Source of the DNA: Runella slithyformis DSM 19594
GTDB taxonomy: Bacteria; Bacteroidota; Bacteroidia; Cytophagales; Spirosomataceae
Length of the DNA stretch: 64,000 nucleotides
Reading direction: 5' to 3'
NCBI RefSeq assembly: GCF_000218895.1
Contig: NC_015703.1
Coordinates: forward strand, 1,177,501-1,241,500
Below are positions 1 to 64,000 of this stretch, piece by piece. Below the pieces are notes generated by a model that had not been told where the DNA came from, did no database searches, and worked only from the letters and a program-made list of their open reading frames with translations. The position numbers were made by a program, and so were the translations under genes. Each line of letters begins with the position of its first letter. The stretch's first letter is position 1.

Positions 1-692
1 GCATACAACGGTTGGTCTTTGGGGGCGTTTTTGGAAACCAATACAATGAACGTCGGCAGGTTTTTATTGTCTGAGCCCAGACCATAACTCACCCATGAGC
101 CAATCGACGGACGGCCCGGGAGTTGATTGCCTGTTTGAAAGAATGTAATGGCGGGGTCATGGTTAATGGCCTCTGAATGAATGGATTTTACCAGGCATAA
201 GTCATCAACGACCTGTGCTGTATACGGCAGTAATTCACTGATCCACGTCTGACTTTTGCCGTGTTGATTAAATTTATAGATCGAAGGCACTACAGGCAGG
301 GCACTCTGATTGGCGCTCATCCCCGTAAGCCGTTGCCCTTTCCGCACCGAATCAGGCAGGTTTTGGCCCGCCATTTCGTAGAGTTTGGGTTTATAATCAA
401 AGGTCTCAAACTGCGATGGGCCGCCGCTCATAAAGAGGTACACTACCCGTTTGGCTTTGGGGGCAATGTGCGGCAGTGCCTTCAGTATTTCTTCTTCAAA
501 ATTGGTCGAACTTTCCTCCTTTATGCCGGGAGAAGCCCCAAACAAATGCTTCGCACCAAACAGTGAGCCTACCGCCAGCGCGCCTAACCCCAACGAGGTT
601 TTGGTCAGGAAATGACGCCGGTCGAGGCGTTTGTTCAGCTCCTGAAAATCAGGAGTATGGAGTCTGAATTCGTCGTCGTGATGATGTGACAT
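1..692 (-). CDS. DUF1501 family exported protein (partial, C-terminus outside window)
   Basis: Only about 230 N-terminal residues are present; the gene reads leftward and is cut by base 1. I read the start as the ATG at 692-690. A hydrophilic N-terminus is followed by a twin-arginine-like motif (DRRHFLTKTS, about residues 24-33) and a small hydrophobic stretch, so Tat export is likely. The motif YLFMSGGPSQFETFDYKP just after it is typical of DUF1501 proteins, which are distantly related to sulfatases/alkaline phosphatases; their exact reaction is not established. In planctomycetes and some Bacteroidota this family is paired with a PSD1 protein, which is exactly the next gene upstream (783-3995), so the two are probably one operon. 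Confidence 0.85.
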   Translation of the reverse strand, partial: MSHHHDDEFRLHTPDFQELNKRLDRRHFLTKTSLGLGALAVGSLFGAKHLFGASPGIKEESSTNFEEEILKALPHIAPKAKRVVYLFMSGGPSQFETFDYKPKLYEMAGQNLPDSVRKGQRLTGMSANQSALPVVPSIYKFNQHGKSQTWISELLPYTAQVVDDLCLVKSIHSEAINHDPAITFFQTGNQLPGRPSIGSWVSYGLGSDNKNLPTFIVLVSKNAPKDQPLY

Positions 693-708
693 GGTGATAT
701 TTGGTTAA

Positions 709-780
709 CCCCACCCCTGCCCCTCCCCTGTGAGGGAGGGGTATGTTAAACTCCCTTCCCCTAACAGGGGAAGGGCTGGG
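709..780. repeat. Two adjacent GC-rich hairpins in the PSD1-DUF1501 gap
   Basis: The gap holds two strong stems. The first is CCCCTCCC/GGGAGGGG (720-727 with 734-741); the second is CCCTTCCCCT/AGGGGAAGGG (753-762 with 766-775, loop AAC). The outer flanks (CCCCACCCCTG and the complement of GGGCTGGGG) also pair roughly, so the whole block is one larger imperfect palindrome. It lies between two co-directional genes, so it may be an mRNA processing/attenuation element or a dispersed intergenic repeat rather than a simple terminator; there is no T-run. Confidence 0.6.
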
Positions 781-782
781 GA

Positions 783-3700
783 TTATCTCTTTGTTAAACT
801 TGCATCTGAATTTAAAATCGTGCTCGCTACCACGGCGTTGGCGGCAATGAGCGAAGCATCCAATGTGACATCGACCGTGTATTGCCCGGCCGTAAGCCAT
901 CCGTTCGTTTTCAACGGATTTGCTTTGAATTTTTGCCGTTGTGCCTGCTGTAAACTCACCAATAGCGCCACTTCTTTGGGCGACGGCCGCCGCCCGGTCA
1001 GCTTTCGATACACCGTTACAATGGCCTGTTTGGCATCGGGCATTTTGGCCATTTGCTCACCCATTACCTTAGCCGTTTCCACAAAGGTTGGGTCATTGAG
1101 CGTCACCAAGGCCTGCAACGGCGTATTGGTCTTCTGACGACGCACCACGCAAAAACTCCGCGAGGTGGCGTCAAACGTGGAAAGCGTGGGATTCGGAACA
1201 GCCCGTTTTGCCAGAATGTACAGGCTTCGCCGATACACGGCATCCCCCGAATCACGCACATAATTGGCGCTGTTGATTTGCCATAAACCTTCCGGCTGAT
1301 AGGGCTTTATGCTTACGCCTCCGATTTTAGGGTTCAATAATCCGCTCGCTGCGAGGGCATTATCCCTAATCATCTCGGCCGTAAGGCGATACGACGGCCC
1401 GTGCGACAGCCAGCGGTTCTCCGGGTCTTTTTCACGGGCTTCTTTCGATACGAATGATTCCTGTCGGTACGCCGCCGACATCACAATGAGCTTGTTTAAG
1501 TTTTTTACATCCCAACCGCTCTCTCTGAACGTCACCGCCAGCCAATCCAAGAGTTCTAAATGACTCGGCAGTTCGCCCTGATTCCCGAAATCTTCGGTGG
1601 TTTTGACCAATCCCGTTCCGAAGAAATTTTGCCACAACCGATTCACTGCCACTCTGGCCGTCAGCGGGTTATCTTCGTGGGTCAGCCATTGCGCCAATCC
1701 ATACCGATTTTTGGAAAACTCCTTCGGAAACGCCAAAATGGATTCGGGCGTATTGGGAAACACTTCTTCGCCCAAGGCATCGTAATTGCCGCGCAAAAGG
1801 ATATGGGCTTTTTTGCGTTTCGGCATTTCCTGCATCACCATCAGCTCTTTGACCTTTTCGGTGGAGTCGGCCAATGCGGAGCGCAATTGCTGCAATTTCT
1901 GCTGCTCCATAAGCGTATTCGGTTCAACCGCCGATAGATAATACTCCTTCAGATCGGCCAATTCGGCCGCCGAAAGTTGGGCTTTTGCTTTGGCCGCAAC
2001 GGCGTTCCAATTCGCTCTCTGTGCCAATTGCTTCAGTTCAAAAGGTGTCAATACCCGGTCATAAAAGGTGATGTCGTCCACTTTTCCGTCGGTAAAACCC
2101 CATCCGCGCCACCAGCCTCCGACCTGTATACCCGACTGCTCCCGCGACCGAAACAAAATATCTTTTTGGAGTTGGTCCATCGTCGTTTCCATGGCCAGCT
2201 CAGTGCCGTTCTGATACAGTCGAAAGCCCTGCGCCCGGGAAGAGCCATCGTAGGTAATGGTCAACTGAATCCAGGTATCCCGCGGAACCGATTGCTTCGA
2301 TACGCGCGTAATGGCGTTTGACGGCGCCACATGCGCCATGTTGAGTTCCAGCTTATTGTCTTTCAGATACAGATGCCAGCCCCTGAAATTATACAATCGC
2401 TCCGCCTGGCTTTTGTGGATGATAACGCCTTCTTTCAGATTTTTGGGAACGTTTATCCAAAGACCCACGCTGAACGGCTGTGATTTTCGATAAGCTCCCA
2501 CGCAATCCAGGTCCAGCCATACGTCGCCGTTGAGGGCCAAGGCTTTGCCGGTACTTCGGTCGGTAAAAGCGGGCATTTCTTCGCCGGTCTCGCGCAGCAT
2601 ACGGCCCGTTTGTTGGGGACTCACGCCGTTTTTTAAATTATTTTCAAAGCCAAAATGCGCTATCAACCCCGCTTTAGGAATGGCGTGTTTTGCTAATGTT
2701 TGGTGCCCATTGGCCGTCAGCCATTTTTCAAAGCCCGCTCCTGCATTGGCCTTCGTTTGGCTTACCACAGCTTCCTGCCTTTTCAGTTGAGTGTTGATAT
2801 AATGCAGTACTTTTTCCTGCTGAGGCGTGGGCAACTGCAACGTAGGCGAAGGCATGGCATCGTCCCACGAGATCTGTCCGGCTTCTTTTACGTTGTTAAA
2901 AAAACTGAACAGTTCGTAGTAATTCTTCTGCGAAATAGGGTCGTATTTGTGGTCGTGGCACTTGGCACAACCCACCGAAAGGCCCAAAAAGGCATCGCCG
3001 AAGGTGTTGGTCCGATCTACGACGTATTCCGTCTGAAACTCTTCTTCAATGATACCGCCCTCCAGGTTTTGCTGGTGATTACGGTTAAAGGCCGTCGCGA
3101 TGAGCATTTCTTTATTCGCCTTTGGCATTAAATCTCCCGCCAATTGCCAATGAATAAATTGATCGTACGGCATATTTTTGTTGAACGCGGCAATGACCCA
3201 ATCGCGGTACGGCGACATATCGCGCAGACGGTCGACGGTATAACCGTGTGAATCGGCAAAGCGGGCCAGATCCAGCCAATCCACGGCCATTTTTTCCCCA
3301 TAGTGCGGTGATTTCAGCAGGCGGTCCACCTGCTTTTCGTAAGCATTGGGAGACGTATCTTTCAGAAAAGCGTCGATTTCGGGCAACGTAGGCGGCAGCC
3401 CCGTCAAGTCCAGCGACAAACGACGGAGCAGGGTTTCCCTGTCAGCCATTTTCGCCGGCGATAATTTTTCTTCTTCGAGCTTTTTCAGGATAAAGTTATC
3501 GATCGGATTAATCACCCATTCTTCCTTTTTCACGTCAGGCACATCCGGCTTTTCAGCAGCCACAAACGACCAATGCGGCTTGTACTCGGCACCATCTTCT
3601 ATCCATTTTACGAGCACGGCCTTTTCCTGCGCCGTCAGGGTCAAATGCGAAGCGGGCGTAGGCATCATGTAGTCAGGATCCGCGGAAAGAATGCGGTGAA

Positions 3701-3995
3701 ACACCTCACTATCGTCCAAGTCGCCCGGGTCGATGGCTACTTTGTTGGGATTTTCGGGGAGGTTCGCAAACGCAAATTCGGCGATATCAAGCCGTAGCCC
3801 TGCCTTTTGTTTAGCTTTATCGGGACCGTGGCAGGCAAAGCATTTGTCAGACAAAATGGGTTTGACGTGCAGATTATAATCCAGTTCGTCGGGCAATTCT
3901 TTGTACGCCGCCGCTACCTCGTCCGGGAGTTCGGGCGAGCATCCAACGAGTGCCCAATATACAAACCCAACAAGCAGCAAATAACATCGAGACAT
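783..3995 (-). CDS. PSD1 / DUF1549-DUF1553 planctomycete-type cytochrome c domain lipoprotein with LamG insert
   Basis: 1070 residues. The N-terminus has a lipoprotein signal ending in LVGC (Cys19). A PSCyt1 domain follows with one haem-binding motif CFACH (Cys52, Cys55, His56), then a DUF1549 region (about 155-350, with a second CAKCH motif), a LamG/concanavalin-like domain (about 445-640) and a DUF1553/PSD1 domain to the end. Proteins of this architecture are common in Planctomycetes and scattered in Bacteroidota; they are thought to act in the periplasm or at the cell surface in polysaccharide or sulfated-glycan breakdown, but no reaction is proven. It sits just upstream of the DUF1501 gene on the same strand. 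The start ATG at 3995 gives a correct signal peptide. The family call is firm, the function open. Confidence 0.9.
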   Translation of the reverse strand: MSRCYLLLVGFVYWALVGCSPELPDEVAAAYKELPDELDYNLHVKPILSDKCFACHGPDKAKQKAGLRLDIAEFAFANLPENPNKVAIDPGDLDDSEVFHRILSADPDYMMPTPASHLTLTAQEKAVLVKWIEDGAEYKPHWSFVAAEKPDVPDVKKEEWVINPIDNFILKKLEEEKLSPAKMADRETLLRRLSLDLTGLPPTLPEIDAFLKDTSPNAYEKQVDRLLKSPHYGEKMAVDWLDLARFADSHGYTVDRLRDMSPYRDWVIAAFNKNMPYDQFIHWQLAGDLMPKANKEMLIATAFNRNHQQNLEGGIIEEEFQTEYVVDRTNTFGDAFLGLSVGCAKCHDHKYDPISQKNYYELFSFFNNVKEAGQISWDDAMPSPTLQLPTPQQEKVLHYINTQLKRQEAVVSQTKANAGAGFEKWLTANGHQTLAKHAIPKAGLIAHFGFENNLKNGVSPQQTGRMLRETGEEMPAFTDRSTGKALALNGDVWLDLDCVGAYRKSQPFSVGLWINVPKNLKEGVIIHKSQAERLYNFRGWHLYLKDNKLELNMAHVAPSNAITRVSKQSVPRDTWIQLTITYDGSSRAQGFRLYQNGTELAMETTMDQLQKDILFRSREQSGIQVGGWWRGWGFTDGKVDDITFYDRVLTPFELKQLAQRANWNAVAAKAKAQLSAAELADLKEYYLSAVEPNTLMEQQKLQQLRSALADSTEKVKELMVMQEMPKRKKAHILLRGNYDALGEEVFPNTPESILAFPKEFSKNRYGLAQWLTHEDNPLTARVAVNRLWQNFFGTGLVKTTEDFGNQGELPSHLELLDWLAVTFRESGWDVKNLNKLIVMSAAYRQESFVSKEAREKDPENRWLSHGPSYRLTAEMIRDNALAASGLLNPKIGGVSIKPYQPEGLWQINSANYVRDSGDAVYRRSLYILAKRAVPNPTLSTFDATSRSFCVVRRQKTNTPLQALVTLNDPTFVETAKVMGEQMAKMPDAKQAIVTVYRKLTGRRPSPKEVALLVSLQQAQRQKFKANPLKTNGWLTAGQYTVDVTLDASLIAANAVVASTILNSDASLTKR

Positions 3996-4115
3996 GGGGA
4001 CTTCTTTTTTTAAGTCTACAAAGTTAAAGTTTAATTATTTATTTGAATTATACAAACAAGGTAAAGATTTGCACAAATCCGACATTTTATCGTAACTTTC
4101 AATCCTTATAGATTT

Positions 4116-4215
4116 AAACACAAAGAACATAAAGAAGACTCAAAGGGCATTAAGAAAAATAGCTAAAAATCAACCCTTTGTGTTCGTTGTGATATTCTTG
4201 GTGAACTTTGCGGTT
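4116..4215. repeat. CAAAG-rich imperfect inverted repeat upstream of the AraC gene
   Basis: About 100 bases made of A-rich text with repeated CAAAG/AAAGAA words (4116-4155), then its approximate complement (4172-4215). The inner CAAAGGG (4141-4147) pairs exactly with CCCTTTG (4174-4180); outer arms pair with gaps. Similar elements are widespread in bacterial intergenic DNA. It lies between the PSD1 start (3995) and the AraC start (4236), so it could influence the AraC mRNA leader. The rest of the gap (3996-4115) is AT-rich with nothing I recognise. Confidence 0.45.
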
Positions 4216-4235
4216 AAAAACACTATCCGGTATTC

Positions 4236-5111
4236 ATGAACAAATTTGCCTTTAAATCCACCTTTTCATTGCTCAACGCCGATCATGTACAGTTGAACAA
4301 AAGCTGGAATTATAAGGACATTATCAGCCCTTTTTACCGCTTATATCTGATCAGCGAAGGGCACGGAACGCTCTGTAACGCCGCTCAGTCCATTGCTCTC
4401 GAAAGCGGCTATTTATACCTTATCCCGAGTTTTACCTCCTGCAGTTACGTTTGCCCCGAGCAGTTGACTCAGTATTATCTTCATATTTTGGAAGATTCTT
4501 CGGACGCAGCTTCCCTGTTTATCGCCAATCGAAAGATCATAAAAGTTCCTGCCTTTCCCGGCGATTTTATCCATTTCAAACGCCTGCTTGAATTAAATCC
4601 CGAGCGAGGTTTACTCAAATCCGAGAATCCCGAAGACTACGAAAAGCAGCCCGTTATTCAGGAATTTCAGCAACTCAACAACCGTTTATCACTGTCGGCT
4701 TATGTGGAAACCCAAGGAATTATTCTACAGTTAATTTCCCGTTTTTTGGATACGGCCTATTTTCAGCCGGAACCCATCAATACCATTCCATTCAAAATAG
4801 CGGAATCCATTCGTTACATCCAAACGCACCTGCATACGAACCTGACGGTTGAACAATTGGCCGAAAAAGCGCACCAAAGTCCCGATTATTTTTCCGGAAT
4901 TTTCAAGAAGAACACAGGAGAACGACCCTTAGCCTACATTCAGCTCAAACGGATCGAACGCGCACAATTTCTGATGATCACTTCAGATCTGACCCTTACT
5001 GAAATTGCCACCGAAACAGGCTTTGAAAGTTTGGCTTATTTCTCAAGAATGTTCAAAAAAGTGACAGGCCAACCGCCGAGTGTGTATCGAAAAAATAATC
5101 GCAGGGTGTAG
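4236..5111 (+). CDS. AraC-family transcriptional regulator
   Basis: 291 residues. The N-terminal ~170 residues look like a cupin-type AraC sensing domain (the stretch LYLISEGHGTL and a glycine-rich turn around residues 36-60). The C-terminal ~100 residues hold two helix-turn-helix motifs (NLTVEQLAEKAHQSPDYFSGIFKK and the signature LTEIATETGFESLAYFSRMF region). Proteins of this class usually control neighbouring carbohydrate or stress genes when a small ligand binds the N-terminal domain. It stands alone, divergent from the PSD1/DUF1501 pair and convergent with a methyltransferase; regulation of the PSD1 pair is possible but only a guess from position. No ligand can be named. Confidence 0.9.
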   Translation: MNKFAFKSTFSLLNADHVQLNKSWNYKDIISPFYRLYLISEGHGTLCNAAQSIALESGYLYLIPSFTSCSYVCPEQLTQYYLHILEDSSDAASLFIANRKIIKVPAFPGDFIHFKRLLELNPERGLLKSENPEDYEKQPVIQEFQQLNNRLSLSAYVETQGIILQLISRFLDTAYFQPEPINTIPFKIAESIRYIQTHLHTNLTVEQLAEKAHQSPDYFSGIFKKNTGERPLAYIQLKRIERAQFLMITSDLTLTEIATETGFESLAYFSRMFKKVTGQPPSVYRKNNRRV

Positions 5112-5153
5112 TGTGCATTGTCAATTGCAGGCCCTCTCAGAGTAACAAACGGG

Positions 5154-5909
5154 TCATTTCCAACACACATACACGTCCTCATCCGCCATGAGGCCGTAGC
5201 GTTTCGATTCCAATTCTTTTACATAATTGCTCACTTCTACGCGAAAGCCGGCAGCGGCAAGGCGGTGGCGGTAGTCGAGGCCATAGCGACGGACGTGCTG
5301 ATGCGCCCCCGCGATGCGTTTACGCTCATCGGGACTGAGGTCTTTGGTCTCGACGGTGGCGGGAAGATGATTGTTTACGGCTCCCTGAATGATGGCGTAG
5401 CCGTTGGGCTTGAGCACGCGGTAAATCTCGCGCATGCCGAGGGCATCGTCAGGAACAAGTTCAAAGACGTGATTGCAGATAACAACGTCGAAAGTATTGT
5501 CAGGAAATTTAATATCTGTCACCGACATGACGTGGTCGGGCATGACCCCGATGGCGTCGATGTAAGTGGTCATCAAATCGGCCGTTTCGTAGTGCAGCTT
5601 CGGAAAGGTTCGGATAACGTCATGCAGGCATTTTTCAGGGGCGAAGTGCAGGATTCGTTTTTCCCCCTCAAAAAAGTCGGTTTTGTTTTTCAGGTACAGA
5701 TACACCAATCGATGCCGTTCGAGTGATTTGCAGGTGTAACACAGCGCATTGGGGCGATTGAAAGGCAAAAACCGGCTGTAGGTGCTGCCGCAGATCGGGC
5801 ATTCGACATTGTTACCTAAGCTATAGACAGCGGCTCGGGCTGCAGCCTGAACCGCCCTGAGTTTTTTGCGGCCCGACGGACCGACCATATTTTTGAGAAG
5901 TGATTTCAA
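5154..5909 (-). CDS. SAM-dependent methyltransferase with N-terminal zinc-ribbon-like segment
   Basis: 251 residues. An N-terminal CPICGSTYSRFLPF...CYTC segment (about residues 38-62) supplies two CxxC pairs that resemble a zinc knuckle. It is followed by a class I methyltransferase core: VIRTFPKLHYETAD near the SAM-binding region, then FPDNTFDVVICNHVFELV and MREIYRVLKPNGYAII, the usual Methyltransf_11 motifs IV-VI. Such proteins are often found in polysaccharide or lipid modification, but the substrate cannot be told here. Convergent with the AraC gene, 42 bp away; no clear terminator between them. Confidence 0.85.
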   Translation of the reverse strand: MKSLLKNMVGPSGRKKLRAVQAAARAAVYSLGNNVECPICGSTYSRFLPFNRPNALCYTCKSLERHRLVYLYLKNKTDFFEGEKRILHFAPEKCLHDVIRTFPKLHYETADLMTTYIDAIGVMPDHVMSVTDIKFPDNTFDVVICNHVFELVPDDALGMREIYRVLKPNGYAIIQGAVNNHLPATVETKDLSPDERKRIAGAHQHVRRYGLDYRHRLAAAGFRVEVSNYVKELESKRYGLMADEDVYVCWK

Positions 5910-5947
5910 AGGAGAAGTGATTACATGAGAGGGGCTTGAAGGATGAA

Positions 5948-6370
5948 TTAGATTTTTCTCAAAAATTCATCAAACAGTAACATTTTTCTAAACCCACTTT
6001 TGCGAGCATAAGTGTATAACGGTATATCTCGTGTCAGCAAAACAATGTCCAATTGCATTGCCAACGCAACGTAACTAAGGTCTTTTTCATCGACCCCTTC
6101 CACTAAGTTTCGGGCTTTTTGGAGCACCTCGGGTTCCAAAATATATCTTGGCAGAAACGTAATTTCTCTAAGTACGGAATACGTCCACTGCCGTAACTCC
6201 TGCGTGCTCAACTTTGTTTTATGCTGAATTACACTGCTGTACTTATCAATTTCAACAAGGGCAAAATCGGGGCAGATAAATTGATAATGATGCAGAATCG
6301 GTCGGTAGGAAGATTTGCCGGAGATGAGAATACTCATCAGGATATTTGCATCTATGACAAAATCCGACAT
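5948..6370 (-). CDS. PIN-domain toxin (VapC-like ribonuclease)
   Basis: 140 residues. The acidic residues expected of a PIN nuclease are in place: Asp7 (VIDANI), Glu40 (ALVEID), Asp94/Asp97 (GVDEKD) and Asp115 (LLTRDIPLY). The fold would bind Mg2+/Mn2+ and cut RNA. Its ATG overlaps the stop codon of the upstream small gene by one base (TAATG), the standard arrangement of a translationally coupled toxin-antitoxin operon. It is close to the 'PIN domain, DUF/VapC-like' group rather than to any typed VapC I can name, and its RNA target is unknown. Confidence 0.85.
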   Translation of the reverse strand: MSDFVIDANILMSILISGKSSYRPILHHYQFICPDFALVEIDKYSSVIQHKTKLSTQELRQWTYSVLREITFLPRYILEPEVLQKARNLVEGVDEKDLSYVALAMQLDIVLLTRDIPLYTYARKSGFRKMLLFDEFLRKI

Positions 6371-6594
6371 TAAACAGAATAGTTAGATTTTTCCTGTTGC
6401 CAGGCCAACTCCCGCGCCACTTGCCATTGCGGATCATTGGTAAGGTCAAATTCAGAAGTATCTTCTAAAATTTCTTTAGCCGCCGTACGCAATTGAAGTT
6501 TTGTCAACCACTCCTGAAGTGATCTTTCGATTTCCGTTTTACCGAGAGCGTTTAAGAGGCTTTCTTCGATGGTTATCGTGAGCTGAGTTGCCAT
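6370..6594 (-). CDS. Antitoxin of the PIN-domain toxin-antitoxin pair
   Basis: About 74 residues from the ATG at 6594 (an upstream ATG at 6618 would add eight residues; I prefer the shorter form because MATQLTITIEESLL looks like a ribbon-helix-helix beta strand at a normal N-terminus). The C-terminal part, rich in acidic and tryptophan residues (LTNDPQWQVARELAWQQEKS), probably wraps the toxin. Located immediately upstream of, and one base overlapping, the PIN gene. Antitoxins of this sort usually bind the toxin and repress their own operon. No sequence family beyond 'small RHH-like' can be named. Confidence 0.7.
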   Translation of the reverse strand: MATQLTITIEESLLNALGKTEIERSLQEWLTKLQLRTAAKEILEDTSEFDLTNDPQWQVARELAWQQEKSNYSV

Positions 6595-6685
6595 ATCTTT
6601 ACACGTTGTTTTAAGCAAAGATAGCTAAAATAGCTGTATTCTCAGTACCGGCATTTGGTAGAGCAACGCTTTTATAAACCGGTAA

Positions 6686-6716
6686 CCGGGGTCAAATTCA
6701 GAAAATTTGACCCCGG
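6686..6716. repeat. Perfect 13-bp inverted repeat (GGGGTCAAATT type)
   Basis: CCGGGGTCAAATT (6686-6698), loop CAGAA, AATTTGACCCCGG (6704-6716). It lies between the isomerase gene (ends 6726) and the toxin-antitoxin operon. No long T-run on either strand, so it is not a textbook terminator. The same GGGGTCAAATT word is known to me as part of dispersed palindromic repeats in other genomes, but I see only this copy here. Confidence 0.55.
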
Positions 6717-6725
6717 TCAAATATA

Positions 6726-7655
6726 CTAAATCGTAAAGCTATCTGACTCGATATAAGCTTTGATCAGCGCTTCTTCGCCTTCTTTGCCCGGCTTGGAGTT
6801 GCCGTGTTCCATCCCGAAAATGAAGTTTTGGTTGTTGGCCTTCATCTTGGTGTAGATGTGTTTGAATACATTCTTATAATTGATCTCTCCCGTGGTGGGT
6901 TCTTTACGGCCCGGATTATCGCCGATCTGGAAATAGCCGATCTCGCTCCAGCACCAGTCAATATGCGGAATGATGTGCCCTTCGGTCTTTTGCATGTGGT
7001 AAATATCAAACAGAATTTTACACGCGGGGCTGTTGACGGCACGGCAGATCTCGTAGGTCTGATCGGAGGTTTGCAGAAACAGGTTGGGACTGTCGCTGAG
7101 CGGTTCCAGCACCATGGTCAAACCATGCGGGGCCAAAATATCGGCTCCGCGACGCAGGGCGTCAATGACGTGGCCGGTTTGGATACCGATGGGGAGGTTG
7201 CGTTCAAAATCGCCGGGCACGACGGTCATCCATTTGGCGTTGCAACGCTTGGCGGTTTCGACGGCGCGTTTGCAGCCATCCAGAAAAATATCCACGTGTG
7301 CCTGCTTGCCGGCAGCCAGCGTATTTTGAGAATTGCCGCCTTTGTCTACCACAAAAACGCCCATGGTCATGCCCAATTTCGCCAATGTTTCACCGATCTT
7401 GGTTTGCATCTCCGGCGGTTTTGACATCATACCGTTGTCTTCCAGGGCTGTAAAACCCATGTCGGCCATGAATTTGAGCTGGTCGATCGGGTCTTTGCCG
7501 GCGCTGTTGCTGAACATTCCGAAGTGAGGGGCATACGCCAGTTTAAAGTTATTTTTTGCCATCGGAACGGCCGTATTGGAAGCGGCGGCAGCACCGCCAA
7601 CCAACGTGGCTCCCGAAGCCGTAAGGGCAGATTTTACAAAATCGCGACGAAACAT
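6726..7655 (-). CDS. Tat-exported sugar phosphate isomerase/epimerase-like (hydroxypyruvate isomerase-like) TIM-barrel protein
   Basis: 309 residues from the ATG at 7655; a longer reading from 7718 would put 21 non-signal residues in front of MFRRDFVKSALTASG, so I reject it. The twin-arginine motif (RRDFVK) and the following alanine-rich stretch indicate Tat export. The body is an AP-endonuclease-2/xylose-isomerase-like TIM barrel: MADMGFTALEDN, VVPGDFERNLPIG, LTMVLEPLSDSPN and LFDIYHMQKTEGHIIPHI carry the metal-binding Glu/Asp/His residues of this superfamily; closest in style to hydroxypyruvate isomerases. Many Cytophagales genomes hold exported paralogues of unknown substrate. No adjacent sugar operon is visible. 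Confidence 0.85.
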   Translation of the reverse strand: MFRRDFVKSALTASGATLVGGAAAASNTAVPMAKNNFKLAYAPHFGMFSNSAGKDPIDQLKFMADMGFTALEDNGMMSKPPEMQTKIGETLAKLGMTMGVFVVDKGGNSQNTLAAGKQAHVDIFLDGCKRAVETAKRCNAKWMTVVPGDFERNLPIGIQTGHVIDALRRGADILAPHGLTMVLEPLSDSPNLFLQTSDQTYEICRAVNSPACKILFDIYHMQKTEGHIIPHIDWCWSEIGYFQIGDNPGRKEPTTGEINYKNVFKHIYTKMKANNQNFIFGMEHGNSKPGKEGEEALIKAYIESDSFTI

Positions 7656-7736
7656 AGGTATGTCGTTTGGAAAGTTTGAGTGAATAGACAATTTGACTGT
7701 TAAAGCATAACAAGGCAAGTTTCTAACCGAAACAAA

Positions 7737-7934
7737 TTACTGCCCCCGCTGACTTTGCAAAGCGCTTTTGATGTCGGCCAACAATTCTTTGATTTCATGA
7801 AGTACCGCAGCATTATCCGCAGGAGGGTGATCTCGATAAAGGTAATGAAAATACAAAGCCTGCGTTGAGCTCATGTAAGGCTTGACCGGCTCATTGAATT
7901 GAGCTTTGTACAAAGGTTTGTCGAACGTTTCCAC
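7737..7934 (-). CDS. Small hypothetical protein downstream of the histidine kinase
   Basis: A possible 65-residue product starting with GTG at 7934, or 45 residues from the ATG at 7874. An in-frame stop lies a few codons before the GTG. The sequence is soluble and helical at the C-terminus (VLHEIKELLADIKSALQSQRGQ), which looks like a small helical adaptor, but I recognise no family. It follows the kinase gene by 34 bp on the same strand. The opposite-strand alternatives here are worse, so I keep it at low confidence. Confidence 0.35.
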   Translation of the reverse strand: METFDKPLYKAQFNEPVKPYMSSTQALYFHYLYRDHPPADNAAVLHEIKELLADIKSALQSQRGQ

Positions 7935-7968
7935 GGGTATGATTGGGGTTTAGTAAATCCGAGAGGTA

Positions 7969-9351
7969 TTATACGTGTGGCAGTACCACTTCAAACATAC
8001 TTCCTTTGTTCAATTCACTCTGCACCCGAATGGTCCCCCGGTGCATATCTACGATCCGGCGGCAAACCGACAGCCCTATGCCATACCCCCGAAACGCCGT
8101 GGCATTTTTAGCGCGGTAGAGCGGTTCAAAAATACGCAGTTTTTCGTCTTGCGGAATACCGATTCCCTTGTCTATCACCCGCACCGAGCAGCTTTTGTCA
8201 TCAAATCCAATCCGTACTTCGGCCCGTTTTTCGGAAGAATACTTGCAGGCATTATCGATCAGATTGCTGAACACCGTTTTGAGCAGCGGGGCATTGCCCG
8301 AAACAGTAATATCCTGTTCAAGGTCAGGGATATCGTCAAAGTCTATGTTGATACGGTACTCATTATGCAGGCTTTGCAGTTCTTCCTGTGTTTCAAAAAT
8401 CAGCTCGTCAAGGCGCACCTTCTGAAAACTGATAGACCTTTCTTTTTTCTCCGATTGGGCCAATTGGAGCAACCCGTTGGTGAGCTGAATGAGGCGTTGG
8501 GTATCATTGAGCAGTGATCGCAACACCTTCCGGTATTCATCGGGTGTACGCTCCTCCTCCAGCGATACCTGAATTTCTGACTTGATTCCCGCCAACGGCG
8601 TGCGCAGTTCGTGCGACGCATTGGACACAAAACTTCGCTGAAGGTCAAACGACTCTTCGAGCCGTTCCAGCATTTGATTGAAATTGATGGCCAATTGCGC
8701 GATCTCGTCCTGTCGATTGCCCTCGTTGAGCGGTTTTCGCAGATTATAGGCCGTAATCGTGCTGATTTCCTTATTCATCGCCGAAATGGGTTTGAGCGAT
8801 TGTCCCGCAAAAATAAACCCCAACACGATCGTGATCGAAACACCGAACAGAAAGCTGTACGCCAACGACTCCCGGAGTTTTTCGAGTTGAATCTTACCCA
8901 TATAATCCTGCGCCGATGCCATCACCACAAATTCCCCTTTTTCTTCGTCGGTATACATGACCCCTACTACATCGAGACTGTCTTTGGTGGTTTCAACGTA
9001 TTTTTTTTCGCGAACGCGTTTCAGCAATTCCGGATTATAAAAATAATATATTTCCAGGCTATCGGCCTTGTAGCTGGCATAAAGTACTTTATTTTCGGCA
9101 TTGAACATCAACACTTTTTCGGCATACAGCTTGGAAAGCGTCTCCTGATCAATAAGTTTGAGCAGTTTTGTATTGATCGGACCTACCTTAATGAGCAGAT
9201 TAGCATCCGTCAGTGCCCGGTCGCGAAGCCGTGTGATGAACTCTTCCTTGCGATTTTGCTGAGCAATGTAATAAAACGACGCCGAGAACGTCGCCAATAT
9301 CAATGCGATAATGGCCGTAAACTGAAGCGCTATTTTGGTACGGATTTTCAT
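7969..9351 (-). CDS. Two-component sensor histidine kinase (HAMP/HisKA/HATPase_c)
   Basis: 460 residues. Transmembrane helix 1 at about 8-28, a periplasmic sensor of about 130 residues, helix 2 at about 164-186 (FLFGVSITIVLGFIFAG), then HAMP. The phosphorylated histidine is in SNASHELRTPLAGIKSEI (near residue 246). The ATPase domain shows the N box (NLIDNACKYSS), G1 (DKGIGIPQDE) and G2 (GYGIGLSVCRR). It autophosphorylates and passes phosphate to a response regulator, but no response regulator is adjacent: the upstream gene is an unknown protein and the downstream one a small hypothetical. It is therefore an orphan kinase within this window. The nearest receiver protein is at 41.5-41.9 kb. Confidence 0.95.
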   Translation of the reverse strand: MKIRTKIALQFTAIIALILATFSASFYYIAQQNRKEEFITRLRDRALTDANLLIKVGPINTKLLKLIDQETLSKLYAEKVLMFNAENKVLYASYKADSLEIYYFYNPELLKRVREKKYVETTKDSLDVVGVMYTDEEKGEFVVMASAQDYMGKIQLEKLRESLAYSFLFGVSITIVLGFIFAGQSLKPISAMNKEISTITAYNLRKPLNEGNRQDEIAQLAINFNQMLERLEESFDLQRSFVSNASHELRTPLAGIKSEIQVSLEEERTPDEYRKVLRSLLNDTQRLIQLTNGLLQLAQSEKKERSISFQKVRLDELIFETQEELQSLHNEYRINIDFDDIPDLEQDITVSGNAPLLKTVFSNLIDNACKYSSEKRAEVRIGFDDKSCSVRVIDKGIGIPQDEKLRIFEPLYRAKNATAFRGYGIGLSVCRRIVDMHRGTIRVQSELNKGSMFEVVLPHV

Positions 9352-9375
9352 GAAACTACCCCTAACGGCAAACCC

Positions 9376-10143
9376 TTAACTCAACAGTTTCCCGATCATA
9401 TTTTTTAATTTAGGCAACGTAGACGCGCCCTTGCCGGGCTCCACGACCTGTTTGTTATATTCATACCAAAGCTCATCTCCGGGATTGAAATACAGTCCGG
9501 TGCGTTTAGGTTTTTGCGCTGAGGCCGTATCGGAAAGCCAATTGGGGGCGTACAGCACTTCCATCAAATGGGGCAGCTCGTGCCACGGATAAAACCGCAG
9601 TGAAGATTTGCCGCCATCTACCACGCGTTTAACCTGAGCACTGCGCGTCCGGAAGGAAGCCGTGACCGTGGCTTCGACCGTTCCCTGCGCGGTCAAGTCC
9701 AGAATATGCAACTCAAACGCCCGCTCTTTGCCCGAGGTTTCAAAAATGGCCTGCAACAGTTCCTGGGCAAAATAATGCCAATCGCTCAGGTTTTCAGGTT
9801 GCCCTCTCAGCAGCTTTTCGTTCTGCCAATCCAGCGTCAGAAAATCCTGATCATCGTCGAGCATGATACCTCCCGAAAGGCGGGTTTTGCCCAAAAGTTT
9901 TTCCAATTCAGCGCGCCAGACTTTATCCAGATCACCTTTCCAATCATAGTCATCATTTTCAGTAAAGCCCTCCGCTTCAATCTCGTCAGGGTCTAATTCA
10001 TCGCGGTGCGTATACGACATTTTCAAATCAACCTGCAAAAGCTCCGCCGCAGGAGTAAGCGTCAGGGCGTATTGATAAGAATAAGGCGGCGGTAACTGAG
10101 CCGAAGTTTCAAAATGAATGGTTAACTGACGAAACAAGGACAT
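9376..10143 (-). CDS. Conserved hypothetical protein, 255 residues
   Basis: I do not recognise a named domain. The protein has no signal peptide or membrane segment and is rich in acidic residues in the middle (DELDPDEIEAEGFTENDDYDW). A conserved-looking aromatic/proline block, LRFYPWHELPHLMEVLYAPNW, sits at about residues 180-200, and the C-terminus is basic. Coding character is good: no in-frame stops, codon use like its neighbours. It lies 24 bp upstream of the kinase gene and 30 bp downstream of menE on the same strand, so it may share a transcript with them. A cytoplasmic role is likely; nothing more can be said. Confidence 0.75.
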   Translation of the reverse strand: MSLFRQLTIHFETSAQLPPPYSYQYALTLTPAAELLQVDLKMSYTHRDELDPDEIEAEGFTENDDYDWKGDLDKVWRAELEKLLGKTRLSGGIMLDDDQDFLTLDWQNEKLLRGQPENLSDWHYFAQELLQAIFETSGKERAFELHILDLTAQGTVEATVTASFRTRSAQVKRVVDGGKSSLRFYPWHELPHLMEVLYAPNWLSDTASAQKPKRTGLYFNPGDELWYEYNKQVVEPGKGASTLPKLKNMIGKLLS

Positions 10144-10173
10144 TTTTCAGGGATTGAGTGAATGACCGCCTCT

Positions 10174-11229
10174 TTACAACGATCGGTACCTTGCAAAGGT
10201 AGCCCGTTTATCTACTTTTCCCGTGGGAGTTTCGCTAAATTTTTCCACTGAGATCACCTCTTTGGGTACTTCATATGGGTTCAACCAAGCCGATAAATCT
10301 TTTTTCAGCGATTCATTATCAATAGATTCGGAGGTTTCAATGACCAACACCAGACGTTGACCGAGGCGCTCATCGGGCGTCCACCACGCAAAAAAGCGTT
10401 GTGCGCCTTTCGCGGCCTGTTCAAATGCCCGTTCCACTTTCTCTAATTGAATCTTCACGCCGCCGCTGTTGATGATATTATCGGCCCGACCCAAAATCCG
10501 GAAATGACGTTTGTCGGTAAAGACGACCACATCATTGGTTTGTATCCATTCATTATTGGTAACGGCTCCGCAAAGTCGCAGGCAGTTACGCTCGTCGGTT
10601 TCAGCTTCTATACCCTCCAGCAATTCATAGGATTCAGGAGATGCTTCGGCACCGTTCAGGCGCTGTAAGGCCACGTGTGATACGGTCTCGGTCATCCCGT
10701 ATGTACTGAACGCTGCCACGTTCAATAATTTGATTTGAGCATATAAAGATGCCCCGATCGCCGCCCCTCCCACCAGAATCACCTTCAACGCTTCAAGTCG
10801 TTGGAGTTGATGAACGTCATCCAACATAGATTGTACCTGAAGCGGCACAAAGGCCGCAAAATCAATTTTTATATCCTCAGGAAATGAATCAAATGGCTGC
10901 GAAGACGGCGGCACAACATACAGCTTCATGCCGATCTCCATACCCCGTACGAGCATCATCGTACCGGCAATGTAGGCCACATTCAGGCAAACCAGCGCAG
11001 TATTTTCCTCTTCGAGGCCAAGCGCCTGACGGGTCATGCGGGCGCTTGCCTGCATTTGCGCCCGCGTCAGGCGAATAGGCTTGGGCTCTCCGGTAGAACC
11101 CGAGGTATGAAGCATAAAATCGGGTTTACCCAATGCCCACTCACGACAAAACTCCCACGCCTGCCGAAAATAAGGGTCAGCGGGCGCGGGAGTTTGCAGA
11201 ATGCTATCGGGACTGATCACGAAATACAT
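10174..11229 (-). CDS. menE: o-Succinylbenzoate-CoA ligase (MenE), short Bacteroidota form
   Basis: 351 residues of an AMP-dependent synthetase. The P-loop-like motif HTSGSTGEPKPI is at about residues 41-52, the A5 motif as YGMTET, and the C-terminal hinge as LGRADNIINSGGVKIQ, with the catalytic lysine region PTGKVDKRA near the end. It adenylates o-succinylbenzoate and forms its CoA thioester in menaquinone synthesis. The protein is shorter than the ~450-residue enterobacterial enzyme because the N-terminal subdomain is reduced, as is usual in Bacteroidota. MenA lies 5 kb away on the same strand. Substrate assignment rests on length, context and resemblance; a related acyl-CoA ligase is the alternative. 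Confidence 0.8.
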   Translation of the reverse strand: MYFVISPDSILQTPAPADPYFRQAWEFCREWALGKPDFMLHTSGSTGEPKPIRLTRAQMQASARMTRQALGLEEENTALVCLNVAYIAGTMMLVRGMEIGMKLYVVPPSSQPFDSFPEDIKIDFAAFVPLQVQSMLDDVHQLQRLEALKVILVGGAAIGASLYAQIKLLNVAAFSTYGMTETVSHVALQRLNGAEASPESYELLEGIEAETDERNCLRLCGAVTNNEWIQTNDVVVFTDKRHFRILGRADNIINSGGVKIQLEKVERAFEQAAKGAQRFFAWWTPDERLGQRLVLVIETSESIDNESLKKDLSAWLNPYEVPKEVISVEKFSETPTGKVDKRATFARYRSL

Positions 11230-11237
11230 CGACAGTG

Positions 11238-11672
11238 TTAGACTATTACCTCAATCGCCCCGGTCGAGACATCAAAAGAGGTCTTATAAGCCTTAAGCGG
11301 TTTGGTAGCAGGGCCTGTTTGTACGGCCCCTCTCTCCGTAAAGACCGAGCCGTGAGCCGGACAGACAAAGGTAGTGTTTGAACTTACAAAAGTAACGGCG
11401 GTACCCTCATGGGTGCATGCCTGCGAAACCGCAATGACGGCTCCCTGCAAGGTACGAGCAACAATGATTCCTTTGTAACGTACAAACCCACCCGCCGTAC
11501 GTAACGCCGTAAAATTCGTATCGTTCACATTGATGGAAAAATTCTCCGTTGGGGTTTCATCGGTGGGTTTGGGATCGTCTGTTCCTCCTGTATTGCATCC
11601 CGACAAACACTGCTGTAATACAATAGCCCCCACGCTTATCCCGACCAGCTTAAAAAACTCCTTACGGTCCAT
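11238..11672 (-). CDS. Rieske [2Fe-2S] lipoprotein
   Basis: About 144 residues from the ATG at 11672 (ATGs at 11696 and 11699 would add eight or nine residues). The N-terminus reads MDRKEFFKLVGISVGAIVLQQCLSGC, a lipoprotein signal with a lipobox Cys. The Rieske ligands are complete: CTHEG (Cys and His) and CPAHGSVF (Cys and His) about 17 residues apart, in a small soluble domain of beta strands. Such proteins carry electrons in the periplasm; the redox partner is unknown. It ends 8 bp before the menE start on the same strand, so co-transcription with menE is likely. Confidence 0.85.
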   Translation of the reverse strand: MDRKEFFKLVGISVGAIVLQQCLSGCNTGGTDDPKPTDETPTENFSINVNDTNFTALRTAGGFVRYKGIIVARTLQGAVIAVSQACTHEGTAVTFVSSNTTFVCPAHGSVFTERGAVQTGPATKPLKAYKTSFDVSTGAIEVIV

Positions 11673-11881
11673 GGTCGTTGCACTTTCTTTTGTCATCATG
11701 AGTCAATTCGGTTTATCCATTTCCTGTTTGTTTCTCAATAAACGTTGTTTTTTCATAATCATTGAAACAATGTCTTTATTCCAATAAAAACCGGGGTTAT
11801 TTCAACAAACAATAAGGTTGTTTTCTTACTTTTATCCTTAATTACCTATGGAAACGCAAGGCTACAAAAAAGATTGTGAAA

Positions 11882-13510
11882 ATGAAAAATTTGATTGGAT
11901 TGTGCGGTTATTTGTTACTACACACTATTTGTTACGCCCAGAGTTTCTATTCTACCAACCTGCCGATCGTCGTTATCGAAACGGAAGGCCGCACCATTGT
12001 GGATGAGCCTAAAACGACCGTAAAGATGAAGATTATCTACAACGGCCCGGACAAAATCACCTCTCTGACCGACGCCCCCAACATATACGATGGTTTTGCA
12101 GGTATCGAATTTCGCGGCTCTTCGTCACAGTTATTTCCCAAAAAATCATACGGCTTTGAACTGCGTGACGCGCAGGGAGAAAACAAAGAAGTTTCTCTCT
12201 TCGGCATGCCTAAAAACGAGGATTGGATCCTATTCGCTTCCTATAATGAAAAAAGCCTGATACACAATGTATTGGCCATGAAAATGGCTACTGACATGGG
12301 CATATACGCCAGCCGGACGCAATATGTGGAGGTAGTTGTAAACGGTCGATATGAAGGTATTTATGTACTGATGGAAAAGATAAAACGCAGCAACGGCAGA
12401 TTGGGTATCACGAAAATGTCAACTTCTGATAATGTCGGCGATGCACTGACGGGCGGTTATATCTTTAAAATTGACAAAACCACCGGCACAGGCGGAAGTG
12501 CCGGCTGGTATTCCAAGATATCTCCTTTGAAGGCCCCCCTCGGGCAACGTACGCTGTACCTGTACGAATATCCCAAATTTGATGAAATAACAAGCCAACA
12601 ACGGTTCTACCTTCAAAATTACGTAGATATGGCCGAGGCCACCCTTAACGGCTCCACGTTTCGCGATTCTGTCAATGGCTATCAACGCTACTTTGACCCG
12701 CTTTCGTTTGCGCAGATGTTCATTATCAACGAGACTACCAAAAACGTAGACGGCTACCGCATCAGTACTTTTTTTCACAAAGAGCGTGACAGCAAAAAGG
12801 GGCGAATCAAAGCGGGCCCTGCCTGGGATTATGATCTGGCCTTTGCCAATGCCGACTACTGCCAGGGTCAGGAGTATTATGGATGGGCCTATCTTTTTGG
12901 AGATGCCTGTCCTACTGATTTGTGGCAGGTTCCATTCCAATGGAAACGTATGCTTGAAGACCCGTCTTTTGTCACTGCTGTCTATAATGAATACAGACGC
13001 ATGCGCGCCGGACCGTGGAAAACCGAACGACTCAACGCTTATATTGATTCATTGTCAGCTGTTTTGCAACAATCTCAGGCCCGCAATTTTCAGCGCTGGC
13101 CCGTGTTGGGTGTCCCCCTTTGGCCTAATCCCCGGCCTGTTCCCGGCACGTGGATGGGCGAGGTCAACGAATTGAAAAATTGGCTGACAAACCGACTCGC
13201 ATGGCTGGATGCTTCCATGCCCGGCACCCTGACCGGCATTGAACCCGGTACAGTTCCTGCCGAAACCATGGTCGAAATAGCTCCGAATCCATTTTCGGAA
13301 AAAGCACGTCTGGTACTGAAAACACCCGGACCGATGGAAATACGCACCGAGGTCTTCGACATCAACGGACGATTGCTTGACACTAAACTGCATTTTTTGG
13401 AGCACTCCGAAACGGAAATTTTCCTGCCCGTCACCGGCCCGACAGGTACGTATATTTTACGGGTACATACACCTAAAGAAGTGATTCAGAAGAAAATGCT
13501 GAAACGATAA
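11882..13510 (+). CDS. CotH kinase family protein with T9SS C-terminal sorting domain
   Basis: 542 residues from the ATG at 11882 (a GTG two codons earlier is possible). Signal peptide ending in CYAQS. The middle is a CotH-type domain: FEFRGSSSQLFPKKSYGFELRD-like region (kept here only in part: GIEFRGSSSQLFPKKSYGF), the KEVSLFGMPKNEDWIL strand and the catalytic-type GPAWDYDLAFAN motif. CotH proteins are atypical protein kinases of the spore coat and surface. The last ~85 residues (IAPNPFSEKARLVL, FDINGRLL, GTYILRVH, ending KKMLKR) are a Por-secretion-tail domain, so the product is sent to the surface by T9SS. Divergent from the Rieske/menE genes and convergent with an HsdR-N-like gene 3 bp away. 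Confidence 0.9.
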   Translation: MKNLIGLCGYLLLHTICYAQSFYSTNLPIVVIETEGRTIVDEPKTTVKMKIIYNGPDKITSLTDAPNIYDGFAGIEFRGSSSQLFPKKSYGFELRDAQGENKEVSLFGMPKNEDWILFASYNEKSLIHNVLAMKMATDMGIYASRTQYVEVVVNGRYEGIYVLMEKIKRSNGRLGITKMSTSDNVGDALTGGYIFKIDKTTGTGGSAGWYSKISPLKAPLGQRTLYLYEYPKFDEITSQQRFYLQNYVDMAEATLNGSTFRDSVNGYQRYFDPLSFAQMFIINETTKNVDGYRISTFFHKERDSKKGRIKAGPAWDYDLAFANADYCQGQEYYGWAYLFGDACPTDLWQVPFQWKRMLEDPSFVTAVYNEYRRMRAGPWKTERLNAYIDSLSAVLQQSQARNFQRWPVLGVPLWPNPRPVPGTWMGEVNELKNWLTNRLAWLDASMPGTLTGIEPGTVPAETMVEIAPNPFSEKARLVLKTPGPMEIRTEVFDINGRLLDTKLHFLEHSETEIFLPVTGPTGTYILRVHTPKEVIQKKMLKR

Positions 13511-13513
13511 AGG

Positions 13514-13960
13514 TTAGTCAATAATGGCATAATACGGAACGGTTTCCAGCGGAAATGCCTGTCCGTCTTTGACTTCAAATACAAAGTAGTCCAAGCCATT
13601 GCTTATCAGCACATAGCGCGCTTTCAGTATGGAGTTGTAGCGAATTGCCTGCTCAAAAACCAAATCGTTCAATAAAATATGAGGCGCTTTACACTCTACC
13701 AGTAAAAAAGGGGTGCCTTCCCGATCATAGATCAGAATGTCGGTACGCTTGGCCAATTGGTGATAGTTCAATCCGCTTTCGGTACGAATCAATGCTTTTG
13801 GAAAACGGTGCTCCCCCATCAGCCAATGCAGCACATGCTGCCGCACCCATTCTTCGGGCGTGATAACCACGTACTTACGGCGTATGATGTCGAAAATATA
13901 GAGCCTTTCGCCAATTTTTGTAACTTTGTACTCAAAGGCGGGCAAATTTAACTGTACCAT
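13514..13960 (-). CDS. Stand-alone HsdR N-terminal-like (PD-(D/E)XK) domain protein
   Basis: 148 residues. The pattern TDILIYDREGTPFLLVECKAP (only the core given: TDILIYD and LLVECKAP) is the PD-(D/E)xK nuclease core with Asp in the first and Glu-Cys-Lys in the second strand, as in HSDR_N_2 proteins. In type I restriction enzymes this domain is the N-terminal nuclease of HsdR, but here it stands alone with no helicase, HsdM or HsdS nearby. Small proteins of this type are common in Bacteroidota and have no proven function; recycling, DNA repair or defence are all possible. Starts 81 bp from the divergent AMP nucleosidase gene. Confidence 0.8.
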   Translation of the reverse strand: MVQLNLPAFEYKVTKIGERLYIFDIIRRKYVVITPEEWVRQHVLHWLMGEHRFPKALIRTESGLNYHQLAKRTDILIYDREGTPFLLVECKAPHILLNDLVFEQAIRYNSILKARYVLISNGLDYFVFEVKDGQAFPLETVPYYAIID

Positions 13961-13974
13961 CTTTTGCGGGGATT

Positions 13975-13996
13975 TGTAAGAGCATTAATTCTTACA
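13975..13996. promoter_or_regulatory. Inverted repeat between HsdR-N-like gene and amn
   Basis: TGTAAGA (13975-13981) and TCTTACA (13990-13996) form a 7-bp stem with an 8-base loop in the divergent intergenic region. It could be an operator or just a small hairpin in the amn leader. No consensus promoter was found with confidence in this gap. Confidence 0.25.
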
Positions 13997-14041
13997 GATC
14001 TTTTTTTTAACCTATGCCTCCCAAAATCAACAACAAAAATA

Positions 14042-14812
14042 ATGAAAACCAAAGAAGAAATCGTAGAAAATTGGCTCCCCCGCTACACCGGCACTCCGCT
14101 GGAATCGTTTGGAGAATATATCCTGCTGACCAATTTTATCAACTACGTACAGATGTTTGCCGACAAATACAGCGTAGAGATACAGGGTCAGGGACGCGCC
14201 ATGCAAACCGCCACGGCCAACAATATCACCATCATCAATTTTGGTATGGGCAGCGCCATGGCGGCTACAGTCATGGACCTGCTGTCGGCCGTCAATCCAA
14301 AAGCCGTTTTGTTTTTAGGAAAATGCGGGGGATTAAAAAAGACCCAGATCGGTGACTTAGTACTACCCATTGCGGCCATTCGCGGCGAAGGTACCAGCAA
14401 CGATTATATGCGGCCCGAGATTCCGGCGCTGCCTTCCTTCCGGTTGCAGCGGGCGGTTTCTTCCGTCATCAAACAACACGAACTTGATTATTGGACGGGC
14501 ACCGTGTATACTACCAACCGCCGTATTTGGGAACATGATGAAGTCTTCAAGGATTATTTGCGCGAAATCCGTACCATGGCTATCGACATGGAAACCGCCA
14601 CCATCTTTACGGTAGGCTTCGTCAATCAAATCCCGCATGGGGCGTTATTATTGGTATCCGACAATCCGTTGGTACCGGAAGGAGTAAAAACCGAAGAAAG
14701 TGACAAAAAAGTAACCTCAACCTTTGTGGAGCGCCATTTACAGATAGGCATTGATTCCCTGATCGAATTGGCCAACTCGGGCGAGTCTGTGAAACACCTG
14801 CGATTTGAATAA
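14042..14812 (+). CDS. amn: AMP nucleosidase
   Basis: 256 residues from the ATG at 14042; the upstream reading from 13964 adds an unlikely N-terminus. The protein belongs to the purine nucleoside phosphorylase/UDP superfamily: NFGMGSAMAATVMDLL and LFLGKCGGLKK are the base/phosphate-binding loops, and MAIDMETATIFTVGF carries the ribose-binding Glu typical of this fold. AMP nucleosidase cleaves AMP to adenine and ribose 5-phosphate and thereby tunes the adenylate pool. This short form (no long N-terminal domain as in E. coli Amn) is the usual Bacteroidota version. Followed by a strong bidirectional terminator. Confidence 0.85.
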   Translation: MKTKEEIVENWLPRYTGTPLESFGEYILLTNFINYVQMFADKYSVEIQGQGRAMQTATANNITIINFGMGSAMAATVMDLLSAVNPKAVLFLGKCGGLKKTQIGDLVLPIAAIRGEGTSNDYMRPEIPALPSFRLQRAVSSVIKQHELDYWTGTVYTTNRRIWEHDEVFKDYLREIRTMAIDMETATIFTVGFVNQIPHGALLLVSDNPLVPEGVKTEESDKKVTSTFVERHLQIGIDSLIELANSGESVKHLRFE

Positions 14813-14833
14813 AAATCCATTGCCTCCTTTATA

Positions 14834-14869
14834 AGAAAAACGCAACCGAGAACTCGGTTGCGTTTTTCT
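14834..14869. terminator. Bidirectional terminator between amn and the TPR gene
   Basis: A perfect 17-bp stem: AGAAAAACGCAACCGAG (14834-14850), two-base loop AA, CTCGGTTGCGTTTTTCT (14853-14869). The A/T ends supply a U-run on both strands, as expected between convergent genes. Confidence 0.9.
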
Positions 14870-14912
14870 GGTTAAGACTTATTTTATCTTCTGAATCCTA
14901 AGAGTCAAAGAC

Positions 14913-16253
14913 TTAGTTGCAATAATCGCTGATCACTTTGTAAGCTTGGGTATAGCCCAGCTCTCCCGCTTTTGAAAGGTCTAGACAGCCGCTGTTTTCA
15001 TCACCAAGGCTATGTTTGATCAGCCCGCGTACATAATACGCTTCGGCATATTTAGGATTCAGTTTTACGGCGCTTGAACAATCCTGAACAGCACCGCGTT
15101 GATCACCTATGGCCGATTTTACCATTCCCCGCGTAAAATAGGCTTCAGAATAGGTAGGATTTAATTCAATGGCTTTGTTGAGATCAATAATCGCCCCTTT
15201 GGCATCCCCCTGCTTATTTTTTCCCACTCCTCTCGCAAAGAGTGCCTCCGAGCGCTCTGACGACAATTCATAAATTTTATTACGCTCCTGCACTACATTT
15301 CTCAAATCATCCAAAACAGAACGCGTGATTCTGCCCGCGTAGGTTACCTTGGTGTCGGTAGGTGTATTATTGATATCAACGGCTTTGTTCAAATCACTGA
15401 TCGCTTCCCGTTGGCTGCCCAACTTACTTTTACAGAACCCACGTCCGTAATAGGCACGGTGGTTTTGAGGGTCAAGAATGATTGCCTGATCAAAGTCAGC
15501 GATGGCTTCTTCGTATTTTTCCAATTTACTTCTTGCAAACCCTCGGTTATAAAACGACTCGGAATCATCGGCTTTTAACTCAATGGCCTTTGAGTAATCC
15601 GCAACCGCGCCGTTGAAATCATTTAATTTAGTACGTGTAAATCCTCTCCCTGCATACGCAGACGAACTTTTGGGAGTTAAATCAATAACGCGCGAAAAAT
15701 CCGCCAAAGCACTTGTAAAATCCTCCAACTTCAATTTTACGTTGCCGCGAGTATACAGCGCTCCGGCATTGTTGGGCTCTAACTCTACCGTACGGTTCAG
15801 ATCCTGTAGCGCACCCCGGTAATTTTCTAAACGGGCACGATTGATACCCCTCTGTAAATAGCCCTGAGGATCGTCAGGATTGAGTTCAATAGAGCGTGAG
15901 AAATCCTGAATCGCCGACCGATAATCGTCCTGTTTTGCCTTACTGACCCCACGGTATAAATAGGCATCCGAATATTTGGGATTAAGCTCGATAGAGCGGT
16001 CGAAATCTAAAATGGCCCCGCGATTATCTTTCAGATTGGCTTTCGCCATGGCACGATTGTAATAACTCGGCGCATTTTCCGGGCTCATTGTAATTGCCAG
16101 ATTAAACGCCTGAAGTGCTGCCATAAAATCTCCCGCTTTACTTTTTGTAACTCCTTCTTCAAAATACTCGGCAGCCGTTTTCTGAGCTTTCAATATCGTA
16201 GGTAATGCCAGAAACAAGGCAAGAAAAAATAGCAGAACAGGATTTTTTTTCAT
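14913..16253 (-). CDS. Exported tetratricopeptide-repeat (TPR) protein
   Basis: 446 residues from the ATG at 16253 (MKKNPVLLFFLALFL... signal, cleavage after LKAQ); a reading from 16301 would only add 16 residues in front of it. Almost the entire mature protein is a run of about a dozen 34-residue TPRs, each with the pattern 'DA-Y-RG--K----GAI-DF-RSIELNP'. One repeat is interrupted around residues 290-330 (INNTPTDTKVTYAGRITR...), an unusual insert between repeats. TPR solenoids act as protein-binding scaffolds; exported ones in Bacteroidota are often periplasmic or surface assembly factors. No catalytic domain is visible. Upstream of it lies menA on the same strand. Confidence 0.9.
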   Translation of the reverse strand: MKKNPVLLFFLALFLALPTILKAQKTAAEYFEEGVTKSKAGDFMAALQAFNLAITMSPENAPSYYNRAMAKANLKDNRGAILDFDRSIELNPKYSDAYLYRGVSKAKQDDYRSAIQDFSRSIELNPDDPQGYLQRGINRARLENYRGALQDLNRTVELEPNNAGALYTRGNVKLKLEDFTSALADFSRVIDLTPKSSSAYAGRGFTRTKLNDFNGAVADYSKAIELKADDSESFYNRGFARSKLEKYEEAIADFDQAIILDPQNHRAYYGRGFCKSKLGSQREAISDLNKAVDINNTPTDTKVTYAGRITRSVLDDLRNVVQERNKIYELSSERSEALFARGVGKNKQGDAKGAIIDLNKAIELNPTYSEAYFTRGMVKSAIGDQRGAVQDCSSAVKLNPKYAEAYYVRGLIKHSLGDENSGCLDLSKAGELGYTQAYKVISDYCN

Positions 16254-16364
16254 TACACAAAAAAGGTAAAATAGTAGGTGAACATGGGATTTGTGGGTCA
16301 AAACTACCTAATTTTAAGCGTTTTGCCAACTTAGAAAAGAATTTATTTTCCATTAAAAGACATA

Positions 16365-17264
16365 TTATCTTATCAGATACCCTATACCGAAAAGCACTGC
16401 AAAAGCAAGCGTCGAAAGAGCCATTTGCTTTAAGTAGGGGTCCAATTCACTCGGCTTTTTTAAGCGACTCACTGCCAAACCGTTGCGAACAAACAGTGGA
16501 AAACTCAGCACAAAAAGCCATTGAGGAAGGGCTGCAAAATGAATAACCAGATACACCACACTGCATATCATTCCAACACACAGCAAGAGCCAATGATATA
16601 TAATGGCTCGCTCACGCCCCAAACGCACCGGTATTGAGCGCTTACCTGTCAACGTATCCGATTCAATATCCCTGATATTGTTAATGTTCAACACCCCAAC
16701 GGCAAACAAACCACAACTCGTAGCAGGCAGGAACAGCGTCCAATCCAACGCTTTCGTATGTAAATAATATACGCCCAAGACCCCTACCCAGCCAAAGAAT
16801 ATCAATACAGATACATCGCCCAACCCGGCATAGCCGTATGGACGCTTACCGGCGGTGTACGTAATGGCCGCAATGATAGCCAAAACCCCCAAACCCAAAA
16901 AAGCCGCAAACGTATGCCAGGTGGCGTCTTTGAGGGCTTCGTACAACAGCCCGATTCCGCTTACAAAAGACAGGACCGAGAAAACAATGATAGCCGTTCG
17001 CATCGCGTCTGCGGTAATGGCCCCCGACTGTACCGCTCGTTGCGGCCCCTGCCGGGCGTCGGTATCTTTTCCGTTGACGGCATCACCGTAATCATTGGCA
17101 AAATTGGAAAGTACCTGCAGACAAATCGTGGTCACAACGGCCAAAACGGCAATGGTCCAACGGAAGGTTTCGTGGGCTGCTGCCAGAAAACATCCCATCA
17201 ATATACTTGATAACGCTAAGGGCAACGTTCGCAAACGAGCCGCTTCAATCCAGGGTTTTATCAT
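16365..17264 (-). CDS. menA: 1,4-Dihydroxy-2-naphthoate octaprenyltransferase (MenA)
   Basis: 299 residues, UbiA-type membrane protein with eight or nine predicted helices. The first Asp-rich motif is NFANDYGDAVNGKDTDAR (Asp pair binding Mg-polyprenyl diphosphate) and the second is NNIRDIESDTLTGKRSIPV. The reaction attaches the isoprenoid chain to DHNA, making demethylmenaquinone at the membrane. The motifs match MenA rather than UbiA (the QRAVQSG stretch after the first motif is typical). With menE in the same window it implies menaquinone-based respiration. Its start codon is 110 bp upstream of the SRP RNA promoter and on the opposite strand. Confidence 0.9.
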   Translation of the reverse strand: MIKPWIEAARLRTLPLALSSILMGCFLAAAHETFRWTIAVLAVVTTICLQVLSNFANDYGDAVNGKDTDARQGPQRAVQSGAITADAMRTAIIVFSVLSFVSGIGLLYEALKDATWHTFAAFLGLGVLAIIAAITYTAGKRPYGYAGLGDVSVLIFFGWVGVLGVYYLHTKALDWTLFLPATSCGLFAVGVLNINNIRDIESDTLTGKRSIPVRLGRERAIIYHWLLLCVGMICSVVYLVIHFAALPQWLFVLSFPLFVRNGLAVSRLKKPSELDPYLKQMALSTLAFAVLFGIGYLIR

Positions 17265-17374
17265 TTAATCCATCATTTTTAGTCCAACACTTGCTGTAAA
17301 TAGAGATTTTAGTAATTCTAAGAATCTAATTATCAAACCATTACCAATTAACTCTCAACAATTCGCCTGCACTT

Positions 17375-17406
17375 TTTGGTGCGTTGTTCACAATTTCCTA
17401 ATTTTG
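17375..17406 (+). promoter_or_regulatory. Promoter of the SRP RNA gene (Bacteroidota -33/-7)
   Basis: TTTG at 17375-17378, a 20-base spacer, then TAATTTTG at 17399-17406, an exact TAnnTTTG -7 box. The expected start of transcription falls a few bases later, at about 17411, which is where the paired SRP RNA begins. This agreement supports both calls. Confidence 0.8.
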
Positions 17407-17410
17407 CAGC

Positions 17411-17501
17411 GGCAAATCGGAACTACCAGCTCCTGCTGAATCCCCCAGGTCTTGACCGAAGCAAGGGTAGGTGGTCGTAGCGGTGAGATTCTCGGTTTGC
17501 C
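17411..17501 (+). ncRNA. ffs: Small signal recognition particle RNA (4.5S-like)
   Basis: The core CCCCCAGGTCTTGACC followed by GAAGCAAGGGTAGGTGG (17442-17474) matches the conserved domain IV of bacterial small SRP RNA: CCCCCAGG on the 5' side of the asymmetric loop, an apical hairpin, then AGCAAGGGTA on the 3' side, which binds the Ffh M domain. The ends pair (GGCAAA at 17411-17416 with TTTGCC at 17496-17501), closing a long hairpin of about 91 nt, and a T-rich tract follows. It has its own Bacteroidota promoter upstream. The RNA joins Ffh to target membrane and secreted proteins to the Sec translocon. The exact 3' end is uncertain by a few bases. Confidence 0.85.
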
Positions 17502-17526
17502 ATTTTTTGTTTTTATAGGAAACACT

Positions 17527-17566
17527 AACGTCGGCGAGGTTTTGAACCTCGCCGACGTTTTTTTAT
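17527..17566 (+). terminator. Terminator downstream of ffs
   Basis: AACGTCGGCGAGGTT (17527-17541), loop TTG, AACCTCGCCGACGTT (17545-17559), then a T-run to 17564. A perfect 15-bp stem followed by Ts on the + strand fits termination of ffs. It touches the stop codon of the opposing oxidoreductase gene (17565-17563), for which the hairpin may also end transcription, less perfectly. Confidence 0.8.
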
Positions 17567-20535
17567 ACCAATGCTTCCCACAAAATCTCCACAGGGTGCA
17601 GTGCCTTTCGTCCCGTACCATCGTGGATCTGATGGCGACAACTCGTTCCCGGCGCGGCAATGATGACCTCTTCCGGCTGACTGCGAACGGTAGGAAACAA
17701 CACCAACTCACCGATTTTCATGGAGAGATCATAATGCTCTTTTTCGTACCCAAAGCTTCCCGCCATCCCACAGCATCCGCTTGGAATAAGGGTTACTTCG
17801 TAGTTTTTGGGCAATGAAAGCATTTTCTTGGTCGGCACCATCGAAGCAATGGCCTTCTGCTGACAATGGCCGTGTAACTTTATTTTTTTTACAACAGTCG
17901 TAAACTGCTTACCGGTTATTCTTTTTGCGTCCATCTCGCGGGCAATGAACTCATCGAATTGCAGGGCATTTTTGGCCAAATCTTTTGCCGCTTCCATCAG
18001 CTCTTCACTGACCAGATCGGGATATTCATCACGAAAGGTCAAAATAGCCGAAGGTTCAATGCCGATCAACGGCGTTTGGGCCGTGATCAACTCCCTGAGC
18101 ATACGCACATTTTGCTCCGCAATCTTTTTGGCATCTTTCAACAGCCCTTTCGATAATTGAGGCCGTGCGCTTGGCGCGTGTTCGGGAATACTGACTTCAT
18201 AACCTAGTTTTTCCAACAACTGAACGGCCTTTTTACCGATTTCAACATCGTTATAATTCGTAAATTCATCGCAGAAAAGGTAGACTTTCCCCGTTTGAGA
18301 TTGGACGCCGGACGTTGGAATTTTCCGATTCTCAAACCACTGTTTCAATGTCTTGGAATGCAGCAAAGGCATCGTCCGATCCGGGTGAAAACCAACCGCC
18401 CGGTTGGCGATACGACGGAGCGGCGCATTCTTAAAAATTAAATTATAGGCCCAGGGAACATAACTGGCAATACCCGTCATTTTGGAGAAATTTCCCACCA
18501 ACCACGACCGCATCGGCACGCCGTTGGTGTCGTAGTACTGCTGCAGAAACTCCATTTTTAATTTCGCCACATCCACATTAGACGGGCATTCGCCTTTGCA
18601 GCCTTTGCAGGCCAAACACAGGTCGTATACTTCTTTGATCTCTTCGTGATCAAACCGATTGGCTTTGTCGGAGCGCGTCAAAAACTCGCGCAATACGTTG
18701 GCCCGCGCACGAGTCGTATCTTTTTCGTTACGCGTGGCCATAAAGCTCGGGCACATGGTCCCGCCGCTGAGGTGCGTTTTGCGACAGTCGCCGGAGCCGT
18801 TACACTGCTCGGCGTGCTGCAATACGTTTTGGTCGGGATAACGAAAATAGGTTTTAAACTCAGGCGTTTGCTGTCCCGCCTCATAGCGCAGAAACGTATC
18901 CATCGGCGGCGTTTCTACGATTTTATTGGGATTGAAAATATTATAAGGGTCCCAGGTATGTTTGATTTCCTTAAATAACTCGTAGTTTTTAGGCCCTACC
19001 ATCTGCGGAATAAACTCCCCGCGCAAACGTCCGTCGCCGTGTTCACCTGATAATGAACCGTCGTATTTCTTCACTAAGGTTGCAATCTCTTCCGCAATCA
19101 TCCGAAACTGCGCATGGCCTTCTTTGGTCTTGAGATTAATGATTGGACGCAGGTGAATCTCCCCCGAACCCGCATGGGCATAATGCACGGCGGACATGCC
19201 GTTTTTGTGCAGAATCTCATTGAAATCACGAATGTAAGCGGGTTGGTCATACACATCTACCGCTGTATCTTCGATGACCGCCACGGCTTTTTCGTCGCCG
19301 GGTAAATTTCCTAAAAGTCCCAGTCCCGCTTTACGCAACGTCCATATTTTCCTGGTGTCGTCGGCGTGAAGCAATGGATAATGAAAACCGATCCCTTCCC
19401 TTTTAAAATCTTCAATCAGTTCGGCGGCCACCGCTTCCACTTCTTCTTTGGTGTTTTGCGAAACATCCACGACCAAAATAATGGGGAACGAACCGTCGGC
19501 TTTCCGCTGCACAAAAAACGCATTTTTACTTTGTTCAGGATTTTCGGCCGCGCATTCCAGAATGTAATTATCAATCAGCTCTACGGCCTGCGGCTTGTAT
19601 TTAAGTGCCGTGATCGTAGAGCGTAAGGCTTCGTCGATGGTATTGAAATGCGCACACACCAAGCCTTGGGCTTTGGGCGGCGGCGGAATAAGGTTGAGTT
19701 TTATTTCGGTCAAAAAGCAAAGCGTTCCTTCCGAGCCGGCAATGAGTTTGCACATATTGAACAGCTCCGTTCCCCCAAAGGGTGCAGTATCCAACAACAT
19801 ATCCAAGGCGTAACCGGTATTTCGCCGTTCCACCGATTTCTTAGGGAAATTCTTTCGTATTTCGGCCTGATTATCAGGATCAGAAAGAATTTCAAAGATT
19901 TTATTGTATATGCTGGATTCTAAATCTGACTCTCCATTCGTTGGGATTTTTAATCCGGGCAGTAATCTCTCGTCATCTCCTAACTGAACAAGGGTTGGAA
20001 GTAAGGGGCCGAAAGTAACCTCATTGCCATCCGCCAACAGCGCCTTTACTTCCAATAAATGTTCACGAGTAGATCCATAGACCACGGAGTTGGAGCCGCA
20101 GGAATTATTTCCTACCATCCCGCCGATCATGGCGCGGTTGGCCGTAGAAGTTTCGGGCCCGAAATACAAACCATACGGTTTGAGTGCCATGTTAAGTTCA
20201 TCGCGAATCACGCCCGGCTGTACGCGCACCCAACGCTCTTCGGGGTTGATCTCCAATATCTTAGTAAAGGTGCGCGACACATCCACCACAATACCGTTTC
20301 CGACCACCTGCCCCGCCAACGACGTTCCGGCCGTACGCGGAATGAGCGACGTACGGTGTTCGCGCGCAAAAGCGATCAGCGTTTTGAGGTCGTCAATGTC
20401 TTGGGGAATGGCCACAGCCTGCGGCATTTCACGATACGCCGACGCGTCGGTAGCGTAGAGCGTTCGCATGGTACTGTCGTAATGGAGTTCGCCTTTGAGG
20501 CGTTGCGCTAATTCAGCAAGTGGTAGGTGAGTCAT
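17563..20535 (-). CDS. FAD-linked oxidase / Fe-S oxidoreductase fusion (D-lactate dehydrogenase- or YdiJ-like)
   Basis: 990 residues. N-terminal FAD_binding_4 domain (PRTAGTSLAGQVVGNGIVVDVS at about 60-80), then FAD-oxidase C-terminal domain (SAVHYAHAGSGEIHLRP and SGEHGDGRLRGEF, flavin-proximal His residues). After residue ~580 comes a ferredoxin-like domain with CNGSGDC..CP and CLACKGCKGECPSNVD, two [4Fe-4S] sets, and a C-terminal CCG domain with SGCCGMAGSFGYE. This is the GlcD-GlpC type fusion of membrane-associated D-2-hydroxyacid (lactate or 2-hydroxyglutarate) dehydrogenases that feed electrons to quinone. The substrate cannot be fixed by eye. It is transcribed alone. Confidence 0.9.
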   Translation of the reverse strand: MTHLPLAELAQRLKGELHYDSTMRTLYATDASAYREMPQAVAIPQDIDDLKTLIAFAREHRTSLIPRTAGTSLAGQVVGNGIVVDVSRTFTKILEINPEERWVRVQPGVIRDELNMALKPYGLYFGPETSTANRAMIGGMVGNNSCGSNSVVYGSTREHLLEVKALLADGNEVTFGPLLPTLVQLGDDERLLPGLKIPTNGESDLESSIYNKIFEILSDPDNQAEIRKNFPKKSVERRNTGYALDMLLDTAPFGGTELFNMCKLIAGSEGTLCFLTEIKLNLIPPPPKAQGLVCAHFNTIDEALRSTITALKYKPQAVELIDNYILECAAENPEQSKNAFFVQRKADGSFPIILVVDVSQNTKEEVEAVAAELIEDFKREGIGFHYPLLHADDTRKIWTLRKAGLGLLGNLPGDEKAVAVIEDTAVDVYDQPAYIRDFNEILHKNGMSAVHYAHAGSGEIHLRPIINLKTKEGHAQFRMIAEEIATLVKKYDGSLSGEHGDGRLRGEFIPQMVGPKNYELFKEIKHTWDPYNIFNPNKIVETPPMDTFLRYEAGQQTPEFKTYFRYPDQNVLQHAEQCNGSGDCRKTHLSGGTMCPSFMATRNEKDTTRARANVLREFLTRSDKANRFDHEEIKEVYDLCLACKGCKGECPSNVDVAKLKMEFLQQYYDTNGVPMRSWLVGNFSKMTGIASYVPWAYNLIFKNAPLRRIANRAVGFHPDRTMPLLHSKTLKQWFENRKIPTSGVQSQTGKVYLFCDEFTNYNDVEIGKKAVQLLEKLGYEVSIPEHAPSARPQLSKGLLKDAKKIAEQNVRMLRELITAQTPLIGIEPSAILTFRDEYPDLVSEELMEAAKDLAKNALQFDEFIAREMDAKRITGKQFTTVVKKIKLHGHCQQKAIASMVPTKKMLSLPKNYEVTLIPSGCCGMAGSFGYEKEHYDLSMKIGELVLFPTVRSQPEEVIIAAPGTSCRHQIHDGTGRKALHPVEILWEALV

Positions 20536-20637
20536 TGTAAGCTTTCGAAATCTTCAGCGAAAGCGCAAATTTACGACCTATGCCTTTGTTATGCTAATTT
20601 GATTTTTGAAGGAAGTAATCATTCAGAGAGGCAAAAA

Positions 20638-20672
20638 GTAAAAGCTCCGAGGTGTGAAGTCGGAGCTTTTAC
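20638..20672. terminator. 13-bp hairpin upstream of the FAD/Fe-S oxidoreductase
   Basis: GTAAAAGCTCCGA (20638-20650), 9-base loop, TCGGAGCTTTTAC (20660-20672), a perfect stem with A/T ends. It can terminate in either direction; murE transcripts running leftward would meet it after the 20769 hairpin. Confidence 0.7.
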
Positions 20673-20768
20673 AAAAACAGATATAACACGTAAACGACCA
20701 AGTGACTGAAATAGTTTTAGTACTGAAAAATAGTTTTGTAATTTTTCGCCTTTATCAGGATTTCTGAT

Positions 20769-20792
20769 AAAATATCGGTTTTCCGATATTTT
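20769..20792. terminator. Hairpin downstream of murE
   Basis: AAAATATCGG (20769-20778), loop TTTT, CCGATATTTT (20783-20792). A perfect 10-bp AT-rich stem about 85 bp after the murE stop on the leftward strand, a likely terminator; ATCAG/CTGAT just before it adds a second small stem. Confidence 0.6.
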
Positions 20793-20876
20793 TAATGTGT
20801 TTTTCTACAAAACAGGGCAATGCTTGTTCATTGATTCAGTCCGAAAAATTCATCGAATATTTGTAGCATACCCCAT

Positions 20877-22340
20877 TCATGGCTTCTCCTCAAACGCCGC
20901 CCTTAACTCCTCTCGATCGTCAAAATGATGTTTTACACCTTTGATTTCCTGATAGGTTTCGTGGCCTTTGCCTGCTACTAAGATGATGTCATGCGGTTTG
21001 GCCAGGGATACCGCAAAACGAATGGCTTCGCGGCGGTCTTCAATGACTTTCATTTTTTTATAATCCACGGGTGAGATACCAACCTCCATTTGTTCCAAAA
21101 TCGTCGCGGGTTCTTCGTTGCGCGGATTATCGGAAGTTAAAATTACTTTGCTGCTCAATTCTCCCGCAATGCGGGCCATTTCGGGGCGCTTGGCCGCGTC
21201 ACGGTTGCCGCCGCAGCCCACGACAGTAATCACCTGCCGGTCGCCTTCCCGAAGTTCATTGATGGTTTCCAATACGTTTTGCAAGGCATCGGGCGTGTGA
21301 GCATAATCCACGATTCCGACCACGGCATCGGCACTCACTACCTGTTCAAAACGACCGGGCGGCGGCGTAATTTCCGACAGCGCTGTGAGCACCTGCTCAT
21401 CGTCTTCACCCAACAACAAAGCCGCGCCGTAAACTCCTAATAAATTGTACGCGTTGAACTTACCGATCAATTTAAACCAAACTTCTTTGCCATCGATCTC
21501 CATTTGTAATCCAAACAGACTATCTGCCAGCAGCTTGCCTTTAAAGGTGGCAATGGTTTGGAGCGAATAGGTCTCTTTACGCGCTGCCGTATTCTGCACC
21601 ATTACCCCGCCGCGACGGTCGTCGATATTGACAAGCGCAAAAGCGTGTTTGGGCAGTTGGTCAAAGAAGCCTTTTTTGGCTTTGATGTAATTGTCAAACG
21701 TTTTGTGAAAGTCGAGGTGGTCGTGGGTGATGTTGGTAAAAATCCCTCCCGAAAAAAGCAACCCTGCAATACGCTCCTGCACTACGGCGTGCGAACTTAC
21801 TTCCATAAAACAGTGCGTACAGCCCCGCCGTACCATCTCCGCCAATAATTCATTGATCCTGACCGAGTCGGGCGTGGTATGCGTAGACGGAATAATATCA
21901 TCGTCGATTTGGTTCTGCACCGTAGAGAGCAACCCAACGCGGTAGCCCAACTGACGAAACAATTTGAATAAGAGCGTTACGGTAGAGGTTTTGCCGTTGG
22001 TACCCGTCACACCGACCAATTTTAATTTTGACGAAGGATTATCGTAAAAATTAGCCGCCATTAACCCCATCGTGCGGGCGGAATCGGCTACGTGAATGTA
22101 CGTGATCCCATCCACTAAGTCAGCAGGAAAGTCTTCGCACAAAATCGCGGCAGCGCCCATTTCGATCACTTGCCGAATGAATTGATGGCCATCCACTTGG
22201 GTGCCTTTTTGAGCCACAAACAACGACCCGGCTGCCACTCGGCGTGAATCAAATTCGATACTTTTAATTTCAATATCGGCACTTCCGATCACTGCAATAA
22301 CCGGAACACCTGTTAATACATTTTGAAGCGTCTTTGACAT
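20877..22340 (-). CDS. murE: UDP-N-acetylmuramoyl-tripeptide synthetase (meso-DAP ligase)
   Basis: 487 residues. The Mur ligase ATP-binding loop GVTGTNGKTSTVTLL is at about residue 108; the central domain carries MEVSSHAVVQERI (the carbamylated-Lys region lies nearby) and the C-terminal domain has TSDNPRNEEP, the DNPR motif that marks ligases specific for meso-diaminopimelate. The enzyme adds DAP to UDP-MurNAc-Ala-Glu in peptidoglycan synthesis, in the cytoplasm. Unlike the usual dcw cluster, murE stands here apart from murF, mraY or ftsI. Confidence 0.95.
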   Translation of the reverse strand: MSKTLQNVLTGVPVIAVIGSADIEIKSIEFDSRRVAAGSLFVAQKGTQVDGHQFIRQVIEMGAAAILCEDFPADLVDGITYIHVADSARTMGLMAANFYDNPSSKLKLVGVTGTNGKTSTVTLLFKLFRQLGYRVGLLSTVQNQIDDDIIPSTHTTPDSVRINELLAEMVRRGCTHCFMEVSSHAVVQERIAGLLFSGGIFTNITHDHLDFHKTFDNYIKAKKGFFDQLPKHAFALVNIDDRRGGVMVQNTAARKETYSLQTIATFKGKLLADSLFGLQMEIDGKEVWFKLIGKFNAYNLLGVYGAALLLGEDDEQVLTALSEITPPPGRFEQVVSADAVVGIVDYAHTPDALQNVLETINELREGDRQVITVVGCGGNRDAAKRPEMARIAGELSSKVILTSDNPRNEEPATILEQMEVGISPVDYKKMKVIEDRREAIRFAVSLAKPHDIILVAGKGHETYQEIKGVKHHFDDREELRAAFEEKP

Positions 22341-22377
22341 AGTATAGTCTACATTCTTTTAGTTTTGAATAATACGG

Positions 22378-22440
22378 GGATTTGAGAATCCTGTGAGTTG
22401 GTTTCTCAAATCCAACTTCACATATTCACTCCTCACTCCT
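22378..22440. repeat. Hairpin plus two CACTCCT heptamers upstream of murE
   Basis: GGATTTGAGAA (22378-22388) pairs perfectly with TTCTCAAATCC (22403-22413). It is followed by two tandem CACTCCT units (22427-22440), the same heptamer that occurs four times between mreB and mreC. The block lies between the LOG-family gene stop (22459) and the murE start (22340) on the leftward strand. Confidence 0.5.
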
Positions 22441-22458
22441 GAATTTTCCCACCTGCCC

Positions 22459-23046
22459 TCACTTCTCCCGCTGAATATTTTTCAATTCCAGCTTACTTTC
22501 TTTGCGCTCAAAGGCCTGCATTTTATCCAATAATTCCTCGATATTGTCAGCAACGATCAACAGATCACGGTTTTCGGGTTTAAGGAACCCTTCTTCCACC
22601 ATTACTTCCATGTGAGCCAAGAGGTTATTATAAAAACCATTGTAATTGAGTAAACCTACCGGACCGTGAAAAATCTTCAACTGCGCCCAAGCCAAAATTT
22701 CAAACATTTCGTCGAGGGTACCGTAGCCACCGGGCAGATTAATGACGCCGTCCGACAATGACACCATTTTGGCTTTGCGCTCGTGCATTGTATCCACAAA
22801 GTGGATTTCGGTCAACGTTTGGTGCGCCACTTCCAATTCGGCCAAAAAATTAGGGATAATACCCGTCACCTGCGCGCCGCCGGCCAGTGTTCCGTCGGCC
22901 ACGGCCCGCATGAGGCCCAGGTTACCGCCGCCATACACCAGGTTAATGCCTCGTTTGGCCATGGCCAGGCCGACTTCCGTAGCTAATTGAAGATATTCAG
23001 GACGTTTGCCCGCGTTGGAGCCACAATATACAACGATTGATTTCAT
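22459..23046 (-). CDS. LOG-family protein (cytokinin riboside 5'-monophosphate phosphoribohydrolase-like, TIGR00730)
   Basis: 195 residues. It has the LOG signature PGGYGTLDEMFE preceded by the SDGVINLPG strand, and the N-terminal VYCGSNAGKRPEY and LVYGGGNLGLMRAVADG motifs of the Rossmann-like nucleotide fold. Family members cleave nucleoside 5'-monophosphates to free base and ribose 5-phosphate; in bacteria the physiological substrate is usually not known. The gene follows the xdhC promoter region divergently and runs into murE, so it may be transcribed with murE. Confidence 0.9.
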   Translation of the reverse strand: MKSIVVYCGSNAGKRPEYLQLATEVGLAMAKRGINLVYGGGNLGLMRAVADGTLAGGAQVTGIIPNFLAELEVAHQTLTEIHFVDTMHERKAKMVSLSDGVINLPGGYGTLDEMFEILAWAQLKIFHGPVGLLNYNGFYNNLLAHMEVMVEEGFLKPENRDLLIVADNIEELLDKMQAFERKESKLELKNIQREK

Positions 23047-23113
23047 GTGAAGGGAAAGTAAGCTTTTGGGCGCAAATATCGGTAACGAATTTGACCAATG
23101 CTAACGGAGGGTA

Positions 23114-23143
23114 TTGCCGAAAGGAACGAAAAAACTATTTTTG
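23114..23143 (+). promoter_or_regulatory. Promoter of the xdhC-moeA operon
   Basis: TTG (23114-23116), exactly 19 bases, TATTTTTG (23136-23143): a full match to the Bacteroidota consensus. It places the transcript start around 23150, some 28 bases before the chosen xdhC ATG at 23178, and so argues against translation beginning at 23037. Confidence 0.75.
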
Positions 23144-23177
23144 TTGTGAATCCGGAAAGATATATTTTACTGAAAGT

Positions 23178-24299
23178 ATGAAAGAGCTGAAAGCCATTAT
23201 CAACGCCTATGACCATCTGAACCCCGAAAAAACCAAAGCAGCCATTGCGACGGTAGTGCGTGTGGAAGGCTCTTCCTACCGCCGCACGGGTGCCCGGATG
23301 CTGGTCATGGATGACGGCGTATGGGTAGGCGGCATCAGCGGTGGCTGTCTGGAGGGCGATGCCCTCAAACGCGCCCGACTGGCGATGGCAAAATCCCAAC
23401 CCAGCCTGGTCACCTACGATACCACCGAAGACGACCAACACCAAATCGGCGTGGGCCTGGGCTGCAACGGTGTCATTGATGTACTGCTCTCACCGCTGAA
23501 AATAGGAGACCCTAACAATCCCGTCGAAATCCTGAAGAGTTGCATGGCAGAGCGCCGTCAAACGCATATTTTACTGACCATCATTGGGTTGGAAGACGAA
23601 TACAATGGCTTAAGGGCAGGAAATATGCTTCGATACACGGGAAAAGAGAGTCTGAATATATTTGGAGAACCCGGCTTACAGGCACAGATCGAAAAAACCA
23701 TTCAGGTCTTTTCCGAAAAGGGGCGGTCAAGACCCAAAACGTTTACACTTCCGGACGGGCGCGAAGCAGAACTCTTCATTGAAATCCTGCCTCCGGAAGT
23801 GCATCTTGTGCTTATGGGGCATCAATACGATGTATTGCCGCTGGCACGACTTGTCAAAGAAATCGGATGGCGGGCTACGGTTGTGGCCAACCCGCAGAAA
23901 ATCATGCAGAAACTCAGTTCGGTCGTCGACGAAATTACCCCCCCCGCTGAATTTGACTCCATCATGACAGATGAACATACCGCCATCATCTTAATGTCAC
24001 ACGATTTTAAAACCGACAAATACAATTTACCGAAAGTATTGCAAACACAGGCCGCTTACATCGGTATGTTAGGGCCGCGCGTTCGTTCGGAAAGAATATT
24101 CGACGAACTTTCGCAGGAAGGAATTGAGATTTCGACAACCGACCGGGAACGCATTCACGCACCGGTCGGTTTGGACATAGGTGCTATCTCGCCCGAGGAA
24201 ATTGCGTTATCCATTTTAGCGGAGATTCGGGCCGTTTTCTCCGACCGCAGCGGAGCCGCCCTACGCCTGCGCACTACTCCCATTCACGAAAGAGACTGA
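23178..24299 (+). CDS. XdhC/CoxI family molybdenum-cofactor insertion protein
   Basis: 373 residues from the ATG at 23178. The longer reading from 23037 starts upstream of the promoter and is rejected. N-terminal XdhC_CoxI domain: AAIATVVRVEGSSYRRTGARM and VGGISGGCLEGDALKRA; C-terminal Rossmann-like XdhC_C domain: HLVLMGHQYDVLPLARL and YIGMLGPRVRSERIF, ending with the APVGLDIGAISPEEIALSILAE stretch. XdhC proteins bind and sulfurate or chaperone Mo-cofactor for xanthine-dehydrogenase-type enzymes. Here it is followed 3 bp later by moeA, but no molybdoenzyme gene is nearby. Confidence 0.9.
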   Translation: MKELKAIINAYDHLNPEKTKAAIATVVRVEGSSYRRTGARMLVMDDGVWVGGISGGCLEGDALKRARLAMAKSQPSLVTYDTTEDDQHQIGVGLGCNGVIDVLLSPLKIGDPNNPVEILKSCMAERRQTHILLTIIGLEDEYNGLRAGNMLRYTGKESLNIFGEPGLQAQIEKTIQVFSEKGRSRPKTFTLPDGREAELFIEILPPEVHLVLMGHQYDVLPLARLVKEIGWRATVVANPQKIMQKLSSVVDEITPPAEFDSIMTDEHTAIILMSHDFKTDKYNLPKVLQTQAAYIGMLGPRVRSERIFDELSQEGIEISTTDRERIHAPVGLDIGAISPEEIALSILAEIRAVFSDRSGAALRLRTTPIHERD

Positions 24300-24302
24300 T
24301 TT

Positions 24303-25505
24303 ATGGAATTGACCACCGTTACCGAAGCCACCCGTATCATTTTAGAAAACAGCCTTGATTACGGTACAGAGTATGTACCCTTCACAAGCGCCTACCAACG
24401 CGTATTGGCCGAGCCGCTCGTCGCCGACCGCGATTTTCCCCCTTTCGACCGCGTCACAATGGACGGCATTGCCATTCAATGGCAGAGTTATCTCAATGGC
24501 CAACGGGATTTTAGGATTGAAAGCACCCAAACTGCCGGTGAAACGCAACATACCCTTTCAGATCCCAACGCCTGCATCGAAGTCATGACGGGTGCTGCAT
24601 TGCCCATCAACACAGATCTGGTCATTCGGTACGAAGATCTTGACATCAAGGACGGTGTAGCGCATTTGACTGCCACTGTCAGGAAAGGTCAAAATGTACA
24701 TTATCAGGGAGAAGATCGTCGCGCCGGCGCTCCCATTGTACAGCCCTATACGCTTTTGGGACCGCCCGAGATTGCCATTGCCGCCGGCATCGGGGCTTCT
24801 CAGGTGGCCGTCAGAAGATTGCCTTCCGTCGTCATCATCACGTCGGGGGATGAACTGGTACCCGTTGAGCAAACGCCCCTGCCCCACCAGATTCGCAGCT
24901 CAAACGTGCACTGCATTGCCTCGCTTTTGAAAGAGTACCGGCTCCATGTTGATTTCGTGCACATTCCCGATGAGCTCTCAGCCACACAACGGGCCATTGA
25001 GCAGGCACTGACACAGTATGAAGTACTGATTCTGTGCGGCGGTGTATCACAGGGCAAAAAGGATTTTATCCCTCAGGCACTACAGGCCGAAGGTGTTGAA
25101 AAATACTTTCATAAAGTAAGCCAACAACCCGGAAAACCCTTCTGGTTTGGTCGCAAAGGCAACCGTGTCGTTTTTGCCCTTCCGGGCAATCCGGTCTCGT
25201 CCTTTTTGTGCGCTCGGCGGTATTTTATTCCGTGGCTGCGAAGGTCGCTGGGCCTTCGGGCCATGGACAACATATATGCCGCTCTTAGTGACGATTATGT
25301 ATATAATTCCCCGCTTACGTACTTTCTTCAGGTACAGTTATTTCAGGAGGGAGCCACGCTGATGGCTCGTCCTCTGGTGGGGCACGGCTCCGGTGACTTT
25401 GCCAATCTTATTGACAATCAAGGATTTTTAGAGATTCCTCAAGAACGAAATGAGTTTAAAAAAGGAGAAATACTCCCAATATGGCAATACCATTACAAGG
25501 TATGA
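24303..25505 (+). CDS. moeA: Molybdopterin molybdenumtransferase MoeA
   Basis: 400 residues. Characteristic motifs in order: DFPPFDRVTMDGIAI (N-terminal), VMTGAALP, VHYQGEDRRAG, then the MoeA/MogA domain with IRSSNVHCIASLLKE, LCGGVSQGKKDF and QQPGKPFWFGR...VFALPGNPVSSFL. The enzyme inserts molybdate into adenylylated molybdopterin. The tight spacing to xdhC suggests translational coupling and a shared job of supplying Mo-cofactor to a xanthine/aldehyde-oxidase-type enzyme encoded elsewhere. Confidence 0.95.
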   Translation: MELTTVTEATRIILENSLDYGTEYVPFTSAYQRVLAEPLVADRDFPPFDRVTMDGIAIQWQSYLNGQRDFRIESTQTAGETQHTLSDPNACIEVMTGAALPINTDLVIRYEDLDIKDGVAHLTATVRKGQNVHYQGEDRRAGAPIVQPYTLLGPPEIAIAAGIGASQVAVRRLPSVVIITSGDELVPVEQTPLPHQIRSSNVHCIASLLKEYRLHVDFVHIPDELSATQRAIEQALTQYEVLILCGGVSQGKKDFIPQALQAEGVEKYFHKVSQQPGKPFWFGRKGNRVVFALPGNPVSSFLCARRYFIPWLRRSLGLRAMDNIYAALSDDYVYNSPLTYFLQVQLFQEGATLMARPLVGHGSGDFANLIDNQGFLEIPQERNEFKKGEILPIWQYHYKV

Positions 25506-25933
25506 TTCTTTAGGGATACCGCTTGATAAATAAATCAAAAAAAGTCTTTTAAAATTTTTGTGGGGCAAAAATCTTTACTTACAATTGTAAACAATTGCTT
25601 CTTTGACCTGCATTTTGAGGGCGAAGGTTCGAGGCAAAAAAAAATCGTATAAATTTTCAACGAACCTCCATTCCTTACCGCTTAGCGTAACCCCCTAAGG
25701 GCAAATTTGTTAACGATCACTAAATATTCAGTACCGATTATATTTTTCAAATTTCTTCTCTGCCTACGAGCTAAGTCGAGTTGTGGAGAGAGAGGAAAGA
25801 TTCGTATTTTCGCACACTATACCTAACGTTCTTGAGAAATAAAGAGAACCCTTTTCGTTCTCCCGAAATTGCTGTGTATTTTTCAGAAGAATCAAAATAA
25901 GGTATTACCCTATATAATTAATTTCTTAACTCT
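25506..25933. other. Intergenic region of 428 bp upstream of nrdA
   Basis: AT-rich region without a credible gene. It holds a perfect 12-base palindrome TTACAATTGTAA (25579-25590), a candidate promoter (listed separately), and between promoter and ATG a leader of about 115 bases. A stretch at 25814-25829 (ACACTATACCTAACGT) resembles an NrdR box at 12 of 16 positions, but a properly spaced partner is missing. No clear moeA terminator was found. Confidence 0.45.
25781..25812 (+). promoter_or_regulatory. Candidate nrdA promoter
   Basis: TTG (25781-25783), 21-base spacer, TATTTTCG (25805-25812; one mismatch to TAnnTTTG). The possible NrdR-like box begins right at the expected start of transcription, a sensible position for a repressor site. 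Spacing is slightly long. Confidence 0.4.
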
Positions 25934-28381
25934 ATGTATGTTATAAAACGTGATGGTCGCCGTGAATCGGTCAAGTTTGACAAAATCACCTCTCGCATCG
26001 AAAAATTGTGCTACGGTTTAGACGCTCTCTACGTCCAGCCGATTGAAGTAGCTAAAAAAGTAGTGGCGGGTATCTATGATGGTGTCACAACCGCCGAATT
26101 GGATGTGTTAGCAGCTGAAACAGCCGCTTCCATGACCACAAAGCACCCTGATTACGCTATCTTAGCCGCTCGTATTGCTATTTCAAACCTACACAAAAAC
26201 ACGCTGAAATCATTTTCAGCGACCATGAAACAGCTTTATACGTACACTGACCCAAAAACCGGGGAAAATGCCTCTCTTATCTCCAAAGAAGCGCATGATA
26301 TCATTCGCAAACACGCCGCTTTACTGGATTCGACCATCATATACGACCGGGATTACGGTTATGACTATTTTGGGTATAAAACATTAGAAAAATCGTATTT
26401 ATTGAAAGTGAACGGCAAAATCGCCGAGCGCCCTCAGCACATGCTCATGCGTGTGGCGGTGGGTATTCACTTAGACGATATTGATTCCGTTATTGAGACC
26501 TATAATCTCCTTTCAGAGCGTTGGTTTACCCATGCAACCCCAACGCTGTTTAATGCCGGCACACCCAAACCTCAAATGTCGAGCTGCTTTCTGTTGACCA
26601 TGAAGGATGACAGCATCGACGGTATCTATGATACGCTAAAACAGTGCGCATTGATCTCGCAGTCAGCGGGCGGAATAGGGTTGAGCATTCACAATATTCG
26701 CGCTACGGGCAGCTACATCAAAGGAACCAACGGCACTTCCAACGGTATTGTACCGATGCTGCGCGTATTCAATGATACCGCTCGCTATGTAGATCAGGGA
26801 GGCGGCAAACGCAAGGGCTCTTTTGCCATTTACCTGGAGCCTTGGCACGCCGATATTTTTGAGTTTTTGGACTTAAAAAGAAACCACGGCAAAGAAGAGC
26901 TTCGAGCCCGTGATCTGTTCTACGCCATGTGGATTCCTGATCTTTTCATGAAACGGGTAGAAGCCAATGATACCTGGTCGTTGCTGTGCCCGCACGAGTG
27001 TCCGGGATTGGCAGACAGCTACGGCGATGAATTTGAGCAGTTGTACGAAAAATACGAGCGCGAAGGAAAAGTTCGCAAAACCATCAAGGCGCAGGATCTG
27101 TGGTTTGCCATTATGGAGTCCCAAATCGAAACGGGAACTCCGTACATGCTTTACAAAGACCACGCCAACCGTAAGTCAAACCAGAAGAATTTGGGTACCA
27201 TCAAATCCTCAAACCTGTGTACCGAGATCATGGAATATACCTCTCCCGATGAGGTAGCGGTTTGTAACCTGGCGTCCATTTCTCTGCCTAAATTTGTGGA
27301 GCAGGGGACTGACGGATTCCTGCATTTCAACCACGGGAAGTTGTTTGAAATCACGAAAGTGGTCACGAAAAACCTTAATAAAATTATTGACCTTAATTAC
27401 TATCCCGTTCCGGAAGCTGAGCGCAGCAATAAGCGCCACCGCCCCATCGGAATCGGTATTCAGGGACTTGCCGATGCATTCCTGATGATGCGCATGCCTT
27501 TCGAGTCGGAAGAAGCACGCCGTCTCAACGAAGACATTCACGAAACCATCTATTGCGGTGCCATGACGGCCTCCATGGAATTGGCCAAAACACAGGGTCC
27601 TTATGAAACGTGGAAAGGCTCACCGATTTCGCAGGGTATCTTCCAGTTTGATATGTGGAATGTCACTCCTAAGAGCGGCCGCTGGAATTGGGAGCAACTG
27701 CGCAAAGATGTGGTAAAATTCGGCGTACGTAATTCGCTGCTTTTGGCACCGATGCCTACGGCTTCAACCAGTCAGATCTTAGGAAACAATGAGTGTTTTG
27801 AACCGTTTACGTCCAATCTCTACGTTCGTCGGGTATTGTCAGGCGAATTCATTGTGGTAAACAAATATCTCCTGAAAGACCTGGTGAAAGAGGGGTTATG
27901 GAATGATTCCATGAAAAACAAACTCATGGCCCACAATGGCTCGGTCCAAAAAATCGACGAAGTGCCCTCGCACCTCAAGGAATTGTACAAAACGGCTTGG
28001 GAGATCAAACAGAAAACCATTGTGGATATGGCCGCCGACCGCGGAGCCTATATTTGCCAATCCCAGTCCCTGAATATTTTCATGGACAATGCTAACTACG
28101 GCAAATTGACGTCCATGCATTTCTACGCCTGGAAAAAAGGACTTAAGACCGGCATGTACTACCTACGTACGCAGGCCGCAGTGGATGCCGTTAAGATCAC
28201 GGTGGAGAAAAACTCCGAAGCGATCCTTGAGCCGGTCACTACCGCCGTTGCTGAAAAAGAACTGAACTATGAGAAGTATGCTCAGGAGCACGCGCCACAG
28301 GCCGCAGCCGCAGCCCGCGACACTATGCCGGAAAGCCAGTATGTGCTTGATAAGCCTGAGCAGAACCAAGGCGAAAAATAA
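25934..28381 (+). CDS. nrdA: Ribonucleoside-diphosphate reductase alpha subunit (class I, eukaryote-like NrdA)
   Basis: 815 residues. ATP-cone at 1-90 ([17 protein letters not shown]). Catalytic residues fall at the positions of the human R1 protein: Cys218 (MSSCFLL), Asn427-Cys429-Glu431 (SNLCTEI), a CNLASI cysteine after it, and the tyrosines of TGMYYLRT near residue 740. The enzyme makes dNDPs, with a radical supplied by NrdB. Much of the chain reads like the eukaryotic R1, as known for many Bacteroidota. Oddity: after GMYYLRT the tail (about 75 residues, ending [17 protein letters not shown]) contains no cysteine, although R1 proteins normally end with a CxxC/CxxxxC redox pair. nrdB is not adjacent. 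Confidence 0.95.
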
Positions 28382-28402
28382 TTCGCACTGACCCTGTATT
28401 TC

Positions 28403-28455
28403 AGCAGGCAGTCAATCGTTGTATTTTTACACAATTGGCTGCCTGCTATTTTTTT
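28403..28455 (+). terminator. Terminator of nrdA overlapping the next promoter
   Basis: AGCAGGCAGTCAAT (28403-28416) pairs with ATTGGCTGCCTGCT (28434-28447), one G-U pair, followed by a T-run (28449-28455). The right arm contains the TTG of the following promoter. Confidence 0.8.
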
Positions 28456-28466
28456 GTGTATCTTTG
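28435..28466 (+). promoter_or_regulatory. Promoter of the ybaB-glycosyltransferase operon
   Basis: TTG (28435-28437), 21 bases, TATCTTTG (28459-28466), an exact -7 box. Start of transcription expected near 28473, about 30 bases ahead of the ybaB ATG at 28504, which fixes that start. Confidence 0.7.
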
Positions 28467-28503
28467 CGGTCTAAAAAAAACGCTGCTTCAGCACCCGAAA
28501 GTT

Positions 28504-28842
28504 ATGTTTGGAGATATGATGGGAATGCTTGGAAAAGTTAAAGAGTTTCAAGCCAAAATGAAAGAGGCCCAGGAAAGTCTTGGGCATTTGACCGAATCGG
28601 CCGAAACAGGAGCCGGACTCGTAAAAGTAAAGGTCAATGGCCTTAAACAGGTAATCAGCCTGACCATCGACCCTGACCTCATGAAACCGGAAGACCGTGA
28701 AATGTTGCAGGATCTGATTACAGCAGCAGTCAATCGCGCAATGGAAAAAATTGAGGACCAAATTAAAGCTCACATTCAACAATCTACGGAAGGAGTCTTA
28801 CCCAATATTCCCGGATTGGATTTGAGTAAGTTCATGAAGTAG
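28504..28842 (+). CDS. YbaB/EbfC family nucleoid-associated protein
   Basis: 112 residues from ATG 28504 (MFGDMMGMLGKVKEFQAKMKEAQE). The small helix-strand-helix protein has the YbaB pattern: an N-terminal coiled helix, the GLVKVKVNGLKQVISLTIDP hairpin, the DLMKPEDREMLQDLITAAVNRAMEK helix and a flexible C-terminus (PNIPGLDLSKFMK). Dimers bind DNA weakly and are often encoded beside dnaX/recR, but here the partner gene is a glycosyltransferase whose ATG directly abuts the stop codon. A longer start at 28435 lies upstream of the promoter -7 box and is rejected. Confidence 0.9.
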   Translation: MFGDMMGMLGKVKEFQAKMKEAQESLGHLTESAETGAGLVKVKVNGLKQVISLTIDPDLMKPEDREMLQDLITAAVNRAMEKIEDQIKAHIQQSTEGVLPNIPGLDLSKFMK

Positions 28843-29880
28843 ATGTCAGTAGATAAAATAGCCGTCGTCATTCTGAATTATAACGGGAGAAACTTCTTGG
28901 AGAAGTTTCTCCCGTCTGTTATTACCTATACCGAAACCGCCGCCGTTTATGTGGCCGACAGTGCCTCCACTGACGGTTCAGTGTCCTGGACAGAGCAACA
29001 TTTTCCATCGGTTAAGACTATCCTTTTACCCGGAAACTACGGATATGCCGGGGGGTATAACCGGGCTCTGCAAACAATAGACGCCGAGTACTATGTTCTT
29101 CTCAACTCAGATGTTGAAGTGACTTCGCAATGGCTGGCCCCCCTCATCGAATTATTGGACCGCAACCCCAAAATCGCGGCCTGCCAGCCTAAATTACTGG
29201 CATATCATAACAAGACTCAATTTGAGTACGCCGGAGGTGCCGGAGGCTATATCGATTGGCTTGGGTACGCGTACTGTCGCGGACGTATATTTGACCATAC
29301 AGAGACCGACAGAGGGCAATACAACACGGCTGCCCCTATCTTTTGGGCCTCGGGGGCTGCAATGGTCATCCGATCGCAGCTTTTCCACAAAATGGGGGGA
29401 TTTGATGAAGATTTCTTTGCTCACATGGAAGAAATTGATCTTTGCTGGCGGTTACATTGGGCCGGTTATGAGGTCTATTGCTGCCCTCAATCAATAGTCT
29501 ATCACGTAGGAGGCGGCACCCTTCCCCCTTCCAATCCTTTCAAGACTTACCTCAATTATCGAAACAGTTTGGCCATGCTTTACAAGAATCTGCCACCGAG
29601 TCGGGTAGGATTTATTCTTTTTTTGCGGCTCGTTCTGGACGGAGTTTCGTCGGTTCGCTATTTACCTAAGGGTCAGTGGCAGGATATATGGGCCATTATA
29701 AAAGCTCATTTTGCATTTTATGGATGGATTTTAGGAGCACTTCCAAAGAAACGCCGGCATATTCAACAGGAAATTGTACAGGTAAAAAGTCATGAATCCC
29801 TCCCAATTTCTTCAAAGAGCATCATTTGGGCCTATTTTGTAAAGGGCTGTAAAACCTTCGACTCATTTTCAAGACTTTAA
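28843..29880 (+). CDS. Family 2 glycosyltransferase
   Basis: 345 residues. GT2 features: AVVILNYNGRNFLEKFLPSV at the start, SASTDGSVSW, the metal-binding LLNSDVEVTSQW, and ASGAAMVIRSQLFHKMGGFDEDFFAHMEEIDLCWRLH-like acceptor region (GGFDEDFFAHMEEIDLC). It most resembles rhamnosyltransferase-like GT2 enzymes acting in cell-surface polysaccharide assembly; donor and acceptor are unknown. One hydrophobic segment near residue 285 may touch the membrane. It follows ybaB with no gap, so it is co-translated with it, and precedes mreBCD. Confidence 0.9.
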   Translation: MSVDKIAVVILNYNGRNFLEKFLPSVITYTETAAVYVADSASTDGSVSWTEQHFPSVKTILLPGNYGYAGGYNRALQTIDAEYYVLLNSDVEVTSQWLAPLIELLDRNPKIAACQPKLLAYHNKTQFEYAGGAGGYIDWLGYAYCRGRIFDHTETDRGQYNTAAPIFWASGAAMVIRSQLFHKMGGFDEDFFAHMEEIDLCWRLHWAGYEVYCCPQSIVYHVGGGTLPPSNPFKTYLNYRNSLAMLYKNLPPSRVGFILFLRLVLDGVSSVRYLPKGQWQDIWAIIKAHFAFYGWILGALPKKRRHIQQEIVQVKSHESLPISSKSIIWAYFVKGCKTFDSFSRL

Positions 29881-29930
29881 TCAAAAAAATTACTTGCTTT
29901 GTATTCTGACAAAAAGCCGATAAAATCCTT

Positions 29931-29938
29931 TAATTTTG
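29931..29938 (+). promoter_or_regulatory. Candidate -7 box of mreB
   Basis: TAATTTTG matches the TAnnTTTG box 41 bases before the mreB ATG. No TTG is found at the expected -33 distance, so this is a partial match only. Confidence 0.35.
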
Positions 29939-29978
29939 CGACTCATTAAATTTTAGTCACTCTGCGAAAGCAAACAAC

Positions 29979-31004
29979 ATGGCATTATTTGATTTTTTAA
30001 CGAGCGAGATTGCAATAGATTTAGGAACAGCGAATACGCTGATTATCCACAAAGATAAAATCGTAGTGGACGAACCTTCAATAATTGCTTTGGACAAGAA
30101 TAACGGGAAGGTGTTGGCGATTGGTCACAAAGCAATGCAAATGCACGAAAAGACCAATGAAAATATAAAAACCATCCGCCCGTTAAAAGACGGTGTCATT
30201 GCCGACTTTACCGCTGCTGAATTAATGATCAGAGGGATGATCAAAATGATCACCCCCAACAATCGCTTCTTCACGCCTTCACACCGAATGGTCATTTGTA
30301 TTCCATCGGGTATTACAGAAGTAGAAAAAAGGGCCGTAAAAGACTCTGCGGAGCACGCCGGTGCAAAGGAAGTGTACATGGTACATGAACCGATTGCTGC
30401 TTCTATTGGGATCGGGATTGATATTACGCAGCCCAACGGGACCATGATCGTGGATATTGGCGGCGGGACCACCGAAATTGCCGTTATTGCACTTTCCGGC
30501 ATTGTATGTGAGCAATCCATCCGTATCGCGGGCGATGTATTTACGAAAGATATTGTCGATTACATGCGGCGTGAACACAACCTTTTAATCGGGGAACGTT
30601 CGGCCGAACAGATCAAAATCGAGGTAGGCTCCGCCCTTCCTGAATTAGACAATCCTCCGGCTGACTTTGAAATTCGCGGACGCGACCTGATGACGGGGAT
30701 TCCCAAAGAGATCAAAGTAACCTACAGCGAGATTGCATACGCGTTGGATAAGTCGATTTCCAAAATCGAAGAAGCCGTAATGAAGGCCCTTGAAATTTCT
30801 CCTCCGGAGCTTTCGGCCGATATCTATACCAACGGCATTCACCTGACCGGCGGCGGAGCCTTACTGCACGGTTTAGACAAACGCTTGGCTACCAAGACCA
30901 AACTTCCCATTCACGTAGCAGACGATCCGCTCAAAGCCGTGGTGAAAGGAACAGGCGAAATCCTGAAAAATCTGGAATTGTATAAGTCGGTATTAATTCA
31001 ATAG
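29979..31004 (+). CDS. mreB: Rod shape-determining protein MreB (actin homologue)
   Basis: 341 residues. Actin-superfamily motifs: IAIDLGTANTLI (phosphate 1), MIVDIGGGTTEIAVIAL (phosphate 2) and HLTGGGALLHGLDKRL (adenosine). The bacterial-specific KTNENIKTIRPLKDGVIADF and the C-terminal hydrophobic helix region are present. MreB filaments run under the inner membrane and guide lateral peptidoglycan synthesis. First gene of an mreBCD set, suggesting a rod or curved cell. Confidence 0.97.
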   Translation: MALFDFLTSEIAIDLGTANTLIIHKDKIVVDEPSIIALDKNNGKVLAIGHKAMQMHEKTNENIKTIRPLKDGVIADFTAAELMIRGMIKMITPNNRFFTPSHRMVICIPSGITEVEKRAVKDSAEHAGAKEVYMVHEPIAASIGIGIDITQPNGTMIVDIGGGTTEIAVIALSGIVCEQSIRIAGDVFTKDIVDYMRREHNLLIGERSAEQIKIEVGSALPELDNPPADFEIRGRDLMTGIPKEIKVTYSEIAYALDKSISKIEEAVMKALEISPPELSADIYTNGIHLTGGGALLHGLDKRLATKTKLPIHVADDPLKAVVKGTGEILKNLELYKSVLIQ

Positions 31005-31007
31005 AAG

Positions 31008-31087
31008 TCAGGAGCGAGAAGTGAGAAGTGGCCGCCGCAGCGATAAGTTTTTTATTTTCACTCCTCACTCCTCACTCCTCACTCCTG
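31008..31087. repeat. Imperfect inverted repeat with CACTCCT tandem between mreB and mreC
   Basis: Right arm: four tandem CACTCCT heptamers (31059-31086). Left arm (31008-31030): the approximate complement, rich in GAGAAGTG/GGAG words. Loop about 28 bases with a T-rich stretch. In an mRNA it would form a long hairpin between two genes of one operon and might lower mreC/mreD expression relative to mreB. Confidence 0.6.
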
Positions 31088-31094
31088 CGTAAAA

Positions 31095-31943
31095 ATGCTT
31101 CAACTCTTTGAGTTTATTGGCCGCAATCGCAACTTTATCCTCTTTGTTTTGCTGGAGGTGTTCAGTTTTTGGCTGCTTGTCAATAACAATAATTATTGGG
31201 GTGTAGAATATTTCAATACTGCCAACTCTCTCAATGCCAAGGCATTAGAAGCCTCAAATACTCTACGGGAATACACTAACCTACGGCAGGTAAACGCTTC
31301 TCTTGCTGAAGAGAATCGACGATTGAACGAGTTGATAACGACATTTCAACAACAAAACCCTTCCAATGCACCCACAGCCTACAAGGCAGATTCTGCCTTT
31401 GCATCACGCTTTAAATTTGTCACGATTGCCAAAGTAATTGACAACAGTACGCATCGGGCTGACAACTACCTGACCATTGATAAAGGTACCGCCCATGGCG
31501 TGAAAGTGGGTATGGGCGTTATTTCGTCTACAGGAGTAGTTGGAAAGGTAAAAATATGTAATGAAAAATTTTCGGTCATTACCTCCATTTTACACTCTCA
31601 ATACATGATCTCCACCAAATTACTGCGGAGTGGAGAGCAGGGAACGGCTAAATGGGAAAACAACAATATCCCATCCATTATTCAGCTTAAAGATATTTCT
31701 CGCTACAAAACGATTTTTAAAGGAGATACTGCCGTTACGTCCGACCAAAATGTCGTATTCCCTCCCGGTGTTCAGGTAGGTCGCGTCAAAAGCTTCAGAG
31801 TTGCTCCCGATCAGGCATTTTTCGAGATTGACTTAGAACTAGCCACCGACTTCTCCAAAATATCATACGTGTATTTGGTAGAAAATAAGCTTTTAGGTCA
31901 ACAGCAATCCCTCCAGGAAAGCCTCATTAATAAACGTAAATGA
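31095..31943 (+). CDS. mreC: Rod shape-determining protein MreC
   Basis: 282 residues. One N-terminal transmembrane helix (FILFVLLEVFSFWLLV), a coiled coil (about 55-90, LREYTNLRQVNASLAEENRRLNEL in part), then the two beta-barrel domains with the typical DNYLTIDKGTAHGVKVGMGVIS motif and GVVGKV. MreC links MreB filaments to the elongation machinery in the periplasm. The start ATG at 31095 is near the beginning of the helix. Its stop overlaps the mreD start by 4 bases. Confidence 0.95.
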   Translation: MLQLFEFIGRNRNFILFVLLEVFSFWLLVNNNNYWGVEYFNTANSLNAKALEASNTLREYTNLRQVNASLAEENRRLNELITTFQQQNPSNAPTAYKADSAFASRFKFVTIAKVIDNSTHRADNYLTIDKGTAHGVKVGMGVISSTGVVGKVKICNEKFSVITSILHSQYMISTKLLRSGEQGTAKWENNNIPSIIQLKDISRYKTIFKGDTAVTSDQNVVFPPGVQVGRVKSFRVAPDQAFFEIDLELATDFSKISYVYLVENKLLGQQQSLQESLINKRK

Positions 31944-32443
31944 ATCTAAACGAAATAGTTCGCGGTGCCCTAAGATGGTTAATGTATGTGCTGCTTCATA
32001 TTTTTGTAGCCCGCCACCTGGTGCTCTTCGATTATGCCTTTTGTTTTATCTATGTAGGAGCCATATTATTTTTACCTCAGGAAATTAACCTAACGGGCCT
32101 GTTGCTCATTGGTTTTGCCACCGGTGTCACTATTGACTCTTTTGATAATACGCTCGGACTGCACGCCGCAACCTCCGTCGTTGTGGCGTATTTACGCCCC
32201 ACCGTTATTCGTTATCAGTTTGCCCAAAAAATTTCTGAGGGGCGCATGGAACTGTCATTGAAAGAACTGGGACTTCCTGCCTTTTTGTCTTACACCCTTA
32301 TCCTTGTTTCGATTCACCATATTTTACTGTTTTTTGTTGAAGCAGGCGGTTTAGGCCTACTATCTTACACGCTGTTAAAGATCGCCTGCAGTATTTTGTT
32401 CACAACCGTAACCGTACTACTGGCTCAGCTTTTTTCTCGTTAA
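31940..32443 (+). CDS. mreD: Rod shape-determining membrane protein MreD
   Basis: 167 residues with five or six hydrophobic segments, the usual topology and length of MreD. The ATG lies within the last codon of mreC (ATGA overlap). It has no catalytic motif; MreD supports MreC in the Rod complex. The protein is poorly conserved, so the call rests mainly on position and hydrophobicity. Confidence 0.85.
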   Translation: MNLNEIVRGALRWLMYVLLHIFVARHLVLFDYAFCFIYVGAILFLPQEINLTGLLLIGFATGVTIDSFDNTLGLHAATSVVVAYLRPTVIRYQFAQKISEGRMELSLKELGLPAFLSYTLILVSIHHILLFFVEAGGLGLLSYTLLKIACSILFTTVTVLLAQLFSR

Positions 32444-32663
32444 GAGAAATAACCTTCCCACTTCTGACATTTTGTCTAAAAATTAAATTATTTAATTCCA
32501 TTGGAATAATTTTTGTCGTATATTATACCAACTAAGTATGGGTAAGTTCTTCCACAACTAATCCTGAAAAAATAACCTTTCATAAGGAGTTTTTGTTGAT
32601 TGGTGAAAGAAGAGTTGCGCGGAAGGTGGGTCGTTTGCTAAAATTCGTAAATTTACGGCAGCC

Positions 32664-33293
32664 ATGTCAGTCATTATGTCAGAAGAAATCGAAGAAATAC
32701 CTTTAGCCTCCTCAGAGACGTCCTACAACGACGGCGAGAAGAACGATATATTCAATCGCGAGTTTATGCCCCACATAAACTCCATGTACAACTTTGCCTT
32801 TAGGCTCACCATGGACGAAGATGATGCCAATGATCTCGTCCAGGACACCTATTTAAAAGCTTTCCGTTTTATTTCTTCCTTTGAACGGGGAACTAATGCC
32901 AAAGCGTGGTTGTTCAGAATCCTGAAAAACAGTTTTATCAATGATTATCGTAAACGGAGCAAAGAGCCGTCGAAGGTAGATTACCAGGAAGTAGAAACCA
33001 CCTACAACTCCGAAGAAGCTGCCGAAGTCGATCACACCACCGACTTACGCGTCGAAACTGTTCAAGACATGATTGGCGATGAAGTAGCCACTGCGCTCAA
33101 TTCATTGCCTGTTGACTTTCGTACGGTCATTATCCTTTGTGACATTGAAGGATTTACCTACGAAGAAATGGCTAAGATTCTGGATATTCCGATCGGTACT
33201 GTTCGCTCACGTCTGCACCGCGCCCGGAACCTCCTTAAAGACAAACTCAAAGTATACGCCTCTTCCATGGGCTATGATACCGACGATGATTAA
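32664..33293 (+). CDS. ECF-type RNA polymerase sigma factor
   Basis: 209 residues from ATG 32664; an in-frame ATG at 32676 (MSEEIEEIP) is an equally good start. Region 2 is FNREFMPHINSMYNFAFRL through DDANDLVQDTYLKAFRF, region 4 is LPVDFRTVIILCDIEGFTYEEMAKILDIPIGTVRSRLHRARNLLK (helix-turn-helix). The loop between them is acidic. It directs RNA polymerase to a small regulon. A small zinc-type anti-sigma gene follows after 126 bp, which suggests the pair is regulated by thiol or envelope stress. Confidence 0.9.
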   Translation: MSVIMSEEIEEIPLASSETSYNDGEKNDIFNREFMPHINSMYNFAFRLTMDEDDANDLVQDTYLKAFRFISSFERGTNAKAWLFRILKNSFINDYRKRSKEPSKVDYQEVETTYNSEEAAEVDHTTDLRVETVQDMIGDEVATALNSLPVDFRTVIILCDIEGFTYEEMAKILDIPIGTVRSRLHRARNLLKDKLKVYASSMGYDTDDD

Positions 33294-33353
33294 TTTAAGG
33301 ACGTTATTGAATGATATCCACTTTTTTAACATGGTGTCTTTGAACTTTTTTTG

Positions 33354-33365
33354 ATGAATATTCAT
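33354..33365. promoter_or_regulatory. Palindrome ATGAATATTCAT in the sigma/anti-sigma gap
   Basis: A perfect 12-base palindrome 55 bases before the anti-sigma start. GTCTTT (33336-33341) and AAAGAC (33373-33378) enclose it, giving a weak larger hairpin. It could be a regulatory site or chance. Confidence 0.25.
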
Positions 33366-33419
33366 TCTAAGTAAAGACAACTTAATAGTAAGATTCAAAG
33401 AAAAAATTGAACCTTTGCA

Positions 33420-33722
33420 ATGTTATTGGATATGCATTCGTCAGCCTCCGCCAGTGAGAACAGTGAAACGAGGAAGCCTCAAAAACAATACTGCGAACAC
33501 CACGCAGAGTGTCTGAAAAAAATTCAGGCCGTGTTGGACGGAGAAGCTTCAGAAGCCGAGAAGGACCACTTCAGGGAAAATATGGATGATTGCCTCCATT
33601 GTATCAAAATGTACCACCTCGAAAAGTGCGTCAAAGAAGCCCTTCAGGCGAAAGTCGATAAACGGCTTTGCCCAGACAATCTCGTACAGGCAATCAAGAC
33701 CAAATTAAACATTATCTCCTAA
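33420..33722 (+). CDS. Small cysteine-rich anti-sigma factor-like protein
   Basis: 100 residues from ATG 33420 (or 96 from 33432). The pattern EHHAECLKKIQAVLDGEASEAEKDHF...DDCLHCIKMYHLEKCVKEAL has the layout of zinc-binding anti-sigma domains: a helix with His/Cys, an acidic turn, then CxxC (residues about 62-65). No membrane segment, so it is a cytoplasmic anti-sigma factor of the redox-sensing kind. Its position just after the ECF sigma gene supports this. Ends 3 bp before the gmk start codon. Confidence 0.75.
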   Translation: MLLDMHSSASASENSETRKPQKQYCEHHAECLKKIQAVLDGEASEAEKDHFRENMDDCLHCIKMYHLEKCVKEALQAKVDKRLCPDNLVQAIKTKLNIIS

Positions 33723-33725
33723 GTT

Positions 33726-34292
33726 TTGGAAGGAAAGCTCATCATCTTCTCTGCCCCATCAGGCTCCGGAAAAACGACCATCGTACGACACCTGCTCTCA
33801 AAGTACAACAATCTGGGCTTTTCCATTTCTGCCTGCACCCGCGACCGCCGTGGCCGCAATGAAGTCCACGGAAAAGATTACTACTTCTTAAGCCCGGATG
33901 AATTTAAACAACGCATTGACAACAATGAGTTTGTGGAGTGGGAAGAAGTCTACCCGGGCGGTTATTACGGCACGCTTAAATCTGAGATCGAACGCTTATG
34001 GTCAGAAGGAAAGCATGTCATTTTTGACGTGGATGTGAAGGGCGGCCTTAAGCTGAAAGAATACTTTGGAGAACGGGCTCTCGCCATCTTTGTGAAGGCA
34101 CCGAGCGAAGAGGCTATCAAAGAACGCCTCATGATGCGCGGTACCGAGACCGAAGACAGCCTTTCCAAGCGGCTGTTTAAAGTAAAATTTGAGATGTCTT
34201 TCCAGGATCAATTTGATGTGATTCTGATAAATGACCGGCTCGAAACGGCCCTTGCCAAAGCCGAAGAACTTGTCGAGAACTTTCTCGGCTGA
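33726..34292 (+). CDS. gmk: Guanylate kinase
   Basis: 188 residues. P-loop [17 protein letters not shown] at about 8-24, the GMP-binding [20 protein letters not shown] motif and the conserved [33 protein letters not shown] and [10 protein letters not shown] lid elements. It phosphorylates GMP to GDP. The reading frame begins with TTG (33726), since no in-frame ATG or GTG lies between the preceding stop and the P-loop. It is placed directly downstream of the sigma/anti-sigma pair and probably co-transcribed. Confidence 0.95.
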
Positions 34293-34317
34293 TCTCATTC
34301 AATAGTGAATATATAAA

Positions 34318-34365
34318 GTCATTACAGCAAAAGCCGGACAATGATCCGGCTTTTGCTGTAATGAC
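34318..34365. terminator. 21-bp bidirectional terminator between gmk and ypdA
   Basis: Perfect stem: left arm 34318-34338 (begins GTCATTACAGC), six-base loop CAATGA, right arm 34345-34365. It separates two convergent genes and has A/T-rich middle arms rather than clear T-tails. Confidence 0.85.
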
Positions 34366-34403
34366 TAATAAAGGTGAGGTACTTTGCAAACAAATAAACT
34401 GAC

Positions 34404-35408
34404 TTATATTCTCTCAATTAACTCTTTCACCTGACGGATTTTACGCCCCGCCATGTGGTCAACGATCGCTGCCGCGTGTTCGCGGCCGTTTTCAATGAAA
34501 ACTTTTTCGGTATGAATTCCTGCCACGACCGTGCCGCATAAATAAAGTCCCGGCACATTGGTTTCAAACGTCTCGGGATCGTAGACAGGTATCATACTCG
34601 GTTGGGTAAGCTCAATACCGCAGCGTTGGAGCAGGGCAGCATCCGGAACATAGCCGATCAGCATCAACACAAAATCCGCATCAATCCATTCTGATTCTCC
34701 CGTCTCTACATTTTCAATTTGAACGCGCCCAGGTTCGATGGCAGTGGTCAGGCTATTGAACCGTGTCTTGATCTTTCCTTCCCGTATCCGATTTTTCACA
34801 TCCGGCACGAGCCAATATTTGACCGTAGAGCGAAAATCCTCTCCCCGATGCACGATCGTCACATCTACATCGTGACGATACAATTCCAGCGCTGCCTCAA
34901 CGGCAGAATTGGCAGCGCCTATGATCACAACTTTAGAGAACGAATATAAAAAAGGTTCGTCATAATAAGGCGAAACATGTGGTAAATTTTCCCCGGGAAT
35001 TCCCAAATGACGCGGAAAATCAAAATACCCGGTGGCAATGACTACCTTACGGGCATAATACGTTTCTCCGTTGACGGTTTGCACTTCAAACGTTTCTTCC
35101 CGTTTGAGAACCAGCGTAACTTCCGTAAAGAGTTTGAAGTTTAAGTGATAGTAACCGGCCACTTTACGGTAATACTGCAACGCTTCACTGCGGTTGGCTT
35201 TAACTTCCGAAATCGGAAAAGGAATCCCTCCGATCTCAATGTTTTCGGCGGTGGAGAAAAAACGCATCCGTTTGGGATAGCGTCGAATGGATTCTGTGAT
35301 ACTGCCTTTTTCCAGAATGAGATGACTCAACCCGGCTTTAGCCGCTTCAATCCCCACGGCAAGACCGCACGGCCCCGCGCCTATTATCAATACATCATAT
35401 ACCTGCAT
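34404..35408 (-). CDS. ypdA: YpdA-type NADPH-dependent bacillithiol disulfide reductase
   Basis: 334 residues. FAD-binding GxGxxG: VLIIGAGPCGLAVGIEAAKAG at the N-terminus; NADPH-binding VVIIGAANSAVEAALELYRH near 178; the C-terminal GLYLCGTVVAGIHTEKVFIENGREHAAAI motif completes the flavin site. Unlike thioredoxin reductase there is no CxxC pair; only a single Cys sits in the FAD motif region (GPCG), as in YpdA. It keeps bacillithiol reduced, which fits the presence of bshC (51.4-53.0 kb). Confidence 0.85.
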   Translation of the reverse strand: MQVYDVLIIGAGPCGLAVGIEAAKAGLSHLILEKGSITESIRRYPKRMRFFSTAENIEIGGIPFPISEVKANRSEALQYYRKVAGYYHLNFKLFTEVTLVLKREETFEVQTVNGETYYARKVVIATGYFDFPRHLGIPGENLPHVSPYYDEPFLYSFSKVVIIGAANSAVEAALELYRHDVDVTIVHRGEDFRSTVKYWLVPDVKNRIREGKIKTRFNSLTTAIEPGRVQIENVETGESEWIDADFVLMLIGYVPDAALLQRCGIELTQPSMIPVYDPETFETNVPGLYLCGTVVAGIHTEKVFIENGREHAAAIVDHMAGRKIRQVKELIERI

Positions 35409-35681
35409 AAAAAAGAAAATAGTAAGTACGTTACAAAAATAAAGGTTGGTGGAGCACCCCTGTCAAAAACCAACGGATAATCTTCCCATAAAATGACCTT
35501 AATCGCATCAATACGCTTCTATAAAAGCATTTTAGGAAGATAAAGCAATATCTTCCCGGGTCAATTTTGAATTTGGCGGTTAGTTTATTTTCTTGCACGC
35601 CCGATGCCCTTATTTCTACATCTCCTAACCTTATAACACGACAATTCCATCGAAAAATTCACTTCAAACCTAAATTCCTGT
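35409..35681. other. Intergenic region, 273 bp, divergent promoters expected
   Basis: Between ypdA (leftward) and the S10 peptidase (rightward). AT-rich. I see no exact -33/-7 pair; TTTTG at about 35565 with TATTTTCT 16 bases later is a weak candidate for the peptidase gene. Confidence 0.3.
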
Positions 35682-37232
35682 ATGAAAAAATTACTCCTTC
35701 CGGCCCTTACCTTTTTGTGTAGTTGCGTGAATATCAACGCTCAGCAGCGAACACCTCCCGCAGCTCCTGTAGGCACGCCGGCACCGGCACCGGCCAAAGA
35801 AGAAAAATCATCCAACAATCTGACGTTCAATCCCGATTCGTTTGTAGTAACCGACCACGAGACGACCATTAAGGGACAAAAAATTCCTTACCGCGCCACG
35901 ACCGGCACCATGCCGGTCTGGGATGAAGACGGCAAAGCCATTGCGGGGCTTTTTTATACTTTTTACGAACGCTCCGACATTAAAGACCGAACCTCTCGCC
36001 CTTTGGTTATTTCGTTTAACGGCGGCCCCGGTTCAGCAGCGGTTTGGATGCACATTGCGTACACCGGCCCGCGCCTGCTCAACATCGACGATGAAGGCTA
36101 TCCCATTCAGCCCTACGGCATCAAAGAAAACCCCTATTCTATCCTGGATGTAGCCGATATTGTTTTTGTTAATCCCGTCAACACCGGCTACTCTCGCCCT
36201 ACGAGCAAGGATGTACCGGGGTCAAAGTTTTTCGGCGTACGCGCGGATATAAAATACCTGGCCGAATGGATCGGAACCTTTGTGACGCGCAACAACCGCT
36301 GGGCCTCCCCTAAATACCTTATTGGCGAAAGCTACGGCACCACGCGTGTGTCAGGCCTGGCCCTTGAACTCCAAAACTCCCAATGGATGTACCTGAACGG
36401 GGTCATTCTGGTTTCTCCTACCACGCTCGGCATTGAGCGCGGTGAGGTATCGGAAGCAGCGCTGCGATTGCCGTACTATGCCGCTACAGCCTGGTATCAC
36501 AAGGCATTGAGCCCTGATCTACAGCAGAAGGATCTGACGGATATGCTGCCTGAAGTAGAAAATTTCACCATCAATGAATTATTACCCGCCATCAGCAAAG
36601 GCGGTTTTTTGGAAGACAGTAAGCGCAAAGAGATTGCCGCCAAAATGGCACGGTATTCAGGCCTTTCCGAAAAAGTGATCTTACAAAGTAACTTTGACGT
36701 CACAACCAGCTATTTCTGGAAAGAACTGCTCCGTGACAAAGGCTTTACGGTAGGCCGATTGGATTCCCGCTACAAAGGCATTGACCGCCAGGACGTGGGA
36801 GACAAGCCTGACTTCAACTCAGAACTGACTTCCTGGCTGCATTCTTTTACGCCCGCCATCAACATTTATCTGCGCAATGAACTGAATTACAAAACCGACC
36901 TGAAATACTACATGTTCGGCCCCGTAAATCCGTGGGACCGCAGCGGCGACCAATCGGCGGAAAACCTGCGTCAGGCTATGGCCCAAAACCCATACCTGCA
37001 CGTGATGGTGCAATCAGGCTACTATGACGGTGCCTGCGATTACTTCAACGCTAAATACAACATGTGGCAAATGGACCCGAGCGGCAAGCTGAAAGACCGC
37101 ATGAGCTGGAAAGGCTACCGCAGCGGCCACATGATGTACCTCCGCAAAGAAGACCTCCAAAAAGGCAACGAAGACATTCGTCAGTTCATCAAACAATCAT
37201 TGCCCAAGCCCGGACAGCCGGCCAAATATTAA
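35682..37232 (+). CDS. Exported S10 family serine carboxypeptidase-like peptidase
   Basis: 516 residues. Signal peptide (ending NINAQ), then a proline/alanine-rich linker. Catalytic motifs of the carboxypeptidase Y family are present: FNGGPGSAAVWMH (oxyanion region), GESYGTTR (nucleophile Ser), YYDGACDY (Asp) and YRSGHMMYL (His) in the right order. These alpha/beta-hydrolases remove C-terminal residues from peptides; bacterial ones are periplasmic or secreted. There is no T9SS tail. Followed by two strong hairpins, so probably a single-gene transcript. Confidence 0.9.
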   Translation: MKKLLLPALTFLCSCVNINAQQRTPPAAPVGTPAPAPAKEEKSSNNLTFNPDSFVVTDHETTIKGQKIPYRATTGTMPVWDEDGKAIAGLFYTFYERSDIKDRTSRPLVISFNGGPGSAAVWMHIAYTGPRLLNIDDEGYPIQPYGIKENPYSILDVADIVFVNPVNTGYSRPTSKDVPGSKFFGVRADIKYLAEWIGTFVTRNNRWASPKYLIGESYGTTRVSGLALELQNSQWMYLNGVILVSPTTLGIERGEVSEAALRLPYYAATAWYHKALSPDLQQKDLTDMLPEVENFTINELLPAISKGGFLEDSKRKEIAAKMARYSGLSEKVILQSNFDVTTSYFWKELLRDKGFTVGRLDSRYKGIDRQDVGDKPDFNSELTSWLHSFTPAINIYLRNELNYKTDLKYYMFGPVNPWDRSGDQSAENLRQAMAQNPYLHVMVQSGYYDGACDYFNAKYNMWQMDPSGKLKDRMSWKGYRSGHMMYLRKEDLQKGNEDIRQFIKQSLPKPGQPAKY

Positions 37233-37242
37233 TTACTATCCA

Positions 37243-37318
37243 CAGGGGCAGGCTTCACGTCTGCCCCTGCCATAAAACAAAAAGAGACGTGAAATTCACG
37301 TCTCTTTTTGTTTTATGG
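37243..37318. terminator. Double hairpin with 24-bp perfect palindrome
   Basis: First stem CAGGGGCAG/CTGCCCCTG (37243-37251 with 37261-37269). Second stem: 24 perfect base pairs, 37270-37293 with 37295-37318, separated by a single A. The A-rich left and T-rich right ends of the second stem serve as terminator in either direction. Confidence 0.85.
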
Positions 37319-37408
37319 AATACTGACAATCTATCTTCTTTTATCCACATAATCAGTAAAATTGCCCTGCTGAATGCTTGATAGTGCTGTACCTATACCG
37401 TAATGATT

Positions 37409-38707
37409 ATGAAGTTATCTTTATTCGTTTTCCCAGTCTTTTTTATTGCTTTTACGCAGGCAAATGCCCAAACAAAATCCATCAAAAATACACCGGGTTT
37501 GGGCGATGCCGCTCCCGAAACCGTGGGAATATCCACAGAGCGGCTCAGTCGCATGGACGGCGTTTTGCAAAATGCCGTCATGCAGGGTTCGGTGCCGGGC
37601 GTTGCGGCAATTGTGGTACGCAACGGCAAGATCGTCTACCATAAAGCCTTCGGTATGGCCGACAACGCCTCTAATCGACCGCTCAAACGCGACGATATCT
37701 TTCGGATCGCTTCCATGTCCAAAGCCATTACGTCTACGGCGGTCATGATGCTGTGGGAAGAGGGCAAATTTCAGTTGGATGACCCTATTTCCAAATACAT
37801 TCCCGAATTTAAGAATCAGACGGTGCTGAAAACCTTTAAGTTTCAGGACAGCACCTATACCACCGAACCCGTCAAATCAGAGATCACGATTCGGCATTTA
37901 TTGACGCATACCTCGGGACTCGGATACGGGGTCATTGACGGCGACGAACGATTCAAAGCCCTTTATTACAAAGCCGGCATTGTAGATCTGTTTACGACCC
38001 AACCCGTCAGGATCGGCGACAACATCAAAAAGCTGGCCAAGCTTCCTTTGCACCACCATCCGGGCGAAAAATACGTGTATTCGGAAGGGTTGGATGTCTT
38101 GGGGTATTTCATTGAAATCATTTCCGGAATGCCTTTTGATGAATTTTTACGCAAGCGTCTGTTCGAGCCTTTGGGCATGAATGATACTTATTTTTACCTC
38201 CCGGAGGCAAAGGCATCGCGGCTGGTATCCATTCAAAAACCGCAAAACGGCCAATGGGTGCGCTATCCGAATACATTTTACGACACCGACTACCCCATCA
38301 AAGGAGCTAAAGCTTTCTTTTCGGGCGGAGCGGGGCTATCGAGTACAGCCCGAGATTACGCGGCATTTTTGCTGATGTATCTAAACGGCGGAGAAGTCAA
38401 CGGCAAGCGTTTTTTAAGTCGTACCACCATCGAAACCATTCTCAGCAATCAGGTGGGAGAATTGCTGGGCGGCGACAAAGCCAACTCTTCGTACGGGCTG
38501 GCGTTTGGCCTTCTCAACAAAGCCGGGGCGGAAAAAGGAGCCAAAGGCAGCGAAGGCACGTTTGAATGGGGCGGCTATTTCAACACCAATTATTTTGCTG
38601 ACCCCAAAGAAAAAATCATCGGAGTCATCATGAAACAAACCCAAAGCAGCAGCGACAATCTTAATAACCTTTTTCGACAGGTTATTTATCAATCCATTGA
38701 TGATTAA
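37409..38707 (+). CDS. Exported serine hydrolase (class C beta-lactamase / esterase family)
   Basis: 432 residues from ATG 37409 (an ATG two codons earlier, 37403, is possible). Signal peptide to ANAQ. The SxxK motif is SMSKAITSTAVMML, the YxN-like motif is YSEGLDVLGYFIE (Ser/Glu in place of Asn), and the KTG-like strand is EWGGYFNTNYF near the C-terminus. This is the 'serine hydrolase/beta-lactamase PF00144' family, usually peptidases or esterases rather than true beta-lactamases. Placed upstream of the double-thioredoxin gene, 39 bp apart. Confidence 0.88.
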   Translation: MKLSLFVFPVFFIAFTQANAQTKSIKNTPGLGDAAPETVGISTERLSRMDGVLQNAVMQGSVPGVAAIVVRNGKIVYHKAFGMADNASNRPLKRDDIFRIASMSKAITSTAVMMLWEEGKFQLDDPISKYIPEFKNQTVLKTFKFQDSTYTTEPVKSEITIRHLLTHTSGLGYGVIDGDERFKALYYKAGIVDLFTTQPVRIGDNIKKLAKLPLHHHPGEKYVYSEGLDVLGYFIEIISGMPFDEFLRKRLFEPLGMNDTYFYLPEAKASRLVSIQKPQNGQWVRYPNTFYDTDYPIKGAKAFFSGGAGLSSTARDYAAFLLMYLNGGEVNGKRFLSRTTIETILSNQVGELLGGDKANSSYGLAFGLLNKAGAEKGAKGSEGTFEWGGYFNTNYFADPKEKIIGVIMKQTQSSSDNLNNLFRQVIYQSIDD

Positions 38708-38746
38708 TCGTTAACGAACAATAAATCAGTAAACCCAAAAAATGCA

Positions 38747-39862
38747 ATGAAAACGACGTTCATCTTTTTTGTATCGGTCTTGTGGATGACGCTGAACGCG
38801 TACGCCATTGACCCCAAAACGCTCGAAATCGGCGCGCAGGCTCCCGATTTTAAACTTCCCGGTACCGACGGAAAAACGTACAGCTTGGCAAGTTTCAGTA
38901 AGGCAAAAGTATTGGTGGTCGTTTTTACGTGCAACCATTGCCCCACCGCTCAGGCCTATGAAGATCGGATCATCCGCCTTACCAACGACTACAAAGCTAA
39001 AGGAGTGCAGGTAGTGGCGATCTCCACCAACGACCCATCAGCGGTACGGTTGGATGAACTGGGATACACTGACCTGAGCGATACGTTTGAGGAAATGAAG
39101 ATTCGCTACAAAGACAAGAACTACAACTTTCCGTACCTCTACGACGGTGCTACACAAATCACCTCGCTGGCGTACGGTGCCGTAGCTACACCCCACGTAT
39201 TCATTTTTGACCAAAGTCGTAAGCTGCAATACACCGGCCGCTTTGACGATGTGGAAAAACCGACCGAAACCCCAAAAGTCAACAATGCCCGCGATGCGGT
39301 AGAAGCATTGCTGGCCGGCAAACCGGTAGCGATTCCCAAAACGAAATCCTTTGGCTGCTCGGTCAAATGGAAAGAAAAATCGGATTGGATCGAGCGGGGC
39401 AAAGCCGAATGGGCCAAAGAAGAAGTAAAATTAGAATCCATCAATCCGGAAGGGTTGCGCAAGCTGTTGAAGAATGATACCGAAAAGCTGCGCGTCATCA
39501 ACGTTTGGGCTACCTGGTGTGGCCCGTGTGTGGTAGAATTTCCCGAATTTGTGACCATGAACCGCATGTACCGAGGACGAGATTTTGAATTTGTCAGCAT
39601 CACTACCGACAAACCCGCCCAACGCGAAAAAGCCCTGAAATTTCTCAAAGCCAAACAGGCCTCCAATACCAATTACATTTTGGACGGCATGGATGTGTAC
39701 CAATTCATTGAACTCGTAGACCCCAAATGGCAGGGAGCCTTGCCCTATACGCTTATCATAGAGCCGGGCGGTAAAGTCATTTATACCAAACAGGGTGCCA
39801 TCAACGCGCTCGAAGTCCGTAAAAAGATTGTCGAAAGCCCAACGATAGGCAGGTACTATTAG
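38747..39862 (+). CDS. Exported protein with two thioredoxin folds (peroxiredoxin-like plus TlpA-like)
   Basis: 371 residues with a signal peptide. First fold (about 25-190): APDFKLPGTDGKTYSLASF then VVVFTCNHCPTAQAYEDR, a CxxC in the AhpC/Redoxin position. Second fold (about 235-365): VINVWATWCGPCVVEFPEF, a TlpA/ResA-type CGPC active site, followed by the cis-Pro-like GALPYTLIIEPGG. Each fold alone is common in Bacteroidota; the fusion suggests an oxidoreductase in which one site hands electrons to the other in the periplasm. A preceding serine hydrolase and following endonuclease V give no functional hint. Confidence 0.88.
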   Translation: MKTTFIFFVSVLWMTLNAYAIDPKTLEIGAQAPDFKLPGTDGKTYSLASFSKAKVLVVVFTCNHCPTAQAYEDRIIRLTNDYKAKGVQVVAISTNDPSAVRLDELGYTDLSDTFEEMKIRYKDKNYNFPYLYDGATQITSLAYGAVATPHVFIFDQSRKLQYTGRFDDVEKPTETPKVNNARDAVEALLAGKPVAIPKTKSFGCSVKWKEKSDWIERGKAEWAKEEVKLESINPEGLRKLLKNDTEKLRVINVWATWCGPCVVEFPEFVTMNRMYRGRDFEFVSITTDKPAQREKALKFLKAKQASNTNYILDGMDVYQFIELVDPKWQGALPYTLIIEPGGKVIYTKQGAINALEVRKKIVESPTIGRYY

Positions 39863-39876
39863 CAAAGAAAATGTTT

Positions 39877-39927
39877 GTATCAAAGAGAAGCCCCGACGCC
39901 CAACGTGTCGGGGCTTCTCTTTGATAC
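39877..39927. terminator. 21-bp hairpin terminator after the thioredoxin-fold gene
   Basis: Left arm 39877-39897 (GTATCAAAGAGAAGCCCCGAC split in two: GTATCAAAGA and GAAGCCCCGAC) pairs perfectly with 39907-39927; nine-base loop. Confidence 0.85.
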
Positions 39928-39974
39928 CCGTTGCCGGCACGAGTTTTTGTCAGAATGTGTGAAAACGGCAGGCA

Positions 39975-40682
39975 ATGAACATCCACTATCATGATTTGAC
40001 CCTTTCTGAAGCCAAGGCGATGCAGGAAAACTTGCGGGAGAACATTCAATCAGAACCGCTCAATAAACCGATACACACCATCGCGGGGGCCGATATCTCC
40101 TTAGATCTATACAGTGAAACCATTTATGCGGGCATCGTTATTCTGCGGTATGCTGACCTACAGCCCCTGGCCTATTCATTGGTCAAAAGCACCAATACAT
40201 TTCCGTATGTGCCCGGGTTTCTGGCGTTTAGGGAGGTTCCTGCCCTTGTGCAGGCATTGGCCCAAATTCCCATCGCTCCCGACGTTATTATGGTAGACGG
40301 GCACGGCATCGCTCACCCAAGACGCATGGGAATAGCCACTCATTTCGGTACGCTTACCAACACTGCCACACTGGGTTGCGCCAAGAAGATCCTCTTTGGA
40401 AAATGGCCCGAGCCGGAAGCCATCAAAGGCTCTTACACACTCATCAAAGACAAAGAAGAGATCATCGGCTATGCGATGAGGAGCAAAAACAACGTCAAAC
40501 CCATTTTTATATCTCCCGGAAATCAAATGTGTCTGCAAGACAGTCTTAATATCACCGTACACTGCCTGCGCAATCATCGCTTGCCGGAGCCTACCCGCAA
40601 AGCCCACGAATTTGTCAATCGCTTTCGTACGGGCGAACTGGAAGAAGGCTATCATGAACTGCCAAATTGGGAATTGTTTTGA
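39975..40682 (+). CDS. nfi: Endonuclease V (deoxyinosine 3' endonuclease)
   Basis: 235 residues. Motifs of the EndoV family: IAGADISLD (first catalytic Asp), VPGFLAFREVP, MVDGHGIAHPRRMGIATHFG (second Asp, DNA-base pocket) and the Lys in SKNNVKPIFISPGNQM with HxL toward the C-terminus (TVHCLRNHRLPEPTRKAHEF). It nicks DNA one base 3' of deoxyinosine. Family length is normal (~220-240). No neighbouring repair genes. Confidence 0.93.
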   Translation: MNIHYHDLTLSEAKAMQENLRENIQSEPLNKPIHTIAGADISLDLYSETIYAGIVILRYADLQPLAYSLVKSTNTFPYVPGFLAFREVPALVQALAQIPIAPDVIMVDGHGIAHPRRMGIATHFGTLTNTATLGCAKKILFGKWPEPEAIKGSYTLIKDKEEIIGYAMRSKNNVKPIFISPGNQMCLQDSLNITVHCLRNHRLPEPTRKAHEFVNRFRTGELEEGYHELPNWELF

Positions 40683-41165
40683 AGCGGAGACTTCAGGCAC
40701 TCTTACGCTTTCACAAACCCCATTGGCTGCTTACCGGAGCACAAATAAAGAACTCCCAAACAAAACAATCTACAAATAGTCATATTTATAGAAATAATTT
40801 TAATGAGTGACAATGATACCTTTCGAGAAACAAAATTGCCTATCTACTTGGATAATAAATTATAACTTCTATATTTGTACAACAAAGCTACTAAAACACA
40901 GAAAGGCTATTCTTTCTTTTGTCTAAAAATACCCCTGTTTGCCATTTACTGATTTAATGGCACTATCATCCACTAAAGCACTCACCTGAGGAAGACATCA
41001 CTACCTGATTTTCAGTTTTGCCGCGCAGCGCCATTCTCATTTGAATGACGTTTTCCACCTGCTGAATAGTCACCGATCCATACACCAATTACTCTTAAAA
41101 CGGGCACAACTTTTTATTGATTCACTATGTGAGTTGCGGCCCACTTCATTTAAAATACCACTGAC
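40683..41165. other. 483-bp gene-free region with an orphan promoter
   Basis: No convincing coding sequence. A strong promoter (40848-40877) points right, with a transcript start near 40884; the next gene begins at 41166. A 7-bp hairpin TGCCATT/AATGGCA is at 40940-40962. A short leftward ORF of about 39 codons (40966-41085) exists but is not convincing. The stretch may hold a long 5' leader or an unannotated small RNA. Confidence 0.4.
40848..40877 (+). promoter_or_regulatory. Consensus promoter without a nearby gene
   Basis: TTG (40848-40850), exactly 19 bases, TATATTTG (40870-40877), a perfect Bacteroidota promoter. The nearest rightward gene starts 288 bases after the -7 box. Confidence 0.65.
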
Positions 41166-41501
41166 ATGAACCGCTTTTCAGTTTTATATACCCTCAAAAA
41201 ACAATATCACCACCTTTCTTTCAGTACCCGTTCGGAAGCGGAAGCGGTATTGGAAAAGATCGTTCGCCGCCGGCGGGGCGTTCCCATCGGCATCTATGAC
41301 GCCAAAACAGAGCTGTTTTTTTGGGAACGTAACCGACAAAAGAAGAACAGTGAACTGAGCTTCAGTAAACAGGCCAAAGAAGAAGATGCGATGATTACGA
41401 TCGTGCAAAATTTACGTCGTCAGGCAGAAGTACCTGTGGATGAAGAACTCATCGAACTCGATATTATGTTGCGGCCCATGCCGCGATTGCTGCGCTCGTA
41501 A
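41166..41501 (+). CDS. Conserved hypothetical protein, 111 residues
   Basis: I do not recognise a named domain. The protein is basic and helical in the middle (EAVLEKIVRRRRGVP), has a short beta-rich segment (GIYDAKTELFFWER), and no signal or membrane segment. Its start ATG at 41166 has no alternative. It precedes, convergently, a receiver-domain gene by 20 bp. Confidence 0.6.
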   Translation: MNRFSVLYTLKKQYHHLSFSTRSEAEAVLEKIVRRRRGVPIGIYDAKTELFFWERNRQKKNSELSFSKQAKEEDAMITIVQNLRRQAEVPVDEELIELDIMLRPMPRLLRS

Positions 41502-41521
41502 CCGCTCACTTTAAGCAATCA

Positions 41522-41947
41522 TTACAGCTGACTATTAGGATGCAGGCAGTCTTGCCAATAGTCAATGATGAGTTTCAGCTGTTGTTGAAATTTGGAATAG
41601 CTTGTAGCTTTTTTATAAAAGCCCTGAACCGCCGCATCATACGCAATGTGAATAAGCTGTGCATTGGCTGCTGTCGACAAAAAAATAAAAGGAATTGATT
41701 TTCGGCGCAAAAATTCATTTTTGTTGATATGCTCACGCAATTCCAGTCCATTCATGACCGGCATATTGATATCGCACAAAATCAGAAAAGGTTTCTCTTT
41801 GGTCGTTTCCAAATAGTGCAGCGCCATCTTTCCGTTCGGAAAAAAAATAAGCTTATTCGGCAATTCAAAACTCTGAATGATTTGGCTGATAAGATACTGA
41901 TCATCAGTATCATCTTCAACGGAAATGATAGGCCCTATCAATGACAT
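41522..41947 (-). CDS. Stand-alone receiver (CheY-like) response regulator
   Basis: 141 residues, one receiver domain only. Acidic pocket VEDDTDDQ (Asp12/13), phosphorylated Asp in ILCDINMPVMNG (about residue 59), the Ser/Thr switch in IFLSTAAN and Lys in GFYKKATS. Because there is no output domain it acts by protein contact (for example with a kinase or a phosphorelay partner). No kinase is adjacent. It has a short C-terminal extension. Confidence 0.9.
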   Translation of the reverse strand: MSLIGPIISVEDDTDDQYLISQIIQSFELPNKLIFFPNGKMALHYLETTKEKPFLILCDINMPVMNGLELREHINKNEFLRRKSIPFIFLSTAANAQLIHIAYDAAVQGFYKKATSYSKFQQQLKLIIDYWQDCLHPNSQL

Positions 41948-42131
41948 AGGTGTGGTAGTGTTTTATAACGTTAACAAATGTATGTTTAAGGGATGATATT
42001 ATCAAAAACCGGAATTTTTACCGGTGATAAGATTAAAGTATCGAACGCGGCCAACTAATCAGGCAACGACTGAGAAATCCTTTTTATACAACTATTAGGA
42101 AAGGAAATGATACCTATGAAGAAAATCAAAT

Positions 42132-42189
42132 GACTCCGACAGGAGTCGAAGTCGGGCGCGACCCCGGACATCTCAAGCGTTTAGGAAAC
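42132..42189 (-). pseudogene. Partial, rearranged copy of tRNA-Arg
   Basis: GACTCCGAC...TCGAA (42132-42150) repeats the 3' acceptor/T-arm of the neighbouring tRNA-Arg with two mismatches. After an unrelated stretch of about 22 bases, TCAAGCGTTTAGGAAAC (42173-42189) repeats its anticodon arm exactly. The D-arm and 5' acceptor half are missing. It lies 6 bp from the intact gene on the same strand. It may be a remnant of an integration target duplication or of tandem tRNA duplication. Confidence 0.65.
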
Positions 42190-42194
42190 TTATG

Positions 42195-42266
42195 TGACTC
42201 CGACGGGAATCGAACCCATATCAAGCGTTTAGGAAACGCTTATTCTATCCGTTGAACTACGGAGTC
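42195..42266 (-). tRNA. tRNA-Arg (anticodon CCU)
   Basis: Leftward. The acceptor arms GACTCCG (5', complement of 42260-42266) and CGGAGTC (3', complement of 42196-42202) pair. The anticodon stem AGCGT/ACGCT encloses the loop TTCCTAA with CCT in the middle, and GGTTCGATTCC is the T arm. About 72 nt with discriminator A; the 3' CCA is not encoded. Decodes AGG. Confidence 0.9.
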
Positions 42267-42291
42267 TGATTTTTGCGCAAATGTCTGAAAA

Positions 42292-43527
42292 CTATTCGGC
42301 AAAATCAACGTCTGTGAGAGGCATATTAACCCAATTTGGATAAATAACGTAGTGTTTGCGTTTAATCAGCTCAAATACTTTGTCGCGCAGCTCAGCTAAA
42401 TTCTCATTGTTTTGGGCGGAGATGAATACGACATGCTCTGCGGAACCGTTGTAGTAGCTCTTTTTGAGCTTTTCCAGTACCCTTTCTTTGGTTTGTTCCA
42501 CCACTACTTCGCCTTCTTCCGTCTCAATCACTTCGTCAAACGCTTCTTTTTTAGGATGGTAGGCGTCTATTTTATTGAATACCATGATGGTGGCTTTGTC
42601 GCCCGCGCCAATTTCGGCCAGTGTCTGATTGACCACTTCGATCTGCTCTTCAAACGACGGATGCGATATATCGACCACGTGCAGCAGCACATCGGCTTCG
42701 CGCACCTCGTCGAGGGTCGACTTGAAAGATTCGATGAGTTTGGTAGGCAGTTTTCGGATAAACCCGACGGTGTCAGTCAATAGAAAAGGAATGTTGTCAA
42801 GTACTACTTTGCGCACCGTGGAGTCGACGGTGGCGAACAGTTTATTTTCGGCAAACACATCCGTTTTGGCTAGGCGGCGCATGAGTGTCGATTTGCCTAC
42901 GTTGGTGTAGCCCACTAACGCGACACGCACCAAACGGTTACGTTCCTTACGGCGGGTGACGCTTTGTTTATCAATTTTTTCGAGTTTTTCCTTCAAAAAT
43001 GCGATCCGATCCTGCACGATCCGACGGTCGGTTTCGAGCTCTTTTTCCCCCGGACCGCGCATCCCGACCCCGCCTTTCTGGCGGCTCAAGTGCGACCACA
43101 TCCGGGTCAGGCGCGGATACATGTATTGATATTGAGCCAACTCCACTTGGGTCTTTGCCTGCGCGGTTTGGGCCCGCATGGCAAAAATATCAAGGATCAA
43201 TAAGCTGCGGTCAAGCACCTTTATATCTTTAAATTCGGCTTCGAGGTTACGTACCTGCGAGGGAATAAGCTCATCGTCAAAGATAATCATGTCTACGGGA
43301 TTGGCACTCACGAAGGTTTTGATGTCTTCGAGGCGGCCTTTACCCACAAAGGTGCGATTATCTGAATATTCGAGTTTTTGCGTAAAGGTCCTGACCGTCT
43401 CTACGCCCAATGTAGAAGCCAAAAAGGCCAACTCGTGCAGGTATTCCTGCGTTTGTTCGGCAGTTTGACGTTGGGTAGTGATCGCGACCAGTACGGCGGT
43501 TTCCTGTTTTTTGGCGGTTGAATTCAT
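42292..43527 (-). CDS. hflX: GTPase HflX
   Basis: 411 residues. N-terminal HflX domain (VLVAITTQRQTAEQT ... PVDMIIFDDELIPSQVRNL), the glycine-rich GVGMRGPGEKELETDRR linker typical of HflX, then the G domain: ALVGYTNVGKSTLMRRL (G1), DTVGFIRKLPTKLIESF (G3) and VFNKIDAY (G4). HflX binds the 50S ribosome and rescues stalled ribosomes after stress. Next to tRNA-Arg. Its promoter region (43528-43600) holds the direct repeat ATTGGTTG twice, 14 bases apart. Confidence 0.95.
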   Translation of the reverse strand: MNSTAKKQETAVLVAITTQRQTAEQTQEYLHELAFLASTLGVETVRTFTQKLEYSDNRTFVGKGRLEDIKTFVSANPVDMIIFDDELIPSQVRNLEAEFKDIKVLDRSLLILDIFAMRAQTAQAKTQVELAQYQYMYPRLTRMWSHLSRQKGGVGMRGPGEKELETDRRIVQDRIAFLKEKLEKIDKQSVTRRKERNRLVRVALVGYTNVGKSTLMRRLAKTDVFAENKLFATVDSTVRKVVLDNIPFLLTDTVGFIRKLPTKLIESFKSTLDEVREADVLLHVVDISHPSFEEQIEVVNQTLAEIGAGDKATIMVFNKIDAYHPKKEAFDEVIETEEGEVVVEQTKERVLEKLKKSYYNGSAEHVVFISAQNNENLAELRDKVFELIKRKHYVIYPNWVNMPLTDVDFAE

Positions 43528-43557
43528 CTATGCGTATGTCCCGTAAAGATCGGGATT

Positions 43558-43579
43558 ATTGGTTGTCCGTTATTGGTTG
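43558..43579. repeat. Direct repeat ATTGGTTG upstream of hflX
   Basis: Two copies of ATTGGTTG (43558-43565 and 43572-43579) spaced 14 bases centre to centre in the divergent gap between hflX and an alpha/beta hydrolase. Possible regulator binding site; may be chance. Confidence 0.25.
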
Positions 43580-43720
43580 AACGGGTATGAATAAACGGTA
43601 TTGTTTTGGATAAAGTTTCGTTAATTGCCACGAAGTTAAGGCTTTATTTAGACTTTTGTACTGAACTAAACAGCGATCTTTACTCCAAACAACGCGTCTT
43701 GAAACAATCAGAACGGATTT

Positions 43721-44566
43721 ATGTCAGCAATCATCAAAGTTATCCAATGGGCACTTATCGTTTATGTCGTTGCCGCTTTACTGATTTGGTGGCTGCATCC
43801 GTTGGTTTTATTCCGGCCCACGGCTCTGGCTGATGACTATTCCTATACATTCAAAATTCCTTTTCGGGAGTTAACCTTTGAAACCGACCCGGGCCGGGCC
43901 AAACTCAATGCCTTGTGGTTTAGCGCCCACGATTCGGTCAACCTACAAAGCCCTTCCTCCATTCCCGGCAAAGCCGTTCTGTTTTTTCACGGAAACCGCG
44001 ACAATCTGGTACGCTGGGGCCGTGAGTATACCGAACGGTTTACGAGCCGCGGCTATCAGGTGCTGATGTACGATTATCGCGGCTACGGCAAAAGTACGGG
44101 CGACCGCTCCGAAGACGCCCTCCACCGCGACGCCCAATACCTCTACGATTTTCTTAAAAAAAACATGCCGGAAGATTCGATCATTGTGTACGGCTACTCC
44201 ATCGGCACCGGTATGGCGTCACGAATTGCGGCCAACAATCACCCCCAAAGGCTGATTCTGGAAGCACCCTATGCAAGTATCCCAACCTTAGGACGTACGC
44301 AATTGGCGATTTTTCCGTATGAATGGCTCACGCGGTACAAATTCCGCACCGACAGTTGTTTTGCGCATATTCATTGCCCCATCCATCTTTTTCACGGCAC
44401 CGACGACATCACGGTACCCTACGAAAACAGCCGTATACTGTTAACTTCTTTCACCCCCGCGAAGGTCCGCCTGACTACGCTTCCGAAAGGCCATCATCTG
44501 CATTTAGACAGCTTTCCGCTTTATCAGGCCACCCTGGACAGTCTGTTAAGAAATGGCAATCAATGA
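43721..44566 (+). CDS. Membrane-anchored alpha/beta hydrolase (BAAT/esterase-like)
   Basis: 281 residues. One N-terminal transmembrane segment (IVYVVAALLIWWLHPLVLF), then an alpha/beta-hydrolase: oxyanion strand VLFFHGNRDNLVRWG, nucleophile elbow VYGYSIGTGMASRI, HLFHGTDDITVPYENSR (catalytic Asp) and LPKGHHLHL (His). It resembles the 'alpha/beta hydrolase, bem46-like' family of membrane-bound esterases of unknown substrate. The 3' end overlaps the convergent gene by 21 bases. Confidence 0.88.
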   Translation: MSAIIKVIQWALIVYVVAALLIWWLHPLVLFRPTALADDYSYTFKIPFRELTFETDPGRAKLNALWFSAHDSVNLQSPSSIPGKAVLFFHGNRDNLVRWGREYTERFTSRGYQVLMYDYRGYGKSTGDRSEDALHRDAQYLYDFLKKNMPEDSIIVYGYSIGTGMASRIAANNHPQRLILEAPYASIPTLGRTQLAIFPYEWLTRYKFRTDSCFAHIHCPIHLFHGTDDITVPYENSRILLTSFTPAKVRLTTLPKGHHLHLDSFPLYQATLDSLLRNGNQ

Positions 44567-44878
44567 TTCCAATTGGGAACACAGCCGCTTGATCAGCATA
44601 TTGATAATGCGTTTGTTCAGTTCTTCTTCCAACGGGCGATAGGCTTCGTATTGTGCCGGCGTAAAATGCCCTACCACGGTGCCCACCAGCAGGCTTCGAA
44701 AATTGAGGTCTTTGCGAATCGTTTTTTCGATATAAATGACTTTGTCTTCGGGAGAATAGTTCTCGAAATGCACCTTCCGCTTGCTGACCTGATGGCGAAA
44801 GAGCAAAATAAACAGATCGTTTTGGGCCTTGAGAATGGGACGTAATACGTCGTTCTGAATTTGTTCGGGAAGAGACAT
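44546..44878 (-). CDS. Conserved hypothetical protein, 110 residues
   Basis: Predominantly helical, soluble, no recognised domain. Sequence such as LPEQIQNDVLRPILKAQNDLFILLFRHQVSKRKVHF, with long amphipathic helices and a tyrosine-rich acidic segment FTPAQYEAYRPLEEELNKRI, looks like a small four-helix regulator. The final 21 bases overlap the 3' end of the convergent alpha/beta hydrolase gene, which is acceptable for two real genes. Confidence 0.6.
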   Translation of the reverse strand: MSLPEQIQNDVLRPILKAQNDLFILLFRHQVSKRKVHFENYSPEDKVIYIEKTIRKDLNFRSLLVGTVVGHFTPAQYEAYRPLEEELNKRIINMLIKRLCSQLESLIAIS

Positions 44879-44927
44879 CCTGTATAAAATCGTTGATAAT
44901 GAACAATAGACTATGGACTAAAACACG

Positions 44928-44935
44928 TACCTTTG
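44928..44935 (+). promoter_or_regulatory. Candidate -7 box of the M20 peptidase gene
   Basis: TACCTTTG, an exact TAnnTTTG box 22 bases before the ATG at 44957; no clear -33 element. It favours the ATG at 44957 over the frame opening at 44933. Confidence 0.35.
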
Positions 44936-44956
44936 CGCCGGACAAAACCCACATAT

Positions 44957-46042
44957 ATGTCTGAAACCGGCACAATTTCATCGCCTGCCACCTTGGCACA
45001 AGAGGCGATCCAATTACTGAAACAACTGATCGCTACGAAGTCATTCAGTAAAGAAGAAGAAGGAACGGCAGCGCTGATCGAGGCTTTTCTGAACCGCAAA
45101 GGCATTCCTTTTCAACGTAAGAAAAACAATATCTGGGCTTATAATCAGCACTTTGACCCAAGTAAGCCCACTGTACTGCTCAACTCCCACCACGATACTG
45201 TCAAGCCCAATCCTTCCTGGACACTGAATCCGTACGACCCGCTTGTGCAGGACGGAAAACTGTATGGTCTGGGCAGCAACGACGCCGGCGGCTCTCTTTG
45301 CTCGCTTATCGTTACCTTCTGCTACTTTTACGATAACCCCCATCTGACCCATAATGTTGTGTTGGCCGCTACCGCCGAAGAAGAAATTTCGGGACGCGAA
45401 GGGCTGGAAATGATCGTAGATGACCTGCCGCCCATCGAATTTGCCATCGTGGGCGAACCCACCGAAATGCACCTGGCCGTAGCCGAAAAAGGGCTTTTGG
45501 TGCTTGATTGCATTGCTCACGGAAAATCAGGCCACGCTGCGCGTGAAGAAGGTGAAAATGCCATTTATAAAGCCATCGAAGATATTCAGTGGATTAGGAA
45601 CTATCAGTTCCCCAAAGTTTCCCCTACGCTGGGACCCATCAAAATGTCGGTGACGATCATCAACGCCGGCAGTCAGCACAATGTGGTACCCGACGCCTGT
45701 AAGTTTACGATAGATGTACGCGTGACCGACCAATACACGCTCGAAGAAGTAATTACCATAATTCAGCAAAACATTCAGTCTGAAATAGCGGCACGTTCCG
45801 TTCGATTGCGTCCATCCAGCATTCCTGTGGAGCACCCTATTGTAAAAGCGGGAGTTAAATTAGGTCGTACCACCTACGGTTCGCCCACCACTTCCGATCA
45901 GGCGTTGATCGACTGCCCATCGCTCAAAATGGGCCCGGGGCATTCAGGGCGTTCGCATACTGCCGATGAATTCATTTATTTACACGAAATAGAAGCAGGG
46001 ATTGCGCAGTACATACAGATGCTGGAAGAAGTGATTTTATAG
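44957..46042 (+). CDS. argE: M20 family metallo-hydrolase (acetylornithine/acetylcitrulline deacetylase-like)
   Basis: 361 residues from ATG 44957. Zinc peptidase motifs: VLLNSHHDTVKPN (metal His/Asp), GLGSNDAGGSL, AATAEEEISGREG (catalytic Glu pair) and MGPGHSGRSHTADEF (last His). The lid domain begins near GKSGHAAREEGENAIYKA. Bacteroidota use this type (about 355 residues) to deacetylate N-acetylcitrulline or acetylornithine in arginine synthesis; other substrates (for example succinyl-DAP) cannot be excluded without context, as no other arg gene lies nearby. Confidence 0.8.
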   Translation: MSETGTISSPATLAQEAIQLLKQLIATKSFSKEEEGTAALIEAFLNRKGIPFQRKKNNIWAYNQHFDPSKPTVLLNSHHDTVKPNPSWTLNPYDPLVQDGKLYGLGSNDAGGSLCSLIVTFCYFYDNPHLTHNVVLAATAEEEISGREGLEMIVDDLPPIEFAIVGEPTEMHLAVAEKGLLVLDCIAHGKSGHAAREEGENAIYKAIEDIQWIRNYQFPKVSPTLGPIKMSVTIINAGSQHNVVPDACKFTIDVRVTDQYTLEEVITIIQQNIQSEIAARSVRLRPSSIPVEHPIVKAGVKLGRTTYGSPTTSDQALIDCPSLKMGPGHSGRSHTADEFIYLHEIEAGIAQYIQMLEEVIL

Positions 46043-46153
46043 AAATTAAATCTATTTGTCAATAAAGGTCAGGCGCCTCGCGTCACGTATTGAAGCGATT
46101 TCGCCCCGATAAAACATGACCATATCCTGACTGTAAATGACCATTGACTGACC

Positions 46154-46969
46154 ATGACAACTCGCACACTTTCCGACCTCCCCGAATCCCGCATTCAACA
46201 GCTCCTCGCTTTTGACCGATTGCTCAATATCATGGATGATTTGCGGGAAAAATGCCCGTGGGATAAAAAGCAGACCATGCACAGTTTGCGGCATTTGACC
46301 ATCGAAGAAACCTACGAGCTGTCGGATGCCATCATGGAAAACGATCTGCCCGAGATCAAAAAAGAACTGGGTGATATACTGTTACACATTGTTTTTTATG
46401 CCAAAATCGCTTCCGAAACAGGCGCTTTTGAAATAGCAGATGTATTGCACGGCATTTGCGAAAAACTCATCGTACGCCATCCGCATATCTACGGGGATGT
46501 CAAAGCCGAAACCGAAGAGCAGGTAAAGCAAAATTGGGAACAGATCAAGCTCAAAGAAGGCAATAAGTCGGTGTTGGGCGGAGTTCCTGCCTCACTGCCG
46601 GCGCTGGTTAAAGCCATGCGTATTCAGGAAAAAGCGCGCGGAGCGGGCTTTGACTGGGAAGAAAAACAGCAGGTGTGGGAAAAAGTAGAAGAAGAACTAC
46701 AGGAATTCAAAGAGCATTTCAACGCCGACGATGATTCCGTCATTGACCGGGAAAAAGCCGAAGGCGAGTTTGGCGATCTGTTGTTTTCACTGGTCAATTA
46801 CGCCCGTTTTATTGACATCAATCCCGAAACCGCCCTCGAACGCACCAACAAAAAATTCATCAAACGCTTCAACTACCTCGAAACTCAATCCCGCGCCGAC
46901 GGCAAACAGTTGCACCAAATGACGCTGGCTGAAATGGATGAATACTGGAACAGAGCCAAAACCTTATAA
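46154..46969 (+). CDS. mazG: Nucleoside triphosphate pyrophosphohydrolase MazG
   Basis: 271 residues. Two MazG domains in tandem: the first with CPWDKKQTMHSLRHLTIEETYELSDAI and EIKKELGDILLHIVFYAKIA (EExxE and ExxD motifs), the second with EKVEEELQEFKEHF and EGEFGDLLFSLVNYARF. It hydrolyses NTPs and dNTPs to NMP and PPi, housekeeping of the nucleotide pool. Length and architecture equal the E. coli enzyme. Confidence 0.94.
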   Translation: MTTRTLSDLPESRIQQLLAFDRLLNIMDDLREKCPWDKKQTMHSLRHLTIEETYELSDAIMENDLPEIKKELGDILLHIVFYAKIASETGAFEIADVLHGICEKLIVRHPHIYGDVKAETEEQVKQNWEQIKLKEGNKSVLGGVPASLPALVKAMRIQEKARGAGFDWEEKQQVWEKVEEELQEFKEHFNADDDSVIDREKAEGEFGDLLFSLVNYARFIDINPETALERTNKKFIKRFNYLETQSRADGKQLHQMTLAEMDEYWNRAKTL

Positions 46970-47016
46970 ATGCCTGCCAACGAACTGACGCTCACTTCGT
47001 TACTTTTCACCCAATG

Positions 47017-47060
47017 AACGTCTATTGAATAATCGGGTTACTGATTACTCAATAGACGTT
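47017..47060. terminator. Hairpin between mazG and the next exported-protein gene
   Basis: AACGTCTATTGAATAATC (47017-47034) pairs with GATTACTCAATAGACGTT (47043-47060), one mismatch in 18 bp, eight-base loop. It likely ends mazG transcription; T-run is weak. Confidence 0.65.
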
Positions 47061-47081
47061 TGTCATTAACGAGGTAAAACC

Positions 47082-48170
47082 ATGCACTTCAGGCTGTTTA
47101 TTTCGGTATTTTTTCTTTTTAGATTCACCGCGCAGGCACAAACTCCTTTTACCGCTGCCTGGGATTTTGAAGGCAATACCAACGGCTCGGTCAATAGCCC
47201 CAATGTAAGTGTTTCATCGGTCGGCTTAAGTGGGAGTGTCAATCAGGCAGGCTTTCCGGCGGGCGCCTCAGGTACTTCCATCAGCATTCGCCTCTGGACA
47301 ACGGGCGGGCTGAATACCAATAAATATGTGGAATTTTCGATTACCCCCCAAAACTACCGATGCGCCATCACATCGGTTTCTTTCGCCTGCAACCGCTCTC
47401 CCCAAGGCCCCACGCAAGTTGCATTACGCTCAAGTCAGGATGGATTCAGCGGTAATTTAGGCTCAGGTTCGGTAGGTGAAAACTTCGGTACCCAGAATTA
47501 TTCCGTTTCATTCAGCGGGTTGGAAAACACCGTTACGTTTCGTATTTACGCCTACAGCGCCATGGATGATCTGGGCACGCTTCGCATTGATAATCTGCGC
47601 ATAAACGGAACGGTTATGGTCATTCCGCTACCCGTTGAACTCACCTATTTCCGCGGACAGGCCGTTGACCGCCAAGTAGAATTAAGCTGGGAGACGGCAT
47701 GGGAGAAAAATGCCGCCCACTTTGACGTGCAGCGCAGCCGCGAACTGAAGGAATTCATTACGTTTCAATCATTGGCCGCCGCCGGAGATGTCAGCGACGA
47801 ACGCACCCATTACACGGCGATGGATGCCTCGCCCGTGCCGGGAGTGATGTATTATCGGCTGCGTCAGGTCGATCGTGACGGACAATTTATGTACTCAAAA
47901 ATCATCGCGGTCTATTATAATTCGGAAGAACCCCAACTTTGGGTATTCGGCAATCCTGCGTCACGCCACGGCATTCAGGTACGACTTCGTCACATCGCTC
48001 CGTCTGAGGTGCGCTTATTCTCCTTTTCGGGGCAATCTCTTCCCCTGCAATGGCAGCCTTCCGGCACCGATGATTATATTTTTCAAACAATTGCCCCCGC
48101 CGGTTGGTATTGGTTAGTGGGTGAGCATCAGGGAAAACGCGTCAGTCAAAAGATGTGGCTGACCGACTGA
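47082..48170 (+). CDS. Exported beta-rich protein, probably T9SS cargo
   Basis: 362 residues. Signal peptide ending QAQ. The first ~160 residues form a beta-rich domain like those found in Bacteroidota surface proteins (repeated Ser/Gly/Asn strands, e.g. LGTLRIDNLRINGTV). The middle has LPVELTYFRGQAVDRQVELSWETA, the linker domain typical before T9SS tails, and ends with LFSFSGQSLPLQW...GWYWLVGEHQGKRVSQKMWL, a degenerate C-terminal sorting domain. No enzyme motif. Function unknown; secretion by T9SS is inferred. Confidence 0.8.
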   Translation: MHFRLFISVFFLFRFTAQAQTPFTAAWDFEGNTNGSVNSPNVSVSSVGLSGSVNQAGFPAGASGTSISIRLWTTGGLNTNKYVEFSITPQNYRCAITSVSFACNRSPQGPTQVALRSSQDGFSGNLGSGSVGENFGTQNYSVSFSGLENTVTFRIYAYSAMDDLGTLRIDNLRINGTVMVIPLPVELTYFRGQAVDRQVELSWETAWEKNAAHFDVQRSRELKEFITFQSLAAAGDVSDERTHYTAMDASPVPGVMYYRLRQVDRDGQFMYSKIIAVYYNSEEPQLWVFGNPASRHGIQVRLRHIAPSEVRLFSFSGQSLPLQWQPSGTDDYIFQTIAPAGWYWLVGEHQGKRVSQKMWLTD

Positions 48171-48208
48171 ACGATTCTCGCTCGATTACTGATCCACTCG
48201 CAACCAAC

Positions 48209-48802
48209 ATGAAAAAAACGTTCATCGGCTGTCTGATGCTTTTAGCAAGCATTCAACCCCTCTACGCTCAATCGACGCCACTCCTTACCGACATCACCGA
48301 GCGCCAAGCGCAACTGCAACGCACCGGCACGTGGACATTGGCAGGATGGTCATTAGCCAATCTGGCCGTGAGCGGTATCGCGATAGGCAATGCCAAAGGC
48401 AGCGCCCGGTATTTTCACGAAATGAACCTGTATTGGAACGCGGTCAATGTCGGAATTGCGGGTGCGGGCTTGTTGAGCCTACGTAAAAAAAGCCCTTCTC
48501 CTACCCTTTCTTCGGCCGTAAAAGAGCATTATACATTACAAAAAACATTACTTTTCAATTCGGGATTGGACGTGGCCTACATCACAAGCGGTTTTTGGTT
48601 ATTGGACAAATCAAAATCCGAAACGACCGTAACCCGTCAAAATCGCTTTCGGGGGTTTGGACAGGCGGTGGTGGTACAGGGCGGTTTTTTATTGCTCTTT
48701 GACGTAACCAACTACCTCCTTCATCGTTCGGATAACGCCCGTCTGCATCAACTCATGGATAAAGTCACCATCAGCGGTAATGGGGTAAGCCTGAGATTTT
48801 AG
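48209..48802 (+). CDS. Exported membrane protein of unknown function
   Basis: 197 residues from ATG 48209 (signal peptide MKKTFIGCLMLLASIQPLYAQ); the frame opens earlier at 48155 but inside the previous gene. Several hydrophobic segments (WTLAGWSLANLAVSGIAIGN, VNVGIAGAGLLSLR, GGFLLLFDVTNYLLH) suggest a small multi-pass or barrel-linked protein. It may belong to a Bacteroidota-specific DUF I cannot name with certainty. Part of a rightward run of exported proteins (47.1-50.9 kb). Confidence 0.65.
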   Translation: MKKTFIGCLMLLASIQPLYAQSTPLLTDITERQAQLQRTGTWTLAGWSLANLAVSGIAIGNAKGSARYFHEMNLYWNAVNVGIAGAGLLSLRKKSPSPTLSSAVKEHYTLQKTLLFNSGLDVAYITSGFWLLDKSKSETTVTRQNRFRGFGQAVVVQGGFLLLFDVTNYLLHRSDNARLHQLMDKVTISGNGVSLRF

Positions 48803-48837
48803 CCTATCTTTGTCGGCTGAAACCTCCCTTTTGCTCT

Positions 48838-49668
48838 ATGATGGTACGCTTCCTTTTTTGTTTGCCTTTTTGGCTGATTGCCTTTTTGTCCCCTTCATTT
48901 GCCCAAAGTGTCCCTGATACCTTACAGGTAACCACGGCCGAGAACTCTTCCGGGGAAGACGAAGAAGATCCCGCCTATCCGGAAGTGGCGGAATCGGAGC
49001 AAGACAGTACACAACAGTTTTTTGTTCGTTTCAACACTGACGGCACTGCTTCTACGGGAAACGTTGAGCGCGTATTGCTGCAACTGTCTTCAGCGCTGGA
49101 TTGGAAGCCGAGCCGGCAATTTAAGCTTTCGAGCAGTCCTTCTTTCATTTATGGAACCCAAAGTAACGTATTGGCTGAGCGCGAATTCTTCGCCGATATA
49201 CGGGGCTCATTTTGGCACCAAAAACAGGTGTACGGACTGGCTTTTCTGGCCTGGGACCGGAGCAATTTGCGGCATATTCTCAATCGCTGGACGCAGGCAG
49301 CAGGAATAGGCGTAAAAATCATCCAACGAAAAAGGGCTTATTTTTCAGTGACCAACCTCCTGCTGCACGAAGTAAGTGATTTTGCCGAACGGGCCGATCT
49401 TAACGTATGGCGAAACTCAACACGGCTTTTGGGAGAGTTTGCACCCGACAAAAAAGGTAAATTTACCATCACAGGTATCGTCTTTTTACAGCCGGCTATC
49501 TCCATGCGCAACAACTTTCGCTGGAACGGTTCGCTGGCCTTTGCCTATAAAATGAGCAGCAACCTGAGTTTACGTACTAAATTTGAGAACGCCTACGAAA
49601 GCTACGTAGTGCCGGGCCGAAAAACCAACGATTTTCGCTGGACCATCGGCCTGTCTTTTCAAAATTAA
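48838..49668 (+). CDS. DUF481 family outer-membrane beta-barrel protein
   Basis: 276 residues. Signal peptide to FAQS, an acidic linker (GEDEEDPAYPEVAESEQD), then repeated 20-residue beta strands (VRFNTDGTASTGNVERVLLQLSSAL; FKLSSSPSFIYGTQSNV; ending TIGLSFQN with terminal aromatic-Asn). This matches the DUF481/YdiY layout of salt-induced outer-membrane barrels of unknown function. The start may be the first or second ATG (48838 or 48841). It is 35 bp after the previous gene. Confidence 0.8.
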   Translation: MMVRFLFCLPFWLIAFLSPSFAQSVPDTLQVTTAENSSGEDEEDPAYPEVAESEQDSTQQFFVRFNTDGTASTGNVERVLLQLSSALDWKPSRQFKLSSSPSFIYGTQSNVLAEREFFADIRGSFWHQKQVYGLAFLAWDRSNLRHILNRWTQAAGIGVKIIQRKRAYFSVTNLLLHEVSDFAERADLNVWRNSTRLLGEFAPDKKGKFTITGIVFLQPAISMRNNFRWNGSLAFAYKMSSNLSLRTKFENAYESYVVPGRKTNDFRWTIGLSFQN

Positions 49669-49674
49669 CCCGCC

Positions 49675-50106
49675 ATGAACACCGAGACCTCCTTGGAAAA
49701 TACGTACCTCTTCGTGTACGGAACCTTAATGCAGGGCTTTACGAATCCGTTTGCCAAAAAAATCCGGCAAAACGGCACGTGGCAGGGAAAGGCTTCCTTT
49801 GAGGGAGAACTGTACGAACTGGGCGAGTACCCGGGGGCGGTTTACCGACCGCAAAGCCTGTACAAAGTATATGGTGAAGTGTGGAAGATCAGGGAGTTTC
49901 CAAAAGTGATCGCCGCGCTGGACCGTTACGAGGGCATTCATGTTCCGAATCCCGAATATGTACGTACACAACTGCCCGTACAGTTTGACACCGGAGCCGT
50001 TCATCTATGTCAGACGTATCTCTTTTGTCAGTCGACTGAATTATTTACCTTTATTCCCCACGGCGATTACCGAAAATGGTTAGCCGACGGAAAACAACAT
50101 TTATAA
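49675..50106 (+). CDS. Gamma-glutamylcyclotransferase (AIG2/GGCT-like) family protein
   Basis: 143 residues. The BtrG/GGCT-like signature YLFVYGTLMQGFTNPFA is near the N-terminus, and GEVWKI...ALDRYEGIHVPNPEYVR holds the conserved Glu (active-site acid in this family). Members release 5-oxoproline from gamma-glutamyl amines or related substrates; the bacterial substrate is usually unknown. Starts 7 bp after the DUF481 gene and so is likely co-transcribed. Confidence 0.85.
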   Translation: MNTETSLENTYLFVYGTLMQGFTNPFAKKIRQNGTWQGKASFEGELYELGEYPGAVYRPQSLYKVYGEVWKIREFPKVIAALDRYEGIHVPNPEYVRTQLPVQFDTGAVHLCQTYLFCQSTELFTFIPHGDYRKWLADGKQHL

Positions 50107-50147
50107 GCAACGGTCGTTTACATAACTATGTCTTATTACCCTAACGT

Positions 50148-50855
50148 GTGAAACATCTCAGTCGACTCTTTCCTCTTATTTTTCTCCTGGGCACTCATCT
50201 TAGCTTTGCTCAGAAAGGCTACGTACTGGGCAAAGTGCTGGATGCTGCGACCAAACAGGGGATCAATCTGGCCACTATTACCAACCTGAAAAACCGCGAC
50301 ATGACCCGCACCAACAAAAACGGTCTCTTTTTTTTAGATGCGTCGGTCGGTGATTCCATTGAGATCGCAAGTCTGACGCACGAAAGAGGGGCTTTTCGCT
50401 GGAATGGCGATGCGGAAGAACTAACGTTTCTGTTGAAAAAACTCGACAAGGCCATTGAATTGCCCGAAGTGCGCATTGCCTCCAAACGCGAGCAGGAACT
50501 GCAAAAAGAAATTGCGCGCGTGGTGGCCGAGCCGGAAGCCCGCAAAAACCTCTCCTTTGGCGAAGCCATCAAAATGGCGCAATCTCCTATCAGTCTCTTG
50601 TATGAACTCTTCAGCAAATCAGCCAAAGAAGACCGAAAGGTAGCAATGCTGATGCAGGAAAAACGCCGCCGCGACTTAGCGAACTATCGTTTTGCAATGA
50701 TTGCGGGACAGGCCACCGAGCTCAGCGGCGACCGGTTGGAGCGCTTTCGGTATTATTGCAATTTTTCGGAAGAATTTCTGCTCCTTTCCAGCGACTATGA
50801 CCTTACGTATGAGGTACTTCAACATTGGTATGTGTTCAAACGTTACAAAAAATAA
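50148..50855 (+). CDS. Exported carboxypeptidase-regulatory-like domain protein
   Basis: 235 residues beginning with GTG (50148); no in-frame ATG fits a signal peptide (MKHLSRLFPLIFLLGTHLSFAQ). Residues ~25-105 are a CarboxypepD_reg-like beta sandwich (GKVLDAATKQGINLATITN, GLFFLDASVGDSIEIAS). The remaining ~130 residues are a helical tail (KREQELQKEIARVVAEPEARK ... RRRDLANYRF). No catalytic residues. Such domains often mark outer-membrane-associated proteins of unknown role. Confidence 0.75.
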   Translation: MKHLSRLFPLIFLLGTHLSFAQKGYVLGKVLDAATKQGINLATITNLKNRDMTRTNKNGLFFLDASVGDSIEIASLTHERGAFRWNGDAEELTFLLKKLDKAIELPEVRIASKREQELQKEIARVVAEPEARKNLSFGEAIKMAQSPISLLYELFSKSAKEDRKVAMLMQEKRRRDLANYRFAMIAGQATELSGDRLERFRYYCNFSEEFLLLSSDYDLTYEVLQHWYVFKRYKK

Positions 50856-50944
50856 ACCAAAAAGTTTGCAGAATTAATCCCTTTTTTCGATTATTCGCTC
50901 CACATTAATAAAAACCTTTTTTTTACCTTAAATAATATACTACC

Positions 50945-51280
50945 ATGAGTGCATTTGCAGACGTAATAGAAAAATCTCTGGAACAACTCAGCAGCGTAGG
51001 CGTAAGCGCCGACGAAGCGCTCTTGACCGCCGTAGCAAAAGGTCTGGGTCCTTCCATTTACAACACCGATTCGTCGTTGGTAGCGGCTTCTGATTCAGAG
51101 GAACTTGACCGCGTTAAAACCAACTTTTTGATTGGTAAATTAGGCTTAGCGGACGGTCCTGAACTGGACGCTGCCATTGCCGAAACCGTAGCAACGCTGA
51201 AAGGTGTAAATCGTAAATTACGCGTTGTGTTTTATTATCTGCTTGTCAAAAAATTCGGTAAAGAAGCGATATACGCCTAA
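50945..51280 (+). CDS. DUF2853 family protein
   Basis: 111 residues. The entire chain matches the DUF2853 layout: an N-terminal helix pair (DVIEKSLEQLSSVGVSADEALLTAVAKGLGPSIYN), an acidic loop (SDSEELDRVKTNFLIGKLGL) and a C-terminal helix with VNRKLRVVFYYLLVKKFGKEA. The fold is small and helical, function unknown. The leader (50856-50944) is AT-rich with a pyrimidine tract. Followed by an intrinsic terminator. Confidence 0.88.
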   Translation: MSAFADVIEKSLEQLSSVGVSADEALLTAVAKGLGPSIYNTDSSLVAASDSEELDRVKTNFLIGKLGLADGPELDAAIAETVATLKGVNRKLRVVFYYLLVKKFGKEAIYA

Positions 51281-51303
51281 ACCGCCGTACCTGTTTTTAA
51301 ACG

Positions 51304-51338
51304 CCAAAGCCGCCCTTCGGGACGGCTTTGGAATTTTT
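51304..51338 (+). terminator. Intrinsic terminator after the DUF2853 gene
   Basis: CCAAAGCCG-CCC-TTC-GGG-(A)-CGGCTTTGG (51304-51331) with one bulged A, followed by TTTTT to 51338 on the + strand. It also faces the leftward bshC stop. Confidence 0.85.
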
Positions 51339-51359
51339 ATACCTATCAGGCAACCGACG

Positions 51360-52967
51360 CTATCGTTGACTGCTCACGCCGGCTGAATTAGCGACCGTCA
51401 CAGTCTCTTCTTCACCCTCTTCATCCGTCAGAATATTAAACGAAAAGTCCAGCGGATCGAAAGTATCCAGCAGTTTTCCTAAAAACAGGTGATCATTCAG
51501 GTAAAAGTTCAAAAAGTTATCACTCCGTTCCTGTAAACTTCCGTTAGGAAACAGTTTTGCCTTTAAGCCCAACAATTGATTTACTTCCGTTTCGTAATTG
51601 CGTTCTTCGGCTTTTTGAAGGCGCTTTTCTACATTTTCCAACGTATTAAGCACTTTTGTCTTTTCGGCGTTGACGGCCCCTTCCAGAGTTTTATCAATGG
51701 AAATGGCTTTATGTAAAATAGTTACGAACACTTCTTCAATGGCTTTCTTTTCCTGACTCAACTCTAACGATAACGTAGAAGTTTTCTCGACAAATGTTTT
51801 GCGCAGTTTTACATCATCCCAAAACAGTTCTTCTACCGTTACGCCCAATTTTTCGGCACGTTTTTGGCTGACGGAGTTGATGTACAGGGCAAAATTTCGC
51901 GGCAATAACATGGGAAAAGGCACGTCAAAACGGTCGAAGATCCCCTTTAGCTGCAACCAATAAGGCACTTCCGAGGGACCGCCGATGTAGGCTAAGTTGG
52001 GCAATATCACCTCCTGATACAACGGTCGCAATACCACATTGGGGCTGAACCGCTCGGGGTGTCGGCGCGCGGTGTCAATGATTTCTTCCTCTGAAAACGT
52101 CAGATCGCTGTTGAGCACCCGATATACTTCGCCATCTTTTACGATGCGCTCGCGCAGGCCGTCTTCCAGGTAAAAGAAATTGATCTCACGGGGTGTGATT
52201 TGCGTATGGTAGCCCTCGGCTTCCAGTTTTTGCGTGGTGGCATTGCTGATTTGGTGGGCTTCCCGGTGGAGAAGCTCAGCCTCAATCACGGGCAGAAACA
52301 ACCGCTTCAGTTCGGCATCATCTCCGTCGATGCATACCAAACCTTCGGCCCCGAACAATTCGTTCATATAACACCGCACGGCATCGGACAGGGTGTCGCA
52401 TTGCAAATAGGCTTTTTCAAAAACCGGTACCCGCTCAGGCAGGATTTTGAGTGCTTCGCCCAGTTCGCGGGGGGTCATGCGGCCTACGGCACCGCGCTGC
52501 TGCGTTTGCCAGGTATATTTTTTTCCAAATAGATTAAAGTAACTGATCTCCTCAAAATCATGGTCTTCCGTGGCCATCCAATAGACGGGCACAAACTTGG
52601 AGTCAGGATATGCGGCCTGTAATTTTCGGGCCAAATTGATGGTCGTGATGATCTTATAAATGACGTACAGCGGTCCCGTAAAAATATTTAACTGATGCCC
52701 CGTGGTCACGACGAACGTATTGGGATCATTCAAAAGGGCTAGTTCGGGTTTTACGGCGATATGTGTATACTGACGCTCAAGGGCTTTAACAAGTACGGTG
52801 CGATGCTCCGGCGAAAATCGGCTTTTGTCCTTTATTTGTTTTTCAAAATTGCTGAGAGTAGGAAAATGCCCATAAAAAGGCTGTAAATGAGCTTTTTGAG
52901 AGATGTAGTCTAAAAAAAGGGGGGGGAACGCGCCCGTTGTTTCAAGTGGTAAGGGTTGACAATGCAT
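51360..52967 (-). CDS. bshC: Bacillithiol biosynthesis cysteine-adding enzyme BshC
   Basis: About 535 residues from ATG 52967 (the ATG at 52988 would add seven residues). N-terminal PLETTGAFPPLFLDYISQK is typical of BshC, the TTGHQLNIFTGPLYVIYKIITTINLARKL region binds the nucleotide-like part, and WMATEDHDFEEISYF carries acidic residues conserved in the family. A long coiled coil is seen at about 410-490. The enzyme joins cysteine to GlcN-malate in bacillithiol synthesis. With ypdA (34.4 kb) it shows that the cell probably makes bacillithiol. Confidence 0.93.
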   Translation of the reverse strand: MHCQPLPLETTGAFPPLFLDYISQKAHLQPFYGHFPTLSNFEKQIKDKSRFSPEHRTVLVKALERQYTHIAVKPELALLNDPNTFVVTTGHQLNIFTGPLYVIYKIITTINLARKLQAAYPDSKFVPVYWMATEDHDFEEISYFNLFGKKYTWQTQQRGAVGRMTPRELGEALKILPERVPVFEKAYLQCDTLSDAVRCYMNELFGAEGLVCIDGDDAELKRLFLPVIEAELLHREAHQISNATTQKLEAEGYHTQITPREINFFYLEDGLRERIVKDGEVYRVLNSDLTFSEEEIIDTARRHPERFSPNVVLRPLYQEVILPNLAYIGGPSEVPYWLQLKGIFDRFDVPFPMLLPRNFALYINSVSQKRAEKLGVTVEELFWDDVKLRKTFVEKTSTLSLELSQEKKAIEEVFVTILHKAISIDKTLEGAVNAEKTKVLNTLENVEKRLQKAEERNYETEVNQLLGLKAKLFPNGSLQERSDNFLNFYLNDHLFLGKLLDTFDPLDFSFNILTDEEGEEETVTVANSAGVSSQR

Positions 52968-53093
52968 GTTTGAGGGAAAATTTGACATTAGACAGACACC
53001 GGATCAGTTCGCCAAAACGGTTAGACATTGAGCATCAACATTCCGCTTTCAAGTCTAAACACCTAAACGAAACACCTCTCCGTAAAGTTTCCC

Positions 53094-53101
53094 TATCTTT
53101 G
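53094..53101 (+). promoter_or_regulatory. Candidate -7 box before the dolichol-phosphate-mannose-like glycosyltransferase
   Basis: TATCTTTG, exact TAnnTTTG, 36 bases before the TTG start at 53137. The -33 part is not recognisable. Confidence 0.35.
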
Positions 53102-53136
53102 CAACTACTGCTCTTAAATCCTAAACCCCAATCCCT

Positions 53137-53820
53137 TTGAACATTATCGTCATTATCCCTGCCTACAACGAAGAGGAAGCCATTGGAGAGGTCATTGCCG
53201 AAATTCCGAAAGAATGGGTGCGGGAAATCGTCGTGGTCGACAATCGCTCTACCGACCAAACGGCTCTGCGCGCTGCCGAAGCGGGCGCTACCGTGGTGCA
53301 TGAGCCGCTGCCGGCGTATGGACAGGCGTGTTTGCGGGGGATGGCGTACGTTCAATCCCTCCCGCTTCCTCCCGATATCATTGTGTTTGTCGACGGCGAC
53401 TATTCTGATTATCCCGAACAGCTCCCCGATCTGGTGAAACCTATCCTCGACCAAAACTACGATATGGTTATCGGCTCACGGGCCTTGGGGAAGCGCGAAC
53501 GCGGCTCTATGACGCCCCAACAGGTATTCGGCAATTGGTTGGCTACGTTTCTGATGCGTTTGCTGTACGGCGTCAGTTATACCGATCTGGGCCCTTTCCG
53601 GGCCATCAAATGGGAGAAGCTTTTGGCCTTGGATATGCAGGACACGACCTACGGCTGGACGGTGGAAATGCAGCTTAAAGCCGCCAAACAGCGCATGAAA
53701 ACCATGGAAGTGCCCGTAAAGTACCGCAGGCGGATCGGTTTCTCAAAGATTTCGGGTACCCTGAAAGGTGTTATTCTGGCCGGTTATAAGATTATCACGA
53801 CCATTTTCAAGTATTGGTAA
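53137..53820 (+). CDS. GT2 family glycosyltransferase (DPM1/DolP-mannosyltransferase-like)
   Basis: 227 residues, beginning with TTG (53137) directly before NIIVIIPAYNEEEAIGEVI; no better start exists. Motifs: VVDNRSTDQTALRAAEAGA, DIIVFVDGDYSDYPEQLPDL (DxD metal site), YDMVIGSRALGKRERGSM, and YGWTVEMQLKAAKQRMKTMEVPVKYRRR. It belongs to the dolichyl-phosphate mannosyltransferase-like subgroup that loads a polyprenyl phosphate or modifies surface glycans. There is no C-terminal membrane domain, so it may act with another protein; the next small gene encodes a membrane protein. Confidence 0.88.
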   Translation: MNIIVIIPAYNEEEAIGEVIAEIPKEWVREIVVVDNRSTDQTALRAAEAGATVVHEPLPAYGQACLRGMAYVQSLPLPPDIIVFVDGDYSDYPEQLPDLVKPILDQNYDMVIGSRALGKRERGSMTPQQVFGNWLATFLMRLLYGVSYTDLGPFRAIKWEKLLALDMQDTTYGWTVEMQLKAAKQRMKTMEVPVKYRRRIGFSKISGTLKGVILAGYKIITTIFKYW

Positions 53821-53873
53821 AACACACAGGTTTCTACCGATTTATCCTGTAATTTTGCGAAAAATTACAAAAG

Positions 53874-54131
53874 ATGTCCCAACGCATTATCATAGACGTT
53901 CTTGGCTGGATAGGCTCGGTATTGGTGGTCGCGGCATACGCACTCAATATCAGCGGCCGTTTGCATCCTAATTCTAACTTTTACCTGTGGGCCAACCTGA
54001 TCGGCAGCGTTTGTCTGATCGTCAATACGCTGTTTCACGACGCCATTCCCTCCGCCGTGGTCAACATCGTCTGGGTCGGAATTGCAATTTGGGGCATGGT
54101 GAGAAGGGGGAAGGAAAGCAATGCTTCTTAA
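53874..54131 (+). CDS. Small CBU_0592-like membrane protein
   Basis: 85 residues with three hydrophobic segments (VLGWIGSVLVVAAYALNI, LWANLIGSVCLIVNTLF, AVVNIVWVGIAIWGMV). It fits the CBU_0592-like family of short membrane proteins; function unknown. It follows the glycosyltransferase after 53 bp and ends before the aspartokinase gene. Confidence 0.8.
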   Translation: MSQRIIIDVLGWIGSVLVVAAYALNISGRLHPNSNFYLWANLIGSVCLIVNTLFHDAIPSAVVNIVWVGIAIWGMVRRGKESNAS

Positions 54132-54185
54132 AAAAGTCAGAGTATACAACAAAAATTCACCGGTACATTAATTTAATATACAACA

Positions 54186-55544
54186 ATGCAAGTTTGGAAA
54201 TTTGGCGGAACGTCGGTAGGAAAGCCCGAACGGATGCACTCAATCAGAACGCTTATCACGGCCGACAGCGGTCGTAAAATTGTGGTATTGTCGGCCCTGT
54301 CGGGTACGACCAATGCGTTGATTTCGATGGGAGAGTCGGCCAAGGCCAACAACGAAGCCGAAGTACAGGAAAAAATAGAGGCCCTGAAAGTACATTACGA
54401 TGCGTTCATCCAAGAACTATACAGCACCGAAGACAGTCTGAAAAAAGGACAGGCCATCGTCGATAATGAATTCAATTTCATTCGTTCGGTCCTGAAAAGT
54501 CGCCCGTTTACCCTCAAGCAGGACAAAGAATTGGTGGCGCAGGGTGAAATCATGAGTACCCAACTGTTTCAGGGCTATCTGGAAGAACAGGGCGAAAGCT
54601 CCGTATTGCTGCCGGCGCTTGATTTTATGCGCATTGACACCGACGGCGAACCCGAATTGGAAACCATTGAAGCGCTTTTGGGCGATATGCTGGACCACCA
54701 GACCGACAAACAGCTCATCATTACGCAGGGATTCATTTGCCGCAACCCTCGCGGTGAAGTGGACAACCTCAAACGCGGCGGCTCGGACTATACCGCGTCA
54801 TTGATCGGCGGTGCCATTCGGGCCGAAGAGATCCAGATCTGGACCGACATCGACGGAATGCACAACAATGATCCACGCATTGTAAAGCGTACGTTCCCGA
54901 TCCGTGAGCTCACTTTTGAAGAAGCCGCCGAACTGGCGTATTTCGGGGCTAAAATTCTGCACCCAAGCACTATCACGCCCGCCAAAATGCGCGGTGTACC
55001 CGTGCGTTTGAAAAACACGATGGAGCCGCAGGCCTTCGGTACGTTGATTGCCACCACCACCACCGACCGCGAGATCAAGGCCATTGCCGCCAAAGACGGC
55101 CTTACGGCTATCTACATTCACTCAACGCGTATGCTGAATGCCTACGGTTTTCTGCGTCGGGTGTTTGAAATCTTTGAGAAATACAAAACGCCCGTCGATA
55201 TGATCACGACCTCCGAAGTGTCGGTCTCGGTCACCATCGACAATGATACGAACCTAGCCGAGATCACCGCTGAGTTGAGTGAGATCGCTGACTTGGAAGA
55301 ACACGACCGCGATCTGTCCATTATCTGCATCGTGGGTGATTTTAAAGCCGACAAAGAAGGCATTGCCCTGAAAGTATTCGACGCCATGAAACACATCCCG
55401 ATCCGAATGATTTCGTACGGTGCGTCAGAGCATAACCTGTCGATCCTGGTGTGGACCAAAGATAAAGCCGATGCGCTGAATGTGCTCAATGAGCGCTTAT
55501 TCTACTACGAAGATGCCATGAAGAATATTTTCACGGCTCAGTAG
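54186..55544 (+). CDS. lysC: Aspartate kinase (monofunctional)
   Basis: 452 residues. Kinase domain: MQVWKFGGTSVGKPERM (P-loop-like), VVLSALSGTTNALI, TQGFICRN...LKRGGSDYTASLIG (substrate binding) and IWTDIDGMHNNDPRIVK. Two ACT domains in the C-terminus (IYIHSTRMLNAYGFLRRVFEIFEKY and LSIICIVGDFKADKEGIALK). It phosphorylates aspartate, opening the pathway to lysine/DAP, threonine and methionine; the ACT pair implies feedback control. It is not fused to homoserine dehydrogenase. The REP-rich transposase region begins 20 bp downstream. Confidence 0.93.
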   Translation: MQVWKFGGTSVGKPERMHSIRTLITADSGRKIVVLSALSGTTNALISMGESAKANNEAEVQEKIEALKVHYDAFIQELYSTEDSLKKGQAIVDNEFNFIRSVLKSRPFTLKQDKELVAQGEIMSTQLFQGYLEEQGESSVLLPALDFMRIDTDGEPELETIEALLGDMLDHQTDKQLIITQGFICRNPRGEVDNLKRGGSDYTASLIGGAIRAEEIQIWTDIDGMHNNDPRIVKRTFPIRELTFEEAAELAYFGAKILHPSTITPAKMRGVPVRLKNTMEPQAFGTLIATTTTDREIKAIAAKDGLTAIYIHSTRMLNAYGFLRRVFEIFEKYKTPVDMITTSEVSVSVTIDNDTNLAEITAELSEIADLEEHDRDLSIICIVGDFKADKEGIALKVFDAMKHIPIRMISYGASEHNLSILVWTKDKADALNVLNERLFYYEDAMKNIFTAQ

Positions 55545-55565
55545 TGGAATTTTACCTTTGCTATG

Positions 55566-56200
55566 GTCAGGGCTAAAGCCCTTCACATTGTAGAGATGCC
55601 GGCTCCCCCGGCCTAAAGGCCGGAGTTAAAAGAGCAGGCAAGACAGCGAGTACACGCCTCCCAAAAAACCCGTGCCTTCGAGCCGGGGAAAGAGCAGGCA
55701 AGACAGCGAGTACACGCCTCCCAAAACCCCGTGCCTTCAGGCCGGGGAAGAGCAGGCAAGACAGAGAGTACACGCCTCCCAAAAACCCCGTGCCTTCAGG
55801 CCGGGGAAGAGCAGGCAAGACAGAGAGTACACGCCTCCCAAAAAACCCGTGCCTTCAGGCCGGGGAAAGAGCAGGCAAGACAGAGAGTACACGCCTCCCA
55901 AAACCCCGTGCCTTCAGGCCGGGGAAGAGCAGGCAAGACAGAGAGTACACGCCTCCCAAAACCCCGTGCCTTCAGGCCGGGGAAGAGCAGGCAAGACAGA
56001 GAGTACACGCCTCCCAAAACCCCGTGCCTTCAGGCCGGGGAAAGAGCAGGCAAGACAGAGAGTACACGCCTCCCAAAAACCCCGTGCCTTCAGGCCGGGG
56101 AAAGAGCAGGCAAGACAGAGAGTACACGCCTCCCAAAACCCCGTGCCTTCAGGCCGGGGAAAGAGCAGGCAAGAAATAACACAAGGGCTTTAGCCCTGAC
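55566..56200. repeat. Repeat module 1 bounded by 18-bp inverted repeats
   Basis: Bounded on the left by GTCAGGGCTAAAGCCCTT (55566-55583) and on the right by its exact complement AAGGGCTTTAGCCCTGAC (56183-56200). Inside the left edge is a second palindrome CCGGCCTAAAGGCCGG (55608-55623), then a tandem array. The boundary sequence itself forms a 6-bp hairpin (AGGGCT-AA-AGCCCT). The module lies between the aspartokinase gene and the transposase gene. Confidence 0.85.
55632..56175. repeat. Tandem array of about nine 58-60 bp units
   Basis: Units start at GAGCAGGCAAGACAG near 55632, 55692, 55750, 55809, 55869, 55927, 55985, 56044 and 56104, with a partial tenth at 56163. They differ mostly in the length of an A-run after CCTCCC and of the A-run after GGGG, plus GCGAG/GAGAG variants. 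Each unit contains the imperfect palindrome CCCCGTGCCTTCAGGCCGGG, a version of the CCGGCCTAAAGGCCGG hairpin at the module edge. Unit length is not a multiple of three, so apparent open frames across it are not genes. Confidence 0.9.
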
Positions 56201-56213
56201 AAAACAACGTACT

Positions 56214-56648
56214 ATGGCTTTCGTCAAAATATGGATTCATGCAGTTTGGGGAACCAAAAATCGTGACGGCCTTCTTGAAAAAGGCAAACGTGAAAAATTG
56301 TTTGCCCATATTAGAGAAAATGCCCGCGCAAAAGACATCTATATAGATTTTATCAACGGTGTGGAAGACCATATTCATTGCTTGTTAACGCTCAATGCCG
56401 ATGCAACAATGGCAAAGACCATGCAACTCATTAAAGGGGAAGCTGCTTATTGGGCTAATCAGGAACAATTGTTTCATAAAAAACTTTATTGGGCGGATGA
56501 ATATTATGCTGTATCAGTCAGCGAATCGCAAATTGAAAAAGTAAGAGCGTATATTCGCAACCAGGAAGAGCATCATCGAAAAAAGACCTTTGCCGAAGAA
56601 TGTCAGGAGTTCATAAGCAAATATGGATTCTATGTAAATCAGGGCTAA
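56214..56648 (+). CDS. Y1 HUH transposase, IS200-like / RAYT-like (REP-associated tyrosine transposase)
   Basis: 144 residues from ATG 56214 (MAFVKIWIHAVWGTKNRDG). Transposase_17 (Y1_Tnp) domain: the HUH metal motif is HIH in NGVEDHIHCLLTL, and the catalytic tyrosine is in KVRAYIRNQEEHHRKKTF. Enzymes of this class cut single-stranded DNA beside hairpins and attach to it through Tyr. There is no tnpB or second gene. It is flanked on both sides by palindromic repeat modules (55566-56200 and 56639-56930), and its last codons (Gln-Gly-stop) are inside the right-hand boundary repeat. This arrangement points to a REP-mobilising, domesticated transposase rather than an ordinary IS200. An upstream frame through the repeats is open but not real coding. 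Confidence 0.9.
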   Translation: MAFVKIWIHAVWGTKNRDGLLEKGKREKLFAHIRENARAKDIYIDFINGVEDHIHCLLTLNADATMAKTMQLIKGEAAYWANQEQLFHKKLYWADEYYAVSVSESQIEKVRAYIRNQEEHHRKKTFAEECQEFISKYGFYVNQG

Positions 56649-56930
56649 AGCCCTTAATAGTCGTAGAGACCCCGACAACCCCGGCCTAAAGGCCGGAGTT
56701 AAAAGAGCAGGCAACGAAGCGAGTATACGCCCCCCAAACCCCGTGCCTTCAGGCCGGGGGAAGCACAGGCAACGCAGAGAGTCAGAGAGTGGACGCCTCC
56801 TCAAACCTCTCGCTTAAAGGCCGGAGTTAAAAGAGCAGGCAACGCAGCGAGTATACGTCTCCCCAAACCCCGTGCCTTCAGGCCGGGGAAGAATAAGACA
56901 AACGCACCACTCAAGGGCTTTAGCCCTGAC
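56639..56930. repeat. Repeat module 2 (right of the transposase)
   Basis: Starts with TCAGGGCTAAAGCCCTT (56639-56655) and ends with AAGGGCTTTAGCCCTGAC (56913-56930), again inverted. Inside are the CCGGCCTAAAGGCCGG hairpin (56681-56696) and three diverged units of the array (near 56705, 56761 and 56833), with GCAACG in place of GCAAGAC. The stop codon of the transposase (56646-56648) lies in the left boundary. Confidence 0.85.
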
Positions 56931-56945
56931 GATAGCCGCGAATAT

Positions 56946-56995
56946 GTCAGGGCTAAATACCGACTGCACCGACCAAAAAGCCGGAGTTAAAAGAG
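56946..56995. repeat. Degenerate third module
   Basis: GTCAGGGCTAAA (56946-56957) followed 28 bases later by AGCCGGAGTTAAAAGAG, the usual sequence after the CCGG hairpin. The hairpin's left half has decayed (ACCGACC) and no right boundary is present, so this is a truncated copy. Confidence 0.6.
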
Positions 56996-57010
56996 GAATA
57001 AACAACAATG

Positions 57011-57034
57011 GCTGAATCGATATTTCGATTCAGC
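57011..57034. terminator. 10-bp hairpin upstream of serS
   Basis: GCTGAATCGA (57011-57020), loop TATT, TCGATTCAGC (57025-57034), 23 bases before the serS ATG. It may be a leader hairpin of serS or end transcription from the repeat region; no T-run. Confidence 0.45.
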
Positions 57035-57056
57035 TCTTACAAATTAATGATTTACA

Positions 57057-58325
57057 ATGCTACAACTGAATTTTATCCGTGAAAACCGCGACCTGACAAT
57101 CACGGGTTTAGAACGCAAATATTTTAAAGGAGCTGCCGAAGCCGTTGACAGACTTTTGGGATTGGACAGACAGCGCCGCGATACCCAAGGGGAACTCGAT
57201 GCCACGTTATCCCAATCCAATACCCTGGCTAAGCAAATCGGGCAGTTGATGAAGGAAGGAAAAAGGGAGGAGGCTGAAGCCGCCAAGTCCCAAACCGCCA
57301 CGCTGAAAACACGCGCCAAAGCCCTGGAAGAGAGCCTTAAAGAAGTTGAGGTACAATTACAGGCTACGTTGGTCCTGTTGCCCAACCTTCCCCACGAAAG
57401 CGTGCCGCCGGGCCGCACCCCCGAAGAAAACGTAGAAGTGTACACGTGGGGCGAAAAGCCTAACCTACCGGAAGGCTCCAAGCCACATTGGGAACTGATC
57501 GAGCAATACGACATTATTGATTTCAAACTCGGCACCAAGATCACGGGCGCGGGTTTTCCCGTATACAAAGGCAAAGGTGCGCGGTTGCAGCGGGCCATGA
57601 TTCAGTTTTTTCTGGACCAAGCGGTGGAAGCAGGCTATCTGGAAATTCAGCCGCCGATTCTCATCAATGCCGAATCAGGCTTTGGTACGGGGCAGTTGCC
57701 CGACAAAGAGGGCCAAATGTACCACGCCACCGCCGACGACCTGTACCTGATCCCGACCGCCGAAGTGCCGATCACCAACCTGTACCGCGACGTCATCGTG
57801 GCCGAAAACGACCTTCCGATCAAAAATGTAGGCTATACGCCCTGTTTTCGCCGTGAGGCGGGCAGCTGGGGTGCACACGTGCGCGGCCTGAACCGCTTGC
57901 ATCAGTTTGACAAGGTAGAGATCGTACAGGTACGCAAAGCCGAAGAATCGTATCAGGCACTCGACGAAATGGCCGAGCACGTCAAAGGACTGCTTCAAAA
58001 GTTGGAATTGCCCTTCCGCATCATCCGTCTTTGCGGCGGTGATATGGGCTTTACGTCGGCGTTGACGTTTGATTTTGAAGTGTGGTCGGCGGCGCAGGCC
58101 CGCTGGCTGGAATGCAGCTCAGTCTCTAACTTTGAGACCTACCAGGCCAATCGCCTGAAGCTGCGCTATAAAACCGAAGGCAAAACGCAACTGCTTCATA
58201 CCCTCAACGGCTCGGCGCTGGCATTGCCCCGCATCCTGGCGGCATTGCTCGAAAACAACCAAACGCCCGAAGGTATTCGCATTCCAAAGGCATTGGTGCC
58301 GTATTGTGGCTTTGAAATGATTTAA
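57057..58325 (+). CDS. serS: Serine-tRNA ligase
   Basis: 422 residues. N-terminal coiled-coil arm (residues ~25-100, DRQRRDTQGELDATLSQSNTL...), then the class II core: motif 1 region GARLQRAMIQFFLDQAVEAGYLEIQPP, motif 2 CFRREAGSWGAHVRGLNRLHQFDKVE, and motif 3 LNGSALALPRILAALLENNQ. It charges tRNA-Ser. Length is typical. It starts directly after the repeat/transposase region and ends in two terminator hairpins. Confidence 0.96.
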   Translation: MLQLNFIRENRDLTITGLERKYFKGAAEAVDRLLGLDRQRRDTQGELDATLSQSNTLAKQIGQLMKEGKREEAEAAKSQTATLKTRAKALEESLKEVEVQLQATLVLLPNLPHESVPPGRTPEENVEVYTWGEKPNLPEGSKPHWELIEQYDIIDFKLGTKITGAGFPVYKGKGARLQRAMIQFFLDQAVEAGYLEIQPPILINAESGFGTGQLPDKEGQMYHATADDLYLIPTAEVPITNLYRDVIVAENDLPIKNVGYTPCFRREAGSWGAHVRGLNRLHQFDKVEIVQVRKAEESYQALDEMAEHVKGLLQKLELPFRIIRLCGGDMGFTSALTFDFEVWSAAQARWLECSSVSNFETYQANRLKLRYKTEGKTQLLHTLNGSALALPRILAALLENNQTPEGIRIPKALVPYCGFEMI

Positions 58326-58337
58326 TAAATTAAGGCC

Positions 58338-58401
58338 GGGCCGGTTGTCTTAACCGGCCCCCTTGCTTCTTGGTGTCGGTTAGGAACAACCGGCACTTTT
58401 T
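58338..58401 (+). terminator. Two hairpins terminating serS
   Basis: GGGCCGGTT/AACCGGCCC (58338-58346 with 58352-58360) and GTGTCGGTT/AACCGGCAC (58373-58381 with 58388-58396, one G-U), the latter followed by TTTTT. The T-run touches the stop codon of the convergent GH43-like gene. Confidence 0.85.
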
Positions 58402-59330
58402 CACAATTTTTTCAGCGACTCCAGCAAAGACGGTGACACCTTAAACGCCGTTCCATGGCGTATTCCTTCCGGAAACTTGACCTGATCCGATACATCTTCC
58501 CAGGTTTTCATGTCTTTTGAGCGCACAGCTCCGTATGTGTGTTGGGTATATTTATCGAAATACACGTAGACATATTCTCCTATTTCAATGGCCGTTGGGC
58601 CTTCGGCCCAGTAATCGCCCGTGATCGGCGCTGAAACCTGCGTCGGAAAAGGTCCTAATGCACTGTTGGCCTTCGTGATACGGATATTTTTCTCGGCGGG
58701 TTTCGGATTTTCATTTTTCAGAAACATATAATACTCTTTTCCCTTCTCAAAAATCGTTGCATCAATCACGCTGAAATCAGGATTAAAGTACATTTTTGTT
58801 TCACTGAAAGTCTTGAAGTCGGGCGTGGTCACGTAATACATACGGTGATTGAGGCCTTTTTCTTTTTCGGAATCAGCCACGTCACGGTGTCTTCCCGGAA
58901 TAGTAGTAGCCCAGAAGATCAGAAACTGTTTCGTTTTTTTATCGTACGCAATTTCGGGTGCCCAACTGTTTTTGGCCGTGGGCTCGTGTTCCATGACCGA
59001 AATCGCCTTTTGTTCTGACCAATTGACCAAGTCTTTGGACGATGCATAGCCCACGATTTTATCCCACCAACCGCTCGTCCACACCATGTGAAAGGTGCCG
59101 CTTTTGTCCTGATAGATGCACGGGTCGCGCATGAGTTTATCTTTTCCGATAGCGGGCGGCAGAAAAGACCTCCCTTCTTTCAATGCCTGCCACGTCAGGC
59201 CGTCGGTGCTGTAGGCAAAGTGAAGCCCGTCTTCTCCGTTCCCGGTAAAGTACGAAAAAAGATAAGCGTCTTTTTGGGCCATCGTACTGAAAGACATTAC
59301 AATCAAAAGGAATAATAATCTGATTTTCAT
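58401..59330 (-). CDS. Exported glycoside hydrolase family 43-like protein
   Basis: 309 residues from ATG 59330 (MKIRLLFLLIVMSFSTMAQ signal); a start at 59366 would add 12 residues. Five-bladed beta-propeller character: DPCIYQDKSGTFHMVWTSGWWD (first Asp), SWAPEIAYDKKTKQFLIFW (Trp-Ala-Pro-Glu, typical of GH43/GH32), SVIDATIFEKGKEYYMFLKNE and YWAEGPTAIEIGEYVYVYFDKY (catalytic-type Glu). Such enzymes cleave arabinose or xylose side chains of plant polysaccharides. No SusCD genes are nearby, so substrate is open. Confidence 0.85.
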   Translation of the reverse strand: MKIRLLFLLIVMSFSTMAQKDAYLFSYFTGNGEDGLHFAYSTDGLTWQALKEGRSFLPPAIGKDKLMRDPCIYQDKSGTFHMVWTSGWWDKIVGYASSKDLVNWSEQKAISVMEHEPTAKNSWAPEIAYDKKTKQFLIFWATTIPGRHRDVADSEKEKGLNHRMYYVTTPDFKTFSETKMYFNPDFSVIDATIFEKGKEYYMFLKNENPKPAEKNIRITKANSALGPFPTQVSAPITGDYWAEGPTAIEIGEYVYVYFDKYTQHTYGAVRSKDMKTWEDVSDQVKFPEGIRHGTAFKVSPSLLESLKKL

Positions 59331-59389
59331 TGGGTATAGGTTGAGGAGTACCATTTTATTTTTCAACAGTTTTTCCGTAACGGAAAGGA

Positions 59390-59836
59390 TTAATTTTTAA
59401 GTACCAATACCCCTCCCCCGATGATCAGCAGGATGCCCGCTACCCGCCAAACATTGATCGGATGAACGGTAAACCCTACCCATCCAAAATGGTCGATGAG
59501 CACGCCCGCCACCAATTGTCCCGCAATGATGAGACACAGCAAATTGGCGGGTCCGATATCTTTGACAATCAGGATAACGGTAAGGACATAAAATGCGCCG
59601 AATACGCCCCCGAGCCATTTCCACCAACTGATACTCCTGACCGTTTCAAAACTCGGAACGGAATCTTTGTTGAAGAAAAGATAGCAGATCAAAAGGACGC
59701 ATAAACCCGTTGCAAACGAGATGATGGAAGATAAGATGGGATTTTGGGTAGCCTGACGAAGTTGTGAATTAACCCCCGACTGAAACGTGTTGGTCACGCC
59801 GATCAGAAAGGCCAACAACAGGAAAAAGTAATACAT
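59390..59836 (-). CDS. DUF606/YdcZ-type DMT family small transporter
   Basis: 148 residues with five hydrophobic segments; the N-terminal ITNTFQSGVNSQLRQATQNPILSSIISFATGL and the central WWKWLGGVFGAFYVLTVILIVKDIGPANLL patterns are those of the DUF606 half-length drug/metabolite transporters. They usually work as a pair or dimer; substrate unknown. Lies 61 bp downstream of the MacB-like permease on the same strand. Confidence 0.85.
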   Translation of the reverse strand: MYYFFLLLAFLIGVTNTFQSGVNSQLRQATQNPILSSIISFATGLCVLLICYLFFNKDSVPSFETVRSISWWKWLGGVFGAFYVLTVILIVKDIGPANLLCLIIAGQLVAGVLIDHFGWVGFTVHPINVWRVAGILLIIGGGVLVLKN

Positions 59837-59897
59837 AGAAAATCGTTGGTGTTGATTTCCACAAACTTCCCAAAAAAACGTCGGAATAAAAAACGAT

Positions 59898-61145
59898 TTA
59901 CTTGGCGCGAATGGCTTCTACCGGGTCCATGCGAGACGCTCCGAAGGCCGGCACGATGCCCGCCAACACCCCGATGATGCTCGACACACTCAAGCCCAGT
60001 ATGATATTTTTAGGAGAAAGTACGATGTCAAGCGTGCCCAATTGAATGAACGACAGCAGGTATACCAGCCCGATGCCGACCAGCCCTCCGATCAGGCTCA
60101 AAAAGATGGCTTCAAACAGGAATTGGAACAGAATAAAATAATTTTTGGCCCCCAATGATTTCTGAATACCGATCAGGTTGGTGCGTTCTTTGACCGACAC
60201 AAACATGATATTGGCAATACCAAAACCACCCACCAGGATGGAAAAACTGCCGATGACCCAACCCGCCATGGTAATCACCCCAAACAACCCGGACACTGCC
60301 TTGGTAGCCGCTTCGGGACGATTGATGGAAAAATTGGTGGTTTGCGTAGGTTTCAGGCCTCTTTTGGTACGCAGCAGTCCTACAATCTCCGATTCCAACT
60401 CCACCAGACCTTCGTCTTCGGGTTTACCTTTTACCACAATATCCACACTGTTTTCGACGCGGTTTTGGAATGATTTGGCAAAGGTAAGATACGGCAATAT
60501 CACTTTGGTATCGGGATTGCCGGCAATGTCAAACAACCCTTTCCCTTTCTTTTTCTGAATGCCGATAATGGAGTAATTGAGTCCTTTGATCTTGAATACT
60601 TTTCCGGTCGGGTCGGGGTCACCGGGAAAAAGCGTTTCGGCAATTTCCGAGCCGATGATGGCCACACTGCGGCCCGCGTCAATTTCCTGCGGCATAAAAT
60701 ACCGCCCTTTTTCAATGTCAACGACCGAGATCTTATTATAATCATACGAAACGCCCTGCAACAGGGCATCCATGCTGTTGTTACCGTTCTTGGCGGTCAA
60801 TCCTCCTTTAAAATCCATCACCACGGTCGCTTCGGCACCTTCGATGCGTTCGGCTAGAAATTTATAATCGCTGTAAGAGGTCTCAGGCCATTGAAAATAC
60901 TTCCACCACTGGTACTCTCCGCCGAATCCCCACGGCCATTTCTGCACATAGACTACGTCGGTTCCGATTTCCGCCAAGCTTTGACGGATGCTGCGCTCCA
61001 GTGAGTCAACAATGGTAAAGACTCCGATGATGGCAAAAATTCCGACCGTCACGCCAAGCAATGACAAAGTAGTACGCAGAAGATTGGAGCGCAGTGCCTG
61101 CCAGGCAAAACGCAGACTTTCAAACGTTTGACGGATAAATTTCAT
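59898..61145 (-). CDS. MacB/FtsX-like ABC transporter permease
   Basis: 415 residues from ATG 61145 (ATG 61151 is equally possible). One N-terminal helix (RTTLSLLGVTVGIFAIIGVFTIVDSL), a large periplasmic MacB_PCD domain (about 50-270, ALLQGVSYDYNKIS, GRSVAIIGSEIAETLFPG, IIGIQKKKGKGLF), and three C-terminal helices of the FtsX domain ending ASRMDPVEAIRAK, the classical tail of these permeases. It would export peptides or lipoproteins using an ATPase partner, but no ATPase gene is adjacent. Confidence 0.9.
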   Translation of the reverse strand: MKFIRQTFESLRFAWQALRSNLLRTTLSLLGVTVGIFAIIGVFTIVDSLERSIRQSLAEIGTDVVYVQKWPWGFGGEYQWWKYFQWPETSYSDYKFLAERIEGAEATVVMDFKGGLTAKNGNNSMDALLQGVSYDYNKISVVDIEKGRYFMPQEIDAGRSVAIIGSEIAETLFPGDPDPTGKVFKIKGLNYSIIGIQKKKGKGLFDIAGNPDTKVILPYLTFAKSFQNRVENSVDIVVKGKPEDEGLVELESEIVGLLRTKRGLKPTQTTNFSINRPEAATKAVSGLFGVITMAGWVIGSFSILVGGFGIANIMFVSVKERTNLIGIQKSLGAKNYFILFQFLFEAIFLSLIGGLVGIGLVYLLSFIQLGTLDIVLSPKNIILGLSVSSIIGVLAGIVPAFGASRMDPVEAIRAK

Positions 61146-61411
61146 GGCCATTTACGGTTAATGGAGGATTCTTTTTGAAGGGATTGACAACAAAAATTCT
61201 ACATACAACTCATATTTGACCAACATTTTACATGAATGGCAATCCGCCGGTTTAATTGGTTTCAAACCGGCTCAAACCCCTATCTCCCGGATAGTCATGC
61301 CCTCGCAAAAGTATCCTGTATATACAAAATGAAGGCTATTTTACCTTCGTTTCAGAAATTTAGATTTTCTTTGCAGTAAACTCATAGCCAAGCTATCAGG
61401 AGGTGATTGGA
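61146..61411. other. Intergenic region before the PASTA operon
   Basis: Divergent region. A perfect 8-bp hairpin GCCGGTTT/AAACCGGC is at 61246-61271. No exact promoter pair was found; TACCTTCG at about 61342 is one mismatch from a -7 box. The Shine-Dalgarno and leader ORF start at its right edge. Confidence 0.4.
61398..61407 (+). promoter_or_regulatory. Full-length Shine-Dalgarno sequence
   Basis: AGGAGGTGAT is complementary to the 3' end of 16S rRNA (anti-SD). The GGAGG core ends eight bases before the ATG at 61412, optimal spacing. Such a site is rare in Bacteroidota, where most starts in this window have none. It serves the small ORF, not the PASTA gene directly. Confidence 0.7.
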
Positions 61412-61474
61412 ATGATGTATTCATTCAAAAATCTGCCGTTCGGTCGGCCCATTCAATCCATATTTATTGTATGA
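61412..61474 (+). CDS. 20-codon leader peptide ORF translationally coupled to the PASTA gene
   Basis: ATG ATG ... TGA encoding MMYSFKNLPFGRPIQSIFIV, preceded at ideal distance by a full Shine-Dalgarno. Its stop codon TGA (61472-61474) overlaps the start ATG of the PASTA gene (61471) as ATGA, in a different frame. This is the layout of translational coupling or a leader peptide. No known family; the product may be irrelevant and only its translation matter. Confidence 0.5.
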   Translation: MMYSFKNLPFGRPIQSIFIV

Positions 61475-62262
61475 AAATCAGCACAAATTCGCGTACCGAT
61501 CTTTTTGTTCATATCAGTCTTGTTGTCGCGCTTGTTGTGGCACTATTTTTGGGGTTCTTCTTTCTGTATTTACCATTTACAACCAATCACGGACAAAGTA
61601 TCACGGTGCCTGACCTGACGGGAATGAGCACAGAGCAGTTGGAAGACTATCTTGACGAGCGGAATTTGCGCTACGAAGTGGTGGACTGTACGTTTGTAGT
61701 AGGCCAAAAGCCATTGACGGTGATCCGCCAAACCCCTAAATCGGGTTTACGCGTAAAAGAAGACCGGAAAATATACGTTTACATCACGGCGCTGAATGCT
61801 CCGAACGTCAAAATGCCCCAGTTGGAAGACCGCACGCTCAACAGCGCCAAAGCAGAACTGGCGCGATTGGGATTGCGGTTGGGCGAAATAAAGTATGTGC
61901 CTGACCCGGCCCAAAATTCAGTGATGGCTCAATTGTTCAACGGATCGCCCATTAAGCCGGGAACCCTGATTCCGCAAGGTTCTATCATTGTTTTAGAAGT
62001 AGGAGACGGTATCGGAAATACGGAATTTGATGTTCCTGACGTTGTAGGTAAAACGCTCGAAGATGCTGATTTTGTCCTGAAAGCCTCCAGCCTCAAACGT
62101 GGACTTGTCATGCCGGTAGATGATCCTACCAAAGCCCCGGGAACGGTGGTACGACAAAACCCGGAAGCAGGGGCAGGAAATAAGATTCACGTCGGCGAGG
62201 TGATAGACTTATGGGTAGTTGGCGGAACGCCGGATACGCAACCTGAACAACAGAATGAATAA
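61471..62262 (+). CDS. Membrane-anchored PASTA domain protein
   Basis: 263 residues. One transmembrane helix (about 13-36), then three PASTA domains in the periplasm (about 43-109, 112-180 and 186-252; each begins like ITVPDLTGMSTEQLEDYL, VKMPQLEDRTLNSAKAEL or FDVPDVVGKTLEDADFVL). PASTA domains bind peptidoglycan fragments; in many Bacteroidota the protein lacks the kinase found in Gram-positives, as here. A Gln-rich tail ends it. The start ATG overlaps the stop of the preceding leader ORF; the stop overlaps the next frame. Confidence 0.92.
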   Translation: MKISTNSRTDLFVHISLVVALVVALFLGFFFLYLPFTTNHGQSITVPDLTGMSTEQLEDYLDERNLRYEVVDCTFVVGQKPLTVIRQTPKSGLRVKEDRKIYVYITALNAPNVKMPQLEDRTLNSAKAELARLGLRLGEIKYVPDPAQNSVMAQLFNGSPIKPGTLIPQGSIIVLEVGDGIGNTEFDVPDVVGKTLEDADFVLKASSLKRGLVMPVDDPTKAPGTVVRQNPEAGAGNKIHVGEVIDLWVVGGTPDTQPEQQNE

Positions 62263-64000
62263 TTTCAGAGGAGAAAGAACAACTCAATTTACCCTTACTG
62301 CAAGCCCGATTTCCGTCAGTGGATATTTCTTATCGAATACTCATAATGTAGCTTTTTACCCAAAAAGGCTACATTTTATTTTGCTCTTTATGCTACTGAG
62401 CTTTGCCGCTCAGGCCCAGCTCATTGGTTTTCCCGTTTCTCCGTCTCACCCGGTCACGAGTGCCAAAAACGCCCGCGTGCAAGCGGTTTCACTGCCTTTT
62501 TTTGACGATTTTTCATTGGCGACCAACGGTGTTCCAACTCCTTCACTGTGGTTGCCGGGCGGCGGCACCTACGTCACTAACACCAATACCATCAATCAAC
62601 CATCGGTCAATGTGGTCACGTTTGACGGAGCCAATGCAGCCGGCAGACCCTACAATTTGGTGAATCAAAATGCGCAGGGAAACAGCGATACGCTTACGTC
62701 TCAGCCCATCAATTTGACAGGTATTACCGCTTCCGACTCCATTTACCTCAGTTTTTATTGGGAATTACGCGGCTTGGGAGAGTTTCCGGATGCGGACGAT
62801 TCCTTGCGCGTGCAATTTTTAGATGATAAAGGGGTATGGAAAACCATTTGGAAAAAGGCAGGAGGAGTTCCTAATCCCAATGTTAACTACGTTCAACTTC
62901 CCATTCGGAACGTTTCCTATTTTCACGCAAATGCTCAATTTCGTTTTCAGGCGTTTGCGCGTCAGTCCGGACAGTTTGATGCCTGGCATATTGATTACGT
63001 GTACCTTGATAAAAACCGTCGGTTGAACCGATACATTCAGGATGTGGCCGTGAGCCTGCCCGTCAGTTCTTTTTTGAAACGCTATTCCGCCATGCCGCTC
63101 AAACAGTACATGGTTCGCCCGGCGGCAGAAACGGCAGATTCGGTATCCACTCGTATCAATAACCTCCATAACGTCTTTAATTCCACGGCGTTTGCTTACT
63201 CGCTGAAGGATGCCCTGACCGGCAAAACGTTTCAAACCATTCTCCGAGACAATTCCGTCTTTATTGACCAATTCAGCTCACAGAATAAAAGCGTTAAGCC
63301 CGTGCCGATCAGCGTCGATACCAACGTCACCCAACGCCTTACGCTCGTCAATCGGTTTCAAATTTTAACTACTGACGACCGAAACCCCTCCATTCCGGGC
63401 ATTGATCTGCGCCGCAACGACAGTATTTCGGGCATAACGGTACTGGCTGATTACTACGCCTACGACGACGGAACGGCTGAATACGCCGTGTATATGAATC
63501 GTACCCTGGGGCGTACGGCCGTTCGGTACTTTTTGAATAAACCGGACGTGGTATCGGGGGTCCGCATGAACATTGTGCCTATTTTAAAAGATCTCACCGG
63601 ACAATCCATCACTGTACAGGTATGGAGCAATAAAGACGGACGCCCCGGCACGCTCCTACAGCAAAAATCCTTTAATGTGCAGTATGCTGCCGCCCGCAAC
63701 GGTTTCATCGAATTTCCGTTTGATTACGGCGTGGCCGTCAGAGATACCTTTTATGTGGGCTGGCTTCAGATAGGTCAGGACGGTATCGCGGTAGGATTGG
63801 ACCGAAATACGCAGCGTCAGGACCAGATATTTGTTAATTTAGGACAGGAGTGGGTTCCGTATACTTCGTTTCAAAACGACCCGAATCTCGCTTATTTTCA
63901 AGGCAGTCTGCAAATTCGCCCCGTCATGGGCGGCAAAGCCCTGCCTCCCATCACATCAGTGGAGCCCGAAAAAACGACCGTTTGGGAAGTATTTCCAAAC
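62255..64000 (+). CDS. Large secreted protein, probable T9SS cargo (partial, C-terminus outside window)
   Basis: At least 582 residues if begun at ATG 62255, which overlaps the PASTA stop. The signal peptide (HFILLFMLLSFAAQAQ) lies only about 40 residues in, after a strong hairpin (62345-62375), so the real start may be the TTG at 62381. The protein is beta-rich (YLSFYWELRGLGEFPDADDSLRVQF, AWHIDYVYLDKNR) like gliding/adhesion-type surface proteins of Cytophagales. The window ends at WEVFPN, the opening of a T9SS C-terminal domain (VFPNP). No enzyme motif. Confidence 0.8.
   Translation, partial: MNNFRGERTTQFTLTASPISVSGYFLSNTHNVAFYPKRLHFILLFMLLSFAAQAQLIGFPVSPSHPVTSAKNARVQAVSLPFFDDFSLATNGVPTPSLWLPGGGTYVTNTNTINQPSVNVVTFDGANAAGRPYNLVNQNAQGNSDTLTSQPINLTGITASDSIYLSFYWELRGLGEFPDADDSLRVQFLDDKGVWKTIWKKAGGVPNPNVNYVQLPIRNVSYFHANAQFRFQAFARQSGQFDAWHIDYVYLDKNRRLNRYIQDVAVSLPVSSFLKRYSAMPLKQYMVRPAAETADSVSTRINNLHNVFNSTAFAYSLKDALTGKTFQTILRDNSVFIDQFSSQNKSVKPVPISVDTNVTQRLTLVNRFQILTTDDRNPSIPGIDLRRNDSISGITVLADYYAYDDGTAEYAVYMNRTLGRTAVRYFLNKPDVVSGVRMNIVPILKDLTGQSITVQVWSNKDGRPGTLLQQKSFNVQYAAARNGFIEFPFDYGVAVRDTFYVGWLQIGQDGIAVGLDRNTQRQDQIFVNLGQEWVPYTSFQNDPNLAYFQGSLQIRPVMGGKALPPITSVEPEKTTVWEVFPN
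62345..62375 (+). terminator. Hairpin between the PASTA gene and the secreted-protein signal peptide
   Basis: AATGTAGCTTTTT (62345-62357), loop ACCC, AAAAA-G-GCTACATT (62362-62375): 13 pairs with one bulge, followed by T-rich TTATTTTG. It lies inside the longest reading of the secreted-protein gene, so it either attenuates that gene or shows that its start lies further right. Confidence 0.55.

Follow-up and report, generated by a model that had tools for sequence, protein, structure and literature searches.

A probable REP-like system in Runella slithyformis, in which an IS200-related Y1 enzyme is associated with a double-hairpin repeat of its own

The question of how mobile transposases of the IS200 type became resident enzymes that go with dispersed hairpins is raised by a locus of Runella slithyformis DSM 19594 in which a Y1 (HUH) transposase gene, here called tnpA, lies among hairpin repeats, with the genes for aspartate kinase (lysC) and serS as its neighbours. 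The window, i.e. the whole stretch of 64,000 nucleotides that was analysed, is part of a genome of 6.92 Mb. We think, with a probability of about 0.7, that this is a REP- or REPtron-like system built on an IS200-related, low-copy class-1 Y1 enzyme with its own double-hairpin repeat. As far as comparison of sequences goes, this reading is carried by a gene that lies between inverted modules, by sharp intergenic copies of these modules, by the co-occurrence of gene and module across genomes, and by a gene that stays where it is while the modules disperse.

The 17-mer TCAGGGCTAAAGCCCTT occurs exactly at 55567-55583 (+), 56183-56199 (-), 56639-56655 (+) and 56913-56929 (-), which agrees with a preliminary description that had placed the same palindrome of 17-18 bp in inverted orientation at 55566/56183 and 56639/56913. 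With up to 3 mismatches, 5 matches are found in the window versus 0.14 expected. The hairpin that had been assigned to each module is present as well, CCGGCCTAAAGGCCGG being exact at 55608-55623 and 56681-56696. The two modules described earlier indeed exist as inverted pairs, but each of them is a pair of smaller double-hairpin units of 69 nt, and the 18-bp palindrome is only half of such a unit. A covariance model recognizes four full modules, arranged as two inverted pairs A-B...B'-A', one on either side of tnpA (Table 1). The A' part of module 2 stops 13 nt upstream of the tnpA ATG, and the stop codon, TAA, is situated inside the loop of hairpin A of module 3. The left inverted pair is filled by a tandem array of 59-nt units that is made from the B' half of the module, most copies possessing a degenerate B'-type hairpin (CCGGCCTGAAGGCACG on the - strand). 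We take this array to be a later local expansion, and a 305-aa open frame that runs through it into tnpA is taken as chance. The copy number of the 59-nt minisatellite may differ between strains. An Rfam search of 55400-57100 returned just two sub-threshold matches (E 0.67 and 0.84).

Table 1. Features of the tnpA locus (window positions 55566-56995; scores are those of covariance model R1).
Feature	Position	Strand	Remarks
Module 1 (A-B)	55566..55634	+	hairpin A 55569-55582, hairpin B core 55608-55623, tail TTAAAAGAG; 77.8 bits
Tandem array	55629..56174	.	9.3 copies of 59 nt, 96% matches
Module 2 (B'-A'), closing the left inverted pair	56130..56200	-	55.3 bits
tnpA, Y1/HUH transposase homologue	56214..56648	+	144 aa
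Module 3 (A-B)	56638..56707	+	74.7 bits; hairpin A gives the tnpA stop codon
Two weak, overlapping partial modules between modules 3 and 4	56730..56835	.	17.4 and 18.4 bits
Module 4 (B'-A'), closing the right inverted pair	56859..56930	-	54.1 bits
Decayed module 5, ahead of serS	56946..56995	+	repeat copies at 56947-56963 and 56957-56995

When the dispersed copies are aligned, the module of 69 nt has the order RTC, hairpin A, about 25 nt, hairpin B, TTARARGAG. Hairpin A is AGGGC-TAAA-GCCCT, hairpin B possesses an 8-bp stem and likewise a TAAA loop, and both have the same polarity. The model alignment was made from 20 modules, with omission of the near-duplicate L067 and of two modules in which hairpin B is shifted by one base. 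In 17 aligned modules, 90.5% of the hairpin cells pair and 6 of the 13 pairs change on both sides. The hairpin covariation score of these 17 is 0.243 versus 0.077 after shuffling, and none of 500 shuffles scored as high; a measure based on further pair types was not above the shuffles (186 of 500). Folding of the module DNA gives modest z-scores (-0.9 to -4.35), and for one of six modules hairpin A is missing from the best fold. The edges were assessed with 29 dispersed modules, which are the matches with E up to 4e-11, at 19 loci of the own genome and of a second Runella genome, G063, weaker matches being omitted. They are sharp: the information content is 0.88-1.93 bits at the first three positions and 0.80-1.45 bits at the last three, compared to 0.2-0.5 bits at the five positions left of the module and 0.3 bits or less at the five right of it. 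These copies are largely intergenic, as 27 of the 29 are not under an open reading frame of 100 aa or more.

The suggestion that the modules are spread over the genome proved correct. The covariance model finds 33-38 of them in the own genome, and this as well as all other copy numbers is a lower bound, because only part of the first-look candidates was scored (the best 150 of 740-1665 per genome, and 42 in a second run). The sequence AGGGCTAAAGCCCT has 10 exact genome sites, 4 of them in the window, with 0 for the reversed control, and CCGGCCTAAAGGCCGG has 5, including the 2 in the window; with 2 mismatches the latter gives 10+9 sites versus 5+6 for the control. Module matches at E<=0.1 occur in all 13 Runella genomes, at lower bounds of 38 in the own genome, 46 in G119, 38 in G086, 34 in G095, 25 in G103, 18 in G075, 15 each in G031 and G063, 11 in G111, 10 in G121, 9 in G122, 7 in G123 and 6 in G050. 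Among 49 matches listed for three genomes, there are 12 neighbour pairs within 250 nt, of which 11 are inverted and 4 belong to the tnpA locus.

The gene itself behaves differently from a dispersed element. In five of the 13 Runella genomes (own, G031, G063, G095 and G119) tnpA lies between lysC and serS, the proteins encoded in this slot being 76-94% identical to that of the window, and the order lysC-tnpA-serS is also found beyond Runella, namely at L014 (Emticicia), L015, L016 and L151. In five others (G050, G123, G103, G075 and G121) lysC and serS are adjacent and tnpA is missing; the gap then holds an inverted module pair in G075 and degenerate pieces in G103 and G121, and no alignable footprint in G050 (50 bp) and G123 (45 bp). 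In the remaining three, lysC was not found in the stretch fetched. This pattern across genomes indicates that the gene is inherited in place and lost, and that the modules come and go. In G122, a relative of tnpA with 58% identity (L051) adjoins serS, no lysC being present in the stretch fetched; its position suggests that the slot may have held different lineages of the gene.

A clean empty site was found at none of four places compared, namely L007, L110, L006 and the lysC-serS gap. At L007 the neighbouring intergenic DNA is too diverged. The L110 slot holds a module in G063 and G123 and only a remnant of A in G050; in G031 and the own genome its occupant is an unrelated repeat family, GGCCTGAGGCCTGATAATAGTCGTCACTC, which makes the slot look like a hot spot for small repeats. 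At the L006 site, a partly decayed module is common to five species, the intergenic DNA of G111 being too diverged. Judging from such decayed shared copies, modules could outlive the gene. Three Runella genomes without a clade-a gene nevertheless possess many modules (at least 38 in G086, 25 in G103 and 18 in G075). Both observations would also suit an alternative in which the hairpins are an independent class of intergenic repeats or terminators that gathers round the gene, or that is moved by another enzyme.

The wider distribution argues against this alternative. A protein match at E<=1e-8, which covers both Y---Q--HH lineages treated below, is present in 90 of 121 genomes of the family, and a module match in 45 (with 42 candidates scored per genome). 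When the clade-a gene is called by eye at a best E of 8.5e-27 or lower (48 of 121 genomes), gene and module occur together in 34 genomes, the module alone in 11, the gene alone in 14 and neither in 62 (Fisher p about 6e-10, kinship ignored); with the genus left out, the numbers become 28, 7, 14 and 62 (p 1.3e-9, kinship again ignored). When 29 loci of the family were searched around the gene, modules matched at E<=0.05 in 25 and not in the other 4. Relatives from named genomes were represented by the best 80 of at least 591 stretches, mostly from Bacteroidota and Ignavibacteria and with 52-94% identity, and all counts on named relatives given here refer to these 80. Hairpins with a stem of at least 6 number 223 within 300 bp of the gene versus 57.7 in dinucleotide-shuffled sequence. 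A hairpin with a TAAA or TGAA loop lies within 400 bp at 70 of the 80 loci and at a distance of 1000-1800 bp at only 5, despite the larger far windows (114,961 bases versus 62,607 near the gene); TRAA hairpins of stem 6 are missing near the gene in 10 of the 80. Their density is 3.50 per kb near the gene versus 0.147 beyond 1000 bp, a 24-fold difference, and one loop class dominates, with TAAA at 106, TGAA at 74 and the next loop at 3. Moreover, a hairpin of this kind encloses the stop codon of the gene at 23 of 110 clade-a loci (two of these loci are double counts). Clustering, loop class, stop codon and co-occurrence together make an independent repeat class improbable.

The loops TAAA and TGAA themselves begin with stop codons, and in those 23 loci the loop is the stop of the gene. 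Among the 80 relatives, TRAA-loop hairpins point outward more often than inward (158 versus 76), and of the 32 outward pairs that share a polarity and lie within 140 nt, 18 have loops 36-43 nt apart. A strict outward A-B pair is found at 16 of these 80 loci only; the double hairpin is therefore clear in Runella and its nearer kin and less general elsewhere, and the more widespread trait is the TRAA-loop hairpin. Hairpin likeness tracks protein likeness weakly (Mantel r 0.16, reached by 0 of 2000 permutations, 109 loci), and r is 0.06 for pairs under 70% identity. Both the 110 loci of the stop-codon count and the 109 of the Mantel test include places that are duplicated between two collections (L010/L135 and L014/L136). 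A plasmid collection contained 7 records with a relative of the gene and a phage collection 1, none above 60% identity.

The encoded protein raises a second alternative. As had been noted from its reading frame of 144 codons, it is a Y1 transposase homologue with an intact HIH motif and catalytic tyrosine: it carries DHIH and YIRNQEEHH, with Y113 as the catalytic residue, and matches Pfam Y1_Tnp with E 5.7e-25. The tyrosine motif Y---Q--HH recurs in 79 of the 80 named relatives (best 80 of at least 591 stretches), L206 having H for Q. The protein exceeds the cut-off of the IS200 transposase profile NF033573 (61.9 versus 55), its structure is predicted with confidence (mean pLDDT 86.4), and the top PDB matches of the predicted fold are the TnpA proteins of ISDra2 and IS608, from E 2.3e-9. 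It could thus be an ordinary IS200/IS605 element that is now immobile, with the hairpins as its own ends and the scattered units as decayed remains, and indeed the two same-polarity hairpins per module recall the left and right ends of such an element. However, the genome contains no near-identical copy: the next best is 55% identical, followed by one with 31% and a broken copy, so that the identical multi-copy gene that would have spoken against the preliminary description is not found. Furthermore, the flanks of tnpA are inverted and not of the same polarity, its place between lysC and serS is kept across genera, and the dispersed 69-nt units have their own edges and none of the 29 examined was accompanied by transposase pieces. 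No tnpB is present among the neighbouring ORFs examined. We consider an immobile IS200 element slightly less probable still than an independent repeat class.

That the locus is a canonical RAYT with its REPs is very improbable. The layout of a low-copy gene, inverted palindromes and BIME-like inverted pairs is the same, some gammaproteobacterial REPs have TTTA or TTCA loops (PMC2817692 and PMC8266576, in their accessible parts) and the fold also matches TnpA_REP 4er8 (E 6.9e-6), but this match ranks only 30th in the PDB, behind ISDra2 and IS608, the RAYT model NCBIfam NF047646 gives 29.4 bits at a cut-off of 80, the tyrosine motif is Y---Q--HH and not Y---NP, and in 0 of 17 modules does a GT[AG]G lie 6 nt or less from the foot of a hairpin (B on the + strand, both hairpins on the - strand). 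The earlier assignment to a REP/RAYT-like system hence holds with regard to a low-copy Y1 enzyme and to inverted repeats scattered over this genome and those of relatives in the manner of a REPtron; by its defining traits the enzyme is no RAYT, and this part has to be given up. In 7 of the 17 modules a GT[AG]G does occur in spacer bases 23-26, at nearly the same position and off any hairpin foot, which may be due to chance, inheritance or a displaced guide.

The own genome contains further Y1 genes. A second Y---Q--HH gene with 31% identity (L003, C4:1,377,297-1,377,713, repeats to 1,378,385) adjoins its own repeat family GCTTCGGAGAAGCG, of which the genome has 19 exact sites, 10 being adjacent to the gene, versus 0 for the control. 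A third gene with 55% identity (L002, C4:2,954,907-2,955,326) is flanked by another type of hairpin, CCTCCAGCTAAAGCAGGAGG, plus a degenerate hairpin A, and a broken gene in two frames (L004/L005, C4:5,543,406-5,543,812) lies beside hairpins of the CCCTAACGGGATA type. Some flanking hairpin, of varied types, is found at most of 21 clade-b loci, a count that has no control set. In a small unrooted tree, L003 and its kin group among the IS200 sequences and separately from the clade of the window protein (97/98); the depth of the RAYT split is unsure, because the tree has one RAYT, on a very long branch. The separate position of L003 suggests that two Y---Q--HH lineages may have acquired their repeats separately.

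For the preferred reading, a REP-like system with a double-hairpin repeat, a mechanism can be proposed from what is known of IS608, ISDra2 and TnpA_REP, which, according to the available part of PMC8266576, contact loop or stem irregularities, the loop of the Marinomonas Mb REP being TTTA. On the other strand, the module hairpins have TTTA/TTCA loops, as do some gammaproteobacterial REPs (PMC2817692, in part), and hairpin B is preceded on its 5' side by a conserved CTCYTYTAA, at the place of the GTAG of REPs and of the guide of IS608 (PMC5934647, as far as accessible). These features lead us to expect recognition of that strand, cutting near the edges and spread in trans. The tnpA enzyme would bind folded single-stranded DNA as a dimer, like IS608 TnpA, and would recognize the folded strand, presumably the one with TTTA/TTCA loops, in part by the loop. 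It would then cut at or near the RTC and GAG edges of the module, and joining of the cut module elsewhere would spread modules in trans, often as inverted pairs. A more far-reaching proposal, which we hold only tentatively and at slightly less than even odds, is that the A-B module unites both "ends" of a minimal single-strand element (two same-polarity hairpins, with RTC and GAG as edges), and that an enzyme of the IS200 class which itself stays in place moves it in trans. The whole would then be a REP system separate in origin from the RAYTs, or an extant link between IS200 and RAYT/REP. It would be widespread in both Bacteroidota and Ignavibacteria, and, as part of the same tentative proposal, it would have escaped notice because a GTAG foot was demanded in searches.

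A class-1 enzyme with its own dispersed repeat would be an independent case beside the RAYTs for how transposases become resident. It would also supply candidate substrates for an enzyme group that, in the accessible part of its description, was published without any, and some of the intergenic hairpins of Bacteroidota that lack an explanation could go back to such a system. Among the matches listed, which are mostly freely readable papers, we found no literature on repeats for this enzyme group.

The closest published group is TnpA-Y1 subclass 1.2 of Quentin et al. 2018 (PMC6006769, here and below in its accessible part), with the signature Y---Q--HH and DH[IV]H, about 148 aa, an occurrence in Bacteroidetes, a low copy number and low identity between copies. 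The product of tnpA agrees with it in Y---Q--HH and DH[IV]H, in a similar length (144 aa), in its occurrence in this phylum, and in low copy number and low identity, membership being judged by motif alone, and given the separate position of L003 in the tree, subclass 1.2 may hold one or both Y---Q--HH lineages. In contrast to tnpA, which is flanked by cognate hairpin repeats, subclass 1.2 is listed in that publication with "REP: no" and as mostly lacking ends of the IS200 type; the automatic REP search of that study required GTAG or GTGG near the foot (PMC6006769). With the IS200/IS605 elements IS608 and ISDra2 the system shares the nearest protein sequence and fold, and its two same-polarity hairpins per module resemble their left- and right-end hairpins. 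It is unlike them in having neither near-identical copies nor a tnpB among the neighbouring ORFs examined, in the inverted units that flank tnpA where these elements have one same-polarity hairpin per end, and in a gene location that is kept between species. From RAYT/TnpA_REP it differs by Q--HH in place of NP and by a foot without GTAG, and from the REPs of RAYTs by a double same-polarity hairpin of fixed spacing and perhaps by copies in the tens (33-38, a lower bound) rather than hundreds. What it has in common with RAYT/TnpA_REP and their REP, BIME and REPIN sequences is a low-copy gene between inverted hairpin repeats that are dispersed, often as inverted pairs.
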